A program made the position numbers and the translations under genes. Shown here piece by piece: positions 1 to 64,000 of a DNA stretch of 64,000 bases. Below the pieces are notes generated by a model, which ran no database searches, was not told where the DNA came from, and saw only the letters and a program-made list of their open reading frames with translations. This stretch comes from Parahaliea maris (GTDB lineage: Bacteria; Pseudomonadota; Gammaproteobacteria; Pseudomonadales; Halieaceae): contig NZ_VRZA01000002.1 of assembly GCF_008064665.1 (NCBI RefSeq), positions 434,001 through 498,000 on the forward strand, written 5' to 3'. Numbering within the stretch: position 1 is the stretch's first letter; every line of letters starts with the position of its first letter.

Positions 1-546
1 CAGGCCGACAAGGATCCGCGCCAGGTGGAATGCATCCTGCGGGAGTCCCGCGAGGTGCTCCGCGTTCGCCCCGGCGTGATTATCGTAGAACACCGGCTGG
101 GGTTTGTGATGGCCAACGCCGGTATCGACCGCTCCAACATCGAGCAGCCGGACGGTGACCCCCGAGTTCTCCTGTTGCCGGAAGATCCCGACCGCTCCGC
201 CGAAACCCTGCGCAAGGCCCTTACCGGGCGGCCGGGGGAGGCGCCCATGGTGATCATCAATGACAGTGTGGGTCGCGCCTGGCGCAAGGGCACCGTGGGC
301 ATGGCCATCGGCAGCGCCGGACTCGATCCGCTGTACAACCAGGTAGGCGAGCGCGACCTGTTCGGCAACCAACTGGAAGTGACCGAAGCGGCTGTCGCCG
401 ATGAACTGGCGGCGGCGGCCTCCCTGGTGCAGGGGGAATCCGATGAGCGCTGCCCCGTGGTGCTGGTGCGCGGTGCCCGCGTGCGCAGTGGCCTCGGGGG
501 CGCCAAGGCGATCCTGCGTGAACGCGAAATGGACATGTTCCGCTAG
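1..546 (+). CDS. cofE: F420-0:gamma-glutamyl ligase, 5' end outside the window
   Basis: CofE adds gamma-linked glutamates to F420-0 using GTP, the last step of coenzyme F420 synthesis in the cytoplasm. The frame is open to the left edge, so the N-terminal part is missing; 181 codons remain, ending in TAG. The segment RVRPGVIIVEHRLGFV followed by NAGIDRSNI is characteristic of the CofE family. A GTG at 25 is an internal valine rather than the start, because the upstream codons also fit the family. The protein stops soon after GGAKAILRERE, so it is a single-domain CofE without the FMN-binding nitroreductase domain that follows in mycobacterial FbiB. Its stop codon overlaps the cofD start by one base, and the next three genes are F420 genes too, which makes the assignment firm. 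Confidence 0.93.
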   Translation, partial: QADKDPRQVECILRESREVLRVRPGVIIVEHRLGFVMANAGIDRSNIEQPDGDPRVLLLPEDPDRSAETLRKALTGRPGEAPMVIINDSVGRAWRKGTVGMAIGSAGLDPLYNQVGERDLFGNQLEVTEAAVADELAAAASLVQGESDERCPVVLVRGARVRSGLGGAKAILREREMDMFR

Positions 547-1502
547 TGGCCGACAGCAGCAGGAAGAAAATTCTGGCGCTCTCCGGCGGTGTCGGTGGCG
601 CCAAACTCGCCCTGGGGCTGGCCCGCGAACTCGCGCCGGAGTCGCTGGCGGTGGTGGTCAACACGGCAGACGACTTTCGCTATCACGGCCTGACTATCAG
701 TCCGGATATCGACACCCTGCTGTACACATTGTCCGGGCGCAGTAACCGGGCGCAGGGCTGGGGTCTCGAGGGAGAGACCTGGCTGGTGCGCGATGCGCTC
801 GAACAGCTCGGGGCCGATACCTGGTTCCAGCTGGGTGACCGGGATATCGCGACCCACCTGTTGCGCAGCGGTCGCCTCGCCGCGGGCGATACCCTGAGCG
901 AGGTCACCGCCAGCCTGGCGCGGGCCATGGGCATCGCCGTGCAGGTTCTGCCCATGTCGGACCAGAGCGTGTCGACGGTGGTGCACAGTGACGAGGGGGA
1001 CCTGGCGTTCCAGGAGTACTTTGTCCGGCGTCGGTGTGAACCGCGGGTAACCGGCTTCAGTTTCCGGGGGCAGGCGGAGGCACGGCCGGCTCCCGCGCTG
1101 CAGGCCTTGCTGGATTCGGGCCAGGTTTCGGCTGTCGTGATCTGCCCGTCGAACCCCTTCGTCAGTGTCGATCCGGTGCTGGGGATTCCCGGTCTGTGGC
1201 GGCAGCTGGCCGGCCTGGGCGTGCCGGTGATTGCGGTGTCACCCATTATCGGCGGCCGCGCCGTCAAGGGGCCTGCGGCCAAGATGATGGCTGAGCTGGG
1301 CCTGCCGGTGGATGCAGCGGCGGTGGTCCGTCACTACAGCGAACATTACCCGGGGCTGGTCACCGAGTTTGTGCTGGATACAGAGGATGCCGCGCTCGCC
1401 AGTGAACTCGAGCAGTCCACGGTATTGTGCAATACACTGATGCAAACCCTCGACGACAAGCGCGCCCTGGCGCGTTTCGTCCTGCAACTGGCGGGCTGTT
1501 GA
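546..1502 (+). CDS. cofD: 2-phospho-L-lactate (or phosphoenolpyruvate) transferase
   Basis: CofD/FbiA joins the guanylylated three-carbon acid made by CofC to the deazaflavin Fo, giving F420-0 or its dehydro form and releasing GMP. The 318-residue protein has the expected length. It shows the N-terminal glycine-rich GGVGGAK loop (residues 14-20), the NTADDF segment (39-44) that lies near the Fo and metal site in the family, and a conserved CPSNPFVS segment in the middle. GTG at 546 is used as the start because it overlaps the cofE stop (tagtg) and the Rossmann-like strand begins immediately after it. The stop overlaps the cofC ATG by one base, so translation of the four F420 genes is probably coupled. 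Confidence 0.95.
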   Translation: MADSSRKKILALSGGVGGAKLALGLARELAPESLAVVVNTADDFRYHGLTISPDIDTLLYTLSGRSNRAQGWGLEGETWLVRDALEQLGADTWFQLGDRDIATHLLRSGRLAAGDTLSEVTASLARAMGIAVQVLPMSDQSVSTVVHSDEGDLAFQEYFVRRRCEPRVTGFSFRGQAEARPAPALQALLDSGQVSAVVICPSNPFVSVDPVLGIPGLWRQLAGLGVPVIAVSPIIGGRAVKGPAAKMMAELGLPVDAAAVVRHYSEHYPGLVTEFVLDTEDAALASELEQSTVLCNTLMQTLDDKRALARFVLQLAGC

Positions 1503-2233
1503 TGCTGCACGTTTTATTACCGCTCAAGGACCTGGTCGCGGCCAAGACCCGCCTCGCCGGCATACTCTCGCCGTCCGAACGGCGCGGCCTGATGCAGGCC
1601 ATGGCCGAGGATGTGCTGGCGGTGCTCAGTTCGCACCCCGCGGCGGACCGTTTGTGGCTGGTGTCCGATGACCCCGGCGCGGCCCTGCTGGCGGAACATT
1701 TTCACGCCCGTCACCTGGCCGAGCGGGCGCTCGGCTGCAGCGGGCTAAACCGGGTGCTGGCAGCAGCCTGTGACCGTATCGATGCAGGCCCGGGGGACCA
1801 CATCATGGTCCTGCATGCCGACCTGCCCTGGCTGGCGGCGCGGGATGTGGACGCCGCCCTGACCAGGTACGCCGCAGCCGGCGGCTTGCTGCTGGCCCCG
1901 GATCGCAATGGCGCCGGTACCAACCTGATGGTGTTCCCGGCTGCGAGTCGTCCGTCCTTCCGTTTTGGGACAGATAGCTGCGAGCGCCACCGACAGTGGG
2001 CGCGGGAGGCGGGAGTCCGGTGTACCCTGTTACAGCGCAAGGGTACAGCACGTGATATTGATCATCCGGCCGATATCGCCCAGTTGCTGGTCGCCACCGA
2101 TATCGGTGATGCCACCCGGGCCTGGCTGGATCAGCCCGGTCTGCGCGCGCGACTCACGCTGGCAATCCCGCAAGCCGGCTCGATACAACAAGGCCCTGCC
2201 AAGGCGGGCACAAAAGGGGGATACGGGGCATGA
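1502..2233 (+). CDS. cofC: 2-phospholactate/PEP/3-phosphoglycerate guanylyltransferase
   Basis: CofC/FbiD activates a phosphorylated three-carbon acid with GTP for transfer by CofD. The 243-residue protein starts MLHVLLPLKDL and keeps the nucleotidyltransferase N-terminus PLKDLVAAKTRL, with the substrate motif LHADLP in the middle and the NRNGAGTNLM region (written here as DRNGAGTNLM) typical of CofC. ATG at 1502 overlaps the cofD TGA. The same frame is open further upstream but that part lies inside cofD and has no family similarity. Which three-carbon acid is used (phospholactate, phosphoenolpyruvate or, as in Paraburkholderia rhizoxinica, 3-phosphoglycerate) cannot be told by eye. The stop overlaps the fbiC start by four bases (ATGA). 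Confidence 0.92.
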   Translation: MLHVLLPLKDLVAAKTRLAGILSPSERRGLMQAMAEDVLAVLSSHPAADRLWLVSDDPGAALLAEHFHARHLAERALGCSGLNRVLAAACDRIDAGPGDHIMVLHADLPWLAARDVDAALTRYAAAGGLLLAPDRNGAGTNLMVFPAASRPSFRFGTDSCERHRQWAREAGVRCTLLQRKGTARDIDHPADIAQLLVATDIGDATRAWLDQPGLRARLTLAIPQAGSIQQGPAKAGTKGGYGA

Positions 2234-4752
2234 CAGCTGGGACAAACGGTCTGGCATTGCTGGATGCAATCCATTCGGCCTGGGAAACAGGGCGGCCACC
2301 GTCGAGTGATCTGTGCCTGGCACTGGCCGACCAGGGCGACACCGCTGCGCTTGCCTGCCTGGCAGGCGCCTTGCGCGACAGCGGCCACCGCAATGTGATC
2401 ACCTATTCCCGCAAACTGTTCCTGCCCCTGACGCACCTGTGCCGCGATGTGTGTCACTACTGCACCTTTGCGCGCACGCCGAAAAGGGTAGAGCAGCCCT
2501 ACATGAGCATCGAACAGGTGCTGCAGCAGTGTCGGGAGGCGGAGAAACTCGGTTGCCAGGAGGCGCTGCTGACCCTCGGTGAGAAGCCGGAACTACGCTA
2601 CAGCGCGGCGCGCAAGGCGCTGGCGGCCATGGGCTACAGCAGCACCCTGCAATATGTAGAGGCGGTGGCCGCCGCCATCCTCGAGGAGACCAGCCTGCTG
2701 CCGCATATCAATGCCGGCTGCATGACCGCCGAGGAAATCGCGGGTCTGCGCCGGGTCAGTGCCTCCATGGGGATCATGCTCGAATCGGCGTCGGAGCGCC
2801 TGTGCCAGAAGGGCATGCCTCACTACGGCTCCCCCGACAAGCAGCCCGCCCGGCGCCTGGAAACCATCGCCCTGGCCGGGGAGGCCGCGGTACCGTTTAC
2901 CTCGGGTATTCTGATTGGCATCGGTGAGACCCGTCTCGAGCGCATCGAATCCCTGCTGGCCCTGCGCGCCCTGCACCTGCAGTACGGCCACTTGCAGGAA
3001 GTGATCGTGCAGAACTTCCGCGCCAAGCCGGGCACGCTGATGGCCGCTGCCCCGGAGCCCGATCTCAATGAGCTGCTGTGGACTATCGCCGTGGCGCGGC
3101 TGGTGTTCGGGCCGCAGATGAATGTGCAGGCGCCACCGAACCTGAGTCCCGGTGTGCTGCCGCAGCTGGTGGCCGCAGGCATCAATGACTGGGGCGGGGT
3201 TTCCCCCCTGACCCCCGATTTTGTCAATCCCGAAGCGCCCTGGCCGCACCTCGACAGGCTCGCCGGGGAAACCCGCGCAGCGGGCAAGTACCTGGACCAG
3301 CGCCTGACGGTGTATCCCGCCTTTGTGCAGCGGCCCGACACCTGGCTTGACCCAGCCCTGCGCGGGCCGGTGTTGCGCCTCTCGGACAGCGCGGGCCTGG
3401 CCCGCCGCGACCACTGGGCCCCGGGGGAGGACGCCCCGGTTCCCCGGGAGGACGCACTGCTGCTGGCGCCGGACTATCGCCCGGCGGCGCCTTCCGCGGA
3501 ACTACAAACTATTCTTGACGACTGCCGAGCCGGTCATGAACTGGATGAGGCGGCGGTGGCACGGCTGTTCGAAGCCCGCGGCGATGACTTCACCCATGTG
3601 GTGCGGGCGGCGGACGCATTGCGCCGGGCGGTCAGCGGAGACAGCGTGAGTTACGTGGTCAACCGCAATATCAACTACACCAACGTGTGCTACTTCAAGT
3701 GCCAGTTCTGTGCCTTTTCCAAGGGCAAGCAGCACGAGGAGTTGCGCGGCCGCCCCTACGATATCAGCGGTGAGGAGATCGCCCGGCGTTGCCGCGAGGC
3801 CTGGGAGCGGGGCGCCACCGAGGTCTGCATGCAGGGGGGAATCCACCCCGACTACACCGGCCAGACCTATCTCGACATCCTGCGCACCGTGCGCAGCGCC
3901 ACGCCGGACATGCATATCCATGCCTTCTCGCCACTCGAGGTGGCCCAGGGCGCAGCCACTCTCGGCCTGGCGCCGGGGGTGTACCTGCGGCAGTTACGTG
4001 ACGCCGGGCTCAACACCCTGCCGGGTACTGCGGCGGAGATCCTCCACGACGAGGTGCGCGATGTCCTGTGCCCGGACAAACTCAGCAGCGGGGAGTGGCT
4101 GGAGATCATGGAGGCGGCCCACGAGGTGGGCTTCAGGACCACGGCCACCATCATGTATGGCCATATCGACCAGCCCCGGCACTGGGCGCGTCACCTGCTG
4201 GAGATCCGGCGGCTGCAACAGAAGTGGGGCGGCTTTACCGAGTTTGTCCCCCTGCCTTTCGTGCACATGGAAGCGCCCATGTACCTTCGTGGCCGGGCCC
4301 GGCGCGGCCCGAGTTTCCGCGAGGCCGTGTTGATGCACGCGGTGGGCCGGCTGGTATTCCATGGCCTGATCGACAATATTCAGGCCTCCTGGGTGAAAAT
4401 GGGGGCGGAGGGAGTGGCCGCCTGTTTGCAGGCCGGGGTTAACGACCTGGGCGGTACCCTGATGAACGAGAGCATCACCCGCGCTGCCGGTTCCAGCCAC
4501 GGCCAGGAGTGGGCGCCCGCAGTGATGGAAGCCCATATTCGCGCTGCCGGGCGCAGCCCGCGCCAGCGCACGACCCTGTACGGCGAGGTTGGCGAGGAAC
4601 GGCAACGGGCCGCCCGGCGCGCAGGCGACCTGCTGGAGGTGCAAAACCAGCCCGCAGGCAAACGGCAGCGCAGCAAGTGTCTGCCCCCTGCTTCACCCCG
4701 GCCGCTGACCGAGAGGGCGGAACAGGTGGTGCTGCTGGCCGCCTGTAACTGA
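2230..4752 (+). CDS. fbiC: Fo synthase, fused CofG-CofH radical SAM protein
   Basis: This 840-residue protein makes the deazaflavin Fo from tyrosine and the flavin precursor 5-amino-6-ribitylaminouracil. Two radical SAM halves are visible: the CofG-like N-terminal half with CRDVCHYC (Cys71, Cys75, Cys78) and the CofH-like C-terminal half with CYFKCQFC (Cys487, Cys491, Cys494). Each CxxxCxxC binds a 4Fe-4S cluster. The order CofG then CofH and the length match mycobacterial FbiC (about 856 residues); in archaea the halves are usually separate proteins. The fused gene closes the F420 operon and overlaps cofC by four bases. With cofE, cofD and cofC it gives all dedicated steps from the flavin precursor to F420. 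Confidence 0.96.
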
Positions 4753-4762
4753 GGGCGGCGCG

Positions 4763-5449
4763 TTGAACAGTCGCAGCATACAACTCGAGCCGACCTGGCT
4801 GGCGCAGCTCGAGAGCGAATTCGAGCAGCCCTACATGCAGTCGCTGTCGCAGTTCCTGCGGGCTGAAAAGGCGGCCGGCAAGCGCGTGTTTCCCGCCGGG
4901 GAGGACATCTTCAATGCCTTTGCGCACACGCCGCTGCCAAGGGTCAAAGTGGTCATCCTCGGCCAGGACCCCTATCACGGTGAGGGCCAGGCCCACGGGC
5001 TCTGTTTCTCGGTCAAGCCGGGGGTGGCGGTGCCGCCATCGCTGCAGAATATCTACAAGGAAATCCACGCCGAACTGGGGTATCCCATTCCGTCCCACGG
5101 ACATCTCACCCGCTGGGCCGACCAGGGGGTGCTGTTGCTGAACAGTGTGCTCTCGGTGGAGTGCGCCAAAGCGGCATCACACCAGGGCAAGGGCTGGGAG
5201 CAGTTCACCGACCGGGTGGTGGAGGTGGTCAACCGCGAGTGCAGTGGCGTGGTGTTCCTGCTGTGGGGCAGTTACGCCCAGCGCAAGGGCGCGGTGATCG
5301 ATACCCAAAAACACTGCGTTCTGAAAGCGCCGCACCCGTCGCCCCTGAGTGCCCATCGCGGCTTCTTCGGCTGTGGGCACTTTGTCAAAGCCAACGAGTA
5401 CCTCACCTCACGGGGCGCAACGCCGATCGACTGGCGAATCCCCGACTGA
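4763..5449 (+). CDS. ung: Uracil-DNA glycosylase, family 1
   Basis: Ung removes uracil from DNA as the first step of base excision repair. The 228-residue length is normal. The water-activating motif GQDPYHG (residues 67-73, catalytic Asp69) and the C-terminal [13 protein letters not shown] leucine/serine loop with the catalytic histidine are both intact. TTG at 4763 is chosen as start: it lies 10 bases after the fbiC stop, has GAGG upstream, and the protein aligns with the family from SIQLEPTW onward. Its closeness to fbiC suggests cotranscription with the F420 genes, although no functional link to F420 is known. Confidence 0.96.
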
Positions 5450-5492
5450 GCTGGCGCGGGCGGGTTACGGGCGAGGCGGGCCAGGCGAGAGA

Positions 5493-6440
5493 CTAGTTCC
5501 CGTCCGTTTCGGGGTCGCTATCGCCGACCAGTTCCGCGGGCACCGTGAGCGTGATCGCCGGTCCGCCATCAGGGGCCAGGTACAGGGTTTCCCTGCAGGC
5601 TTTCAGGGTGGTGCTGAGTAACAGCGTGCACCCCTGGTCGGGGCTGCCGACGGCATTGACCACGTTGCCCACCGCCTGGCTTGCCCCCTGCTGGAATACG
5701 GGGGCGCCGGCACCCGGTGCGCTGGCGCAGTCCACGCGGCCAATGAAAGCCCGGCGTTTGGACTTGCCCCGGTAGTGCAGGCGGGCGATGACCTCCTGTC
5801 CGGTGTAGCAGCCTTTCTGGAAACTGACGAAGCCCTCCAGGTCAAAATTCAGGGCCTGGGGCAGGAATTCCTCGACGGTCTCCGCTTCGATGCGCCCGAG
5901 GCCGGAAGCGATTTGCAGCGCTTGCCACTGGCTACTGTCCGCCGCTTCCAGGGAGCTCAGGCCCGCGCTGATATCGCCGCGCTCCGGGGAGGCGTAGAGC
6001 TCGAACTGCTGGCCTGCCTCGTCCATCTGCACCAGGCTCAGGCCTTCGCCGCTGACACTGCCAAAACGCCCTTCGGGCAGATCCGGGAACAGGGACCCCA
6101 GTGCTTCGGCCAATTCATCACCCCATAAGGCGAATACGCGCCAGTTCTCCAGCCGTTCCACGCTGGCCTTGGAGAACACCACGTATTTGCCCAGGCGCGT
6201 TGCAGTGCTGGCTGCGATATCGGCGCGCAGTCGCAACAGGTACTGGTCCGTCGTGCACTGCACCAGCAGGAGGTCAGCGATGATCCGGCCCTGGGCATTG
6301 CACCAGGCACCGGGAGCGGCGTGGGCGGCATCGATCGCCCGCACATCGCAGGTGAGCTGCCCCTGCAAAAAGGTGGCTGCATCGGGCCCGCTGACCTGCA
6401 GCAGGCTCTCATTATCCAGTTGGCTGTAAAAAGCGGGCAC
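5493..6440 (-). CDS. ygfZ: Folate-binding tRNA-modification protein YgfZ
   Basis: YgfZ is a tetrahydrofolate-dependent protein of the GcvT-like family that supports iron-sulfur enzymes, including the MiaB step of tRNA modification. The 315-residue protein contains the signature KGCYTGQE at residues 209-216 with Cys211, followed by ARLHYRGK. It is convergent with ung and divergent from sdhE. In many gammaproteobacteria ygfZ, sdhE (ygfY) and ygfX lie together as here, which fits the shared theme of flavin and Fe-S enzyme maturation. Confidence 0.93.
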   Translation of the reverse strand: MPAFYSQLDNESLLQVSGPDAATFLQGQLTCDVRAIDAAHAAPGAWCNAQGRIIADLLLVQCTTDQYLLRLRADIAASTATRLGKYVVFSKASVERLENWRVFALWGDELAEALGSLFPDLPEGRFGSVSGEGLSLVQMDEAGQQFELYASPERGDISAGLSSLEAADSSQWQALQIASGLGRIEAETVEEFLPQALNFDLEGFVSFQKGCYTGQEVIARLHYRGKSKRRAFIGRVDCASAPGAGAPVFQQGASQAVGNVVNAVGSPDQGCTLLLSTTLKACRETLYLAPDGGPAITLTVPAELVGDSDPETDGN

Positions 6441-6515
6441 GACATCTCACTCCTGTTGGGCGGACTCATGATAGGGCTTTGCCCGGGCACTGTCAGCCAG
6501 TGGTAGCCTTGGGTG

Positions 6516-6521
6516 TATAAT
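6516..6521 (+). promoter_or_regulatory. Probable sigma-70 -10 box before sdhE
   Basis: A perfect TATAAT sits 38 bases before the sdhE ATG, in the gap between divergent ygfZ and sdhE. No good TTGACA box is found at 17 bases; TGTCAG at 6491 is only a weak candidate with a long spacer. Confidence 0.5.
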
Positions 6522-6558
6522 GCCGGCCTTTGATGTTCCCCAAACAGCACAGAGGCTT

Positions 6559-6822
6559 ATGATTCAGGACGAAGAACTTAAACGCATGCGCTGGGCCAGT
6601 CGCCGCGGCATGCTGGAGCTGGACCTCGTTCTGGAGCCTTTTGTCTCCGCCTGTTACAGCGGGCTGGATGAACGCGACCGGCAGCGCTTCCAGCAGTTGA
6701 TGGAGTGCGAGGACCAGGAGCTGTTCGCCTGGTTCCTGCGCCGGGAGCAGCCCCAAAATGAAGACCACGCCGCCATCGTGGCGAAAATCCTCGACTACGC
6801 TCATCGCCGCGATCGATCTTGA
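6559..6822 (+). CDS. sdhE: FAD assembly factor SdhE
   Basis: SdhE (YgfY) is a small cytoplasmic protein that promotes covalent flavinylation of SdhA and of fumarate reductase. The 87-residue product carries the RGxxE motif (Arg16, Gly17, Glu20) within SRRGMLELD and the usual helical FAWFLRRE segment near residues 54-61. ATG at 6559 is chosen over an in-frame ATG at 6520 because AGAGG precedes it and the family begins here. The 3' end overlaps the following ygfX-like gene, the usual E. coli-type pair. Confidence 0.94.
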   Translation: MIQDEELKRMRWASRRGMLELDLVLEPFVSACYSGLDERDRQRFQQLMECEDQELFAWFLRREQPQNEDHAAIVAKILDYAHRRDRS

Positions 6823-7252
6823 GCGGTCGCGGCGAGGCATCGCCTGTTACACCCTGCTGTTCTCGGCCCTGTTAGCGGCCCCGCTGCTTGTTTTTCTCGA
6901 CGGTTACCCACTCGGTGCCGGCGCGGCCCTGTTGCTGGCCCTGTCTCTCGTCAGTGCCGGGCAGCGGAAGCGCCCCGTGGGGCTGCGCTGCCTGGCGGGG
7001 CAGTGGCAATTCAGGTTCCGCGCGCGCGGCTGGGTGCCGGTAGAGATCCTGGGGCCAGTGCACAGCCCGCCGTGGTTACTGGCCTTTCGCTGGCGCGCCG
7101 TGGACGGGATGGCAGGGCAGGGGCGCCCGCTGGGTTCCGCTGTCCGCTGGCTTTATCTCTGGCCCGATAGCCTGCAAGCGGAGCAGTGGCGCCAGCTGCG
7201 CAAGCTGCTGCGGGTGGCGGGCACTGATGCGGGCTCAGCTGGACAGGGCTGA
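6758..7252 (+). CDS. ygfX: YgfX-like membrane protein (start uncertain)
   Basis: The product resembles YgfX/CptA: a short N-terminal part, a pair of hydrophobic segments (about residues 29-62), then a cytoplasmic domain ending [16 protein letters not shown], which matches the end of E. coli YgfX (DSMDEAEWRDLRRILL). In E. coli YgfX lies directly after sdhE and has been described both as a toxin acting on cytoskeletal proteins and as an inner-membrane partner of SdhE. The first ATG in frame is at 6758, inside sdhE; a later non-ATG start near the sdhE stop is possible because residues 1-20 show no family likeness. The 3' end overlaps the convergent nadB by 18 bases. Confidence 0.72.
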
Positions 7253-8824
7253 GTTGGCCGGTACCAGCACGGTATCGAGAGCCTCCGGCAGAGTGTCGGG
7301 ATAGTCCAGGGTGTAGTGCAGGCCACGGCTCTCTTTGCGGGCCAGGGCGCAGCGGATCATCAACTGGGCCACCATGGCCAGGTTGCGCAGCTCCAGCAGG
7401 TCATTGCCGACCTTGTAATTGCTGTAGTACTCGGCAATTTCCTTTTGCAGGAGTTCAATCCGGTGCTCGGCCCGCTGCAGCCGCTTGTTGGTGCGGACGA
7501 TGCCCACGTAGTCCCACATGAAGCGGCGCAACTCGTCCCAGTTGTGGGAGATCACTACGTCCTCGTCGGAGTCGGTGACCTGGCTTTCGTCCCAGGCCGG
7601 GACCGGGCGGGGTGTCGGCGCCGCGTCGATGGTCGCGGCAATATCGGCGGCCGCGGCGCGGGCATACACGATGCACTCCAGCAGGGAGTTGCTGGCCATG
7701 CGGTTGGCGCCATGCAGGCCGGTGCAGGAGGTCTCGCCCACTGCGTACAGCCCGGCGAGGTCGGTGCGGCCGCGGGTGTCCACGACGATACCGCCGCAGG
7801 TGTAGTGGGCCGCCGGCACCACCGGGATGGGCTCCCGGGTGATGTCGATGCCGAGTTCCGCGCAGCGCTGGGTCACGGTGGGGAAGTGCTCGCGCAGGAA
7901 ATCGGCGGGTTTATGGGAGATGTCGAGGAATACGCAGTCCACACCGAGGCGCTTCATCTCGTGGTCGATGGCCCTGGCCACGATGTCCCGTGGTGCGAGT
8001 TCGCCGCGCTCGTCGAAACGGTGCATGAAGGGTTCGCCGTCCGGCAGCAACAGGCGGCCGCCTTCCCCGCGGATCGCCTCGGTGACCAGGAAGGACTTGG
8101 CCTTGGGGTGGTACAGGCAGGTGGGGTGGAACTGGTTGAACTCCAGGTTGGCCACCCGGCAACCGGCGCGCCAGGCCATGGCGATGCCGTCGCCGCTGGC
8201 GCCGTCCGGGTTACTGGTATAGAGATAGGCCTTGCTGGCGCCGCCCGTGCCCAGTACCACGGCCCGGGCCAGGTGTAGCTCAACGTGATCGGTCTGGCGA
8301 TTGAGGATGTAGGCGCCCTGGCAGTGGCCGTCCTCCACGACGAGGTCCACCGCCACCCGGTGGGTGAGTATTTCGATGTTCGGCGCCGCCAGGGCCCGCT
8401 CGGTCAGTACTTCGGAGATGGCGCGGCCAGTGCGGTCGGCGGCATGGATAATCCGGCGGTGGCTGTGACCACCCTCCATGGTCAGGTGAAACTCGTCGTG
8501 GTGGTCCGGGCGCAGGTCGAAGTCTACGCCCTGCTGGACCAGCCATTCGACGCAGTCGCGGCTGTTGCTGACCGTGAATTCCACCGCCTCGCGCTTGCAC
8601 AGCCCACCGCCTGCAGCCAGGGTGTCCTCGACATGGGAATCGATACTGTCCTTGGTGTCCAGTACCGCGGCCATCCCGCCCTGGGCCCAGTAGGTAGATC
8701 CCTGGTTGACGTCGGCCTTCGACAGTACGGCCACCCGCAATGCCTGTGGTAATTGCAGGGCCAGACTGAGGCCGGCGGCGCCGGCGCCGATAATCAGCAC
8801 ATCGTGTTCGAGAGGGGAGGGCAT
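7235..8824 (-). CDS. nadB: L-aspartate oxidase
   Basis: NadB oxidises L-aspartate to iminoaspartate with FAD, the first step of de novo NAD synthesis. The 529-residue protein begins [20 protein letters not shown] with the dinucleotide-binding GxGxxG, and has the [12 protein letters not shown]-type segment (here [12 protein letters not shown]), [12 protein letters not shown]-type active-site loop ([12 protein letters not shown]) and HYTCGG. The ATG at 8824 is preferred to a GTG at 8875, which would add 17 residues unlike the family. nadB is divergent from the sigma-E operon, as in Pseudomonas. Confidence 0.95.
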
Positions 8825-8944
8825 GGGCTCTGCTTGCTGCGTTTCCGAGTGACTTATATTATGGGCGCCAATCACTTACGTGTGTCGCGTCGAGCCGGCG
8901 AGTATAAAGCAGTCCACGCGAGTTAAGGAAATATTACAGTTGGG

Positions 8945-8971
8945 GAACTTTTTGCGTTCGACTGTCTCTTA
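8945..8971 (+). promoter_or_regulatory. Candidate sigma-E (AlgU-type) promoter of rpoE
   Basis: GAACTT at 8945-8950 is followed after 16 bases by TCTTA at 8967-8971, close to the AlgU/sigma-E consensus GAACTT-N16/17-TCtgA. It points to rpoE, with about 115 bases of leader before the GTG. Autoregulation of this operon by its own sigma factor is well known in E. coli and Pseudomonas; here it is inferred from the motif only. Confidence 0.6.
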
Positions 8972-9085
8972 CTGTCGTCCCTGGCGGCAGTGCAGCGAAC
9001 TTTCAACGCCCACCGCGGTCTATCGGGACAGATGCTTGAGTAATACCGGGGCATGCATGTCCAGGACTATGGAGGGGGACAGGAC

Positions 9086-9670
9086 GTGACTGCCGAAGTA
9101 ACGGACAAGCAGCTCGTTGCCAAGGTGAAGAAGGGCGATTCCCGCGCCTTCGACATGCTGGTGCTGAAATATCAGCACAAGATCCTTGGTCTGGTGAGTC
9201 GCTATGTCCACGATTCCGATGAGGTGCAGGATGTTGCCCAGGAGGCATTCATCAAGGCGTATCGCGCACTGCCCAATTTTCGCGGCGACAGTGCGTTTTA
9301 TACCTGGCTGTACCGAATTGCCATCAACACGGCCAAGAACTACCTGGTGTCACGCTCCCGGCGCCCCCCGGGCTCTGATGTGGAGGTCGAGGACGCCGAG
9401 TACTACGAGGGTGGCGGCGCCCTGCGCGATATCGAATCGCCGGAATCCGCGCTCTTCGGAGCGGAGCTCAAGGCCGTGGTCGAACGGGCAATCAGCGAAT
9501 TGCCAGATGATTTGCGAACTGCGGTAACTTTACGTGAATTTGATGGTCTCAGTTATGAGGATATTGCGGAGATCATGGCGTGCCCGGTAGGAACGGTGCG
9601 TTCACGGATCTTTCGCGCCAGGGAGGCAATTGACCGACAGGTCAAACAACAGGTTGACGGCGATGGCTGA
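9086..9670 (+). CDS. rpoE: RNA polymerase sigma-E factor (AlgU/RpoE)
   Basis: This extracytoplasmic-function sigma factor directs the envelope stress response. Region 2 is seen in SRAFDMLVLKYQHKI through FRGDSAFYTWLYRIAINTAKNYL, and region 4 in LREFDGLSYEDIAEIM followed by CPVGTVRSRIFRAREAI; both closely match E. coli RpoE and Pseudomonas AlgU. The start GTG at 9086 is chosen because GGAGGGGG precedes it at good spacing and the protein then begins like RpoE; an ATG at 9053 would add 11 unsupported residues. It heads the conserved operon with its anti-sigma factor, two modulators and a periplasmic protease. Confidence 0.97.
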   Translation: MTAEVTDKQLVAKVKKGDSRAFDMLVLKYQHKILGLVSRYVHDSDEVQDVAQEAFIKAYRALPNFRGDSAFYTWLYRIAINTAKNYLVSRSRRPPGSDVEVEDAEYYEGGGALRDIESPESALFGAELKAVVERAISELPDDLRTAVTLREFDGLSYEDIAEIMACPVGTVRSRIFRAREAIDRQVKQQVDGDG

Positions 9671-9728
9671 TGAAAGGCCATTCATACAGGTAACACAATT
9701 CGTGCGGCGGCGCGGAGGAAGACATTAA

Positions 9729-10322
9729 ATGAGTGATAGAATGCGTGAGTCCCTCTCGGCCCTGATGGACGGAGAAGCGGACGAGTTGGAGCTGGAGCGG
9801 GTGCTCAGGCAGATCGGTGAAGATTCCGAGCTGCGTGAAACCTGGGTCCGCTACCACGCGGTGCAGACTGTCCACAGCGGTCAGGCCTTCCCTGATCTCA
9901 CCATCGATATTTCCGCCCGGGTTCGCGACGAGCTCAATAGCGTGCCCGCCGCCAATCAGCGGCGCTGGCAGTCCCTGCTGCGGCCGGTAGCCGGCTTCGC
10001 GGTAGCGGCCTCAGTGGCCACCACCGTGGTGCTCGGCGGCCAGCAACTGGCGGGGCTTGACCCCGCAGCCGCCGGCAGCGAATCCAGTGTTGCCGCCGGT
10101 GTTTCTCCGGTGGGCCTGGTCAACAGCCTCGGTGCCACCTCGGTGCGCGCCAGCTACGGCACCCAGGCGCCTCCGGTCCTGCAGCCCGCGACCCGCACAG
10201 CCTACAGTGAACTGGCGCGCCAGCGCCTGCAGCGCTTTGCCCAGGAGCACGCCGAGCAGGCGGCCCTGAACACGCCCCAGGGCATGCTGCCTTTCGCCCG
10301 CGTCGAACGTATCACCGAGTAA
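9729..10322 (+). CDS. rseA: Anti-sigma-E factor RseA (MucA)
   Basis: RseA/MucA is a single-pass inner-membrane protein whose cytoplasmic domain holds sigma-E inactive until it is cleaved by DegS/AlgW and RseP. The 197-residue protein starts with the RseA-type ESLSALMDGEADELELERVL, has one hydrophobic segment at about residues 87-103, and a periplasmic tail rich in Ala, Ser and Gln. It follows rpoE after 58 bases, the canonical position. The periplasmic end ARVERITE lacks an evident YVF-type PDZ-binding C-terminus, so the cleavage trigger could involve other signals. Confidence 0.93.
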   Translation: MSDRMRESLSALMDGEADELELERVLRQIGEDSELRETWVRYHAVQTVHSGQAFPDLTIDISARVRDELNSVPAANQRRWQSLLRPVAGFAVAASVATTVVLGGQQLAGLDPAAAGSESSVAAGVSPVGLVNSLGATSVRASYGTQAPPVLQPATRTAYSELARQRLQRFAQEHAEQAALNTPQGMLPFARVERITE

Positions 10323-10353
10323 CCCGGTTGTGCAGATTCCGCGCCCAGGATTC

Positions 10354-11304
10354 ATGCTGACCACCCAGGCCCGGCGCCTCTGCCGCTGGTTACTCGCCGC
10401 GGCAACCTCCCTGCCTGCCCTTACCCTCGCTGCAAGCTGCCCCGGTGCCGATCCGGAGGCGTTGCAGTGGCTGGACCGCATGTCCCGCAGCAGCCACCAG
10501 ACGGCCTATCACGGCGTAGTCACCCTGCAGCGGGGTGAAGACATGCAGGTGATGCAGATATCCCATTCGGTCAACGGCGACAACAGTTCCGAGCAGTTGA
10601 CCAAACTCACCGGCCAGGGCGCACAGATCGTGCGCGAGAGTCATCCCCTGGACTGTGTCCACACCGGTCACCGCCTGCTGCAGCTGGGGTCAAACCTGGG
10701 AGCGGGAGAGTGCGGAGTTGCGGAATATTACCGTTTTGAAGTGTCCAAGGGCGAACGCATCGCCGGGCGGCAGGCCGTACGCATTCTGGTGGAACCGCTC
10801 GATATGTACCGCTACGGCTACCTGATGGAGCTCGACAGCGAGACCGGGTTGTTGCTCAAATCCAGTACCCTGGGGCGCGGCGACCTGGTGCTCGAGCGCT
10901 TCCAGTTTGCCGACCTGTCCTACGGCAGCCCGATGCCCTCCAGCGCCGATGTGGAGGTGGTCCACGAGGCCAGTCACCCGCTGCCCGACAGCGCCATGAG
11001 CACGGCCGATGTCAGCGGTGCCTGGGCCGTTGGCTGGCTCCCCCGGGGCTTTGTCGTCACCGATTCCCGGTCCGAGTCCAACGGCCGCCGCACCTATACC
11101 GACGGCCTGGCGGCTTTCTCGGTCTTCCTTGAGCCCCTGTCCCGGGAGATCCGCTCGGGAGAGGGCATCGCCCGGGAGGGCAGTACCCTGTCCTATACCC
11201 GCGGCCTGAGCCTCGACGGCCAGCCGGTGCTGGTGACGGTGATCGGCGAAGTGCCGGTCAACACCGCACGCATGGTCGCCGATTCCGTGCGCTGGACGCA
11301 GTAA
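10354..11304 (+). CDS. rseB: Sigma-E regulatory protein RseB (MucB)
   Basis: RseB/MucB is a periplasmic protein that binds the RseA periplasmic domain and protects it from proteolysis, sensing mislocalised lipids or lipoproteins. A signal peptide is visible (RRLCRWLLAAATSLPALTLA), followed by the family start QWLDRMSRSSHQTAYHGVVTL. The lipid-binding N-terminal domain and smaller C-terminal domain (from about residue 215) fit the MucB/RseB length of about 316. ATG at 10354 with AGGA upstream is used; GTG at 10330 would add 8 residues and cannot be excluded. Confidence 0.93.
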   Translation: MLTTQARRLCRWLLAAATSLPALTLAASCPGADPEALQWLDRMSRSSHQTAYHGVVTLQRGEDMQVMQISHSVNGDNSSEQLTKLTGQGAQIVRESHPLDCVHTGHRLLQLGSNLGAGECGVAEYYRFEVSKGERIAGRQAVRILVEPLDMYRYGYLMELDSETGLLLKSSTLGRGDLVLERFQFADLSYGSPMPSSADVEVVHEASHPLPDSAMSTADVSGAWAVGWLPRGFVVTDSRSESNGRRTYTDGLAAFSVFLEPLSREIRSGEGIAREGSTLSYTRGLSLDGQPVLVTVIGEVPVNTARMVADSVRWTQ

Positions 11305-11305
11305 C

Positions 11306-11791
11306 ATGCTGCTGGAAAGCGGCGAGGTCGTGGCGGTTGAGGCCGATGCGGTATGGGTCGAAACCCTGCGCAAGAGCACCTGCGGCACCTGCAGTGCCCA
11401 GAAAGGTTGCGGTCACGGCCTGCTCAACCGCCTCGGTAGTGGCCGCCGGCACTACATCCGGGTGCTGGCCGGTGAACTGGACCCGGGGCAGTGCCGGGTG
11501 GGCGATACCGTCGATTTCGCGCTGCCGGAGTCGGTGCTGCTGCGCGGCTCACTGATTGTCTACCTGTTACCGTTACTGGCCATGCTGGCCGGTGCCCTTA
11601 TCGCCTCCGCACTGTGGCCCGGGTCTCCCGACCTGGCCGGCCCGGGCGGTGCAGCGGCCGGTTTTGCACTGGGGTTCATGGCCGTGCGCCTGCATGCCCG
11701 CCAGCACGCAGACGACCCGGATATGCAGCCCACGCTGGTGGCCAGGCACAACGCTCCCGCGGCTCACGTCGCGGCGATTGAAGTCACCTGA
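11306..11791 (+). CDS. rseC: RseC/MucC family membrane protein
   Basis: RseC is an inner-membrane protein of the sigma-E operon, also linked to the reducing system that resets SoxR (with Rsx/Rnf). The 161-residue product has an N-terminal cysteine cluster, Cys26, Cys29 and Cys35 in CGTCSAQKGCGHG, then two hydrophobic segments at about residues 75-101 and 108-125. It begins one base after the rseB stop. Its role is the least understood of the operon. Confidence 0.9.
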   Translation: MLLESGEVVAVEADAVWVETLRKSTCGTCSAQKGCGHGLLNRLGSGRRHYIRVLAGELDPGQCRVGDTVDFALPESVLLRGSLIVYLLPLLAMLAGALIASALWPGSPDLAGPGGAAAGFALGFMAVRLHARQHADDPDMQPTLVARHNAPAAHVAAIEVT

Positions 11792-11860
11792 ATCGTCCCC
11801 ACCTCTGTTGCACGCTTGTTGCCAACCGTTCCGATCACCTACGCAAGGAAGTCTGGAAGC

Positions 11861-13273
11861 ATGAAAGTACTGACCTGCCGACTGTCAGCCGCCCTGATGC
11901 TGACCCTGTTCACTCTGCTGGCAACCCTGCCCGCACGCGCCGCGGAACTCCCGGATTTCCGCGAGATTGTGGCCAAGAACTCACCGGCTGTGGTGAAGAT
12001 CATCGTCGAACACAGTGCCGGCGGGGGGCAGCAGCTGCAGGGCCAGGAGGAAATTCCCGAGTACCTGCGCCGCTTTTTCGAGTTTCGCGGTAATCCCCCC
12101 GGAGGCCAGCGTCCCTCCATGGCGATGGGCTCGGGTTTCATCATTTCCGATGACGGCTACATCGTGACCAATAACCATGTGGTGGAAGGGGCCAGTAGCG
12201 TACTGGTGCGCCTGAACGACCGCCGCGAGTACGACGCCGAGGTGGTGGGTACCGACCCCCGCTCCGATCTCGCCCTGTTGCGGATCGAAGACGACGACCT
12301 GCCCATGCTGCCGCTGGCCGCTGATGGCGATCTCGATGTGGGCGAGTGGGTGCTGGCCATCGGCTCTCCCTTTGGCCTGGACTACTCGGTGACGGCCGGC
12401 ATCGTCAGCGCCAAGGGCCGCAGCCTGCCCACCGAGCAGGGCGAGAACTACGTGCCCTTCATCCAGACCGACGTGGCGATCAACCCGGGCAACTCCGGTG
12501 GTCCCCTGTTCAACCTGGATGGCGAGGTGGTGGGGGTCAATTCCCAGATATTTACCCGCAGTGGCGGCTCCATTGGCCTGTCCTTCGCGATCCCGGTCAG
12601 CGTTGTCCACAACGTGGTGGAGCAGCTCAAGGAAAATGGCCGGGTGACCCGCGGCTGGCTGGGCGTGACCATCCAGGACGTGGACCGGACCCTGGCGGAA
12701 TCCTTCGGCCTCGAGCGCCCGATGGGTGCCCTGGTCTCCCAGGTGGCCGAGGACGGCCCCGCCGACAAGGGCGGCCTGCAGTCCGGCGATGTCATCCTGC
12801 GGTTTAACGGCAAGCCCATCGAGTCCTCTTCCGATCTGCCCCATGTGGTTGGCCTGATCGCACCCGGTACCACTGTACCGGTGGAAATTGTTCGCGAGCA
12901 GAAGCGTCGCAGCCTGAAGGTGAAAGTCGGCGGGCTGGACGCGGACGACAGCTATGCCCTGACCCCGGGGCGCGGTGGCGAGGCCGAGGGTGACCGCCTC
13001 GGTGTGCTGGTGGAGGACGCCAGCCCGGAAGCCCTCGAGCGCTGGGGTCTCAGTGGCGGTGTGGTGGTGCGCAAGGTTGCCGCCGACTCTCCCGCCGCCG
13101 AGGCCGGTGTGGTGCCCGGGGATGTGATCACCCTGGTAGGCTCGACGCCAGTGACCAATATCGACGCTTTCGAACGGGCCGTGAGCAAGCTGAAACCCGG
13201 AACATCGGTGCCCCTGCGCCTGCTGCGCCGCGGCGCCCCGATCTTTATCGGCCTCAAGCTCAAGGACGACTGA
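11861..13273 (+). CDS. mucD: Periplasmic serine endoprotease MucD (DegP/HtrA family)
   Basis: MucD is an HtrA protease that degrades misfolded envelope proteins and limits sigma-E activation. The 470-residue precursor has a signal peptide ending near ALPARA-type TLPARA (residue 27), a trypsin-like domain with catalytic His106 (NNHVVE), Asp136 (RSDLALL) and Ser212 (GNSGGP), and two PDZ domains in the C-terminal half. ATG at 11861 is preferred because AAGGAAG lies upstream and a clean signal peptide starts there. As the fifth gene of the rpoE cluster it matches Pseudomonas mucD rather than E. coli, where degP is elsewhere. Confidence 0.95.
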   Translation: MKVLTCRLSAALMLTLFTLLATLPARAAELPDFREIVAKNSPAVVKIIVEHSAGGGQQLQGQEEIPEYLRRFFEFRGNPPGGQRPSMAMGSGFIISDDGYIVTNNHVVEGASSVLVRLNDRREYDAEVVGTDPRSDLALLRIEDDDLPMLPLAADGDLDVGEWVLAIGSPFGLDYSVTAGIVSAKGRSLPTEQGENYVPFIQTDVAINPGNSGGPLFNLDGEVVGVNSQIFTRSGGSIGLSFAIPVSVVHNVVEQLKENGRVTRGWLGVTIQDVDRTLAESFGLERPMGALVSQVAEDGPADKGGLQSGDVILRFNGKPIESSSDLPHVVGLIAPGTTVPVEIVREQKRRSLKVKVGGLDADDSYALTPGRGGEAEGDRLGVLVEDASPEALERWGLSGGVVVRKVAADSPAAEAGVVPGDVITLVGSTPVTNIDAFERAVSKLKPGTSVPLRLLRRGAPIFIGLKLKDD

Positions 13274-13400
13274 GCGGGCGGTTCATGGGTAGAGGATGCG
13301 GCCGGTGCCCGATAGCGGAGCCGGTTGCGTTAGGGTACAATCTCGCGTCTTTTTCGCCGCCCGGCCCACCGCCGGGCGCTGCCCAACCGAGCTTTGCCGA

Positions 13401-15200
<1,800 letters not shown>

Positions 15201-15219
15201 ACGAGCCCCGGGATACGGC

Positions 15220-16059
15220 ATGTCGATAGATTTTCCCCTGATACTCGTCATTCTTGTTTTTGGTAGTGGACTGATCTGGTTGGCCGATTCGCTGTTCCTC
15301 GCGCCGAACCGGCGCCGGGTGCTGGCGACGCTGGAGCAGCAGTATCCCGCACGCGAGGAAGAGGGCAGTCCCCAGGCCGCCCAGTTCGCCGCCCAGGCCA
15401 AGGCCAGGGCCAGCGAGCCGATGGTGGTGGAATACGCGCGGTCATTTTTCCCGGTGCTGTTCGTGGTCTTTGTGCTGCGCTCCTTTCTGGTGGAGCCCTT
15501 CCAGATCCCGTCATCCTCCATGGTGCCGACCCTGCAGGTGGGGGATTACATCCTGGTCAACAAGTTCACCTACGGTATTCGCCTGCCCGTGGCGCGGACC
15601 AAGGTGCTGGACCTGAATGAACCCCAGCGCGGCGATGTGATGGTGTTTTTCCCGCCCCATATGAACGATACCTACTACATCAAGCGGGTGATCGGTCTGC
15701 CGGGGGACACGGTGACCTACCGCAACAAGCGCTTGTCGGTGAACGGCGAGCCCCTGTCCTGGGATCCGCTGGCGGAACTGCCCGATGGCAGCGGTCGCCA
15801 CGCCGTTGCCCTGGAACAGCTGGGCGATGCCAACCACCTGGTGCAGGTCGACCCGATGCGGCCCTCGCGGGATTTTTCCGTGCTGGTGAAGCCGGGCCAC
15901 TATTTCATGATGGGTGACAACCGCGACAACTCCAGCGACAGCCGGGTCTGGGGCCAGGTACCCGAGAAAGATATCGTGGGCAAAGCCTTCGGCATCTGGA
16001 TGCACTGGGACTCCTTGTTCAGTATTCCCAGTTTCAGTCGTGTAGGCGCGATAGAATAG
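15220..16059 (+). CDS. lepB: Signal peptidase I
   Basis: LepB cleaves signal peptides from secreted proteins at the outer face of the inner membrane. The 279-residue protein has two N-terminal hydrophobic segments (about 4-25 and 72-92), the nucleophile serine in SSSMVPTL, the general-base lysine in YYIKRVIGLPGD and the box E motif GDNRDNSSDSR. Typical size for gammaproteobacteria. It lies 19 bases after lepA. Confidence 0.97.
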   Translation: MSIDFPLILVILVFGSGLIWLADSLFLAPNRRRVLATLEQQYPAREEEGSPQAAQFAAQAKARASEPMVVEYARSFFPVLFVVFVLRSFLVEPFQIPSSSMVPTLQVGDYILVNKFTYGIRLPVARTKVLDLNEPQRGDVMVFFPPHMNDTYYIKRVIGLPGDTVTYRNKRLSVNGEPLSWDPLAELPDGSGRHAVALEQLGDANHLVQVDPMRPSRDFSVLVKPGHYFMMGDNRDNSSDSRVWGQVPEKDIVGKAFGIWMHWDSLFSIPSFSRVGAIE

Positions 16060-16104
16060 CTGCTATAAGATAGGCACATCGGCCAATCACAGGGGAAGAT
16101 AAGA

Positions 16105-16503
16105 ATGAATCTGCGCCAGCGTCAGTCAGGGATGTCACTGCTGGGGATGCTCTGCATCGCCATCATGCTCGGCTTTTTTGTCATGTGTATTCTCAAGCTG
16201 GGCCCCAGCTATTTCGAATACCTGTCCGTGAAGGAGATCATGGGCAAGGTCTCCAAGGAATTTGAACCGGAGAAGGACAACATCGCAGACATTCGCCGGC
16301 ACATCGCCAACCTGCTTAACACCAACCAGATCTACGCCCTGAAGCCCCAGGATGTCGAGGTATTCCGCAAGGACGGTAAAACCTATATCGACTCCAGTTA
16401 CGAGGCGCGTATTCCGATCATGTGGCGGATCGACGCCGTGCTCAAGTTTGACGATCTCAAGTACGAGGCCGGCCATCCCGAGCCGCTGCTCTCGAACCCA
16501 TGA
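16105..16503 (+). CDS. DUF4845 single-pass membrane protein
   Basis: A 132-residue protein with a short basic N-terminus (MNLRQRQSGMS), one transmembrane segment at about residues 9-31 and a periplasmic domain; this is the DUF4845 family that sits between lepB and rnc in Pseudomonas and relatives (PA0769 position). No biochemical function is known to me. The pseudopilin-like start QSGMSLLGMLCIAIML recalls a type IV pilin-like N-terminus, but there is no prepilin peptidase site with Glu+5, so pilin function is unlikely. Confidence 0.85.
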   Translation: MNLRQRQSGMSLLGMLCIAIMLGFFVMCILKLGPSYFEYLSVKEIMGKVSKEFEPEKDNIADIRRHIANLLNTNQIYALKPQDVEVFRKDGKTYIDSSYEARIPIMWRIDAVLKFDDLKYEAGHPEPLLSNP

Positions 16504-16509
16504 GGTACC

Positions 16510-17187
16510 GTGGATAAACTCGCTCGTCTGGAAAAACGTCTCGGTTACCAGTTCCGGGACAGGGAACTGCTGCAACTGGCCCTGACGCACCGCAGCGCCG
16601 GCAACAGGAATAACGAGCGCCTGGAGTTCCTCGGGGACTCCATCGTCAACCATGTCATCGCCGAAGCCCTGTATCACCGTTTTCCCGAAGTGAGGGAAGG
16701 CGAGATGAGCCGCATGCGCGCTTCCCTGGTCAAGGGGGATACCCTGGCCCGGGTGGCGAAGGAACTGGAGTTTGGCGAGTGCCTCAAACTCGGTGCCGGC
16801 GAGCGCAAGAGTGGCGGCCACCGCCGCGGGTCCATCCTGGCTGACGCCTTCGAGGCAGTCGCCGGCGCCATCCTTCTGGATAGCGACGTGGACACCTGCC
16901 GCCGTTTCCTTCTCGAGCACTTTGAATCCCGCCTGGCGGACCTGGACCAGGGTGACGCCGGCAAGGATGCGAAGACCCGCCTGCAGGAATTCCTGCAGGG
17001 GCGCGGGAATCCACTGCCGGTCTACGAGTTGCTGAATGTCGAGGGCGAGGACCACCAGCAACATTTTGAAGTGAGCTGCCGCCTGCAGCGCCCGAGGCTG
17101 TCCGTGCAGGGTGAGGGCAGCAGCCGCCGCAAGGCCGAGCAGGCCGCCGCGGCCACCGCACTCGAGAGGTTGAATGCCCGTGCCTGA
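16510..17187 (+). CDS. rnc: Ribonuclease III
   Basis: RNase III cuts double-stranded RNA, including rRNA precursors. The 225-residue protein has the signature [10 protein letters not shown] at residues 35-44 and an N-terminal nuclease domain followed by a C-terminal double-stranded-RNA-binding domain (from about 153; [10 protein letters not shown] ... [14 protein letters not shown]). GTG at 16510 is the start. Its last 14 bases overlap era, the usual rnc-era coupling. Confidence 0.97.
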
Positions 17188-18079
17188 AATTACCGGACGT
17201 TGCGGCTATGTAGCCATCGTCGGCCGCCCCAACGTCGGCAAGTCCACTCTGCTCAACTACCTGCTGGGACAGAAGATAAGCATCACCTCGCGCAAGCCCC
17301 AGACCACCCGGCACCAGGTGCTGGGGATCAAGACCGAGGGCGGCAACCAGATCATTTTTGTCGACACGCCGGGGCTGCACCAGTCCGAGCCGAAAGCCAT
17401 CAACCGCTTCATGAACCGCGCCGCCAGTTCCGCCATCCAGGACGTGGATGTAGTGGTGTTCGTGGTCGACCGCACCGCCTGGACCGACGAGGACGAAATG
17501 GTTCTGCAGCAGGTGCAACGTGCCGGTCGGCCCACCATCCTGGCGGTGAACAAAGTCGATTTGCTGCAGGACAAGTCAGTGCTGCTGCCGCGCTTGCAGG
17601 AGCTGTCGGACAAGGGCGCGTTCGCCGCCGTCATCCCCCTGTCGGCCCTGCGCCAGACCAATCTCGACGCGCTGGAAACCGAGGTGCTGAAGCTGTTGCC
17701 GGAGTCCGTGCATTTCTTTCCGGAAGAGCAGATCACCGACCGTAGCCAGCGCTTCCTGGCAGCGGAGATGGTGCGCGAGAAAATCATGCGCCAGCTGGGC
17801 GACGAACTGCCTTATTCGGTTACCGTCGAAATCGAGGAGTTTGCCCAGGAGGGCGAGACCCTGCATATCTCTGCCCTGATTCTCGTGGAGCGCAAGGGGC
17901 AGAAGAAAATCCTGATCGGGGAGGGCGGTTCCCGCCTGCGCAGTATTGGCACCGAGGCTCGTCGTGACATGGAGCAGCTGTTCGACAGCAAGGTCATGCT
18001 GCGGCTCTGGGTCAAGGTGAAATCCGGCTGGTCGGACGACGAGCGGGCCCTGCGCAGCCTGGGCTACGACGACCGCTGA
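17174..18079 (+). CDS. era: GTPase Era
   Basis: Era is a GTPase that binds the 3' end of 16S rRNA and assists 30S subunit assembly. The 301-residue protein has the P loop GRPNVGKS near residues 17-24, DTPGLH, NKVDLL, and the C-terminal KH RNA-binding domain with the [11 protein letters not shown] segment and the final [20 protein letters not shown]. It overlaps rnc and is followed 10 bases later by recO. Confidence 0.97.
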
Positions 18080-18089
18080 TTACCCGCCC

Positions 18090-18836
18090 GTGCGCGTCAA
18101 CCTGCAGCCGGCCTACCTCCTGCATGCGCGACCCTACCGCGACAGCAGTCAGCTTCTGGAAATGTTCACCGCCGAGCATGGCCGTATCAGCCTGGTCGGT
18201 CGCGGCGTGCACCGGCGGGCCCGTGGTGGCAGCCTGCGTGCGACCCTGCAGCCCTTTCGGCCCCTGCTGATCTCATTCACCGGGCGCAGCGAATTGCAGA
18301 CCCTGACCGCCGCGGAGAGCGCGGCGCCGGGAGTCAGGCTGGGCGGCGAGCGCCTGTTCAGTGGTCTTTACCTGAATGAACTGCTGCTGCGCCTGCTGCA
18401 TCGGCACGATCCCCATCCCACCCTGTTCGCGGGCTACGGCGAGACCCTCCAGCAGCTCGCCGCAGCTGCCCAGTCCGAGGGGGTACTGCGCCAGTTCGAA
18501 CTGCAATTGCTGGAGGAACTCGGTTATGGCTTCGACCCTACCGCCGACGCCCACAGCGGTGAATCGGTGCGAGACGGGGGCTGGTATCGCTACAGTGAGG
18601 GCCTTGGGCTGGTCCAGTGCCAGCCCGGGTCCAGCGCCCCGGGGTCGCTGTTTCCCGGCGCCGACCTGCTGGCGATCAGCCGGGGAGAGCTGGGCGGTCC
18701 GGTCTCGCTGACCGCCAAGCGCCTGTTGCGGGCAGTGATTGCGGAGCACCTGGGCGGGCGTCCCCTGCATACCCGGGAACTGTTCCGCCAGTATCGACAG
18801 GGGAGTGACAATCAGGGTGATGAGGTGAATTCGTGA
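18090..18836 (+). CDS. recO: DNA repair protein RecO
   Basis: RecO helps load RecA onto SSB-covered single-stranded DNA in the RecFOR pathway. The 248-residue protein has the N-terminal OB-fold part (AYLLHARPYRDSSQLLEMFT ... GRISLVGRGVHRR) and the helical C-terminal domain with FELQLLEELGYG. GTG at 18090 is used as the start. The stop overlaps the acpS GTG by four bases. In Pseudomonas and E. coli pdxJ lies between recO and acpS; here it is missing. Confidence 0.93.
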   Translation: MRVNLQPAYLLHARPYRDSSQLLEMFTAEHGRISLVGRGVHRRARGGSLRATLQPFRPLLISFTGRSELQTLTAAESAAPGVRLGGERLFSGLYLNELLLRLLHRHDPHPTLFAGYGETLQQLAAAAQSEGVLRQFELQLLEELGYGFDPTADAHSGESVRDGGWYRYSEGLGLVQCQPGSSAPGSLFPGADLLAISRGELGGPVSLTAKRLLRAVIAEHLGGRPLHTRELFRQYRQGSDNQGDEVNS

Positions 18837-19204
18837 TTGCAGTCGGAACCGATATTCTGGAAATTCAGCGCATCGAGGGCACGGTATCGCGGCTGGGCGA
18901 GCGTTTCGCCGCCCGCATCCTGCGCCCCGCTGAACTCGCGGATTATCGCGCCAGCAAGCAGGGGCTGCGCCTGCTGGCCAAGCGTTTCGCCGCCAAGGAG
19001 GCCATCGCCAAGGCCCTGGGAACCGGCATCGGTCGCGGGGTCAGCTGGCAGGATATGGAGGTACTGCACGACGACAACGGCGCGCCGCTGGTGCACCTGG
19101 AAGGCGGCGCCGCGGCCGCGCTGGCGGCGCGCGGTGCCAGCCGGGTGCTGTTGAGCCTGGCGGACGAGCGCCACTACGTGGTCGCCTTTGCCGCCCTGGT
19201 CTGA
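18833..19204 (+). CDS. acpS: Holo-[acyl-carrier-protein] synthase
   Basis: AcpS transfers 4'-phosphopantetheine from CoA to acyl carrier protein. The 123-residue protein has both metal-binding motifs, GTDILEIQRI (Asp7) and KRFAAKEA (Glu56), and ends with HYVVAFAALV as in the family. GTG at 18833 overlaps the recO TGA, so translation is likely coupled. Confidence 0.95.
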   Translation: MIAVGTDILEIQRIEGTVSRLGERFAARILRPAELADYRASKQGLRLLAKRFAAKEAIAKALGTGIGRGVSWQDMEVLHDDNGAPLVHLEGGAAAALAARGASRVLLSLADERHYVVAFAALV

Positions 19205-19249
19205 GCGCGGGCATCGCCAAAGGGGACTGCCAGCCGCCGTCAAAGCCGA

Positions 19250-19255
19250 TATACT
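19250..19255 (+). promoter_or_regulatory. Probable -10 box of cysM
   Basis: TATACT lies 28 bases before the cysM ATG in the 78-base gap after acpS. The matching -35 region (CTGCCA at 19227) is weak. Confidence 0.4.
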
Positions 19256-19282
19256 CTGCGCTGATCGTGGCGGTAGTGAGTT

Positions 19283-20179
19283 ATGTCCCAATATCCAACC
19301 ATTGAATCCTGCATCGGCAATACCCCGTTGGTGCGATTGCAGCGCCTGCCGGGCGACACCAGTAATACCCTACTCGCGAAACTGGAAGGCACCAATCCCG
19401 CCGGCTCGGTAAAGGACCGCCCGGCCCTCAGCATGATTGCCGAGGCCGAGGCCCGCGGTGACATCCGCCCCGGTGACAGCCTGATTGAGGCCACCAGCGG
19501 CAATACCGGTATCGCCCTGGCCATGGCCGCCGCCATTCGCGGCTACCGCCTGACCCTGATCATGCCTTCGCATATGAGCGATGAGCGCAAACAGGCCATG
19601 TCGGCCTACGGTGCGACCCTGGTAGAGGTAACCCAGGAAGAGGGCATGGAAGGCGCCCGTGACCTGGCCCTTGAGATGCAGGCCCGGGGAGAGGGCAGGG
19701 TGCTGGACCAGTTTGGCAATCCCGACAATCCCCTGGCTCACTACAAGGGTACCGGTCCCGAGATCTGGCAGCAGACCGGCGGTAGCATTACCCACTTTGT
19801 CAGCTCCATGGGCACCACCGGCACCATCATGGGCTGTTCTGCCTACCTCAAGGAGATGAATCCCGACATCCAGATCATCGGCCTGCAACCCCAGGACGGT
19901 TCGAGCATTCCGGGTATCCGCCGCTGGCCGGAGGCCTACCTGCCGAAAATCTACGACGCCGCCCGGGTCGACCGGGTACTGGATATTTCCCAGCAGGAGT
20001 CGGAGGAGACCATGCGCGCGCTGGCCGCCCGCGAGGGCATTTTCTGCGGCGTTTCATCCGGCGGCGCCATCGCCGGTGCGCTGCGCCTGTCGCAGGAGGT
20101 GGAAAATGCGGTGATCGTGGCGATCATCTGTGACCGGGGCGACCGCTACCTGTCCACCGGCGTGTTCTCCGGCGACTGA
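19283..20179 (+). CDS. cysM: Cysteine synthase B
   Basis: CysM is a PLP enzyme that makes cysteine (or S-sulfocysteine with thiosulfate) from O-acetylserine. The 298-residue protein starts TIESCIGNTPLVRLQRLPGD and has the PLP lysine Lys44 in NPAGSVKDRPA, the substrate loop EATSGNTGIALA, and the phosphate-binding GTTGT segment. The short CysM-type length and the PEAYLPKIYDAARVDRV segment separate it from CysK. It is directly followed by relA with a two-base gap; the rlmD gene found between them in Pseudomonas is absent. Confidence 0.95.
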   Translation: MSQYPTIESCIGNTPLVRLQRLPGDTSNTLLAKLEGTNPAGSVKDRPALSMIAEAEARGDIRPGDSLIEATSGNTGIALAMAAAIRGYRLTLIMPSHMSDERKQAMSAYGATLVEVTQEEGMEGARDLALEMQARGEGRVLDQFGNPDNPLAHYKGTGPEIWQQTGGSITHFVSSMGTTGTIMGCSAYLKEMNPDIQIIGLQPQDGSSIPGIRRWPEAYLPKIYDAARVDRVLDISQQESEETMRALAAREGIFCGVSSGGAIAGALRLSQEVENAVIVAIICDRGDRYLSTGVFSGD

Positions 20180-20181
20180 GC

Positions 20182-22413
20182 ATGGTTCGGGTCAGGGAAC
20201 AATCCCATCTGAGCGAAGCGGGCGAGGTCGATCTCGACCGCTGGCTGGCACAGCTGCCGGTCACTTTCGATGAGCAGGAGCAGGCCCGTTTGCTGGAGGG
20301 CCTCAATCTCGCCCAGGGCGCGGCCGAACGCCCCGGCAATGACGTGCCCGACTGGGCCAGTGAGTCCAATACTTTTACCGCCGGTCTCGATATCACCCAG
20401 ATCCTCGCGGAACTGCACGTCGGGGTGGACTGCCTGCTGGCGGGCCTGTTGTACCGGGCAGTGCGGGAGGATCGCCTGTCGCTGGAAGAAGTGTCCGAGC
20501 GGTTTGGCGAAGAGGTGGGCACCATGCTGCTGGGGGTGCTGCGGATGGCGGCCATCTCCGAGCTGAAGAACCCCACCGAGAGCCCGGTGCTGGGCCAGGC
20601 CCACGGCCAGAAAGACAACATCCGCAAAATGCTCATCTCCATGGTGGACGATGTGCGGGTGGCGCTGATCAAGCTGGCGGAACGTACCTGTGCGATTCGC
20701 GCAGTGAAAAATGACAGCGCCCGGCGCCGGCCCATTGCCCAGGAGGTGTTCGACGTTTACGCGCCGCTGGCCCACCGCCTTGGTATCGGCCATCTGAAAT
20801 GGGAACTCGAGGACCTCTCTTTCCGCTACATCCACCGCGATGCCTACCGCAAGATCGCCAGCCTGCTGGACGGCAAGCGGATGGAGCGGGACCGCTTTAT
20901 CCAGCGCGTGCGTGAGGAACTGACCCGGGTACTGGGCAATGCGGGGCTGGAGTTCGAGATCACCGGACGCGCCAAGCACATCTACAGCATCTGGCGGAAA
21001 ATGCAGCGCAAGGGCATCGGTTTTTCCCAGGTCTATGACATCCGGGCGGTGCGGATACTGGTACCGGAGATCAAGGATTGCTACGCCACCCTCGGCCTGG
21101 TGCACGGCCTCTGGCGCAACATCCCCAACGAGTTCGACGACTACATCGCCAACCCCAAGGAGAACGGCTATCGCTCCCTGCACACTGCCGTGATCGGCCC
21201 TGAGGGCAAGATCCTGGAAGTGCAGATTCGCACCCGCCAGATGCACGAGGAAGCAGAGCTGGGGGTGTGTGCCCACTGGCGCTACAAGGGCTCCGACGGC
21301 GAGTCGGGGATGGCCAGCACCTACGAAGAAAAAATCGCCTGGCTGCGCCAGGTACTGGACTGGCACGAGGAGACCGGCGACACCCACGGGGTGGCCGAGC
21401 AGTTCAGCTTCGATGTGGCCCAGGACAGGGTTTACGTGTTTACCCCCGAGGGCGACGTGGTCAACCTCGCCCAGGGCGCCACACCGCTGGATTTTGCCTA
21501 CCACGTCCACACCGAGGTGGGACACTGCTGCCGCGGTGCCAAGGTCAACGGCTCGATCGTGCCACTGACGTACTGCCTGCAGACCGGTGAGCGGGTGGAA
21601 ATTCTCACCAGCAAGGAGGGCCGGCCCAAGCGCGACTGGCTGCAACCAGGGCTCGGTTACCTGCGTACCTCCCGAGCCCGCGCCAAGGTACAGCACTGGT
21701 TCAAGGCCCAGGCCCGGGAAGAGAACATCGACGCCGGACGCCACCTGCTGGAGCGGGATTTCAAGCGCATGGCGCTTACCAGCCTGGATTACAAACGCAT
21801 CGCCGCCAAGGTCCAGATGAGCACGGTGGAAGACATGTACGCCGCCGTGGGTGCGGGGGACCTGTCCTCGGCCCAGGTGCTTAACGCTGCCCAGGGCCTG
21901 GTAGAGAAGATCAGCGAACCGCGGCTGGAAATCGGCCGCAGCGGCAGCCGCAAGGTCTCCGGCAGCCGGGTGCATGTGCGTGGCGTGGGTAATCTGCTCA
22001 CCCACATGGCGGGCTGCTGCAAGCCCCTGCCGGGAGACACCATCACCGGCTTCATCACCCAGGGACGGGGGGTCAGTATTCACCGCAGCGACTGCGCGCG
22101 GCTGGTGCACCTGGAGGAATCCTCCCCCGCGCGTATTATCGAAGTCGACTGGGGCGAGTCGGAGCAGGAAAACTACGAGGTCGACGTGGCCATCGAGGCC
22201 TACGACCGCCAGGGCCTGCTGCGGGATATTACCGGCCTGTTCGCCAACGCCCGGATCAACGTATTGTCTATTAACACCTCCACCAACAAGCAGCGCCATA
22301 CGGCGACCATGCGGCTGCGGGTGGAGGTGCCCAACCTCGGAGCCCTGTCGCGCCTGCTGGAGCGCATCAACCGCCTCAGTAACGTCGTTTCAGCTTCGAG
22401 GTTATCGGAATAG
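20182..22413 (+). CDS. relA: (p)ppGpp synthetase RelA
   Basis: RelA makes (p)ppGpp on ribosomes carrying uncharged tRNA. The 743-residue protein has a degenerate hydrolase-type N-terminal domain: where SpoT has the HD dyad, this has LLYRAVRED, so hydrolase activity is not expected. The synthetase domain shows YDIRAVRILV and the RelA-type EFDD motif in NEFDDYIANPKENGYRSLHTA (shortened here to its core). TGS domain (YVFTPEGDVV), zinc-finger/CC region (MAGCCKPLPGD) and C-terminal ACT domain (QGLLRDITGLFA) follow in order. Domain composition is that of gammaproteobacterial RelA rather than SpoT. Confidence 0.96.
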   Translation: MVRVREQSHLSEAGEVDLDRWLAQLPVTFDEQEQARLLEGLNLAQGAAERPGNDVPDWASESNTFTAGLDITQILAELHVGVDCLLAGLLYRAVREDRLSLEEVSERFGEEVGTMLLGVLRMAAISELKNPTESPVLGQAHGQKDNIRKMLISMVDDVRVALIKLAERTCAIRAVKNDSARRRPIAQEVFDVYAPLAHRLGIGHLKWELEDLSFRYIHRDAYRKIASLLDGKRMERDRFIQRVREELTRVLGNAGLEFEITGRAKHIYSIWRKMQRKGIGFSQVYDIRAVRILVPEIKDCYATLGLVHGLWRNIPNEFDDYIANPKENGYRSLHTAVIGPEGKILEVQIRTRQMHEEAELGVCAHWRYKGSDGESGMASTYEEKIAWLRQVLDWHEETGDTHGVAEQFSFDVAQDRVYVFTPEGDVVNLAQGATPLDFAYHVHTEVGHCCRGAKVNGSIVPLTYCLQTGERVEILTSKEGRPKRDWLQPGLGYLRTSRARAKVQHWFKAQAREENIDAGRHLLERDFKRMALTSLDYKRIAAKVQMSTVEDMYAAVGAGDLSSAQVLNAAQGLVEKISEPRLEIGRSGSRKVSGSRVHVRGVGNLLTHMAGCCKPLPGDTITGFITQGRGVSIHRSDCARLVHLEESSPARIIEVDWGESEQENYEVDVAIEAYDRQGLLRDITGLFANARINVLSINTSTNKQRHTATMRLRVEVPNLGALSRLLERINRLSNVVSASRLSE

Positions 22414-22422
22414 GAAGGGGAA

Positions 22423-23232
22423 ATGACCCGGGAACAGTACAGCATAGCGGACCTGTTGCGGGTCATGGAACGTCTGCGCGACCCGGAGCACGGCTGTCCC
22501 TGGGACCTGAAGCAGGACTTTCGCAGCATTGTTCCCTCGACCCTGGAGGAATGTTACGAGCTGGCCGAAGCCATTGAGCATGACGATTTCCCCCATGTGG
22601 CCGAGGAGCTTGGCGACGTCCTGTTCCAGGTGATTTTTTACACCCAGTTGGGCCGTGAACGCGGTTTCTTCAGCTTCTCCGAAGTGGTCGATACCCTGGT
22701 GGAAAAACTGGTTCGCCGCCATCCTCACGTGTTCGCCGACGGCGAGATCGAAGGTGTCGTGGGGGAGCGTATTGCCGTCGCCCAGGTCAAGGACAGCTGG
22801 GAAGCTATCAAGCAGCAGGAGCGCCACGAGCGCTCCCAGCACGGTCTGCTGGACGATGTACCGGTAGCCCTGCCGGCGCTGCCCCGGGCGCAGAAGCTGC
22901 AGAAGCGGGCGACGCGGGTGGGGTTCGACTGGCCGGCCGCCGACCCGGTATTCGACAAACTGGATGAGGAGGTGACTGAGCTGCGCCAGGCCATCGTTGC
23001 CGGCGACAGCGCCGCGGTGGAGGAGGAGGTCGGCGACCTCCTGTTCACCTGTGTCAACCTGGCGCGCAAGCTGGGGGTAGACGCCGAAGCCGCCCTGCGG
23101 CGCTCATCCAGCAAATTCGAAGGCCGCTTCCGGCGCATGGAAACGGCCGCGACAGCGGCGGAATCGTCCCTGTCCGAACTCGACAGCGAAGCTCTGGAGC
23201 GGCTGTGGGAAGGCGCCAAGGGGGGCGATTGA
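22423..23232 (+). CDS. mazG: Nucleoside triphosphate pyrophosphohydrolase MazG
   Basis: MazG hydrolyses NTPs and dNTPs to monophosphates and pyrophosphate and is linked to ppGpp level and removal of aberrant nucleotides. The 269-residue protein has two tandem MazG domains; the first starts LLRVMERLRDPEHGCPWDLKQ and carries the metal-binding EECYELAEAI and EELGDVLFQV helices, the second carries DEEVTELRQAI and EEVGDLLFTCVNLAR. It follows relA after nine bases, the common relA-mazG pair. Confidence 0.95.
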   Translation: MTREQYSIADLLRVMERLRDPEHGCPWDLKQDFRSIVPSTLEECYELAEAIEHDDFPHVAEELGDVLFQVIFYTQLGRERGFFSFSEVVDTLVEKLVRRHPHVFADGEIEGVVGERIAVAQVKDSWEAIKQQERHERSQHGLLDDVPVALPALPRAQKLQKRATRVGFDWPAADPVFDKLDEEVTELRQAIVAGDSAAVEEEVGDLLFTCVNLARKLGVDAEAALRRSSSKFEGRFRRMETAATAAESSLSELDSEALERLWEGAKGGD

Positions 23233-23315
23233 CGGGGCTTGTGCTTCCCCGGCCCGCTGTGTATGGTTAATCCCCTCCGCAGGATTTATAACATCAATGT
23301 ACCCGTCCGGTGTGA

Positions 23316-23999
<684 letters not shown>

Positions 24000-24025
24000 G
24001 TTCTGCACTTAGTGTGCAGGTAGAG

Positions 24026-24053
24026 AAAACCCGGCCATAAGCCGGGTTTTTTT
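24026..24053 (+). terminator. Rho-independent terminator of adk
   Basis: A 10-base stem AAAACCCGGC / GCCGGGTTTT with loop CATAA, continuing into a run of T. A smaller hairpin CTGCAC-TTAGT-GTGCAG precedes it at 24003-24019. Confidence 0.9.
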
Positions 24054-24116
24054 ATGCCCTTTCTATGGGGGTAGAGATCAGTTACGGAAGTTTCAGTGAG
24101 TGGAGCTTCGTAGGTC

Positions 24117-24236
24117 GGGTGCGATCTGGGCGTACACCTCCCCGGACACGCTAAAAGCATGACATCCATGTCGCGCTCCTCACCGGCCATCCATGGCCGC
24201 TGAAGGTCCGGGGAGGCGTACCCCCAGCTCACACCC
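24117..24236. repeat. Extragenic palindromic element A
   Basis: Arms at 24117-24147 and 24206-24236 are inverted copies of each other; the inner 22 bases of each arm match at 20 positions (core GTCCGGGGAGG) and the outer nine at seven. Two smaller hairpins sit inside: GACAT-CC-ATGTC (24161-24172) and GGCCAT-CC-ATGGCC (24185-24198). The predicted fold is a long stem opening into two short hairpins. It shares its architecture and the decamer GCCGCTGAAG with element B. No coding sequence is evident here, and a repeat family scattered in the genome is likely. Confidence 0.7.
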
Positions 24237-24303
24237 TGCTTCGGTACGAGATTCTGTCGCCAGCTACGTAGTTTCCAATCTGGGTGATTCTCTGGTGGAG
24301 CGA

Positions 24304-24409
24304 GCACGGCGCGCGGGGCCCTTCCGGGACCGTCAGCGGCAAGGATGCCGCTGAAGAGCCTCCATGGATGGATTCACGGCGAGTCCCGGAAGGGCTCCGG
24401 GTGCCGTGC
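24304..24409. repeat. Extragenic palindromic element B
   Basis: Arms at 24304-24330 and 24383-24409 pair at 24 of 27 positions (core GTCCCGGAAGGGC). Inside is a perfect 8-base hairpin TCAGCGGC-AAGGAT-GCCGCTGA (24333-24354) and the palindrome TCCATGGA (24361-24368). Same plan as element A: outer stem plus two inner hairpins, with shared GCCGCTGAAG. Lies in the noncoding gap between the adk terminator and the 3' end of the DUF885 gene. Confidence 0.7.
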
Positions 24410-24476
24410 GCGCGGGTTCAGGGCTCTGTCAGAGCAGAGCTCCCAAAATGAACCAGACCGTAATATACGAAGAAAC

Positions 24477-26216
24477 TCACTCCCCGCGATAAAACACCGC
24501 CTCCGCATCACCCCCCAGCATCTGCCCCCGCACCAGCGGAATCGGCGGCCCGCCATAGGACAGGAACTCATCGTGGAATTGTCGCCACGCGTCGCGGCCG
24601 CCGCGCTCCTTCACCCAGTCGTCTCTCAGTTGCCGGATCATCAACTTGCCCAGCGTGTAGTTCAGGTAGGCCGGGTCATAAGTGCCGCGGGCGGCCTGCT
24701 GCTCCGCCGTGCCCTTGTCCTGGTAGGCCTGCTCCATGAACAGCTTCTCCGACTCCTCGATACTCATGCCCTGGGTGTGCAGGCCGATGGCCGAGAGAAA
24801 GCGGGCGTTGCGCAGCAGGGCATTGGCCAGCTGGCCGATACGGGTTTCCGGAGAGCGGTCACGCAGGCCCGCCTCCAGCATCATCTCCTCCGTGTAGTGG
24901 GCCCAGCCCTCGCCGAAGGCGTAGGTCACGAACACCCGGCCGAAGGTGAATTCCGCGCGGTTGGCGTGGACAAAGTTGAGGAAGTGCCCCGGCCACACTT
25001 CGTGCACAGAGGTAAACAGCAGGTCTGATTCCCCGGGAATGTAGGCCTCCTGAACGTCCTTCGGCCAGGCCGGATTGGGCGGTGAGATGTTGTAGATGGA
25101 AGGCTGGTCCTTCTCGTAGGGGCCGGCGATGTTGATGAAGGCCGCGTTGGAGCGGGCGTAGGGCGGCGACTCCTGTACCAGGGCTTCTTCCTTGCCGGGA
25201 ATGGTGACCAGGTCCTTGGCTATCACGAAGGCCTTGGTCTCCTCGAGTTGGCGCCGGGCGGCGGCGACCGGGCCGCCCTCGGGTTTGCGGTTCGCCATTT
25301 TGGCAAAACACTCGGCAATGGGCTTGCCCGGGGCGAATTCGGCGCAGGCCTGCTTGAGGGCGGCCTGGTTGCGAGCCATGTCGGCGCGGCCGATGGCCTC
25401 GAGGTCCTTCAGGGAAATGTCGACGCGCTCAGTGGCGTAGATCATTTTGCGGAACAGCTCGGGCCCCATGGCGTAGTCTTCCGTCGCCGTAGCGCGGTTG
25501 GACTCCAGGTAGTCCGCCAGACCCTGTATGGCACTGGCGGCGTTTTCCCGGGCGGTGTTGAAATCGGCCAGCAATTTCTCGTCTTTGACGCTGGCAAAAG
25601 CCTCAGCCACGTCATCGCGGAAGAAGGCTGCGAGGCCGCCGAAGGAATCGATGCCGTATCGCAGCACGGTGCGCGGCATCGGCATGCGCAGGTTATCGCG
25701 AATCTGGGCGATGGCCGTCGGCAGGTTGTTGGCGTAGCGGGTAAAGGATTGTATGCGCTCTTCCGGCGGGGCGTAGGTCAGGCTGATGTAGGGACTGGGG
25801 CCAATCGAGTCGGTGAGCCAGCTGAAGTAAAAATCCGGGCTGCGGAAGGGCCACTCGGCGTCGTCCAGCCAGAACAGCTGGCCGTCGATGGCGGATACCA
25901 GGTAGTCACGCTGGTACTGCTGTTCTGCGGTCAGATCCTCGTCCCGGTAGGCCAGGGCAGACTGCCGCTGGGCCTTGAGACGGGCAATTTCCCGGGCAAT
26001 GCCTTCCTTGCTCCAGTCGGGTAGTTGACCGTCGAACTCGTGCCGCCCCTGCACCACCGCAAAGGCCGGGTGGGCGACCAGGAAGGACTCGATGTAGTGG
26101 TCTACGAATACGGGCCACTCCGGCTTCTGGGGGGTGGTCGCCTGCCCCGCCAGGGGCAGGGTCAGTAATAAGGCGGCCAGTGGCGGTCGAGTGGCGGCGA
26201 GCAGTTGCTTGAGCAT
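24477..26216 (-). CDS. DUF885 family periplasmic metallopeptidase-like protein
   Basis: The 579-residue protein begins with a signal peptide (LLAATRPPLAALLLTLPLAGQA) and belongs to the DUF885 family of predicted metal-dependent carboxypeptidase-like enzymes. The zinc-site motif HEVWPGH, of the HExxxGH type, is followed by the downstream conserved segment EGWAHYTEEMM, where the glutamate is a likely third ligand. It is exported, so a role in peptide turnover in the periplasm is inferred; the substrate is unknown. It has its own transcription unit, 62 bases downstream of the WS/DGAT gene on the same strand. Confidence 0.87.
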   Translation of the reverse strand: MLKQLLAATRPPLAALLLTLPLAGQATTPQKPEWPVFVDHYIESFLVAHPAFAVVQGRHEFDGQLPDWSKEGIAREIARLKAQRQSALAYRDEDLTAEQQYQRDYLVSAIDGQLFWLDDAEWPFRSPDFYFSWLTDSIGPSPYISLTYAPPEERIQSFTRYANNLPTAIAQIRDNLRMPMPRTVLRYGIDSFGGLAAFFRDDVAEAFASVKDEKLLADFNTARENAASAIQGLADYLESNRATATEDYAMGPELFRKMIYATERVDISLKDLEAIGRADMARNQAALKQACAEFAPGKPIAECFAKMANRKPEGGPVAAARRQLEETKAFVIAKDLVTIPGKEEALVQESPPYARSNAAFINIAGPYEKDQPSIYNISPPNPAWPKDVQEAYIPGESDLLFTSVHEVWPGHFLNFVHANRAEFTFGRVFVTYAFGEGWAHYTEEMMLEAGLRDRSPETRIGQLANALLRNARFLSAIGLHTQGMSIEESEKLFMEQAYQDKGTAEQQAARGTYDPAYLNYTLGKLMIRQLRDDWVKERGGRDAWRQFHDEFLSYGGPPIPLVRGQMLGGDAEAVFYRGE

Positions 26217-26279
26217 TGCGGGTTCCTTGTTGGGATACCCCGCAACTCTACCACGCCGACTTCGGGGCTGGCGCCCCGA

Positions 26280-27794
26280 TCACGCTTTGCGGGTGGCAGC
26301 TTTCGACTTGGGTCTCGCGCTACCCTTGGCAGCGCGCCCGGTTTTGCCGCGAGCGGGAGCCCTGGTCTTCTTCGCGCTGTTGCGGGCGGCGGTTTCCAAC
26401 TCGGTAAACGACTCCTGGATACAGTCCTGGTAGAACTGGGGATCGGGCATCATGTCGCGGTCACAGATGAAGGCGAGGGACATGAGTCCGTTGTAGCTGT
26501 TGATGGTGTTGAACAGGCCGACACCGTCCACGGGGCAGCCCGCGCCAATCCAATTGATAGCCTTTGCTCCGCACATATACACAGGTGTCTGGGCACCGGG
26601 TACGTTGGTGACGATGGTGTGGACGACCGGATTGCGTGAAGTCAGCCCGGTGGCAGCCATCAGCCGCATTCCCAGGGCCGCAACGCTGGTAGGCACGGAT
26701 TCAGCGACATCGACCATCAGGCTGGCCGAGACCGCGTTGGCATAGGCCTTGGAAGCCACCGCGTCAGCGTTGATCGCGCGCAGGCGCTGCAACGGATCCT
26801 CGATATCGGTGCCGAGGGTCAGGCGCATGCCGGCTACCGCGTTGCCGCCACCGGCGTTGTGCTGGTCTGGACGGCGAGTGCTGATGGGAACGCCGGCCAC
26901 CATTGAGCCCTCCGGAAGTTCGTCCTTGTCCTGCAGGTATTTGCGCAGGGCACCGCCAAATACCGCGAGCACCACATCGTTCAGGGTGCAGTCACCTACC
27001 GTATTTTTGATGGCTTTCATGGCTTCCAACTCGACCACCACTGAACCGAACACCCGGTGCGGGGAAATATCCCGGTTAAAGCGCGTCTTGAAACGGATGC
27101 CGTGGTCAAGCATCCCCTCTTTACTGGCGGCGACTTCCGGCGGCAGGTTGAGGGAGCCCAGAGCTGTCTTTGCCGCCGAGACTGCTTTCGATGGCTGCTT
27201 CAGCAGGTTGATATAGGAGCGGCTGAGCAGCTTCCACTGCGATGGAACGGCTTCCGGGCGCCATTCGTCGGGGCGATCACTGATGCTGGGGATGGGCGAC
27301 AGGTCATGTAGCTCTGACACGATCTGGTTGCCGGTGGCGCCATCGATGGCCGAGTGGTGAATTTTCATGTACATGGCGAAACAGCCGGGGGGCAGGCCCT
27401 CGATGTTGTCCAGTCCCTCGATAATATAAGCCTCCCAGGGGGGGCGTTTCATATCCAGCGGACGTGAGTGCAGGCGGCCAATGAGGATGCAGAACTGGCG
27501 CCAGTCTCCCGGTTTGGGCAGGGCCAGGTGGCGAACGTGAAACTCCAGGTCGAAGTTTTCGTCCTCCACCCAATAGGGGTTGTCGATGTCCAGGGGCACT
27601 TTCACCAGCTTGCGGCGGAACACCGGTGACAGGCGCAGGCGGCTGCGGAACACCTCCAGTACGTCCTTGAAGCGCACAGGACCGTCCTCAGGGCTGGAGG
27701 AAGGGTCGTAGATCATGACCGGGCCAATGTGCATGGGGGAGTGTTCCCGCTCATTGAAGACGAACATGGAGTCGATGGGGCTGAGCTGTTTCAT
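26280..27794 (-). CDS. Wax ester synthase/diacylglycerol acyltransferase (WS/DGAT)
   Basis: WS/DGAT enzymes acylate fatty alcohols or diacylglycerol with acyl-CoA to make wax esters or triacylglycerol as carbon stores. The 504-residue protein starts MKQLSPIDSMFV as the family does, has the catalytic HHSAIDG motif (HHxxxDG, residues 146-152) and the NDVVLAVFGGALR and ISTRR segments of the C-terminal domain. The C-terminal ~40 residues are a Lys/Arg/Ala-rich tail (KTRAPARGKTGRAAKGS), possibly for contact with the lipid surface. It is divergent from a second WS/DGAT gene across a palindromic site. Confidence 0.93.
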   Translation of the reverse strand: MKQLSPIDSMFVFNEREHSPMHIGPVMIYDPSSSPEDGPVRFKDVLEVFRSRLRLSPVFRRKLVKVPLDIDNPYWVEDENFDLEFHVRHLALPKPGDWRQFCILIGRLHSRPLDMKRPPWEAYIIEGLDNIEGLPPGCFAMYMKIHHSAIDGATGNQIVSELHDLSPIPSISDRPDEWRPEAVPSQWKLLSRSYINLLKQPSKAVSAAKTALGSLNLPPEVAASKEGMLDHGIRFKTRFNRDISPHRVFGSVVVELEAMKAIKNTVGDCTLNDVVLAVFGGALRKYLQDKDELPEGSMVAGVPISTRRPDQHNAGGGNAVAGMRLTLGTDIEDPLQRLRAINADAVASKAYANAVSASLMVDVAESVPTSVAALGMRLMAATGLTSRNPVVHTIVTNVPGAQTPVYMCGAKAINWIGAGCPVDGVGLFNTINSYNGLMSLAFICDRDMMPDPQFYQDCIQESFTELETAARNSAKKTRAPARGKTGRAAKGSARPKSKAATRKA

Positions 27795-27927
27795 GTCTCT
27801 TACCTGTTAGCGTTGGTGTGTCCGGCCGCCACTTGTTATCTCAGCAAACACACCGCGTTGCAGGTCGAGCGGGCCAGTGAAGTATAGTTTTACACAAAAA
27901 AAGATAATTTAGCCAGAATTAAAAAAC

Positions 27928-27944
27928 TGTCAATCAAATTGACA
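27928..27944. promoter_or_regulatory. 17-bp palindromic operator candidate between divergent WS/DGAT genes
   Basis: TGTCAATCAAATTGACA is a perfect inverted repeat with 7-base arms and a 3-base centre in an AT-rich 208-base gap between two divergent acyltransferase genes. Size and symmetry suit a TetR- or GntR-type dimer. It also contains TTGACA, so a bound protein could block a -35 box. No regulator gene lies next to it. Confidence 0.55.
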
Positions 27945-28002
27945 AATATGCAGGGGCGGTCTAACCTTTGTTGCACCCTGACCAACCACAGGAGGGCCAC
28001 CG

Positions 28003-29406
28003 ATGAGCCGCCTGACAGCCACTGACGCCATGTTTGCCTACGCAGACAGTCCTACCACACCGATGAACATGGGTTCCGTGCAGTTCCTGCGCTTGCCTAC
28101 CGAGGATGTCGACGCATGGTTTGAAACGCTGCGGTCCTTTCTGGTGGAGCGGGTTTCCCAGGTGCCACGCCTGAGCCAGCGGCTGGTGGTCGACGCCCTC
28201 GGGCTGCCGAGCTGGGCGCCAGTGGACGATATCGACTTCGACTATCACATTCGACGCACCCGCGTGCGCGGGGGGAGTGAGCGGGAACTGGCGCGCAAAT
28301 TGGGCCGGCTACAGCACATCCCCTTTGATTTCGAACGGCCCCTGTTCATGTTCTACCTGATCGAAGGCCTGGAGGATGGCCGGGTAGTGTTGCTGCACAA
28401 GTACCACCACGCCCTGGCAGACGGGAAAACGGCAGTGCGTCTGGTGGACCTGTTCAGTGACGAGGGTGCGCCCTGGCCGACCGGGGAGGAAGAACCGTTC
28501 GACCCGCCTGGCTGGCTGCGACGCAACGTTGGCGGGGTGGTGGAGGATGGCAAGCGCCTGCTGCAGACCGCGGGTGCACTCGCGGGCGCCAGCCGGGCGC
28601 TGGTGAAAACAGATTCCCGGGACATGCTGCTCAAGCTGGCCCGGCGCCCGGTCACCCATTTGAACGGCCCCCTGTCAGAGGAGCGCCAGTTCGTGTCGCG
28701 CTGCTGGCCGGTGGAACCATTGCACCGGGTACGCAAGGCGCTGGGACTCACCTTCAATGACATTGGCCTGGTGCTGTTTGGTGGTGCCCTGCGGCGCTAC
28801 CTGGACGAACTGGATGCGCTGCCGGATCGCAGCCTGATCTGTAACGTGCCAGTGGCTGTGGCGGGCAGCGGCAGCGGTGGCAATTCGGTGCTTTCCATGT
28901 GGGTGCCGTTGGGCACGGACATTGCCGACCCGCAAGAGCGCGCGGCCTTTGTCCAGCGAGAGGCAATTGCCTCGAAGGCGTTTCTGCAGTCAGTAGTGAC
29001 CGCTTCTGCAGTGGGCAGCGGCATGCGGATGCCCTCGCTGATGGTGCGCGCCATGGCGCTGCCGCTGTCCTCCGGCACCCTGGCAAAACTGAATCCGCCT
29101 CCCGGCAATGTGGCCCTGTCCAATGTGCCCACGCCGGCAACGCCGATTCATGTGGCCGGGGCCCTGGTTGAATCAAATCACGGCATGCCCATGCTCCTGC
29201 AGGGCCAGGCGGTGGGCGGCACCTTTACCAGTTACGCCGGCCAGGTAGTGACCGGGCTCATCTGCTGCGCCCGGGCTGTGCCGGAACCTGAACGGATTCT
29301 CGATTACATGCTGGAGGAACAAAAAATGCTGGAACAGAGGCTGTTTGCGACCAAGCCCAGGAGGCGGAGTGCCCGACGCGTTGGCAAGGGGAGTTCACCT
29401 GCATGA
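28003..29406 (+). CDS. Second WS/DGAT acyltransferase
   Basis: A 467-residue paralogue of the divergent gene. It starts MSRLTATDAMFAYAD, has the catalytic HHALADG (HHxxxDG, residues 135-141) and NDIGLVLFGGALRRYL in the C-terminal domain. Like its neighbour it ends in a basic tail (TKPRRRSARRVGKG). ATG at 28003 is preceded by AGGAGGG. It overlaps the following alpha/beta hydrolase gene by four bases, so acyl transfer and hydrolysis are probably made together. Specificity (wax ester versus triacylglycerol) is not readable from sequence alone. Confidence 0.92.
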   Translation: MSRLTATDAMFAYADSPTTPMNMGSVQFLRLPTEDVDAWFETLRSFLVERVSQVPRLSQRLVVDALGLPSWAPVDDIDFDYHIRRTRVRGGSERELARKLGRLQHIPFDFERPLFMFYLIEGLEDGRVVLLHKYHHALADGKTAVRLVDLFSDEGAPWPTGEEEPFDPPGWLRRNVGGVVEDGKRLLQTAGALAGASRALVKTDSRDMLLKLARRPVTHLNGPLSEERQFVSRCWPVEPLHRVRKALGLTFNDIGLVLFGGALRRYLDELDALPDRSLICNVPVAVAGSGSGGNSVLSMWVPLGTDIADPQERAAFVQREAIASKAFLQSVVTASAVGSGMRMPSLMVRAMALPLSSGTLAKLNPPPGNVALSNVPTPATPIHVAGALVESNHGMPMLLQGQAVGGTFTSYAGQVVTGLICCARAVPEPERILDYMLEEQKMLEQRLFATKPRRRSARRVGKGSSPA

Positions 29407-30275
29407 GGCGAATGCTACAGGATGTGCTACGGCTGCAGCGTGATTTCTCCCGTTCTTCCCTGGACCGCGGTACTGCGCTGACGCTGGACCGCTGGCTGCG
29501 GAGCCAGGCCCCGCGTACTGAACACCCCAGGCCGGTGATTACCCTGCCGGGATTCGCCGCGCCCCGTTCCAGCCACCGCAGCCTGCGTCGGTTCCTCTCT
29601 GGCCGGGGTTTTGTGGCGGAAACCTTTCAGGCGGGGTTTCCGCGCGGCCAGGATATCCCCGCGTTTATCGAAAGCCTGGAGGAGGAGCTCGGCGAACGCA
29701 TCAGGACGCTTTCCGAGCGCTATGGCTGTGGTGTTTCCCTGGTGGGGCAGAGCGCCGGTGGCTTGTTTGCCCGCGAGTTTGCCGCCCGTTTTGGTGACGG
29801 TGTCGACCGGGTCGTCACCCTGGCGGCGCCGACCAATGACCCGGCACAGGCGGCGTTGCAGAACAGCGCCCTGGAGTGGCTGGTGGGGCGGGTGTCCGGT
29901 GCAGCAGACTTCAACGAGCAGGCGGGCCCGGCCGGGCTGTTTCACTGGCCGGCCGGTACCCCCGATATCCCCTACGTGGCGATCTGTTCGCCTGTGGATG
30001 GGGCGGTGCCTGAGCCCACGGCGCTGATTCCCCGGGCGACCGTGGCGGCGAGCGCCTCCGGCGCGCCGCGGGAAAATATCCGGGTGCGCAGTTCGCACTT
30101 TGGCATGCACCGCCACCCCCTGGTGCTGCTGGCGCTGGCGGATCGCCTGTGCCAGCCGCGCGACGACTGGCAGGCGTTCGACCCTCGCGACTATATCCGC
30201 TACCTGCCTGAGTCGGCCCTGCGCCGCCACTTTCCCGGGACGGATGTCTCTGAAGGGGGCGAAGGCGCCGTCTGA
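29403..30275 (+). CDS. Alpha/beta hydrolase, lipase/esterase-like
   Basis: The 290-residue protein has an alpha/beta hydrolase nucleophile elbow GQSAG (GxSxG) in SLVGQSAGGLFAREFA, an early PVITLPGFAAPRSSHRSLRRFL strand-loop (oxyanion region) and a late SSHFGMHRHPLVL with a histidine suitable for the triad. No signal peptide, so it is cytoplasmic. The ATGA overlap with the WS/DGAT gene suggests work on storage lipid or on an acyl ester intermediate; this is inferred from context. Confidence 0.82.
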   Translation: MRRMLQDVLRLQRDFSRSSLDRGTALTLDRWLRSQAPRTEHPRPVITLPGFAAPRSSHRSLRRFLSGRGFVAETFQAGFPRGQDIPAFIESLEEELGERIRTLSERYGCGVSLVGQSAGGLFAREFAARFGDGVDRVVTLAAPTNDPAQAALQNSALEWLVGRVSGAADFNEQAGPAGLFHWPAGTPDIPYVAICSPVDGAVPEPTALIPRATVAASASGAPRENIRVRSSHFGMHRHPLVLLALADRLCQPRDDWQAFDPRDYIRYLPESALRRHFPGTDVSEGGEGAV

Positions 30276-30310
30276 TCCGGCGCCTTGTAGGATTTAGCGG
30301 GGCGAGTCCG

Positions 30311-30316
30311 TATAAT
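30311..30316 (+). promoter_or_regulatory. -10 box of gltX
   Basis: Perfect TATAAT 32 bases before the gltX ATG. A hairpin GGCGCCG-TCTGATC-CGGCGCC (30264-30284) spanning the stop codon of the preceding gene may end that transcript; TTGTAG at 30285 is a poor -35 at a spacing of 20. Confidence 0.5.
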
Positions 30317-30347
30317 CGCCCCTCCCTGAATCAATACCCCGAAAATC

Positions 30348-31844
30348 ATGACTGTCCGCACTCGCGTTGCACCTTCACCGACCGGTGATCCCCACGTAGG
30401 CACTGCCTACATCGCCCTGTTCAATCTCTGCTTTGCCCGCGCCCACGGCGGGCAGTTCCTGCTGCGGATCGAAGATACCGACCAGGTCCGCAGTACCCCG
30501 GAATCGGAGCAGGCCATCCTGGATTCCCTGCGCTGGTTGGGGCTGGACTGGGATGAGGGGCCCGATGTCGGCGGAGAGCACGGGCCCTATCGCCAGAGCG
30601 AACGCATGGAACTCTACGGTGAGTACGCGCGCCAACTGGTGGAGGAGGGCAAGGCCTTCATCTGCTACCGGACCGGTGAAGAGCTGGACGCACTGCGCGA
30701 GGCACGCCGGGCGGCCGGCAACAGTATGGCCCTGAAACCGTCGGATCTGAAATTGCCCGATGACGAGGTGGCCCGCCGCGAAGCCGCCGGTGAACCCTAT
30801 GTCATTCGCATGCTGGTGCCCGAGGAAGAGGGGCGCTGTGAAATCGATGACATGCTGCGTGGCACCATCGAACTGGACTGGAACCTGGTCGACGCCCAGG
30901 TGTTGTTGAAATCCGACGGCATGCCCACCTACCACCTCGCCAACGTGGTGGACGATCACCTGATGGGTATCACCCACGTGCTGCGCGGCGAGGAGTGGAT
31001 CAACTCGGCGCCCAAGCACAAGTTGCTCTACGAATACTTCGGCTGGGAAATGCCCAGACTGTGCCACCTGCCGCTGCTGCGCAACCCCGACAAATCCAAG
31101 CTGAGCAAGCGCAAGAACCCCACCAGCATCCTGTACTACCAGCGCATGGGTTTCCTGCCGGAGGCGCTGCTTAATTACCTGGGTCGCATGGGCTGGTCCA
31201 TGCCCGACGAGCGCGAGAAGTTCTCCCTGGAGGATATGCTGGGCGCCTTCGATATCCAGCGTGTATCCCTCGGCGGCCCGATCTTCGACGTGGAGAAACT
31301 GCGCTGGCTGAACGGCCTGTGGATGCGCGAGGACCTGGATACCGAGCAGCTCGCCCAGCGCCTGGTGAACTGGGCACTCAACGCCGACAACCTGCGCAAG
31401 GTCCTGCCCCACGCCCAGAAGCGCATGGAAACACTCAGTGATTTCGCACCGCTGGCGGCGTTCCTGGTGTCTGGCACGCTGCCGATTACCGAGGAGAGCT
31501 TTGCCGCGGTGAAGGGTGAGCGAGAGGACGTGGTGCGCGGCCTGCAATTCGCCCTGTGGCGAATGGAAGCCCTGCGCCACTGGAATCGCGATGCCATCTG
31601 GAATGAGCTGAAAACCCTGGCCGATGCCGAAGGCGTGAAAGTGAAAGACTTCCTGGCACCCGTATTCATCGCCATCGCCGGCACCAGTGCGTCCTTCTCC
31701 GTGGTGGATTCCATGGAGTTGCTGGGCCCCGACATGAGCCGGGCCCGCCTGCGCCACGCCATCGAGGTGCTGGGCGGCGTATCCAAGAAGGCCGCCAAGC
31801 GGCTGGAGAAAGCCTACCAGGCGCTACCGGCCGCGGCCGGTTAA
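30348..31844 (+). CDS. gltX: Glutamyl-tRNA synthetase
   Basis: GltX charges tRNA-Glu. The 498-residue class I synthetase has the HIGH-type motif HVGT (residues 16-19, in [14 protein letters not shown]) and the KMSKS-type motif KLSKR (251-255). Its length and the anticodon-binding C-terminal part, ending [16 protein letters not shown], are normal. Single-gene unit with its own promoter. Confidence 0.96.
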
Positions 31845-31977
31845 AGTCACTCCCCCGGAGCCCAGCCGCAGGGCTCCAGACCTCTCGGGTGCCCTCCGCC
31901 GTGTGACCGGTGCCCGCTAGCCCCCCGGTACCTGCTGCGCCTACAATGGCCCGTTGCGGTAAACAACGGAACTCGCC

Positions 31978-33378
31978 ATGGCCATTTCAACCTTCGACCT
32001 GTTCAAAATCGGTATCGGACCGTCCAGTTCCCACACCGTGGGCCCCATGAATGCGGCCCGCCAGTTTGCCCGGGGCCTGGTCGACGCGGGCAAGCTCACA
32101 GCCTGCAGCCGGGTCACGGCAGAACTTTTCGGTTCCCTCGGGGCTACGGGCGCCGGGCACGGTTCGCCCAAGGCGGTGATTCTCGGGCTGGAAGGGGAGG
32201 CGCCCGAATCCGTGCTGGTGGAGAGCATTCCCGAGCGTGTCGCCGCGGTGCGCGAAAACAGCAAGCTGAAGCTGATGGGCGAACACGAGATCGAATTCAG
32301 TTACCGCAACGACCTGATCATGCACCGCAGCGAATCGCTGCCCTATCACGCCAACGGCATGCGCTTCAGCGCCTTCAATGCGAGTGGGGAAAGTCTCGAT
32401 GTCCGTGTGTATTACTCGGTTGGCGGCGGCTTCGTGGTCGATGAAAAAACGGCCAAGGGCGATGTGCTGGTGGAAGACCCCACCGCGCTGACCTACCCCT
32501 TTACCAGCGCCGCCGAATTACTCGCCCAGTGTCGCGAGCACGGCCTGTCCATCAGCGGGCTGATGCTGGCCAATGAAAAGGCCTGGCGCAGCGAATCTGA
32601 AATCAGGGAGGGGTTGCTCGCTATCTGGCGGGTGATGGATGACTGCATTCGCGCGGGCGCTTCCACCGAAGGCATCATGCCCGGCGGCCTCAAGGTCAAG
32701 CGCCGTGCCGCCCAGTTGTATCGGCAGCTCAAGAGTTCGTCCGGTTCGCTGGGCGACGATACCCTGACCACCATGGACTGGGTGACCCTCTATGCCCTGG
32801 CCGTGAACGAGGAAAATGCAGCGGGCGGGCGCATTGTCACCGCGCCCACCAATGGCGCCGCCGGCATCATTCCCGCCGTACTCAAGTATTACCTGACCCA
32901 CTGCAAGGGGGCCAGCGAGGACGACGTACCGCGCTTCCTGCTCACCGCCGCCGCGATCGGCATCCTGTACAAGATCAACGCCTCGATCTCGGGCGCCGAG
33001 GTCGGCTGCCAGGGAGAGGTCGGCTCGGCCTGCTCGATGGCGGCGGGCGCGCTGGCGGACGCCCTGGGCGGCACACCGGCACAGGTGGAAAACGCCGCCG
33101 AAATTGCCATGGAGCACAACCTGGGTTTGACCTGCGACCCGATCGGCGGCCTGGTGCAGGTGCCATGCATCGAGCGCAATGCCATGGCGGCCATCAAGGC
33201 CATCAGCGCCGCCCGGATGGCGCTGCGGGGATCAGGGGAACACTATGTCTCCCTCGACCAGGTCATCAAGACCATGCGCGATACCGGCCGCGACATGCAG
33301 GAGAAGTACAAGGAGACCGCCCGCGGCGGATTGGCCGTGAATGTGCTGGAGGTACCGGTCAGTATTATCGAGTGTTAG
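31978..33378 (+). CDS. sdaA: L-serine dehydratase, iron-sulfur type
   Basis: This 4Fe-4S enzyme deaminates L-serine to pyruvate. The 466-residue single-chain protein joins the beta domain (N-terminal [17 protein letters not shown], residues 12-28) and the alpha domain ([50 protein letters not shown]) as in E. coli SdaA. The C-terminal cysteines including that in SIIEC, and those in [11 protein letters not shown] and CDPIGG, fit the cluster ligands. The start ATG is preceded by a possible TACAAT -10 box at about 31941. Confidence 0.96.
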
Positions 33379-33409
33379 GTGCGATTGCAGAAAAGTGCTC
33401 TGTACAGTG

Positions 33410-33438
33410 TTGACATACCCCCGGGGGCTCACTAAAAT
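33410..33438 (+). promoter_or_regulatory. Strong promoter of tRNA-Ala
   Basis: TTGACA at 33410-33415, a 17-base spacer and TAAAAT at 33433-33438: almost the sigma-70 consensus. The spacer contains CCCCCGGGGG, and a GC-rich discriminator (GCGCACC) follows the -10 box, the type seen in stringently controlled stable-RNA promoters. It lies 66 bases before the tRNA. Confidence 0.85.
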
Positions 33439-33503
33439 GCGCACCTCTTCGTTGAGAGAGGCAGGACTAAAAGCCTTCCATTTCAACGAGTTACCAGTTT
33501 ACT

Positions 33504-33579
33504 GGGGCTATAGCTCAGCTGGGAGAGCGCAACACTGGCAGTGTTGAGGTCAGCGGTTCGATCCCGCTTAGCTCCACCA
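33504..33579 (+). tRNA. tRNA-Ala (anticodon GGC)
   Basis: A 76-base cloverleaf: acceptor stem GGGGCTA/TAGCTCC, D arm GCTCAGCTGGGAGAGC, anticodon stem CAACA/TGTTG with loop CTGGCAG (anticodon GGC, reading GCC and GCT codons), variable loop, T arm AGCGG-TTCGATC-CCGCT, and encoded CCA end. The acceptor stem has one G-T pair. A consensus promoter lies before it and a terminator after it, and its 3' end is repeated three more times downstream. Confidence 0.97.
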
Positions 33580-33585
33580 TTTAAA

Positions 33586-33618
33586 ACCTCCGATCCGAAA
33601 GGGTCGGAGGTTTTTTTT
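33586..33618 (+). terminator. Rho-independent terminator of tRNA-Ala
   Basis: Stem CCTCCGATCC/GGGTCGGAGG with a GAAA tetraloop and eight T residues, seven bases after the tRNA CCA end. Similar hairpins with GAAA loops recur in the repeats that follow. Confidence 0.93.
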
Positions 33619-33620
33619 AT

Positions 33621-33749
33621 GGTCCGCCGGTCGAACCGCTGACCATGTTAGCGCCGGATGGCCGGCCCGTTCCCTGTCGGACGCGACCCCGGCCGTTAGC
33701 TCCACCAAACGAAAAACCCTCGAACCGAAAGGTCCGGGGGTTTTTTTAT
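33621..33749 (+). repeat. tRNA-tail repeat unit 1 (129 bp)
   Basis: Begins GGTCCGCCGGTCGAACCGCT, whose reverse complement largely matches the tRNA-Ala T arm (GGTCAGCGGTTCGA), then has a degenerate T-arm-like stretch, the last 11 bases of the tRNA TAGCTCCACCA at 33697-33707, and a GAAA-loop terminator with seven T at 33716-33747. The architecture recalls the RtT repeats that follow tRNA-Tyr in E. coli tyrT, each of which carries a tRNA 3' end. Confidence 0.9.
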
Positions 33750-33863
33750 GGTCCGCCGGTCGAACCGCTGACCATGTCAGCGCCGGGTGGTCGGCCCGTC
33801 CGATCCCGCTTAGCTCCACCAAACGAAAAACCCTCGAATCGAAAGACTCGGGGGTTTTTTTAT
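33750..33863 (+). repeat. tRNA-tail repeat unit 2 (114 bp)
   Basis: Same start as unit 1. It is 15 bases shorter because the degenerate part is replaced by an exact copy of the last 21 bases of the tRNA, CGATCCCGCTTAGCTCC plus ACCA, at 33801-33821. A terminator hairpin with GAAA loop and seven T follows at 33830-33861. Confidence 0.9.
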
Positions 33864-33972
33864 GGTCCGCCGGTCGAACCGCTGACCTTGTCAGCGCCGG
33901 GAGGCCGGCCCGTTCGACGTCGGGCGCGACCCCGGCCGTTAGCTCCACCAAACGAAAACCTCTCCAATCCGT
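33864..33972 (+). repeat. tRNA-tail repeat unit 3, partial
   Basis: Same start as units 1 and 2, with a unit-1-like central part, and the tRNA tail TAGCTCCACCA at 33940-33950. After AAACGAAAACCTC the similarity decays: CCAATCCG resembles the left arm of the original tRNA terminator, but no right arm or T run follows. This marks the end of the array. Confidence 0.85.
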
Positions 33973-34513
33973 TCATTACTCCAGCCGGGCATTGGCTAAG
34001 GTGCCTGTGGCTTACTGTCGGTTCAGTCTTCTTCACTTCAGGCGACTCGGGTATTGGCATGATGGCATCGAAACGAATGCGCCCGGTGATTTCAAGTTGG
34101 AGTAACTCGATTGCGATCAAGGTGTGCACGAGCAGGAACAACACCGCGGTAACTATCTTCAATGAACTGTTAAGGCGGCGTAAAAATATCGATGGATTCG
34201 CGGTGTTTTCGCTTCGCGCCAATCTGCGCGTCCCGTGTCATGTCTCTGTTCTTTTGACATGAATACAAAACGGGGGGAAGCACTCTGTGCCGTGATCGAA
34301 AGTTTGCAAACAGAAAACGTGCTGGCGCATGACGCTTAAGCATAAGTGTGACGCCAACAGAGGCCATCCGGAATCTGCGGAAACGGTGGGACAGGTCGAA
34401 GATTTCTATAAAAAGCGTAATTGTTCCAAAAAAAATCTACAGAACATTTTCTAGCGAAGATGATATGAAATCGTATCTTGCGAATGTGCTACTGGCGTTT
34501 GAAGAGTAACGAA

Positions 34514-34530
34514 ATATTTCCAGGAAATAT
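34514..34530. repeat. 17-bp palindrome upstream of the AlgP-like gene
   Basis: ATATTTCCAGGAAATAT: two perfect 8-base arms around a single A. Possible protein-binding site about 210 bases before the gene. Confidence 0.5.
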
Positions 34531-34532
34531 AC

Positions 34533-34658
34533 AAAACCCCTTTATTTATAGTGTTATACGGGTTTTTCGAGTGATTGGGTATGCGTTGCGCGGTTTGGGT
34601 GCGGGCTGTGGCGTGCAGCTGATATGCCGAAAAACCCGTTTATATACAGTGTATTACG
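34533..34658. repeat. Direct and inverted repeats in the AlgP-like gene leader
   Basis: Segments 34533-34560 and 34631-34658 are direct repeats identical at 23 of 28 positions, 98 bases apart. In addition ACGGGTTTTTCG at 34558-34569 is the exact inverse of CGAAAAACCCGT at 34628-34639, and the second copy contains ATACAGTGTAT, a small palindrome. The inverted pair could form a hairpin with a 58-base loop. The AT-rich setting suggests a promoter and control region. Confidence 0.6.
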
Positions 34659-34740
34659 CTATTGGATTGTATTGTGTACTTTATTGATTGTTGTTATTTT
34701 GATCAGGCGTCACCCGTACACAACCGTGGAGAATTGCGTA

Positions 34741-35604
34741 ATGGCAACCGCTAAGAAAAAGGCAACTGCGAAGACAAAGGCAAAAGCCCGCAAGGCACCA
34801 GCGAAAAAAGCTGCTGCCAAAAAAGCACCACGCAGGAAAGCTGCAAGCAAGCCTGCAGTCACTCCGGCACTGAAACGCGCAAGCGAAGCGCTGAACAAGC
34901 TCGAAAAAGGACTGGTGGCAGAACAAGCCAAACTGGCAGATGCGCGCAAGCGCGTAGCTGCTGCAAAGGCGAAAGCCGACAAGCGTATGTCAAAAGGTGC
35001 AGCAACCGCTTCATCGAAAGCGTCAGCCCGGGTCAAGGCAGTGCGTGAACGTATTGCCGCGGCCAAGAAGCGTGTTTTTGAATTGGCTGAAGATGCCAAG
35101 GTAAAAGCAGCGCAGATGGCGGCAAAAGAAAAGCTGATGGCGAAGAAAGCGGAACTGGCGGCGAAAGCCGAGGCAGACAAGGCCAAGGCACTGGCCAAGC
35201 ACGCTTCTGCCTGGGCCAAGGCACGAGCCAAGGCTGACGCCAAGAAACTCTCAGCACTTGAGAAAAAACTGGAGAGTCAGGTTAAATCCGCCGAGAAGAA
35301 AGCGGCTGCCAAGTTGAAAGCTGCTGCCAAGAAGGCCTCAGCCAAACCGAAGCGCAAAAAGGCAGCCGCCAAGAAGAAGGCCGCAGTCAAAAAGGCTGTA
35401 GTGAAAAAGGCCGCCGTCAAAAAAGCCGCGCCCAAGCGCAAAGCGGCAGCCAGGAAGAAAGCCGCAGTGAAAAAGGCCCCGGCCAAAAAAGCTGTAGCGA
35501 AGAAGGCCGCAGTCAAGAAAGCCGCCGTCAAAAAAGCCGCGCCCAAGCGTAAAGCGGCAGCCAAGCGCAAAGTGGCTCCGAAAAAGGCCGCTGCGAAGTC
35601 CTGA
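34741..35604 (+). CDS. Histone H1-like/AlgP-type Lys-Ala-rich DNA-binding protein
   Basis: A 287-residue protein made mostly of Lys, Ala, Arg and Val. The N-terminus (ATAKKKATAKTKAKARK) and the last 80 residues (repeats of KKAAVKKAAPKRKAA) are basic; the centre (about 50-200) is a predicted coiled-coil region with LNKLEKGLVAEQAKLADARK. This matches AlgP (AlgR3) of Pseudomonas, an H1-like protein with C-terminal KPAA-type repeats. ATG at 34741 with GTGGAG upstream is the start; the upstream frame to 34624 encodes a hydrophobic stretch unlike the family. Nucleoid compaction or gene regulation is likely. Repeats may vary in number between strains. A terminator follows. Confidence 0.85.
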   Translation: MATAKKKATAKTKAKARKAPAKKAAAKKAPRRKAASKPAVTPALKRASEALNKLEKGLVAEQAKLADARKRVAAAKAKADKRMSKGAATASSKASARVKAVRERIAAAKKRVFELAEDAKVKAAQMAAKEKLMAKKAELAAKAEADKAKALAKHASAWAKARAKADAKKLSALEKKLESQVKSAEKKAAAKLKAAAKKASAKPKRKKAAAKKKAAVKKAVVKKAAVKKAAPKRKAAARKKAAVKKAPAKKAVAKKAAVKKAAVKKAAPKRKAAAKRKVAPKKAAAKS

Positions 35605-35632
35605 TATCCCGGCTTCGCTCCATCACCTATCT

Positions 35633-35664
35633 ACCGCCGGCCTCTGTGCCGGCGGTTTGCGTTT
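35633..35664 (+). terminator. Terminator after the AlgP-like gene
   Basis: Nine-base perfect stem ACCGCCGGC/GCCGGCGGT with loop CTCTGT, followed by TTGCGTTT. Confidence 0.75.
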
Positions 35665-35688
35665 CGGCTGCCGGATCGACCCGCTGTA

Positions 35689-36309
35689 TCAGGTGGGACT
35701 GAGTTTGCCGTCATCATCCAGTTGATTGATATTGTGGAAGCCGGCTGCCTGGTCGGAGAAATCTACCCGTTCCCGCCGTAAGGTGGCGTACCAGCCGCGT
35801 ACCGAGCGCTCGCCCCTTTGCAGGTACTGGTGCAATGACGGCAGGCAGGGACGTCGCAATATTGCTGCGAGATACTGTTCCCGATCACCGTCAAATGCCA
35901 CGCTCAGTTGCAGTGCAGGGTCAGACATGGGCGCCAGTAAACGACTGGCCAGATCAGTGGGCAGTCCGGGCGTATCGCAGGCGCTGACCAGCAGGAATTC
36001 CGTGGTGAGTGCAGTTGAAGCCGCAGCGATTCCCGCCAGGGGGCCCTCGAAACCGGGTAGCTCGTCCCGGAACAGGCGGTCGGCCAGGGTGCTGTAAAAG
36101 TGCGTATTGCGGTTGCAACTGATCCACAACTCCCCGACCTGCGGGCGCAGCCGGCTGGCGACATGCCTGGCCAGTGCCTGGCCCCGCCATACCACAGTGC
36201 CCTTGTCCCGGCCGCCCATGCGGCGGCCGGCGCCACCCGCCAGAATCAGGCCGGTGATCTGTTCGGTATCGGCATTGAGCTTTATCAGGGGGAATTCCTC
36301 GTTGTGCAC
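35689..36309 (-). CDS. mobA: Molybdenum cofactor guanylyltransferase
   Basis: MobA attaches GMP to molybdopterin to make the bis-MGD cofactor. The 206-residue protein has the nucleotide-binding GLILAGGAGRRMGGRDKG near residues 20-37, FEGPLAGIAAA and the ACDTPGLP motif. Start is GTG at 36309; the conserved part starts about 15 residues later, so a downstream start is possible. Convergent with the AlgP-like gene and divergent from tsaB. No molybdoenzyme is in the window. Confidence 0.92.
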   Translation of the reverse strand: MHNEEFPLIKLNADTEQITGLILAGGAGRRMGGRDKGTVVWRGQALARHVASRLRPQVGELWISCNRNTHFYSTLADRLFRDELPGFEGPLAGIAAASTALTTEFLLVSACDTPGLPTDLASRLLAPMSDPALQLSVAFDGDREQYLAAILRRPCLPSLHQYLQRGERSVRGWYATLRRERVDFSDQAAGFHNINQLDDDGKLSPT

Positions 36310-36400
36310 TTCTTCGCCCGGAGCGCCTGTGGGATAATTCCAGAATTACATGAGTCGGGCAATGGGCCGGCTCCTCTCAACCTCTGCATGATCTCTCTGC

Positions 36401-37108
36401 ATGGCGAATATCCTCGCAATCGACACTTCCACCGACGCCTGTTCCGTCGCTTTACAGCGGGAAGGCAGCATCAGCGAAATCCACGAAATCATCCCGCGTC
36501 AGCATAGCCAGCGGCTGTTTGGCATGCTCTCCGAGTTGCTGGCGGACGGAAAATTGCGGGAGCAGGGTATCGAAGCCGTGTCCTATGGTGCCGGACCGGG
36601 TTCCTTTACCGGACTTCGTGTCTGTGCCAGCGCGGTCCAGGGGCTCTGCTATGCCAACAGTTTGCCCGCCATTCCGGTGTCCACCCTGGAGGCTCAGGCA
36701 CACGCTGCACGGCGCGAAGGGCTGACCCGGGTGGGTGAATACCTGCTAAGTACCCTGGATGCCCATATTGGCGAACTCTACTGGAACGTGTGTCATATAA
36801 AGGAAGACCGTATCGAGGTCGTGACGCCGCCGGGGGTTTGCAAGCCCGCCGATTTGCACGTGCCCGGCGATTTTCCGCTGCGGGTAGTGGGCAGCGGCTT
36901 GACCCATATCGAGCAGATCCCGGCTGCGGTTCGGGAGCGGATCACGGCGACACACGCAGACCTGCTGCCGCGAGCCAGGGATCAGTTCCCCGCGGCTGCC
37001 GCGAAGCTGTCTCGTGGCGACCTCCAGCAGGCGGCCGACGTGTGTCCCGTCTATGTGCGGGACGAAATTTCCTGGAAGAAATTGTCAGAGCAAGGCAAAC
37101 AAACATGA
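36401..37108 (+). CDS. tsaB: tRNA threonylcarbamoyladenosine protein TsaB
   Basis: TsaB is the inactive-paralogue partner of TsaD in making t6A37 on ANN-decoding tRNAs. The 235-residue protein starts MANILAIDTSTDACSVAL and has the family core GAGPGSFTGLRVCASAVQGL. It overlaps uppP by four bases (ATGA). Confidence 0.94.
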   Translation: MANILAIDTSTDACSVALQREGSISEIHEIIPRQHSQRLFGMLSELLADGKLREQGIEAVSYGAGPGSFTGLRVCASAVQGLCYANSLPAIPVSTLEAQAHAARREGLTRVGEYLLSTLDAHIGELYWNVCHIKEDRIEVVTPPGVCKPADLHVPGDFPLRVVGSGLTHIEQIPAAVRERITATHADLLPRARDQFPAAAAKLSRGDLQQAADVCPVYVRDEISWKKLSEQGKQT

Positions 37109-37896
37109 TCGATGGAACTCAGGCCCTCATTCTTGCGCTGTTGCAGGGCCTTACCGAATTCCTGCCCATCTCCAGTTCCGCCCACCTCGTTATCCCCTCT
37201 CTCATTCTCGGCTGGCCGGATCAGGGCCTGGCGTTTGACGTTGCCGTCCACGTGGGAACGCTGTCGGCAGTGGTGTGGTTCTACCGGCGGGACCTGCTGG
37301 CGATGGCCGGTGCCTGCCTTCGCCCGGCGGGTGCCGAGGCGCGCGGCCAGCAAATTCTCGTCGTCCAACTGGCGGCGGCGACCCTCCCGGCTGTGGTACT
37401 GGGATTGCTGGCCGACGATTTTATTGAAGCCAATCTACGCACCCTGCCGGTTATCGCCACCACCACCCTGGTGTTTGGCCTGCTGCTGGGGCTGGCGGAC
37501 CGGCGGGGTGGTGGTGCCGTCCGCTTGAACTGGGGAATTGCGATCGCGGTGGGCTGCGCCCAGGCCCTGGCCCTGGTGCCCGGAGTGTCCCGCTCAGGGG
37601 TGACGATTACCGCGGCACTGATGTTGGGGTTGTCACGTCAGGATGCGGCGCGCTTTTCGTTCCTGCTCTCCATTCCGGTGATTGGCGGCGCCGGGTTGCT
37701 CAAGTCACTGGACCTGGCGGAGCAATCTGCCGCGGTGGACTGGGGCTGGCTGGGTTTTGCGGCCCTTGTGGCAGGTATCACGGCTTACGCGTGTATCGAT
37801 CTGTTTCTCCGCCTGCTGGACAGGGTAGGGATGATGCCCTTCGTCTACTACCGGATTGCCCTCGCCGGGCTTCTTTATGCCATCTGGGTGGTCTAG
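37105..37896 (+). CDS. uppP: Undecaprenyl-diphosphate phosphatase
   Basis: UppP (BacA) recycles the C55 lipid carrier for peptidoglycan. The 263-residue membrane protein has the two active-site motifs, QGLTEFLPISSSAHL at residues 14-28 and PGVSRSGVTITAAL in the C-terminal half, and about eight hydrophobic segments. ATG at 37105 overlaps the tsaB TGA; the frame is open upstream but that is tsaB sequence. Confidence 0.95.
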   Translation: MIDGTQALILALLQGLTEFLPISSSAHLVIPSLILGWPDQGLAFDVAVHVGTLSAVVWFYRRDLLAMAGACLRPAGAEARGQQILVVQLAAATLPAVVLGLLADDFIEANLRTLPVIATTTLVFGLLLGLADRRGGGAVRLNWGIAIAVGCAQALALVPGVSRSGVTITAALMLGLSRQDAARFSFLLSIPVIGGAGLLKSLDLAEQSAAVDWGWLGFAALVAGITAYACIDLFLRLLDRVGMMPFVYYRIALAGLLYAIWVV

Positions 37897-37977
37897 CTAA
37901 AAATCTTCCGGGCAACATCTGAAGCCTTTGCTACACTTTTTCAGACCAGCAAGGGTGACTCCCGGAGGACCCAGGCG

Positions 37978-38565
37978 ATGCCCAAGATTGTGGATCACGA
38001 AGAACAGCGGTTACTGCTTTCGGCAACGGTCTCCCAGGTCGTCGCCGAGTCCGGTCTGGAACATACCACCCTGCGTACAGTTGCCGCCCGGCACGGATGT
38101 ACCAAGGGCATGGTGCAGCACTATTTCTCCGACAAGGACGAGTTGTTGCTGGCGGCACTGAATTACATTGAAGATCAGTGTGATGCCCGCCTGCCTGGCG
38201 AAGATGACGGTCCCGGTGGCCTCACCTCCCTGCAGGCTCGTCTGCAGGCGCAACTCCCCCTGACCGATGCCCTCGTCGACGAATGGCGGGTGCGCCTGGC
38301 CTTTGTCACCCTGGCTGGACAGTCCGACGCGGTGGCGGAGGTCCTCGCCGAGCGCCAGGCTGCGCGGCAGGCGTTGGGCCTGAAATTTCTGCGGCAGGCA
38401 CAGAAGCAGGAACTCAAGAAGGGCGTATCCCCCCTCAGCGCCTGGCGTTCGCTGCAGTGCCTGGTGTCGGGGCTGGGTGTGAGCGCGGCGGCCGGTGATG
38501 GCCAGTGGAGCCCCGCGGTGCAGAAAGCCCTGTTGAAGTCGGCAGTCAACGACTTGCGCCGCTAG
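37978..38565 (+). CDS. TetR family transcriptional regulator
   Basis: The 195-residue protein has a typical N-terminal helix-turn-helix (about 10-60): SATVSQVVAESGLEHTTLRTVAARHGCTKGMVQHYFSDKDELL, given here only by its ends SATVSQVVAE and MVQHYFSDK. The C-terminal ligand domain is BetI-like in length and in the RVRLAFVTLAGQSDAVAE segment. No obvious operator repeat is seen in the 81-base upstream gap, which has a TACACT -10 candidate at 37930. Target genes are unknown; uppP and the M18 aminopeptidase flank it. Confidence 0.85.
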   Translation: MPKIVDHEEQRLLLSATVSQVVAESGLEHTTLRTVAARHGCTKGMVQHYFSDKDELLLAALNYIEDQCDARLPGEDDGPGGLTSLQARLQAQLPLTDALVDEWRVRLAFVTLAGQSDAVAEVLAERQAARQALGLKFLRQAQKQELKKGVSPLSAWRSLQCLVSGLGVSAAAGDGQWSPAVQKALLKSAVNDLRR

Positions 38566-38634
38566 GGGCGGCCGACTACCCTAGCGGGCTTTCGGGGGCC
38601 TCGCGGCTCCCTGTCACCCAGTTCAGGTAGTCTC

Positions 38635-39954
38635 ATGTCCCAGGCAAACCCAGAAGCATTCAACCTGGCGCTGTGCGAATTTCTCGCCCGCGCCGTTACC
38701 CCCTTTCACGCCGTAGAAGCCATGGCCTCAATATTGGCCGAGGCCGGATTCAAACCCCTGAGTGAGGCCGAGAACTGGCAGCTGCAGCCCGGCGGCAAGT
38801 ATTACCTTACGCGCAATGGCAGCGCCCTCATTGCCTTCGTTCATGGAGCGAATGCCGGACCGGAACTCGGTATGCGCATGGTGGGCGCCCATACCGACAG
38901 CCCCTGTCTGATGGTAAAACCGCAGCCCGAGAAGGTGCGCCAGGGCTACTTCCAGCTGGGAGTGGAAGTCTACGGTGGCGTACTGCTCAACCCCTGGTTC
39001 GACCGCGACCTGTCCCTGGCGGGGCGGGTGAGCTACGCCGACAAGAGCGGCGCCATGCAGACGGCGCTGGTCAATTTCCAGCGCCCCATTGCCTATATAC
39101 CCAGTCTGGCCATTCACCTGGACCGCGAGGTGAACCAGCAGCGCAGCGTCAATCCCCAGACCGACATCCTGCCGGTACTGACCCAGCTACCCGCCGGTGA
39201 CAGCATCGATTTTCGCCACCTGCTGGCGGAGCAACTGGCGGCGGAGCACCCCGCCATTGAAGTCGACCGGGTGCTGGACTATGAACTCGCCTTCTACGAC
39301 ACCCAGGTTGCCAGCCTGGTGGGCCTGAACGGTGAGTTCATCGCCTCGGCCCGCCTCGACAATCTGCTCAGCTGCTTTACCGGATTGCAGGCCCTGCTGG
39401 CTGCCGATGGCAGCCAGAGCAGCCTGCTGGTGTGCAACGACCATGAGGAAGTGGGCAGCCAGTCCGCGGCCGGTGCCCAGGGTCCGTTCCTGCGCTCGGT
39501 GCTGCGACGTCTCGCCGGGGGTAACGACACGGTGTACGCCGGGCTCACTGACCGCTCGATGATGATCTCTGCAGACAACGCCCACGGTATCCACCCCAAC
39601 TTTGCCGATAAGCACGACGACAACCACGGCCCCAAACTCAATGCCGGGCCGGTCATCAAGATCAACGCCAACCAGCGCTACGCCACCAACAGTGAGACGG
39701 CCGGACTGTACCGCCTGCTGGCGGCGGCAGAGGAGGTACCGGTACAGGCCTTCGTGGTGCGTACCGACATGGCCTGTGGCAGCACGATCGGCCCGATTAC
39801 CGCGGGCGGCACCGGCATCCGCACCCTCGACATCGGTGTACCCACCTTCGGTATGCATTCAATCCGCGAATTGGCCGGGAGCCGGGACGCCTGGGACCTG
39901 AACCGGGTGCTGCGGCGTTTCTACGACCATTCCGGCCAGCTCTTCCCCGGCTAG
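38635..39954 (+). CDS. apeB: M18 family aminopeptidase (ApeB type)
   Basis: A cytoplasmic dinuclear zinc aminopeptidase of 439 residues that prefers acidic or neutral N-terminal residues. Conserved metal and catalytic segments are [31 protein letters not shown] (catalytic and ligand glutamates), [12 protein letters not shown], and the end [15 protein letters not shown] with the last histidine ligand. Standalone gene 69 bases after the TetR gene. Confidence 0.93.
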
Positions 39955-39972
39955 CCAGCGCTGCCCAGGGCC

Positions 39973-41106
39973 TTGCGGGCACTCCTGCTTTCCGCCTACG
40001 ACGCCGGTAGTCACCGCTACTGGCGACGTGGTCTGCAGTCCCTGTTGCCGGATTGGAACTGGCAGTGTCTCAGCCTGCCGCCGCGGCATTTCAGCTGGCG
40101 GGTCCGTGGCAATCCACTGCACTGGGCCCTGCGGGAAAGGCCGGTGCTGGAAAGCGCGCCGGATGTCCTGATAGCGACCTCCATGGTCGATCTCGCCACC
40201 CTGCGTGGCCTGGTGCCCGCGCTGACCCGGGTGCCGACCCTGCTGTATTTCCACGAGAACCAGTTCGCCTATCCCGAGGGGCGTGGTCGTCACGGCCTGC
40301 TGGAAGCGCAGATGGTGAGTCTCTACAGTGCCCTGGCGGCCGACCGGCTGGCGTTCAACAGCGCATGGAACCGGGACAGTTTTCTGGACGGTGTGGAAGC
40401 GCTGTTGGGTCGGCTGCCTGACTTTGCCCCGCCTGAGGCCGTGACCCTGCTTGCCCGGCGCAGCGAGGTATTACCGGTGCCCCTGCTGCCGGCAGAGGAG
40501 ACCCGCTGCACACTGCCTGTCTGGGAACATGAGGCGCCCGCCGACCAGCGTCCGCTGCGCCTGTTGTGGCCCGGCAGACTGGAGTACGACAAGGGCGGGG
40601 AGGGGTTGGAAGCGTTGCTCGCGGAACTGGAGCAGCGGCAACTCGATTATGAACTGGCCATAGTGGGACAGACGTTCCGGGAACTTCCCCCGCCGTTCCG
40701 GCGGATTCGGGAGCGTTATGGCCCACGGCTGGTGCAGTTTGGCTGGCTGGAAGATACCGCGGACTACCAGGGCCTGCTCAGCCGGGCCGACATCGTGCTG
40801 GCGACGGCACTGCACGAGTTCCAGGGGGTCGCGGTGATGGAGGCCGTGGCGCGGGGCTGCCTGCCAGTATTGCCCGACCGCCTGGCCTACCCGGAGCTCT
40901 ATCCCCGGGAGGGGCTGTACCCATCCCACCCCGAGGATCCTCTGCGCGAGGCCCGGGCGGCGGCGGACAAAATCGTGCAGGCCACCCGCGGCCTGCGCCA
41001 GGGAGTGCTCACGGCGCCTCCGGTTGACGCGTTTAGCCTGGCTGCGCTGCGCCCCGCCTACAGGCGGCTGTTGGGCGAGCTGGCCGGGGGCGGGGAATCC
41101 CGCTAG
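39973..41106 (+). CDS. tRNA-queuosine alpha-mannosyltransferase-like glycosyltransferase (DUF3524)
   Basis: A 377-residue glycosyltransferase with the DUF3524 N-terminal domain: [29 protein letters not shown] and [14 protein letters not shown] match the equivalents in vertebrate GTDC1/QTMAN, which mannosylates queuosine in the tRNA-Asp anticodon. The C-terminal half is GT4-like, with [18 protein letters not shown] and the acidic [21 protein letters not shown] donor-site motif. TTG at 39973 is the start, 18 bases after apeB. The adjacent trpS gene fits a tRNA theme. Whether bacterial members act on queuosine is inference. Confidence 0.82.
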
Positions 41107-41137
41107 AATTGCCGCCTTTTACAACCGAGCCAGCCGT

Positions 41138-42154
41138 ATGAGCCAAGCCGCCAAACAGCGCGTCCTGACGGGCATCACTACCACCGGAACGCCCCACCTG
41201 GGCAATTACGTCGGCGCCATCCGTCCGGCGATCACGGCCTCCCGCGATACCAGTTTCGAGTCCTTCTTTTTTCTGGCCGATTACCACGCCCTGATCAAGT
41301 GCCAGGACCCGGACCATGTCGCCCAGTCCAGCCGCGAAATCGCGGCGACCTGGCTGGCCCTGGGTCTGGATACCGACAAGGCGGTGTTTTACCGCCAGTC
41401 CGACATTCCGGAAATTCCCGAACTCACCTGGATTCTCACCTGCAATACCGCCAAGGGCCTGATGAACCGCGCCCATGCCTACAAGGCCGCGGTGCAGGAC
41501 AACGAGGCGGCCGGTGAAGACCCGGACTTCGGCATTACCATGGGCCTGTTCAGCTATCCGGTGCTGATGGCGGCGGATATCCTGATGTTCAATGCCCACC
41601 GTATTCCGGTGGGCAGGGACCAGATCCAGCACGTGGAGATGGCCAGGGATATCGCCCAGCGCTTCAACCACAATTTCGCCGAGCTGTTCACCCTGCCAGA
41701 GGCGGTGGTGGAGGACCATGTCGCGGTCCTGCAGGGGCTGGATGGGCGCAAGATGAGCAAGAGCTACAACAACACGATTCCCTTGTTCCTGGCGGAAAAG
41801 CAGCTCAAGAAGCACATCAACAAGATCAAGACCAACCTGCTCGAGCCCGGTGAGCCCAAAGACGCGGACGATTCCACCGTGTTCCAGATCTGGAGCGCCT
41901 TCGCCAGCCCCGAGGAAACCGCGCGCATGCGCAGCGAGTTCGAAAATGGCATTGCCTGGGGCGAGGCCAAGAAGCAGCTGTTCGAACTGGTCAATGGCGA
42001 ACTCGCCGAAGCCCGTGAAGAGTACAACCGGCTGATGGACGACCCGGCCTATATCGAGTCCGTGCTGGTGCGCGGGGCGGAGAAGGCCCGGGCTTACAGC
42101 GCACCGCTGCTGGCCCGGGTGCGGGAGGCGGCCGGTATCCGGCCGATGGCCTGA
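41138..42154 (+). CDS. trpS: Tryptophanyl-tRNA synthetase
   Basis: TrpS charges tRNA-Trp. The 338-residue class I enzyme has the HIGH-type TGTPHLGN (His20-Asn23) and KMSKS at residues 205-209. ATG at 41138 is the start; the frame is open upstream inside the glycosyltransferase gene without family likeness. A hairpin GGGGC-GCTTA-GCCCC immediately after the stop may end both this and the convergent receptor gene. Confidence 0.95.
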
Positions 42155-42177
42155 GGGGCGCTTAGCCCCCCAGACGC

Positions 42178-44229
42178 TTAACCACCCAGACGATAGTCCA
42201 GCGCCAGGTAGACCCCCCGGGGCTGGCCGACAAAGTAGCGGTATTCGCCAAAACCAAAGTCGGCCCGCTCGGCGTAGTCTTCATCCAGCAGATTGGTCAC
42301 CCGCACGCTCGCCGACAGCCCGTGACTGAGGGCGGTGGACGCTCGCAGGTTGAGCAGGTTGTGACCGTCGTACTGGAAACTGTTGGTAGGCTCAAGGTAG
42401 TACCTGTCGAGGTAGACCCACTCCAGCTCGGCGGTGGCCGACTCACCGCGCCACCCCAGGCGGGCACTGCCGAAGCGCCGCGGGGCGGTATCGATGTCGT
42501 TGCCGTCAATGTTCTCGTTCAACCCCAGCAGCGGCGGGTTGTTGTCGTAGCTGTGCTTGGCGACCGTAAAGTCGAGGCCAGCGTACCACTGCTCCAGAAA
42601 GCGGTAATCCAGCGCTAGTTCAGCGCCGCGGTGCAGGGTGCGAGCGCCACTGACGTTAAAGCGGTCGGCATCCTGGAAGATCACGTCGTCCTTGCGCATG
42701 TGGTACAGCGAGACACTGTAGTCCAGGCTGCCGGCAACGCTGCCGCGCAGGCCCACTTCGATGTTGGTGATCTGTTCCGAGTCCAGGTCGGCCACCTGCT
42801 GGCCGGCCTGCAGGCGATAGAGTTCCGCCGTTTCCGGTGCCCGGAAGCCGTTGGCGGCCCGGGCGAACAGGACCTGTTGCGGGCGGTATTCATAGGCCCC
42901 GCCCAGGTTGACCGAGATGTCGTCAAAGTTGTCTTTCCGGTCCGACGGCCGGAAAAAGCGACAGGCGCTGGCCTCGGGGGCACAGGCGGGGCCGTCGCCG
43001 GTGTGATTGCTGTAGTCGTAGCGGGTGTCCTCGTAGCGCAGGCCGCCGTCCAGGGTCCAGCGTTCGCTGAGTTGCCAGCTCAGCTGGGTAAACAGGGCGG
43101 CGGTGAGAGCATCCACCGAGTAGTCGTAGTGCACCCCGGCGGGCTGGTTGGGGCTGAAGTCCCGGGCCTGGGTTTCCTTCAGCCAGCCATCGGTAAACTC
43201 CGCTTCCGCGCCCGCGATCCAGGTCAGCTGATCCGCCTGGCCCTGTACCAGGGTGCGCAGGCCGAGACTTTCGTGGCCGTTGTCCTCCACTGCCTTCCAG
43301 GGCAGGAAATGCTGGAGGAACGTCATGCGGTTATTGCGGTAGTAGGGGGTGACCTGCAGCAGTACACCGTTCCCCAGCTCCCGTGAAGCCTGGCTGTAGG
43401 CCCGTACCGACCAGGCGTCGCGGTAGGCTTCGGGATTGGGATTGTCGCGGCGCAGGTCGTCGTCTTCGTAGACCTTGTAGCCGGTGATAAAGCCCGCGGT
43501 CTCCTGGTTGAGGTTGCTGCCCTCCAGTAGCGAGCGGAAATTCCACTCGCTGCCGCTGTAGTCGTGGCGAAGGCTCAACTTCTGCTGGTCGTAGCCGGCA
43601 TCGTCGAGGTAACCGCCGTCAGTGCTGCCATTGGCCCGCAGGTCGATACCATGGGCGCCGTGGGTCCCGCTGTAGCGGTAGGCTCCCCGGTAGTAGTCGT
43701 TGGGGCCTCCCTCCAGCGACAGGGTCTGCAGCGGGTCTTCGGCGGGTTCCGGCGACAGTACGTTGATTACGCCGTGCATGGCGCTGGTACCGTACAGTGC
43801 GGTGGCGGGGCCCTTGATGACCTCGACCCGGCCGGCCTGTTCAAGGTTGGCGTCGAACAACTGGTTGACGTTGCAGAAGCCGGGAGCTCGCAGGCTGATA
43901 CTGTCGGCCGCCATCAGGAAGGAGCCGCAGCCGCCGGCGCCGGTCAGGACCGGTGAGCGCAGGGCGGTCAGGCTTTCCTGGCCATTGCCGCGGCTGATCC
44001 AGGTGCCTGGCACCCGCTGCATGAGTTCATTGGCGTGCACCGCGGCGGTGAGTTCAATGGCCTCCTCGTCGACCGTGCTGTGGCTGAGCGGAAGCCGCAG
44101 AGCGTCGCGTGGTGTGCGGGTCGCGGTGACCAGCACCTGTTCCTGTTCGCGCTGGCCGGTCTCGGCAGCGGCAGCGAGGCTGCAGCCGATAAGTGGTAAC
44201 AGCACGAGTTGGCGGGAAACGGCCTTCAT
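42178..44229 (-). CDS. TonB-dependent outer-membrane receptor
   Basis: A 683-residue receptor with a signal peptide (LVLLPLIGCSLAAAAE), a TonB-box-like QEQVLVTATRTP, a plug domain with VIKGPATALYGTSAMHGVINV and a 22-strand-type barrel ending VYLALDYRLGG. The plug holds two unusual cysteines (GGCGSF and APGFCNVNQ) and the barrel has another pair (CAPEASACRFF), perhaps disulfides. The ligand cannot be told; no cobalamin-riboswitch-like sequence lies upstream and no transport genes are adjacent. It is monocistronic. Confidence 0.92.
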   Translation of the reverse strand: MKAVSRQLVLLPLIGCSLAAAAETGQREQEQVLVTATRTPRDALRLPLSHSTVDEEAIELTAAVHANELMQRVPGTWISRGNGQESLTALRSPVLTGAGGCGSFLMAADSISLRAPGFCNVNQLFDANLEQAGRVEVIKGPATALYGTSAMHGVINVLSPEPAEDPLQTLSLEGGPNDYYRGAYRYSGTHGAHGIDLRANGSTDGGYLDDAGYDQQKLSLRHDYSGSEWNFRSLLEGSNLNQETAGFITGYKVYEDDDLRRDNPNPEAYRDAWSVRAYSQASRELGNGVLLQVTPYYRNNRMTFLQHFLPWKAVEDNGHESLGLRTLVQGQADQLTWIAGAEAEFTDGWLKETQARDFSPNQPAGVHYDYSVDALTAALFTQLSWQLSERWTLDGGLRYEDTRYDYSNHTGDGPACAPEASACRFFRPSDRKDNFDDISVNLGGAYEYRPQQVLFARAANGFRAPETAELYRLQAGQQVADLDSEQITNIEVGLRGSVAGSLDYSVSLYHMRKDDVIFQDADRFNVSGARTLHRGAELALDYRFLEQWYAGLDFTVAKHSYDNNPPLLGLNENIDGNDIDTAPRRFGSARLGWRGESATAELEWVYLDRYYLEPTNSFQYDGHNLLNLRASTALSHGLSASVRVTNLLDEDYAERADFGFGEYRYFVGQPRGVYLALDYRLGG

Positions 44230-44367
44230 TACATCTACATCCTGCTTCTTATAGTGACTTGGCTCGCAAACCTGCCGGGGCGTGGATGCCGCTGGGGCAG
44301 GGCTGGGCTATTCTAGCCTTTTTGCGCCGTTGGCAGCAGGCTTGGCCGACTACGAACAGGAAAACTT

Positions 44368-45114
44368 GTGCAAGAAAGCAGCACGACCCATAAATTGCTG
44401 TACTCGGGTTTCCGCCGCAACGCGACCCTGGCCTTGCTGGTCCTGGTCAACCTGCTGCCGATCTATGGCGTGTTGGCACTGGATTGGGATGTCGGCTCCC
44501 TGATGGTGCTGTACTGGTCGGAAAACCTCGTGCTGGGTTTCTATACCCTGTTGAAAATGCTGATTACCTCGCCGATCGGCGGCTTGTTTTCCGGCCTGTT
44601 TTTCAGCATTCACTACGGTGGTTTTTGCGCCGTCCACGGGCTGTTCATCATGACCATGCTGGTCAATCCGGACATGGAATTCCTGTCTGGCGACGGGCAC
44701 TGGCCTTTCTTCTTCATTTTCCTCGAACTACTGGTGAGCGTGGTCCGGCAGGTGCTGGAATATGCGCCGCCCGCCTGGCTGGTGGCCTTCGCCGGGTTGA
44801 TGGTCAGCCACGGTGTGTCGTTCGTGCTCAATTTCCTGCTGGCCGACGAGCGCGATCGCCTGGGGATCAAGGCGCTGATGTCCGCCCCCTATGGACGCAT
44901 CGTCATTCTGCACATCGCCGTGATCATCGGGGGCATCGCAGTGGCGGCCCTGGGGGAGCCCCTGGCGATGCTGGTGGTGCTGGTCCTGCTGAAGCTGGCG
45001 GTGGATATCGCCCTGCACCTGCGGGAACACCGGCGGACCGGTGAGCGCGAACCGGTGACCTACCGTCCCTTCGCCGAGATAAAAAACGCCCAGCGATCCA
45101 GAACCAGGTTATAG
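44368..45114 (+). CDS. DUF6498 multi-pass membrane protein
   Basis: A 248-residue integral membrane protein with about six hydrophobic segments. The motif LMVLYWSENLVLGFYTLLKM followed by FFSIHYGGFCAVHGLFI, with a Trp-Ser-Glu-Asn and a His-Tyr-Gly, is characteristic of the DUF6498 family. Function unknown. GTG at 44368 is the start. The 3' end overlaps the convergent pldA gene by six bases. Confidence 0.75.
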   Translation: MQESSTTHKLLYSGFRRNATLALLVLVNLLPIYGVLALDWDVGSLMVLYWSENLVLGFYTLLKMLITSPIGGLFSGLFFSIHYGGFCAVHGLFIMTMLVNPDMEFLSGDGHWPFFFIFLELLVSVVRQVLEYAPPAWLVAFAGLMVSHGVSFVLNFLLADERDRLGIKALMSAPYGRIVILHIAVIIGGIAVAALGEPLAMLVVLVLLKLAVDIALHLREHRRTGEREPVTYRPFAEIKNAQRSRTRL

Positions 45115-46149
45115 CAGGTCGGTGAGTGAAATGCCGATGCCGATCCGGTTGGTCAGGTGGTCGTGATCGATCAGGCTTTCACCGTAACCGTAGAAGTACT
45201 GCACGTAGCCCTTGAAGCGGGGGCTGATGGGGAAGGACCACTCCGCTTCCACCGCACCCTTGTTGTCGCTGCGCAGGTTGTTGCGCACCATCAGTGAAAA
45301 CTCGTGCTGTCGGTACTTCCAGACGCCGGTAAGGTCGCCATAGCCGTAGTAGTCGAGGATGTCCGGGTTGTCGTCATCCTCCTCTTTCTCGGGCAGGCGG
45401 TACCAGGCGCGGGCGCTCAGGGTCATTCGTTCGCGCTCGAACACCGCCCCGGCCATCACCCGGTTCCAACTGCGGGAGAGGTCGCCGCCCTGGCCGTTTG
45501 ACTGGTGATTGATGCCAAGGCTCAACACGGTATTGGTGAAACCGAGCACCTGCCAGTCATTGGCGAAGGTCAGGAAGGCCTCCGGCTGGTAATTGGTCTC
45601 GCGGAAGGGTGACGACTCGTTATAGACCTGCCACCAGTTCTGCTGGGTATAGCCCGCCCAGAGGCTGCCGTGTTCGCCAAAGATATCCTTCCAGACCAGG
45701 GCCTTTACACTGAACTGGAACTTGGCCTCGGTCTCCTGCATGTCCTCGCCGGGGTACTGCAGGTCCCAGGGCTCCTCATTCAGCCTGGCATTGTAGGTTA
45801 CCGGTAACAGGTAGTTGCGGTGGTGGGGCGTCAGTACGAAAGCGTTGTACGCGGTGGCTTCCTCCTGGCGCAGGCGCTCGCCCGCCAGCAGCTCCTTGCG
45901 ACCCGGGCCTTCCTCCTGCAGCAGCTCCTGTTCCGGGGCGTTATTGGCCGTCGGGTCGGTAACGGCAGCTTGCGCTGCGGCGAGGGCGTCGTAGCATCCC
46001 AGGCGCAGGGCGTCGTCCCGGATCAGGGCGCAGTCAGCCAGGGAGGTGTTGCCGGCAGCGCCCTGGGACAGCAGTAGTGCCGGCAGGGCCAGGACCCGCA
46101 ATAGCCGGCTGCGCAGAAACAGGATTCGCGAGAAAGGGCGTGAATGCAT
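45109..46149 (-). CDS. pldA: Outer-membrane phospholipase A (PldA)
   Basis: PldA is a beta-barrel lipase that hydrolyses phospholipids mislocated to the outer leaflet. The 346-residue protein has a signal peptide (LRVLALPALLLSQGAAG) and the active-site stretch NHQSNGQ with His215 and Ser217, matching the Yx(N)HxSNG pattern of the family, then SRSWNRVM. ATG at 46149 is the start; the frame stays open much further upstream but there it runs opposite to purC and shows no relation to PldA. A lysozyme-inhibitor-like CALIRDDALRLGCYDALA with a Cys pair lies near the mature N-terminus. Confidence 0.9.
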   Translation of the reverse strand: MHSRPFSRILFLRSRLLRVLALPALLLSQGAAGNTSLADCALIRDDALRLGCYDALAAAQAAVTDPTANNAPEQELLQEEGPGRKELLAGERLRQEEATAYNAFVLTPHHRNYLLPVTYNARLNEEPWDLQYPGEDMQETEAKFQFSVKALVWKDIFGEHGSLWAGYTQQNWWQVYNESSPFRETNYQPEAFLTFANDWQVLGFTNTVLSLGINHQSNGQGGDLSRSWNRVMAGAVFERERMTLSARAWYRLPEKEEDDDNPDILDYYGYGDLTGVWKYRQHEFSLMVRNNLRSDNKGAVEAEWSFPISPRFKGYVQYFYGYGESLIDHDHLTNRIGIGISLTDLL

Positions 46150-46359
46150 GGGGAAATCCAGTGAGTAATGGCGCCCGGTCGGAGAGGGCGGCGGCTGCAA
46201 TTCATGGGCGGGCAATGATAGTGGACAGGGTCGGCAGCGACAAACCGGCTCCACGCCAGGGATGCCCGATGCGGGTGATTTTGCTATGATTCGCGCGTTT
46301 CCTGCACCGGCCGTGCCCCACGGATTTTCCAGGCTTTCATCACAGATCAGGACATTCAC

Positions 46360-47463
46360 ATGAGTCTTGCAGACAAGGTATTGTCGGTTAACAACGATCT
46401 TCCCATTCGCACCGCGCAACCGGTGCACAGCGGCAAGGTGCGCTCGGTTTACTGGCTGACGCCCGAGGACAGTGCCCGGCTGGTCGCTGATCGCGGCTAT
46501 AACGTCACCGCCGACGCACCGCTGGCGATCATGGTGATCTCCGACCGGATTTCCGCCTTCGACTGTATCTGGCACGGCGAGGGCGGCCTGAAGGGGGTGC
46601 CCGGCAAGGGCGCAGCACTCAATGCCATCTCCAACCACTGGTTCCGCCTGTTCCGTGAGCGGGGCCTGGCCGACAGCCATATCCTGGAGATCCCCCATCC
46701 CCTGGTGTGGATCGTGCAGAAAGCCCGGCCGGTAATGATCGAGGCCATTGCCCGCCAGTACATTACGGGTTCCATGTGGCGCGCCTACGAGAAGGGCGAG
46801 CGCGAGTTCTGTGGTATCGCCATTCCCGACGGCCTGCAACGCGACCAGAAACTGCCGGAGTTACTGATTACCCCATCCACCAAGGGCATCCTCGAAGGGA
46901 TACCCGGTGTGCCGGCGGTGGATGACGTGAATGTCACCCGGGGCGACCTTGAGGCCAACTACGCCGCCTTCAACTTCAGCAGCCCGGCGGATATCGATCG
47001 CTATGAAACCCTGCTGCGTGAGGGCTTTGACGTCATCAGCGCCGAGTTGGCCAAACTCGACCAGATTTTTGTCGATACCAAATTCGAGTTCGGCTATGTC
47101 ACCGACGCCTCCGGCCAGGAAAAACTGATCTACATGGACGAGGTCGGCACTCCGGATTCCTCCCGTATCTGGGATGGCCCCGCCTGGCGCAACGGTCGCA
47201 TCGTGGAGAATTCCAAGGAGGGCTTCCGCCAGATGCTGCTGAACCATTTCCCCGACAGCGACATTCTCCTCAACAAGGACCGCATGGCCGAACGCCAGGC
47301 GCTGGCGCGGGACAACGACCTGCCAGAGGCGGTACTGATGGAGTTGTCCCGGACCTACGTGGGCATCGCCGAGCGCGTCATCGGAGACAAGCTGACCATT
47401 TCTGACAATCCCAAGGCGGAAATCATCGCGGTGTTGCGCGACGAGTTCGGCCTGGTCGATTGA
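46360..47463 (+). CDS. purC: SAICAR synthase, long form
   Basis: PurC joins aspartate to CAIR in purine synthesis. At 367 residues it is much longer than the common 237-residue bacterial enzyme and resembles the long Ade1-type form. Visible family parts are [50 protein letters not shown] and [20 protein letters not shown] -10 box lies near 46286 in the gap shared with divergent pldA. Confidence 0.93.
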
Positions 47464-47470
47464 TTGCCCC

Positions 47471-47635
47471 TTGCTGACCGAGCCCTTTTTCTATCTCGTC
47501 AGCATTCCCGCGGTACTGCTCTATGGCGTTGCCAAGGGGGGCTCTGGCGGCGCCATCGCCATGGTGTGGCAGAAGTCGGGGCCGGGTAAAACACTGTCAA
47601 CTGGGCTACAGTGTTTGGCGTCCGACCTGCGGTAG
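47471..47635 (+). pseudogene. Truncated TSUP (TauE/SafE-type) permease remnant
   Basis: A 54-codon frame from TTG at 47471 reads LTEPFFYLVSIPAVLLYGVA then KGGSGGAIAM, which matches the N-terminus and first helix of TSUP family anion permeases (pattern FYxxxIPAVLLxGxxKGGxGG). After about 34 residues the likeness stops (WQKSGPGKTLSTG) and a stop follows, while real members have about 250 residues and seven or more helices. It starts seven bases after the purC stop, so a former purC-TSUP operon seems broken by deletion. Sulfatase gene follows 72 bases later. Confidence 0.7.
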
Positions 47636-47706
47636 CCTCCTATGTTGCGCTCGCGCCGGAGGCCGGTCGTACAGCGTTCATGTAAATAGATAGAAGGATA
47701 ACAAGC

Positions 47707-49239
47707 ATGCCTACGTGTTCCCGCCTTGGTCGCCTGCTGGCGACCCTGTCGCTTGCCATTGTTTGCCAGGTCTCTCTGGCGGCGGAAAAGCCCAACATTC
47801 TGGTCATTTTCGGTGACGATATCGGTATGTGGAACATCAGCCGCTACAGCATGGGGCAGATGGGCTACCAGACACCGAACATTGACCGGATTGCCAACGA
47901 AGGCACGATCTTCACCGATTATTATGGCGAGCAGAGCTGCACTGCCGGTCGCTCGGCCTTCATTACCGGCCAGCACCCGCTGCGCACCGGCCTCACCAAG
48001 GTGGGGGTACCGGGAGCGGATATCGGCTTGCAGCCCGAAGATCCCACGCTGGCTGAACTGCTGCGCCCACTGGGGTACACCAGTGGCCAGTTCGGCAAGA
48101 ACCACCTGGGTGACCGGGATGAGTTCCTGCCCACCAACCATGGCTTTGACGAGTTCTTCGGCAATCTCTACCACCTGAATGCGGAAGAAAACCCCGAAGA
48201 TCCGGACTATCCCCAGGACCCGGCATTCCGCAAGCGCTTTGGCCCCCGCGGCGTGATTCACAGCTACGCTGACGGCCGGGTCGAAGACAGCGGCCCACTG
48301 ACCCGCAAGCGTATGGAGACCGTGGACGAAGAGTTTCTGGCGGCATCGCTGGATTTCATCGACCGTGCCCACGAAGCTGAAAAACCCTTCTTCGTCTGGT
48401 TCAACTCCACGCGCATGCATTACTACACCCACGTCAAGGACGAACAGCTGGGCGCCAGTGGCCAGGGCTTCTATAACGACGCCATGATGGAACACGACGG
48501 TCACGTGGGGCAGCTCCTGGCCAGACTGGACCAACTCGGCATTGCCGATAACACCATTGTGCTCTACACCACGGACAACGGCCCCCATTTCAACCAGTGG
48601 CCGGACGCAGCTATCACGCCCTTCCGCGGTGAAAAGAACACCAACTGGGAAGGGGGCTTCCGGGTGCCAGCCATGGTGCGCTGGCCCGACCGGATTCCGT
48701 CCGGACGCATCAGTAACGACGTGATGTCCCACCTGGACTGGGTGCCGACGCTGATGGCGGCAGCCGGTGATGACGAGGTGAAAGCGGAACTCAAAAAAGG
48801 CAAGCGCGTGGGCGACAAATCCTTCAGGGTGCACCTCGATGGATACGATTTCCTGCCCTATCTGACCGGCAAGACCGACGAGGCGCCACGACAGGAATTC
48901 TTCTATTTCAGCGACGATGGTCAGCTGACCGCTTCACGTATCGGTGACTGGAAAATGGTGTTCGCCGAGCAGCGCGCGAAAAAATTCGATGTGTGGCGCG
49001 ACCCCTTCGTCCCTCTGCGGATACCCAAGGTATTCCACCTGCGCCGCGATCCCTTCGAGCGCGCGGACACGGACTCCAACAGCTACAACGTGTGGTGGGA
49101 TCACAAGATCGGGCCGCAGGGGATGAAGGCGCAGGTTGCCGTGGGTGCCTTCGTCAGGTCGCTGCAGGAATTCCCGCCGCGCCAGCGCCCGGCGTCATTT
49201 ACGGTGGACCAGATACTGGAAGCCCTGTATAAGCCCTAG
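47707..49239 (+). CDS. Arylsulfatase (sulfatase family)
   Basis: A 510-residue exported sulfatase. Signal peptide LLATLSLAIVCQVSLAA, then the metal-binding FGDDIG (Asp37, Asp38) and the sulfatase signature SCTAGR with Cys78 to be converted to formylglycine (CxAxR type). Further metal-site parts are TTDNGPHFNQWPD and the WEGGFRVPAMVRWP region. It belongs to the arylsulfatase A-like group; the substrate is unknown. A dedicated formylglycine-generating enzyme is not in the window. The upstream remnant is a TSUP permease, a family that moves sulfur oxyanions. Confidence 0.93.
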   Translation: MPTCSRLGRLLATLSLAIVCQVSLAAEKPNILVIFGDDIGMWNISRYSMGQMGYQTPNIDRIANEGTIFTDYYGEQSCTAGRSAFITGQHPLRTGLTKVGVPGADIGLQPEDPTLAELLRPLGYTSGQFGKNHLGDRDEFLPTNHGFDEFFGNLYHLNAEENPEDPDYPQDPAFRKRFGPRGVIHSYADGRVEDSGPLTRKRMETVDEEFLAASLDFIDRAHEAEKPFFVWFNSTRMHYYTHVKDEQLGASGQGFYNDAMMEHDGHVGQLLARLDQLGIADNTIVLYTTDNGPHFNQWPDAAITPFRGEKNTNWEGGFRVPAMVRWPDRIPSGRISNDVMSHLDWVPTLMAAAGDDEVKAELKKGKRVGDKSFRVHLDGYDFLPYLTGKTDEAPRQEFFYFSDDGQLTASRIGDWKMVFAEQRAKKFDVWRDPFVPLRIPKVFHLRRDPFERADTDSNSYNVWWDHKIGPQGMKAQVAVGAFVRSLQEFPPRQRPASFTVDQILEALYKP

Positions 49240-49268
49240 GTTGCGCAGCAGAGAACGGAACGACAGCC

Positions 49269-49670
49269 ATGAGAATTATTCCCCTGAGTGACACGGTGGC
49301 CGCCTCCGAGCAGATTTCGCCGGCGGATATGCCGGCCATTGCCGAGGCTGGTTTCAAGGTCGTGTTCAACAACCGCCCGGATGGTGAAGTCCCCGGGCAG
49401 CCCAGCAGCGCCGAAATGGCGGCAGCGGCCGAGGCGGCGGGGCTCGAGTACCGTTTTCTGCCGGTGACGGCGATGAATTTCCCGGGCGCGCAACTCGCCG
49501 ATATTGCCGCGGCCTTCGATGAGGGCGGCCCGGTGCTGGCGTTCTGCCGCAGTGGGACCCGCTCCACCAACCTGTGGGTGGCCTCCCGACCTGCGCCGGA
49601 ACGCGCCGAGGCCCGGGAACGGGCCCGGCAACTCGGCTATGACCTGTCGATGGCCGATCGCCTGGGTTAA
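49269..49670 (+). CDS. DUF442/TIGR01244 family phosphatase-like protein
   Basis: A 133-residue protein of the family that includes the N-terminal domain of Blh and is fold-related to protein tyrosine phosphatases. The active-site loop AFCRSGTRST (CxxGxR) is intact. In the family's setting it has been tied to sulfur metabolism and to sulfide-responsive loci. It lies 29 bases after the sulfatase gene on the same strand and may be cotranscribed. Confidence 0.85.
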   Translation: MRIIPLSDTVAASEQISPADMPAIAEAGFKVVFNNRPDGEVPGQPSSAEMAAAAEAAGLEYRFLPVTAMNFPGAQLADIAAAFDEGGPVLAFCRSGTRSTNLWVASRPAPERAEARERARQLGYDLSMADRLG

Positions 49671-49680
49671 GTAGAGAGCC

Positions 49681-50826
49681 TCAGCTGCGGGGCAGGGTGT
49701 GCACCTCGTCCCCCAGCTCCGCCAGGGCGCACAACCACTTGTCGATCAGCGCCGGGTCCGCAGGGGCGGCACTCACGCCACTCGGCAACTCCCCGGCCAG
49801 CACGCTGTCCACCGCGAAACTCACTGTATGGGACACCAGGCGACCCATCGCCGAGCCGGTGTCATTGCCCCGGGCGTCGATACACAGGCCGCCGTGCCAG
49901 GCGCAGGTGTCCCCGTCCAGGGCTTCCAGTTCCACGCACAGCACCACCCGGTCTGCCTCGCCCTCGTCGTAGGCGTACTTCTCCCACAGTTCGGCGCCCA
50001 ATGCCTGCAGGCGCAGTTCACCGGATTCGCCTTCCAGGGTGTCGAGTTCCTCGAACAGCGGGCGCCAGGCGGCCGCCCAGCCGTCCAGGCGAAGGGTGCC
50101 GCGCACGAATTGGTCCAGCTTCCACCCGGCGTCAAATCCGTACTGGTTGATGAAGGGCAGGGAGTCGCGGTTGGCGTAGGCCTCGAACTGCTCGTGTCCG
50201 CCCGGTAGCGCCGCTTCGTATCGGCTCAGGCCCTGCCAGGGGCGCTGTACGATCTTCTCTTTACCGTTCTCCACGCAGCGTGAGGGGGAGCGCAGTGCGC
50301 GCAGCACGCCCACGGGCGACCAGCTGAACTTGTAGCGAAAGTCATTCGCCAGGGCGGGAAAGCCGCCGCACCATGAGCGAAAACGCAGGCGGTGGCCTTC
50401 CTGGTGCAGGGGGCGGTAAGCGTGCAGGAGCCGGTGCGCCAGCAGGTGGTCGAGGCCCGGGTCGAGGCCCACCTCGTTCACCAGGCACAGTCCCCTGGTC
50501 CTGCCCTCGCTGTCCAGGTCCTGCATGTCGGGGGCAATGTACGAACTCGAGATAAAGTGGGCGCCGCTATCCAGGGCCAGCCGTGCCACTTTCAGGTGCA
50601 GGTCCGCCGGTAACATGGAAACCAGCACGTCCCCCGGGTTAACCGCAGCGGACAGGGCGCTAAAGTCCAGTTCGCGAATCCCGGGTGGGTTGGGCAGGCC
50701 GGCAACGGTGGCCCGGGCCCGGGCCGGGGTGCGGTTCCAGAGGACCAGCGGCGTGTCGCCGCCGGCCAGGCGGCGAATACCGGGAGCGCTGGAGAGGCCG
50801 GCGCCGAGCCAGTGTACGGTGGGCAT
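49681..50826 (-). CDS. Saccharopine dehydrogenase, LYS9-like (glutamate-forming)
   Basis: A 381-residue protein with an N-terminal Rossmann fold (HWLGAGLSSAPGIRRL) and the saccharopine-reductase C-terminal part (NEVGLDPGLDHLLAHRLL, RSWCGGFPALANDFRYKFSWSPVGVL, cited by ends RSWCGGFPAL and KFSWSPVGVL), as in yeast Lys9. It would interconvert saccharopine with glutamate and alpha-aminoadipate semialdehyde. ATG at 50826 is the start; upstream frame is LYS1-like coding sequence. One base separates it from the LYS1-like gene, so the pair forms a two-gene operon. Confidence 0.88.
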   Translation of the reverse strand: MPTVHWLGAGLSSAPGIRRLAGGDTPLVLWNRTPARARATVAGLPNPPGIRELDFSALSAAVNPGDVLVSMLPADLHLKVARLALDSGAHFISSSYIAPDMQDLDSEGRTRGLCLVNEVGLDPGLDHLLAHRLLHAYRPLHQEGHRLRFRSWCGGFPALANDFRYKFSWSPVGVLRALRSPSRCVENGKEKIVQRPWQGLSRYEAALPGGHEQFEAYANRDSLPFINQYGFDAGWKLDQFVRGTLRLDGWAAAWRPLFEELDTLEGESGELRLQALGAELWEKYAYDEGEADRVVLCVELEALDGDTCAWHGGLCIDARGNDTGSAMGRLVSHTVSFAVDSVLAGELPSGVSAAPADPALIDKWLCALAELGDEVHTLPRS

Positions 50827-50827
50827 G

Positions 50828-51916
50828 TCAGGATTCCTTGAGTGTTTGGCAGTGTTGCAGGAAAAGGTTGCGGTTGGCCTGCCAGGGGGCGGCTGGGAAG
50901 TGGGGCAATTGTAGCAGCGCGGGCAGCAACTGGGCGCTGAAATCGGCGCTGGACTCCCGCGGCAGCAGGGAGGGCAGGTTGTCGATGGCGACCATATCGA
51001 GTGGTAGTCCATCTTCCAGCAGGCGCTGCGCAGGTGAGCCAAAGGAGGTGCACTCGCTGTACAGCGGCAGGGGGTTATAGGGGCTGCCGGGATCACAGCT
51101 GACGTCGCTGATTGCGCTCAGGCGGCGCGACGCTTCGCTTACCAGGGGCAGCGTGAGGAAGGGCGGCATCGGGCCCTGCAACAACACGCAGTTTACCAGC
51201 AGGTCGTACTGCAGGATGTCGGGGAAGGGCCCGCCCCCCCGGGTTTCCTCGATGTCCCACCCGGTTACCGGCAGGGCCAGCGCTTCCAGCAGGGCGCGGG
51301 CGCCACTGCCGCAGCGCCCGGCGGCGCCGATCACCAGGCAGCGGGGAGGGGCCTGGCCCACGGCCGATGCCGTCACCTGGCGCAGGTGTTCGAGCAGGGC
51401 CTGACGATCCTCCCAGGGGCTTACCGGGGCCATCGCCAGCTCCGCATGTTGCTGTTGCGCCGCCCAGCACAGGAGCCCCAGTGCCGCCCCCAGGTAACCG
51501 GCCCAGTAGCCGAAGGCGGCCAGGCGTCGCCCGTTGCCATCCACGAGATACTCGAGGTCCAGCAGCTCGCCACCCCCGTGCTGGAACCGCTGTAACAGGG
51601 CTTCGGCGCCCGGTTGCTGTTTGTAGGCGTGGGCAAAGTAGATGTGTCGGTGCGGCAGGGGAGAGCTGTCGTCGGGCAACTCCTTGAGTCCCAGTATGAA
51701 GGCGCCCGAGGGAGCCTCCCGCCAGCTTCCCGGTTCGGCCAGCTGGCAGCCGAGGCCGAGGTAGTCGTTGTCGTCAAAGCAGCGGCGGGCTGAGCGTTCC
51801 ACCACCACCTGTATACCGGCGTTCAGCAGTTGCTCGGCATCGCCGGGAGTCAGTGGGCTGCGGGCCTCGCTGGCGCGGTGCTCCGCACGCAACCAGAGGG
51901 TAGTTTTGGTGGGCAT
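50828..51916 (-). CDS. Saccharopine dehydrogenase, LYS1-like (lysine-forming)
   Basis: A 362-residue protein with the alanine-dehydrogenase/PNT-type N-terminal part (LRAEHRASEARSPLTPGDAEQLL, ends LRAEHRASEA and PLTPGDAEQLL) and an NAD-binding CLVIGAAGRCGSGARALLE in the C-terminal half, as in yeast Lys1. It would interconvert lysine plus 2-oxoglutarate with saccharopine. Together with the LYS9-like partner this gives the two steps of the saccharopine route for lysine breakdown (or synthesis). Divergent from the M20 hydrolase gene. Confidence 0.88.
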   Translation of the reverse strand: MPTKTTLWLRAEHRASEARSPLTPGDAEQLLNAGIQVVVERSARRCFDDNDYLGLGCQLAEPGSWREAPSGAFILGLKELPDDSSPLPHRHIYFAHAYKQQPGAEALLQRFQHGGGELLDLEYLVDGNGRRLAAFGYWAGYLGAALGLLCWAAQQQHAELAMAPVSPWEDRQALLEHLRQVTASAVGQAPPRCLVIGAAGRCGSGARALLEALALPVTGWDIEETRGGGPFPDILQYDLLVNCVLLQGPMPPFLTLPLVSEASRRLSAISDVSCDPGSPYNPLPLYSECTSFGSPAQRLLEDGLPLDMVAIDNLPSLLPRESSADFSAQLLPALLQLPHFPAAPWQANRNLFLQHCQTLKES

Positions 51917-52055
51917 TTTGGCTCTCGAAATTGGGCTACTCTACCGCAAGCAGGAGGTGTCTGTCCGGGTTAACAGTGGTTTACGCTTGCGCTTTTGGCC
52001 CGCTCTGATAGCCTCCGTTGCCATTGTTTGCTTTTGTCTACAAGGAAAACTACCC

Positions 52056-53402
52056 ATGCCCCGAGCGCTCAAACTGCTTGCCGCCGCCTCCCTCGGAACC
52101 CTGCTGGCGACTCCCGTTGCCTTTGCCAGTGAATCGGCCAGTGAACTCAGTGACGCGGTGAAAGCCGATTATAAATCCCATCTCGGTCCGCTGTTTGACT
52201 ATTTCCACCGCAATCCGGAGCTCTCCATGATGGAGACCAAAACCGCCGCCCGGATGGCCAAGGAGCTGCGCGCGGTGGGCTTCGAGGTCACCGAAGGCGT
52301 GGGTGGCACGGGCATCGTTGCCATGATGGAAAATGGTCCGGGGCCCCTGGTCATGATGCGCGCCGACATGGACGGGCTACCGGTGGAGGAAAAGTCCGGG
52401 CTGCCCAACGCGTCGCGGGCGAAGCAGGTGGACTGGGACGGCAATGAAGTGTTCGTCATGCACGCCTGTGGCCACGACGTGCACATCACGTCCCTGGTAG
52501 GTACTGCGCGGGCCATGGCGGCGCGCAAGGACCAGTGGTCCGGTACCCTGATGCTGATCGGCCAGCCTGCGGAGGAGCGGATTGGCGGCGCCAAGGTGAT
52601 GATGGAAGACAATCTGTGGCAGCGCTTCGGCAAGCCCGATTACGCCCTGGCCCTTCACGTCACTTCGGAGCTGCCAACAGGCAAGCTCGGGGTGACCGAG
52701 GACTCGCCGTACTCCGGCGCCGACACCGTGGATATCATCATCCACGGCGTGGGTGCTCACGGCGCCAGCCCCCATCGCGGGGTGGATCCTGTGGTGCTGG
52801 GCAGCCAGATCGTGTTGGCCCTGCAGACCGTGATCAGCCGCGACAAGCCGCCGCGTGAGGGTGGTGTCATCACCGTCGGCGCTTTCCACGCCGGCACCAA
52901 GCACAACATCATCTCCGACGAGGCTCGCCTGCAACTGACAGTGCGTAACGACAACCTCGAAACGCGCAAGGTGCTGTTGGACGGAATCAAGCGGGTGGCG
53001 GAAAACATGGGCCGGGTTGCCGGTCTGCCGGAAGACAAGCTGCCTGAGGTGATCGTGTCCGAAGAGTGGGTGCCGCCCACTATCAACGACACCAAACTGA
53101 CCCAGCGCCTGCGCAGTGTCTGGGTTGAAAAACTGGGCGCAGATACCATCGCCGAGCCGGAGAAGCGCAAGGGCATGGGTGCGGAAGACTTTCCGTTCTT
53201 CACCACGGACCCCTACATTCCCAGCACCTACTTCGCGGTTGGCGGCACTCCCCAGGCTGACTTCGATCGCGAAGAGGCGGGCGGTGCCCAGGTACCATCC
53301 CACCACTCTCCGTTGTTCAAGATCACCCCGGAGCCGGCGGTCACGCTGGGCGTAGAAGCGACCGTGACGGCGCTCATGGACCTGCTGCAAGCGCCGAGGT
53401 GA
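52056..53402 (+). CDS. Exported M20 family amidohydrolase
   Basis: A 448-residue hydrolase of the M20D (IAA-amino acid hydrolase-like) group with a signal peptide (LKLLAAASLGTLLATPVAFA). Metal-site residues are seen in HACGHDVH (Cys138, His140), MRADMDGLP, EERIGGAKVM and the late HHSPLF. It would cleave N-acyl amino acids or similar amides in the periplasm; the substrate is unknown. ATG at 52056 has AAGGA upstream. Overlaps the Nudix gene by four bases (GTGA). Confidence 0.9.
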   Translation: MPRALKLLAAASLGTLLATPVAFASESASELSDAVKADYKSHLGPLFDYFHRNPELSMMETKTAARMAKELRAVGFEVTEGVGGTGIVAMMENGPGPLVMMRADMDGLPVEEKSGLPNASRAKQVDWDGNEVFVMHACGHDVHITSLVGTARAMAARKDQWSGTLMLIGQPAEERIGGAKVMMEDNLWQRFGKPDYALALHVTSELPTGKLGVTEDSPYSGADTVDIIIHGVGAHGASPHRGVDPVVLGSQIVLALQTVISRDKPPREGGVITVGAFHAGTKHNIISDEARLQLTVRNDNLETRKVLLDGIKRVAENMGRVAGLPEDKLPEVIVSEEWVPPTINDTKLTQRLRSVWVEKLGADTIAEPEKRKGMGAEDFPFFTTDPYIPSTYFAVGGTPQADFDREEAGGAQVPSHHSPLFKITPEPAVTLGVEATVTALMDLLQAPR

Positions 53403-54112
53403 GCAAGGCAAGCGTACCCCTGCGTCTGGCCAGCACTGTCGTGCTGCTGCGGGACGCAGGCGATGGCCTGGAAACCCTGCTGCTGCGGCGCAACAAAGCC
53501 CTGCTGTTTGCCGGTGGGTTCTGGGTGTTTCCCGGCGGCGCTATCGAGGAGCAGGATTTCGCCGCCTGCGAAGGCGACTGCGAGCAGGCGGCGAGGGTAG
53601 CGGCTGCCAGGGAGGCCATGGAGGAGGCGAGCCTGGAACCCCGGCTCGACGATATGCGCCTGTTGAGTAACTGGATCACTCCGGTGGTGGAACCCAAACG
53701 CTTCGATACCTGGATCTACGCCGCCCCGGTTGCCAGTGATGAGCGGGTGGTGATCGACGGCAGTGAAATCCATGACTGGTGCTGGATTGGCCTCAGGGAC
53801 GCAGTGACGCAACACGAGGCCGGGGAGTTGGGTATTCTGCCGCCCACCTATCTCACCCTGCGGCAGTTACAGCACTTTGACAGTGTCGACGCTTTCCTCT
53901 CCTCGCCGCCGGTCAGCGATCCGCTGCAGGTCCTGCCGGTGTTCGGTCAGGAAAACGGTGAAACCCTCGTCATGTTCGCTGGCGACGCCGGTTATGAAGC
54001 GGGAGATGCGACGCGACCGGGTGCCCGCCATCGTGCCATTCTTCGCGACCGCCGCTGGCAGTATATTTACCAACCCACTGATACCCACTTTCCGCGGCTG
54101 GACAATGTCTGA
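53399..54112 (+). CDS. Nudix hydrolase with split Nudix box
   Basis: A 237-residue Nudix protein. The box begins GGAIEEQDF and ends REAMEEASLE, but about 15 residues more than usual separate the two halves (EGDCEQAARVAAA lies between), as in NUDT19-like proteins. The second half has Ser where Gly is usual. The glutamates that bind magnesium are present. The substrate is unknown; coenzyme A or nucleotide derivatives are guesses from the subfamily. GTG at 53399 overlaps the M20 gene stop, and its end overlaps the cytochrome b gene by eight bases. Confidence 0.85.
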   Translation: MSKASVPLRLASTVVLLRDAGDGLETLLLRRNKALLFAGGFWVFPGGAIEEQDFAACEGDCEQAARVAAAREAMEEASLEPRLDDMRLLSNWITPVVEPKRFDTWIYAAPVASDERVVIDGSEIHDWCWIGLRDAVTQHEAGELGILPPTYLTLRQLQHFDSVDAFLSSPPVSDPLQVLPVFGQENGETLVMFAGDAGYEAGDATRPGARHRAILRDRRWQYIYQPTDTHFPRLDNV

Positions 54113-54770
54113 ACAGAACGAAGCGCACCCCCTCTGGGACTGGCCAACCCGTCTTTTTCACTGGCTGCTGGTGGCGGCCCTCCCGCTGGCCTGGTGGACG
54201 GCGGAGGAAGGCCACATGGAATGGCACGAGTGGACAGGTTACCTGTTGCTGGTACTTGTCGTATTCCGGCTGGCTTGGGGCTGGGTGGGCAGCCGCGCTT
54301 CCCGCTTCGCCACGTTCGTGCGCGGTCCCGGCGGGGTGTTCGCTTACCTGAAAGGACAGGCGCCGGGCCCTGAAGGGCATAATCCCCTGGGGGGCTGGGC
54401 GATACTGTTGATGTTATTGCTGCTGCTACTGCAGGTTGTCAGTGGCCTGTTCAATGGCGACGACATCCTGTTTGACGGCCCCCTGCGGCACCTGGTGAGC
54501 AGCGAATGGCAGGATCTATTCGGCGTCCTGCACGACCTGTGTTTCAACCTGTTGCTGGGAATGATCGGCCTGCACCTGCTGGCCATCGGCTACTACCAGT
54601 TGGGCCGCGGTGAAAAGTTGGTCCAGGCCATGTTGCGGGGGCATGCCAGCGGGCGCGAGGGAGTCGCCCCGCCAGCGCCCTGGTGGCGCGCACTGCTGCT
54701 GGTGGTGTTGGCCGGTGCCGGGCTGTGGGGCCTGCTGGCGTTGGTGCCGGCACCGGTCAGTTACTGGTGA
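54105..54770 (+). CDS. Cytochrome b561-type membrane protein
   Basis: A 221-residue di-haem cytochrome b of the bacterial b561 family with four main hydrophobic segments. Possible haem-ligand histidines are in DWPTRLFHWLL, MEWHEWTGYLL, LFGVLHDLCFNLL and MIGLHLLAIGYY. ATG at 54105 fits the start of the family (HPLWDWPTRLFHW). The convergent cytochrome c' gene next to it is a common partner, pointing to shared electron transfer in the membrane and periplasm. Confidence 0.9.
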   Translation: MSEQNEAHPLWDWPTRLFHWLLVAALPLAWWTAEEGHMEWHEWTGYLLLVLVVFRLAWGWVGSRASRFATFVRGPGGVFAYLKGQAPGPEGHNPLGGWAILLMLLLLLLQVVSGLFNGDDILFDGPLRHLVSSEWQDLFGVLHDLCFNLLLGMIGLHLLAIGYYQLGRGEKLVQAMLRGHASGREGVAPPAPWWRALLLVVLAGAGLWGLLALVPAPVSYW

Positions 54771-54792
54771 GCGGGTTACCCCGCGGGGAGAC

Positions 54793-55278
54793 TCAGTACA
54801 GGTAGTTCTTCGACTTGTAGTCGTCGTGGCAGGCCTTACAGGCCTTGCCGACCTCACCGAAGGCCTGGGCTACGGCCTTGCGATCGCCCGCAGAGTCCTC
54901 AACCACATCTTCCAATTGGTCTGCCGCTTTGCCCAGGGCGGCGAACTTGTCGGAGAAATCGTCCATGTTGCTCCAGATTTCCGGCTTGGCCCGGGTCGTA
55001 CCCTTGTCGGAGCCTTCGGCGAAGAAGCGCAGCACATCCAGTTCGCCCAGGTTGTCCAGGTCTTCGGCGTAGCGCTTCAGTTTGGCCTCGTCCCAGGGGG
55101 CTTCGCCCTTGATCATGGCGCCAATGGGGCCGAAGTTCATTGCCACCAGGGCAAAATAGGACTGCCGTGCTGACTGTAGCGGTTCCTTGTCGTCAAAGTG
55201 TGAAACGGCTGCGGGAGCCAGGATAACGGAGCTCAGGGTAGCGGCGGCAATAAACGAGTGACGTAACAACTTGCGCAT
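54793..55278 (-). CDS. Cytochrome c'
   Basis: A 161-residue periplasmic haem protein with a signal peptide (RHSFIAAATLSSVILAPAAV) and a C-terminal haem-binding CKACH (Cys147, Cys150, His151), the cytochrome c' pattern. Such proteins bind NO or CO. ATG at 55278 is preferred because the signal peptide begins there. It is convergent with the cytochrome b561 gene. The 259 bases upstream, to the KstD-like gene, hold no gene or clear signal. Confidence 0.93.
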   Translation of the reverse strand: MRKLLRHSFIAAATLSSVILAPAAVSHFDDKEPLQSARQSYFALVAMNFGPIGAMIKGEAPWDEAKLKRYAEDLDNLGELDVLRFFAEGSDKGTTRAKPEIWSNMDDFSDKFAALGKAADQLEDVVEDSAGDRKAVAQAFGEVGKACKACHDDYKSKNYLY

Positions 55279-55537
55279 GAAGTATTCCTTGTCGATGGGG
55301 TGTAAGAGGGGGTGGCGCTGACCTGCCACCACCATCTTAGTCAGTGGCGGTGCCGGCAGGCAAGCCCGCGCGGGTTCCCCACCACGGTGCGTGCCGGGTG
55401 CACTGTGGTCCAGCTTTTCATTCCGCGGCCCTTGTGGCGGCCAATTTATTGAACCTCTGCTGTGTTCACCGGGGGCCCCGCACCGAAATCGCGGGCGGCT
55501 GGGCTACCATTGCGCCTTGATTTTTGCGAGGTGGTGC

Positions 55538-57250
55538 ATGGCAGCAGGACAGCAGTGGGATTACAGCTTTGATGTGGTGGTCGTCGGTTCCGGCAACGGT
55601 GGCCAGACGGCCGCCCTGTGTAGCTATGAAATGGGGGCCCGCGACGTCCTGGTGGTGGAAAAGTCGAATCTTTACGGCGGTACCAGTTCCATTTCCGGTG
55701 GCGGCGTATGGATTCCGTGCAATCGCTACGCGAGGGAACAGGGCGCAGAGGACTCCATCGAAGATGCGCGCAAGTACTTGCGCCAGTTGATCACCGAAGA
55801 GGAAGTGCCCGACTACCAGCTCGACGCCTATCTCGAGAACGGGCCCAAGATGGTCGAGTTCCTGCATCAGCGCACCCGGGTCCGCTACGTGTCCCTGGCC
55901 CATTACCCGGATTACTACACCAACCTGGACGGCTCCCGTGAGGGGCATCGCTCCATGGAACCGGAAACCTTCAATGCCGACGAACTCGGTGAGGAGTGGC
56001 GCCGCTTGCGCCGGACCCATCCAATGATGCACCTGGGCGGGTTGATCGGTATTACCCAGGTCGAGGCGGCATTGTTGGTTGGGCAGCAACCAGGCTGGTG
56101 GAAAACCGCCGCCAGGCTGGTACTGGATTACCTGCTGGACATTCCCTGGCGCCTGAAAGACAAATTCCACCGCCGTCTCGCGACGGGCTGTGCCGGTGTG
56201 GCGCGCCTGCGCGCTTCCCTGCAGGACCGGGATATTCCCCTGTGGTTGAACACCGCAATGACCCGGGTGATCGACGAGGACGGCAAAGTTCTGGGTATTG
56301 AAGTGGAGCGGGGCGGCCAGACCCTGCGTATCCAGGCGCGCAAGGCGGTCATCCTGGCGGCGGGCGGTTTCGAACACAACCAGGCCATGCGCGAGCAATA
56401 CCTGCCACAACCTACTGATCACCGCTGGAGCGCGGGCGCGCAGGAGAACACCGGCGACGCTATCCGCGAGGGCATCCGCCTGGGGGCGAAGATGCACCGC
56501 ATGAACGAGGCCTGGTGGTGCAACACAATTTCCGTGCCCGGCGAGGAGATACCCCGCCTGAGCATCATGGAAAAGTCCTACCCGGGCTCTGTGGTGGTGA
56601 ACCCCGCCGGGGAACGCTTTGGTAACGAATCCCAGAATTACATGGCGTTCCAGCACGAAACCTTTCGCAAGCACAGCGAGACCTACCCCTGCAGCCCCAG
56701 CTGGCAGGTGTTCGACGCCAATTTCCGCGCGCGGTATTTTGTCGGGCCACTGTACAACAGCAAATTCCGGCCGGACTGGATGTTGCCGGGGCGCTACGAG
56801 CAGGAGGGCTTTTTCGCCAAGGCCGACACCATTCCCGAGCTTGCCCGCAAGATCAATGTCGACCCGGATGGCCTGCAAAAAACCGTCGACAAGATGAACG
56901 AATACGCCCGCACGGGGGTCGACCTGGACTGCCAGCGTGGCGATGCGGCCTACGATCGCTACTACGGCGATCCGCGTTTTTCACCCAATCCCTGCCTGGG
57001 ACCAGTGGACACCGCCCCGTATTATGCAATGAAGGTTGATCCGGGCGACTTCGGAACCCAGGGGGGTATGGTCATCAATGCAGATGCCCAGGTACTCCGG
57101 GAAGACGGTTCAGTGATTGCAGGGCTTTATGCTATCGGCAACTGCAGCGCGCCGACACTGCCCTGTTATCCCGGCCCGGGTTCGACCCTGGGGCCGGCCA
57201 TGACCTTTGCCTACCAGGCCGCCAAGGCCATTACCGGCTACCGCGACTGA
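55538..57250 (+). CDS. FAD-dependent 3-ketosteroid delta-1-dehydrogenase-like protein
   Basis: A 570-residue flavoprotein of the fumarate reductase/KstD superfamily. It has the FAD-binding VVVVGSGNGGQTAAL near residues 13-27, YGGTSSISGGGVWIPCN near the flavin, and the C-terminal GLYAIGNCSAPTLPCYPGPGSTLGPAMTFAY (ends GLYAIGNCSA and PGSTLGPAMTF) seen in KstD-type enzymes. ATG at 55538 fits GCGAGG and the start of the fold. The steroid substrate is not proven. No other steroid genes are in the window. Confidence 0.88.
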   Translation: MAAGQQWDYSFDVVVVGSGNGGQTAALCSYEMGARDVLVVEKSNLYGGTSSISGGGVWIPCNRYAREQGAEDSIEDARKYLRQLITEEEVPDYQLDAYLENGPKMVEFLHQRTRVRYVSLAHYPDYYTNLDGSREGHRSMEPETFNADELGEEWRRLRRTHPMMHLGGLIGITQVEAALLVGQQPGWWKTAARLVLDYLLDIPWRLKDKFHRRLATGCAGVARLRASLQDRDIPLWLNTAMTRVIDEDGKVLGIEVERGGQTLRIQARKAVILAAGGFEHNQAMREQYLPQPTDHRWSAGAQENTGDAIREGIRLGAKMHRMNEAWWCNTISVPGEEIPRLSIMEKSYPGSVVVNPAGERFGNESQNYMAFQHETFRKHSETYPCSPSWQVFDANFRARYFVGPLYNSKFRPDWMLPGRYEQEGFFAKADTIPELARKINVDPDGLQKTVDKMNEYARTGVDLDCQRGDAAYDRYYGDPRFSPNPCLGPVDTAPYYAMKVDPGDFGTQGGMVINADAQVLREDGSVIAGLYAIGNCSAPTLPCYPGPGSTLGPAMTFAYQAAKAITGYRD

Positions 57251-57273
57251 GTAGGCTTTTAGCGCAGGGCCAG

Positions 57274-57858
57274 TCAGCGCAGGGCCAGTGCCAGCACCAG
57301 CAGGGTGCTGGCACAACTCCAGGATCCCACGATGCGGATACCGATACGCTGCCAGGGCCGGCGTAACAGTTCCACCAGGCCGGCGATAACAATCAGGGCG
57401 ATCGCCGCGCCCACCCAGCAACCCAGCAGGGCGGCAAAGGTCTGCTGGCGGCTGAGTCCCACATCGACCCCGGAATCGAGTCCGATCACCAGGCCCAGCA
57501 GGGCGCCCAGCACGGTGAATACCAGCAGCGGCAATTTCCACTGTAGCGCCACCAGCAGGCCGCAGAGCAAACCGCTGAGCAACAGCAATTGCTCCAGCGG
57601 CAGTCCGGTGCTCACCTCCAATCCGGCCAGGGTCAGGCCGAGGGCGAGTGTGAGCAGGAAAGGGGGGTAGGCCCGACGCATCGCGCTCACACCGCATTGC
57701 CCTACCAGCAGGGCAAAGGTGAGCAGTGCGAGGGCGTGGGGCAGCACCATCACCGGGTGCAGCAAACCGCCGTAGAAGTGGCCGATACCCTCAATCGGGC
57801 TGTGGGCAAAGGCCAGTTGGGGTAGCAGGCTCCCCAGGGCCAGCAACCAGCGCTTCAT
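57274..57858 (-). CDS. HupE/UreJ family membrane protein, degenerate paralogue
   Basis: A 194-residue protein with a signal sequence (LLALGSLLPQLAFA) and six hydrophobic segments. It keeps GHFYGGLLHPVMVLPHALAL in the first half but lacks the second histidine cluster (HGHAHG) found in its neighbour; the equivalent place reads GLVIGLDSGVDVG. Translation follows the neighbour without gap (stop at 57859, start at 57858). Family members are nickel or cobalt permeases of hydrogenase/urease loci; here neither is present. It may be a partner or a decayed copy. Confidence 0.82.
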   Translation of the reverse strand: MKRWLLALGSLLPQLAFAHSPIEGIGHFYGGLLHPVMVLPHALALLTFALLVGQCGVSAMRRAYPPFLLTLALGLTLAGLEVSTGLPLEQLLLLSGLLCGLLVALQWKLPLLVFTVLGALLGLVIGLDSGVDVGLSRQQTFAALLGCWVGAAIALIVIAGLVELLRRPWQRIGIRIVGSWSCASTLLVLALALR

Positions 57859-58452
57859 TCAGAGTGCGCGTGCCAGGAACAGGGCGCCGGCACAGGCGAT
57901 CACGGCGCCGCCGGCACGTACCAGGGGCTTGCCAAGGCGCAGGCTGGTGAGCATGCCAAAGGCAATGCCCGCCAGGTGCAGCAGGCCGGTGGAGAGCACA
58001 AACCCTACGCTGTAGGCCAGCGGGCTGGCCGAGTGCGGCAACTCTGTGCCGTGGGCATGGCCGTGAAAAATCGCAAAAATGCCCACCATCACGGCCGCGA
58101 TTGCCAGCGGCGGCCTGGCGGCCAGCAGCACCATCAGGCCGAGGACCAGCGCCGAGCCGGCGATGCCGATTTCCACGCCCGGCAGGTGGATGCCCGCTAC
58201 CCCCAGGGCACCGCCAAGCGCCATTACCATGGGAAATACCACCGGCAACACCCAGATTGCCGGCCGCCCCAGGAAGGCTCCCCATAAGCCAACCGCGACC
58301 ATCGCCGCGACGTGATCCCAGCCCATCAGCGGGTGGAGAAAACCGCTGCTGAATCCACCGGCGATGTCTGTGGGGGCATGGGCGCTGGCGCCACTGGCTA
58401 ACAACAGGAGCGCGCCGGCGAAAACGGCGTGAGCAGGGAAGCGGGAGTTCAT
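57859..58452 (-). CDS. HupE/UreJ family metal permease
   Basis: A 197-residue membrane protein with signal peptide, the HPLMGWDH motif (residues 40-47) and the second histidine cluster HGHAHG (His130, His132, His134), both typical of HupE/UreJ permeases for nickel or cobalt. The pair with the next gene looks like a tandem duplicate with unequal conservation. No hydrogenase, urease or cobalamin genes are in the window. Confidence 0.9.
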   Translation of the reverse strand: MNSRFPAHAVFAGALLLLASGASAHAPTDIAGGFSSGFLHPLMGWDHVAAMVAVGLWGAFLGRPAIWVLPVVFPMVMALGGALGVAGIHLPGVEIGIAGSALVLGLMVLLAARPPLAIAAVMVGIFAIFHGHAHGTELPHSASPLAYSVGFVLSTGLLHLAGIAFGMLTSLRLGKPLVRAGGAVIACAGALFLARAL

Positions 58453-58501
58453 TTGTTACGGCCTTTTTACAGTGTGGGCGGGTGTGGGCGATCGAGCTGC
58501 A

Positions 58502-59440
58502 TCATACCCAATTCAAGGTATCGGTGTCAGGCTTGTCGTGGGCGCTGAGCAGGCAGTCGAGCAGCGTTTTGACAATCCGGTTGGGTGGTGGTGAGCGGCG
58601 CAGGATGGCGCTGAATTCACAGACGTATTGAAAGGTCTCCGGGAGCAGGGCGCGCATTTGCCCCCTGGCCTCGAAGGCCGCTGCGTAATGTGCCGGCAGG
58701 TAGCCCACGTAGGCCCCCGACAGCACCAGGTGGGCCACGGCTTCCTGGTCGTAGGCAGTGGCCTGGCGCTGCTGGCCCAACTGGCGTGTCACCTCCATGT
58801 TGGGGCTGTGATAACCGATGCCCACGTACTTGCTGTGGCGTACGGCGTCGGCGTCCGGTGGCCGTGTAAAGAGCGGGTGGCCGGGCCCGCAGTAGAGGTA
58901 CATCTGCTCCCGGAACAGGGGGAAGTAACGCAGGCTGGCGGAGGGGCGGTGCTCCGGAATGATACCGATGTGATAGCGCCCCTCGATGACACCGCGCTCG
59001 ATGGCGTTAATGGGCTCCACATGCAGTTGCGGGTGCACATCGGGCGCCTGCTGGTCGAATTGTCCCAGCGCGGTGGCGATCCTGCAGTCGGGGTTGGAGG
59101 CGGTCTTGTCGAACAGGGCCAGCGTGACATTACCGGTCAACTGCCGGTGCAGGTCGTTCACCTCGTGCTGGAAGTCCTCCATCGCCGACATCATTTTTTG
59201 CGCACTGCTGTGGACCTGCTGTCCCTCGGTGGTGAGGGCGAAACCGCCGCGACCGCGGCGGCAAAGGGTCACCCCGAGGCGGGTTTCCAGGTCCTTGATA
59301 TGGCGTGAAATGGTGGAGCGATTGATATTCAGCTCCAGCTCCGCCGCGGCGAAGCCGCCGCAGGCGACCACGGCGCGAAATACCCGCAGCAGGCGCAGGT
59401 CGTTGTCGGTCACGGTGCCGAGGAGGGCGCGTTTCTTCAT
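58502..59440 (-). CDS. LysR family transcriptional regulator
   Basis: The 312-residue protein has the N-terminal helix-turn-helix (about 14-70; VACGGFAAAELELNINRSTISRH, cited by GGFAAAELELN and RSTISRH) and a periplasmic-binding-protein-like C-terminal domain. It is divergent from the omega-aminotransferase/AEC permease pair with inverted AGTTTC/GAAACT boxes between, so it most likely controls that pair. Confidence 0.92.
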   Translation of the reverse strand: MKKRALLGTVTDNDLRLLRVFRAVVACGGFAAAELELNINRSTISRHIKDLETRLGVTLCRRGRGGFALTTEGQQVHSSAQKMMSAMEDFQHEVNDLHRQLTGNVTLALFDKTASNPDCRIATALGQFDQQAPDVHPQLHVEPINAIERGVIEGRYHIGIIPEHRPSASLRYFPLFREQMYLYCGPGHPLFTRPPDADAVRHSKYVGIGYHSPNMEVTRQLGQQRQATAYDQEAVAHLVLSGAYVGYLPAHYAAAFEARGQMRALLPETFQYVCEFSAILRRSPPPNRIVKTLLDCLLSAHDKPDTDTLNWV

Positions 59441-59460
59441 CGTGCTGGCCGTCTGGTAAA

Positions 59461-59510
59461 AGTTTCATGATAACGAAACTATAGGTTCTCAATCATTAAT
59501 TTATGAAACT
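59461..59510. promoter_or_regulatory. LysR-type operator candidate
   Basis: AGTTTC at 59461-59466 and GAAACT at 59475-59480 form an inverted repeat with an 8-base spacer; a third GAAACT is at 59505-59510. The 8-mers AGTTTCAT (59461) and ATGAAACT (59503) are exact inverses. These lie between divergent lysR and aminotransferase genes, where a LysR tetramer would be expected to bind. Confidence 0.6.
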
Positions 59511-59560
59511 AATGCCGGGCCCTAGAATGGGTGTTTTTCCACCACTGGACCAGGAAGGCC

Positions 59561-60898
59561 ATGACCCAGATGCCAGACACCCAACACCTCACCCGCGCGC
59601 AACTGGAAGCGCACTGGATGCCCTATACCGGCAACCGGCAGTTCAAGGACGACCCGCGCATGATTGTCGCGGCAGAGGGCTGCTATTACATCGACGACCG
59701 CGGTCGCAGGGTCCTCGATGGCCTCTCCGGCCTGTGGTGCAGTGGCGCCGGCCACAACCGCGCCGAGATTACCGAGGCCGTCCACCGCCAGATGCAGACC
59801 CTCGACTACTCACCGGCTTTCCAGTTTGGCCAGCCGCGCTCCTTTGAACTCGCCAACCGCATCAAGTCGCTGACCCCGGACGGGCTGGACTACGTATTCT
59901 TCACCAACTCCGGCTCCGAGTGCGCCGACACCGCCCTGAAGATGGCGCGGGCCTACTGGCGCCTCAAGGGCCAGCCGACCAAGACCAAGCTCATCGGCCG
60001 CTCCAAGGGCTATCACGGGGTGAATTTCGGCGGCATCTCGGTCGGGGGTATCGGCGCCAATCGCAAGCTGTTCGGGCAGGGCGTGGACGCGGACCACCTT
60101 TCCCACACCCTGCTGCCGGAAAACGTGTTCACCCGCGGCATGCCGGCCGCTGGCTGGCAACTGGCCGACGAGCTGCTGGAACTGATTGCACTCCACGATG
60201 CGTCCAATATCGCCGCGGTGATCGTCGAGCCCATGGCCGGCTCCGCGGGGGTAATCCCGCCACCGGCGGGCTACCTCAAGCGCCTGCGTGAGATCTGCAA
60301 CGCCCATGACATCCTGTTGATCTTCGACGAGGTGATCACCGGCTTCGGCCGCTGTGGAGCCATGACCGGGGCCGAGGCCTTTGGTGTGGTGCCGGACATC
60401 ATGAATGTGGCCAAGCAGTTGACCAATGGCGCCATTCCCATGGGGGCTGTAATCGCGAAAGACGATATCTACCAGACCTTTATGGCCCAGGGCGGGCCGG
60501 AGTACATGCTCGAGTTCCCCCACGGTTACACCTACTCGGCCCATCCAGTCGCCTGCGCCGCGGCCATCGCTGCTCTGGATGTGCTGGAACAGGAGCAGTT
60601 GCCGGCACGGGTGGCTGAACTCGCGCCCTATTTCGAGAACGGGCTGCACACCCTGCAGGGTGCTCCCCACGTCAGCGACGTGCGCAACTTCGGTTTCGCC
60701 GGCGCCCTGCAACTGCAGGCCTATCCCGGTGAGCCCGCGCGGCGTCCCTACGAGGTGGCGATGAAGATGTGGGAGAAAGGCTTCTACGTGCGCTACGGTG
60801 GCGACACCATCCAGCTGGGCCTGCCCTTTGTTATCGAGAAGGACGAGATCGACAGTCTGCTCAGTGCCCTCGGCGAGACCCTGCAGGAACTGGCATAA
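59561..60898 (+). CDS. Class III omega-amino acid--pyruvate aminotransferase
   Basis: A 445-residue PLP enzyme that moves the amino group of an omega-amino acid such as beta-alanine to pyruvate. The PLP lysine Lys285 is in NVAKQLTNGAIPMGAV; other parts are FTNSGSECADTALKMAR, GRSKGYHGVNFGG and IFDEVITGFGR. It starts LTRAQLEAHWMPYTGNRQFK like the Pseudomonas enzyme. ATG at 59561 with AGGAAGG upstream is preferred to 59531. Together with the AEC permease it may handle uptake and breakdown of an amino compound. Confidence 0.92.
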   Translation: MTQMPDTQHLTRAQLEAHWMPYTGNRQFKDDPRMIVAAEGCYYIDDRGRRVLDGLSGLWCSGAGHNRAEITEAVHRQMQTLDYSPAFQFGQPRSFELANRIKSLTPDGLDYVFFTNSGSECADTALKMARAYWRLKGQPTKTKLIGRSKGYHGVNFGGISVGGIGANRKLFGQGVDADHLSHTLLPENVFTRGMPAAGWQLADELLELIALHDASNIAAVIVEPMAGSAGVIPPPAGYLKRLREICNAHDILLIFDEVITGFGRCGAMTGAEAFGVVPDIMNVAKQLTNGAIPMGAVIAKDDIYQTFMAQGGPEYMLEFPHGYTYSAHPVACAAAIAALDVLEQEQLPARVAELAPYFENGLHTLQGAPHVSDVRNFGFAGALQLQAYPGEPARRPYEVAMKMWEKGFYVRYGGDTIQLGLPFVIEKDEIDSLLSALGETLQELA

Positions 60899-60931
60899 TC
60901 GGGTTTTCAGCGCATTGGTTGTACTCCCGAA

Positions 60932-61900
60932 TTGGCGGATTCCGATTCCCTCAAACTGATCCTCACTGCGTTATCCGTTAGTGGCCCCACCTTCGGGTGG
61001 GTGCTGCTGGGGGTTCTGCTGCGCCGTGTCGGCCTGGTGAAACAGCAGCACGTCGACGCTATCGCCCGCCTGGCATTTAATGCGGCCCTGCCCCTGCTGC
61101 TGTTTATCAGCGCGGCAGCGGTGGACTACAGTCGGGTCACCGATGCCCGCTACCTGCTGGCGGGCATCGTGGCCACACTGTTGACCCTTGGCGCAAGTTG
61201 GATCTACTGCCGCTGGCGCGGTTTTGCCCTGGATGACACCGGCATTTTCATGCAGGCGTCCTATCGTTCCAATCTCGCCATTGTCGGTATCGCCCTGTGC
61301 CACGCGGCCTACGGTGAAGCCGGCCTGGCGCTGGCGGCCCTGCCGCTGGCGGTGATGACGGCGCTCTATAACGTATTGGCAGTAGCGGTTCTCAACGCCA
61401 CCCTCGGTGGCCAGCGTTCTCCCGGCGCGATGATCCTGGGCATGCTGCGCAACCCCTTGCTGATTGGTATCGCCCTCGGGGTCGCGGCGTCGCTGGCGAG
61501 CTGGCAGTTACCGCCACTGTTCACCCATGCCGGCGACGCGCTTTCCAATTACTTCCTGCCCCTGACCCTGGTGTCCATCGGCGGCGCCATCAAGCTCAAT
61601 ACCCTGCATCGCCTGGGCCGCCTGACCTGGGAGGCCGCCATTTGGCGGCTCTGTGTCGGGCCGGCGCTGGGTATGGCGGTGGCCCTGGGCATGGGTGTCG
61701 AAGGGCCGCCACTGGGTGTGCTGTTCCTGCTGCTGGCATCACCCGTGGCGGCGGCCAGCTTCGTGATGGTAGTGGCCGCCCGGGGCAACGGTACCCTGGC
61801 GGCGAACATCATTATTCTAACGACCCTGCTGTGCGGGCTGACCGCAACCGCGGGCTTTCTGCTGCTGGTGTGGCTGGGGTTGGTCGGGGAGGTGGTGTGA
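60932..61900 (+). CDS. AEC family transporter
   Basis: A 322-residue membrane protein with about ten hydrophobic segments, of the auxin efflux carrier family. It starts LILTALSVSGPTFGWVLLGVLLRRVG and has the FIMQASYRSNLAIVGIAL-type segment (here FMQASYRSNLAIVGIAL) and PLTLVSIGGAIKL. TTG at 60932 is the start, 33 bases after the aminotransferase. Its substrate is unknown; the operon context suggests an amino or organic acid. Confidence 0.88.
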   Translation: MADSDSLKLILTALSVSGPTFGWVLLGVLLRRVGLVKQQHVDAIARLAFNAALPLLLFISAAAVDYSRVTDARYLLAGIVATLLTLGASWIYCRWRGFALDDTGIFMQASYRSNLAIVGIALCHAAYGEAGLALAALPLAVMTALYNVLAVAVLNATLGGQRSPGAMILGMLRNPLLIGIALGVAASLASWQLPPLFTHAGDALSNYFLPLTLVSIGGAIKLNTLHRLGRLTWEAAIWRLCVGPALGMAVALGMGVEGPPLGVLFLLLASPVAAASFVMVVAARGNGTLAANIIILTTLLCGLTATAGFLLLVWLGLVGEVV

Positions 61901-61903
61901 TGC

Positions 61904-61928
61904 GCCCGGTCCCTGGTGGGGACCGGGC
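61904..61928. terminator. Bidirectional hairpin between AEC and acyl-CoA dehydrogenase genes
   Basis: Perfect 10-base stem GCCCGGTCCC/GGGACCGGGC with a TGGTG loop, in the 36-base gap between convergent genes. No T run on either side, so intrinsic termination is not certain. Confidence 0.6.
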
Positions 61929-61936
61929 AGGGGTTG

Positions 61937-63085
61937 TCAGCGGCCGAGAATCGAGCGAGCTACCAGCTCGCGCATGATCTCCGAGGTGCCGCCGTAGATG
62001 CGCTGGATACGCGCGTCGGTGTAGTAGCGGGAGATCGGGTACTCGGTGGTGTAGCCGTAGCCGCCGAACAGCTGCAGGCAGTCGTCGATGGTTTTGCACT
62101 GCATTTCGCAGGCGGCCAGCTTGAGCATGGCGGCCTTGTCGGCGGTCAGCTCGCCGCGACTGTACTCGTCGGCGCACTGTTCGTACAGGGCGCGATTGAG
62201 GGCGATCTCGGTGCGTACATCCGCCAGCTTGAAGCGGGTGTTCTGGAAACTGCTCACGCTCTGGCCAAAGGCCTTGCGTTCCTTCACGTACTCGACGGTG
62301 CACGCCAGCGCGCCCTCGGCAGCGGAGACGGCCTGGGCGGCGATACCGAGGCGCTCCCGGGGGAGCTCTTCCATCATGATCATGAAGCCCTTGTTCTCCT
62401 CTCCCAGCAGGGCGTTTGCAGGTACCCGTACGTCCTGGAAGAACAGCTGCGCAGTGTCGGAGGTGTGCTGGCCGATTTTCTCGATCTTCTTGCTCTTCTC
62501 GAAGCCGGGCAGGCTGGCATCCACCAGGAACAGGCTGGTGCCCTTGGCGCCCTTGCCCGGGTCGGTGAGGGCGGCAACGATGACCACGTCGGCGTGGATG
62601 CCGTTGGTGATGAAGATCTTGGAGCCGTTGATGACCCACTCGTCGCCGTCGCGTACCGCGGTGGTGCGAATACCCTGGACGTCGGAACCGGCGCCGGGTT
62701 CGGTCATGGCGAGTGCGCCCACGGCCTCACCGGTCACCATTTTGGTGAGCCACTGCTGCTTCTGTTCTTCGGTACCGTGGCGGCTGATGTAGGGCGCCAC
62801 GATGTTGGAGTGGATGCCGGTGCCGGTGGCGATACCGCCAAAGCCCATGGCAGAGAGCTCCTCGATCAGGGCCAGGGTGACGTGCGGCGTGGTACCGGCA
62901 CCGCCGTAGGCCTCGTCGACGTCGGGGCACAACAGGCCGGCTGCGCCGAGGGTGTGCCATAGCTCGCGGGGGACCAGGTGATCTTCTTCCCACTGCTCGA
63001 AATGGGGGGCAATCTCCTGCTCGAAGGCCCGGCGGGCCATGTCTCTGAACAGGGTCAACTCTTCTTTGTCCACGACGTACTCCAA
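61937..63085 (-). CDS. Acyl-CoA dehydrogenase
   Basis: A 382-residue FAD enzyme that oxidises acyl-CoA esters at the alpha-beta position. Seen are the FAD-domain parts ALAMTEPGAGSDVQGI and VINGSKIFITNGIHADV, the ERKAFGQSVSSFQ region, QLFGGYGYTTEYP, and the catalytic-base motif RIYGGTSEIMREL (glutamate after GGTS). Start is TTG at 63085, unusual and without a clear ribosome-binding site, but the family N-terminus begins there. The gene is divergent from an AraC-type regulator. Confidence 0.93.
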   Translation of the reverse strand: MEYVVDKEELTLFRDMARRAFEQEIAPHFEQWEEDHLVPRELWHTLGAAGLLCPDVDEAYGGAGTTPHVTLALIEELSAMGFGGIATGTGIHSNIVAPYISRHGTEEQKQQWLTKMVTGEAVGALAMTEPGAGSDVQGIRTTAVRDGDEWVINGSKIFITNGIHADVVIVAALTDPGKGAKGTSLFLVDASLPGFEKSKKIEKIGQHTSDTAQLFFQDVRVPANALLGEENKGFMIMMEELPRERLGIAAQAVSAAEGALACTVEYVKERKAFGQSVSSFQNTRFKLADVRTEIALNRALYEQCADEYSRGELTADKAAMLKLAACEMQCKTIDDCLQLFGGYGYTTEYPISRYYTDARIQRIYGGTSEIMRELVARSILGR

Positions 63086-63107
63086 ATGGTGAATTCAGGG
63101 GGGCAAA

Positions 63108-63119
63108 TTTTGCGCAAAA
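63108..63119. promoter_or_regulatory. 12-bp palindrome between acyl-CoA dehydrogenase and araC-type genes
   Basis: TTTTGCGCAAAA, a perfect palindrome just upstream of the dehydrogenase start, in the 151-base gap between divergent genes. It could bind a dimeric regulator; the AraC-type protein is the closest candidate, although AraC proteins usually prefer direct repeats. Confidence 0.45.
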
Positions 63120-63236
63120 GTGCCGGCCAAGACAATGACTCAACCCGCCAGTTTTTGATTATAGGTGACACTCGGTGGTTAAATCCTGCGCAGCAAGGGA
63201 ATAAACCCACAGCTATGAACCCGGATTTACCATTAA

Positions 63237-64000
63237 ATGACAGTATTGGCTGACCTCCACCGCCCGGGCATCGCCACCCATTTCGCCCGTGTCCTGGTAC
63301 AGCGGGCGGTGCCCCTGGGGGTGCCGGAGGCCGACCTGCTTGGCGCGGTTCGCCTGAACCGGGTACTGCTGGAGGAGGGGCGGGTGCGCATCAGTCCGGC
63401 CCAGCTCGGGGCGTTGATGCGCCTGGTGTGGCGCGAACTCGACGACGAATTGATGGGCTTTGGTGCAGGGCGGCACCGCTTCGGTACCTTTGCCCTGATG
63501 GCGCGGCAGATGGTCGACAGCAGTACGCTGGGGGAGGCCCTGCGCTACTCCGTGCGGTTTTACAATCTGACCTCACCCGCCCTGCGCTGGGAGCTGAGCG
63601 AAGGTGGCGTCTGCGAGCTGGCGCTGCGCCTGACCGAGCCCGAACGCGACCCCGACCACCTGCTGGAAGAGTTCCTGTTGCTCATGTGGCACCGCTTCTG
63701 CAACTGGCTGGTGGGTGAGCGCATGCCGCTGCGGCGCACGGGCTTCGCTTTCGAACCGCCTGCCCATCGCCCTGAGTACCGGCTGATGTTCCCCGGTCCG
63801 GTGTACTTTTCGCAGGAGGTTAGCAGTATCCAGGTGGACGGGGCCTGGTTGAAAGCGCCGGTGATCCGTTCGCGCCGTGACCTGAGGCGCTTTCTGCAGC
63901 GCCTGCCGGACGAGTGGTTCGTCAAACAGATCTTCGCCGACAGCGTCAGTGCGCGGGTATTGCGCGCGCTGGCGGATGCCTCTGCCTCCCTGAGCCTGGA
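63237..64000 (+). CDS. AraC family regulator, 3' end outside the window
   Basis: An open frame from ATG at 63237 to the right edge, at least 254 codons. It has the AraC arabinose-binding-like N-terminal domain of lipid- and acid-related regulators: GRHRFGTFALMARQMVDSSTLGEALRY (cited by FGTFALMARQM and TLGEALRY), a helical RLTEPERDP ... FLLLMWHRFCNWL stretch and FPGPVYFSQEV, GAWLKAPVIRSRRDLRRFL near the end. The helix-turn-helix would lie beyond the window. The divergent acyl-CoA dehydrogenase is a likely target. Confidence 0.85.
   Translation, partial: MTVLADLHRPGIATHFARVLVQRAVPLGVPEADLLGAVRLNRVLLEEGRVRISPAQLGALMRLVWRELDDELMGFGAGRHRFGTFALMARQMVDSSTLGEALRYSVRFYNLTSPALRWELSEGGVCELALRLTEPERDPDHLLEEFLLLMWHRFCNWLVGERMPLRRTGFAFEPPAHRPEYRLMFPGPVYFSQEVSSIQVDGAWLKAPVIRSRRDLRRFLQRLPDEWFVKQIFADSVSARVLRALADASASLSL

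Follow-up and report, generated by a model that had tools for sequence, protein, structure and literature searches.

Knowledge of the tRNA-linked repeats (TLRs) of Escherichia coli goes back to 1978 (Egan and Landy, 1978; Rudd, 1999; both as cited in PMC8144298). According to that source there are 22 of them at ten loci, each with a terminal 18–19 bp that repeat the 3' end of the tRNA or rRNA gene before it, and as of 2021 they are described there as having no known function. The stringent-response role of RtT, on which a first-pass annotation of the locus studied here had drawn, is reported in the same source to have been retracted later (PMC8144298). The RNAs rrA, rrB and rrF are described as read-through small RNAs behind E. 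coli 5S genes, in which TLRs lie between two terminators; their transcription and processing have been shown, they bind Hfq and CsrA, and recognition of the copied end by RNase E was suggested for them by the authors (PMC8144298). 3'ETS-leuZ pairs with the small RNAs RyhB and RybB (PMC8144298), and rtT is related to BIME-type elements of Enterobacteria, as stated in PMC2965389. Among the papers listed by our literature search there was none on TLRs outside Enterobacterales, with the exception of an 'RtT sRNA' reported in Thioalkalivibrio (PMC8092127).

In the window, as we call the whole stretch of 64,000 nucleotides of Parahaliea maris DNA that was analysed, we find three TLRs in tandem behind tRNA-Ala(GGC), and we read this array, with our confidence evenly poised, as a read-through RNA module that would carry a copied tRNA-end processing signal. 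It is a TLR variant in a lineage for which we found no TLR report in the literature, and both its anatomy and its recurrence, after several tRNA genes and in several genera, were observed directly. The tRNA gene (anticodon GGC; ARAGORN; 63.5 bits with the Rfam tRNA model) occupies 33504–33579 of the + strand, on which the promoter-like site and all parts of the array also lie. Upstream of it, at 33410–33438, is a promoter-like site (TTGACA-17-TAAAAT; 11 of 12 matches), and as this is the sole such site in 33350–34150, the array interior contains none. Unit 1 (33580–33707) consists of a terminator, an inverse T arm, an interrupted T arm, a second hairpin module and the tRNA 3' end TTAGCTCCACCA; unit 2 (33708–33821) of a terminator copy, an inverse T arm, an interrupted T arm and 21 exact tRNA 3' bases; and unit 3 (33822–33950) of a terminator copy, followed by the same parts as in unit 1. 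The array ends in the truncated start of a further terminator copy, without a hairpin (33951–33970). Our model R1 matches 33622–33676 (66.1 bits), 33751–33806 (72.7 bits) and 33865–33917 (71.5 bits) in the three units, scores that hold by construction because these units are training members.

The first-pass annotation, which was made from the letters alone, had proposed this succession of tRNA-Ala(GGC), terminator and tandem units carrying the tRNA 3' end and an inverse T arm, and it was borne out, as were the positions that it gave for TAGCTCCACCA (33697, 33811 and 33940, one per unit) and the 21 exact bases of unit 2. Its unit sizes of 129, 114 and about 109 follow another phasing; counted from one CCA end to the next (33707, 33821 and 33950), units 1 to 3 measure 128, 114 and 129 nt, and the direct repeats at 33609–33724, 33738–33853 and 33852–33967 are spaced by 129 and 114. 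Unit 2 matches the tRNA 3' end over 24 bases with one mismatch, and in units 1 and 3 the exact copy is 12 bases only. The inverse of GGTCAGCGGTTCGA (33548–33561) is exact in all three units, at 33631–33644, 33760–33773 and, over 15 rather than 14 nt, 33874–33888 (100% identity in each). The unit sequence is unique in its own genome, where the next match elsewhere has an E-value of 0.255.

The five ORFs adjoining the array were classed by Pfam as GltX-like, serine dehydratase, without family, MobA-like and TsaD family, and there is no integrase among these five. The serine dehydratase gene lies upstream of tRNA-Ala(GGC); its protein shares 90% identity with the Parahaliea mediterranea one, and Halieaceae account for many of the matches next in rank. 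Downstream of the array, the ORF at 34624–35604 encodes a lysine/alanine-rich protein of 326 aa with KKAAAKK repeats and no Pfam family at E<=0.001. A coding array was also considered: both strands are open across it, as spacings of 129 and 114, each divisible by 3, would allow. In relatives, however, unit lengths include 113 and 104, and on these lengths the candidate was dropped.

The intrinsic terminator of tRNA-Ala(GGC) lies at 33583–33618 (stem 33583–33614, 14 pairs, then a T run; -23.7 kcal/mol) and was the only one that a simple terminator scan called on the + strand. The claim that the repeats also carry terminators stands in so far as the copies at 33713–33747 (unit 2; 83% identical to the first terminator) and 33827–33861 (unit 3; 80%) fold, with -20.8 and -19.4 kcal/mol, but the scan missed both on the + strand, because their stems are mismatched. 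After the third CCA there is no terminator-like hairpin (fold -1.3 kcal/mol). Folding of the whole segment, one of the checks that had been suggested, gave a z-score of -8.1 against shuffles, for which the inverted copies alone could account.

In unit 2 the terminator copy is followed by the inverse T arm TCGAACCGCTGACC, which a loop of 3 nt separates from the T-stem 5' strand GTCAGCG; next come the hairpin CCGGGTGGTCGG, which interrupts the T arm, and the sequence from T loop to CCA. In units 1 and 3 the second hairpin module sits on the T-loop side and replaces most of that side. A common plan of inverse T arm, hairpin-interrupted T arm and CCA end, as read from the letters, is shared by the units, and by several E. 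coli TLRs. At E. coli tyrT/tyrV, lysQ, lysV and proK, too, the T arm of the repeats is interrupted and an inverse copy of it is present, so that the parallel with tyrT noted earlier not only holds but extends further. At lysQ, lysV and proK the order is identical to that of the array: tRNA, terminator-like hairpin with T run, inverse T arm, direct T arm, hairpins and CCA end. Our survey of E. coli K-12 covered 15 stretches with 54 tRNA genes and recognized 13 units by their copied tail, not all 22. These units are 98–178 nt long, and in seven of the 13 the T arm or acceptor end of the tRNA has an inverse match of at least 8 nt; the 13-nt match of the lysQ and lysV units was reached in 0 of 300 shuffles, and those of the other five of the seven in 0–12 of 300. 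Since the other six have inverse matches of 5–6 nt, which is chance level, and since rrB has no inverse copy longer than 5 nt, the plan is common and not universal among TLRs.

Measured against the E. coli TLRs, the array has their hallmark, in that its units end as the upstream tRNA 3' end does, with a copy of 21 bases in unit 2 and of 12 in units 1 and 3 as compared with 18–19; it also lies directly behind a tRNA gene, with three units in 33580–33950 as compared with one to five per locus. It differs from them in lineage and tRNAs, in unit length (114–129 as against 98–178 nt), in the T arm, which is broken between T stem and T loop and not behind TTCGA, and in the inverse arm, which spans the 5' T strand, so that the 3' end of the unit itself lacks a partner. 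The tRNA family as such, which the first-pass annotation had singled out as different, is nothing special, as E. coli TLRs already follow Lys, Arg, Pro and Tyr tRNA genes and a 5S gene. Like the array, rrB interrupts its copied 5S end (GAGTAGG, then hairpins, then AACTGCCAGGCAT); of the three 5S-linked RNAs it was rrB that was compared for the inverse copy, which it lacks. With 3'ETS-leuZ the array would share a trailer RNA from a tRNA transcript, which is the feature of leuZ (PMC8144298), but no tail copy was found behind leuZ.

The array and RtT RNA (Rfam RF00391, tyrT/tyrV) both have tandem repeats behind a tRNA, 3'-end copies, an inverse copy and an interrupted T arm. In RtT, however, GGGGAAGGAT can pair with RtT's own ATCCTTCCCC, whereas the array has no such stem, and the longest complement of its three units to the last 20 tRNA bases is at most 5 nt. 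The proposed covariance search turned out against an RtT assignment: among 16 matches of the array at E<=10 there was no RtT, and only tRNA reached its gathering score (the RtT cut-off is 45 bits), while the E. coli locus, as positive control, gave four matches of 132.9–137.5 bits. As the Rfam RtT model does not match it, we class the array as a TLR variant and not as RtT. In the order, the RtT model matched 52 of 390 genomes at E<=0.001 and 26 of 390 above its cut-off, including three genomes of the window's own family (G005, G013 and G048); the genome of the array itself (G000) gave no match. Of these loci, ten were fetched; at seven of them an Arg, Tyr, Lys or Ser tRNA is followed by units, with an inverse copy of at least 8 nt at six of the seven. 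At least two TLR plans therefore coexist in the order, that of the array and the RtT plan, in which the inverse copy is able to pair with its own 3' end and the T arm is broken behind TTCGA.

Copies of a tRNA gene's own 3' end lie behind it in 6 of 41 tRNA contexts in G000 (one of the 41 is without downstream sequence), nine copies in all: three for Ala, two for Gly and one each for Phe, Gln, Leu(CAG) and Leu(GAG), the last of them degenerate. The Phe unit follows the plan of the array (inverse TGCCGACAC, direct GTGTCG, hairpin, GTTCGATTC...CCA) and the Gln unit an RtT-like plan; in the Leu and Gly copies no inverse match to their own tRNA reaches 10 nt.

The search of related genomes that had been suggested as a check was positive. 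Two copies of AGCTCCACCA 85–115 nt apart occur in 13 of 140 genomes of the family, in 10 of 28 genera, at 18 places, of which G004:C16 is without a tRNA and, in G171, the unit is preceded by no more than a half-tRNA. In G028 and G016 a 108-nt unit without terminator follows tRNA-Ala(TGC) inside the 16S-23S spacer of an rRNA operon, and the spacer minus these 108 nt aligns with the unit-free spacer of G013. Units with an inverse T arm also follow tRNA-Pro(GGG) in G008, G011, G091, which belongs to another family of the same order, and G017, whose tRNA is truncated at the edge of the contig. In G177, units with a hairpin follow tRNA-Met genes that we take to be initiator-like; they have no inverse T-arm match of 8 nt or more, and R1 matches them at positions 16–47 only. 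One of three tandem tRNA-Met genes there (L229, G177:C4, 1720–1810, minus strand) contains a hairpin inserted into its own T arm, which looks like a conversion by the adjacent units. Searching the order with R1 yielded units in G091 (tRNA-Pro) and G177 (tRNA-Met) and none in G401 (tRNA-Phe); within the family, two of nine weak R1 matches adjoin tRNA-Pro and seven are at loci without a tRNA. The 15 genomes with strong R1 matches are those on which R1 was trained, so that they give no independent support. In another order, G561 has tRNA-Ala(GGC) followed by four units, the first of 105 nt and the other three of 104 nt, and by a fifth that has decayed, with an inverse arm in every unit (altered in two) and interrupting hairpins whose shape is kept despite unrelated sequences. 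It is one of 19 class-wide pattern matches, in 18 of 369 genomes, and lies behind a tRNA with real units; the remaining 18 have ends unlike tRNA tails. Viral contigs gave no match to the pattern GGAWGGCCNNCCCGNTCGATCC.

What is new here, then, is that such units occur after tRNA-Ala in the family, after Phe, Gln, Leu and Gly tRNAs in the genome itself, after tRNA-Pro in relatives and after tRNA-Ala in one genome of another order, that they have a plan in common, and that their inverse arm follows the local tRNA. The recurrence of this plan behind several Pseudomonadales tRNAs, twice within rRNA operons, and in one genome from a second order provides comparative material on TLR conservation, and the rule of an interrupted T arm with an inverse T arm that tracks the local tRNA is directly testable at lysV, lysQ and proK of E. 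coli K-12.

The inverse arm does track the sequence of its local tRNA. Among 23 hand-listed units, compared with 11 distinct T arms and chosen with a lean towards units that have an inverse arm, the own tRNA gave the longest match in 14, tied in eight and lost in one (G022), being best or tied in 22 of 23; permuted tRNAs reached the observed match sum in 0 of 5000 trials. Inverse T-arm matches of at least 11 nt lie downstream of 15 tRNAs in 160 contexts, a set enriched for loci with units in which one of the 15 (tRNA-Glu, L175) reflects an adjacent tRNA, and upstream of none, the longest upstream match being 10; the downstream matches exceed chance.

In a set of 18 unit cores from 15 genomes the hairpin preserves pairs despite base changes: columns 37/46 are C-G in 13, A-U in four and unpaired in one, and columns 36/47 are C-G in ten, A-U in one, G-C in one and unpaired in six; in the stem of inverse and direct strands, columns 20/32 are U-A in nine, A-U in three, C-G in one, G-C in one and unpaired in four. 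The covariation score of the unit structure was 0.144 as against 0.076 in shuffled sets (0 of 500), but pairs changed on both sides were at chance (4 vs 3.7; 286 of 500), and, as a test of the RNA strand, G-U pairs were not favoured over A-C (8 vs 14). These results support a kept hairpin shape but not selection acting on RNA as such.

In the read-through reading that we prefer, each unit would be an edited copy of the tRNA-Ala 3' region. We infer that, in a small fraction of transcription rounds, RNA polymerase would run on past the first terminator and produce a structured trailer, in which the copied tRNA 3' ends would offer extra cutting points to 3'-processing enzymes (RNase E, exonucleases). 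The terminator copies would stop read-through, so that a small RNA would be made in step with tRNA-Ala, and recombination between the direct repeats could add, remove and homogenize copies. Several points speak against this: the first terminator looks strong (-23.7 kcal/mol), the terminator copies went uncalled on the + strand, unit 3 has no terminator behind it, the units are patchily present (13/140), the Rfam RtT model does not match, and there is neither a G-U excess nor more than the chance number of both-sides changes.

Since selection on RNA is not supported, a passive origin is a serious rival, and one that we regard as tentatively possible. The tRNA 3' end and its terminator would have been tandemly duplicated, fold-back template switching would have produced the inverse arms and hairpins, and recombination would keep the copies alike, leaving an array that is functionless or supplies spare terminators only. 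The same patchy distribution and the same lack of a G-U excess are as expected of this process, as is the copying of the terminator together with the unit at several loci; unit lengths, terminators and inner modules, judged by eye, vary across genera and are alike inside one array. It fits less well with an inverse arm that agrees with the local tRNA behind Ala, Pro and Phe genes, and does so again in another order, with units in the rRNA spacer that have no terminator to be duplicated along with them, or with a hairpin of the shape GNNGG-ANGG-CCNNCCCG that recurs, with compensating changes, behind Ala and Pro tRNAs in different genera.

The matching of arm and tRNA would also suit a cis-acting role, which we think improbable, in which the inverse arm would capture the T stem of the upstream tRNA, so that pre-tRNA that had missed the terminator would be misfolded and discarded, or tRNA yield would be tuned. 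Pairing of the inverse copies with the tRNA or its precursor had been suggested at the outset, and ensemble folding of tRNA plus first unit agrees, as a prediction at equilibrium: the T-stem 5' strand pairs with the first unit with a probability of 0.77–1.00 at 15 of 16 non-E. coli loci and of 0.52 at the remaining one, as compared with means of 0.00–0.23 for shuffled units (30 each), in which the real value was reached in 0–2 of 30. In G053 and G004, moreover, it is the inverse arm, and not the direct strand of the unit itself, that follows the tRNA. Against such capture, the calculation ignores that the tRNA would fold first, before the inverse arm is made; E. coli lysQ and proK give only 0.01 and 0.02, in contrast to 0.80 for tyrV; in G022 it is the direct strand that follows the tRNA and the inverse arm that does not; and four of 37 other tRNAs of G000, a comparison set with a mean of 0.16 that still contains the Leu and Gly tRNAs with units, also exceed 0.75. 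A broader version, and a long shot, is that TLRs might be one structure-defined, tRNA-matched RNA class of gammaproteobacteria, built from an inverse T arm and a hairpin-interrupted 3'-end copy of the host tRNA, whose inverse arm would disable or reroute read-through pre-tRNA via its T stem; if this were true, such tRNA genes would bear their own sequence-tracking antisense tail.

That the units might be scars of integrative elements using the tRNA 3' end as attachment site is suggested by half-tRNA copies, which in several relatives lie about 1 to 111 kb from tRNA-Ala(GGC) on the same contig, so that this gene looks like an integration hotspot, and likewise for tRNA-Pro in G000, G004 and, on separate contigs, G031. 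The half copies of tRNA-Ala begin at the anticodon arm and extend as far as CCA, and those of tRNA-Pro begin at the T loop, whereas the array units start at the T arm and hold the inverse arm and hairpin. Because neither of these occurs on the element side of the half-tRNA borders, and because in G001, G020 and G038 the unit stands behind the half-tRNA (a putative attR), on the host side, we rejected att scars as a very unlikely origin. In G000:C11:331295-338921 (L388), about 7.5 kb are bounded by tRNA-Pro(GGG) on one side and a 25-nt repeat of its 3' end on the other, the layout expected of an integrative element with T-loop attachment, and in L148 (G001) about 19 kb lie between tRNA-Ala and a half-tRNA that is followed by a partly decayed array. 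A transposon-end model was without support; in G021 a degenerate half-tRNA with a hairpin lies 2.5 kb behind the tRNA, and the three ORFs between them have no Pfam family.

Scarcely credible, finally, is a small mobile palindrome that would prefer TTCGA targets and move among tRNA tails and transposase genes: similar hairpins do interrupt Ala and Pro tails, and GGATGGCCGCCCCGATCGA, identical to the interrupting hairpin of some units, also lies in a Y2_Tnp transposase gene (L215, G173:C445) and in two look-alike stretches (L300, G173:C443; L285, G029:C162), with a similar one in an rve-type transposase gene of G005, but no mobilizing enzyme was identified, the hairpin of G561 keeps its shape with unrelated sequences, and the motif is near background outside the tails (31 matches in 140 genomes, 16 of the 31 in units; reversed control, 10), which also led us to reject the hairpin as a genome-wide repeat.

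Other repeats were met beside those described above. A third type of unit follows tRNA-Pro(GGG) and is alike in two genera (L370 in G025; L374 in G010); its hairpin is CAAGC..GCTTG, and any inverse T arm is shorter than 7 nt. After tRNA-Met, L065 (Pseudohongiella OX638341.1) has another repeat plan with three 131-nt units, and L392 (G065) has at least two units of 216 nt that also copy part of the anticodon arm. In a congener, two contigs (G002:C17:1-431 and G002:C18:1-384) start inside an array, so that the assembly cuts its copy number short, and the inner sequence is there a near-perfect palindrome.
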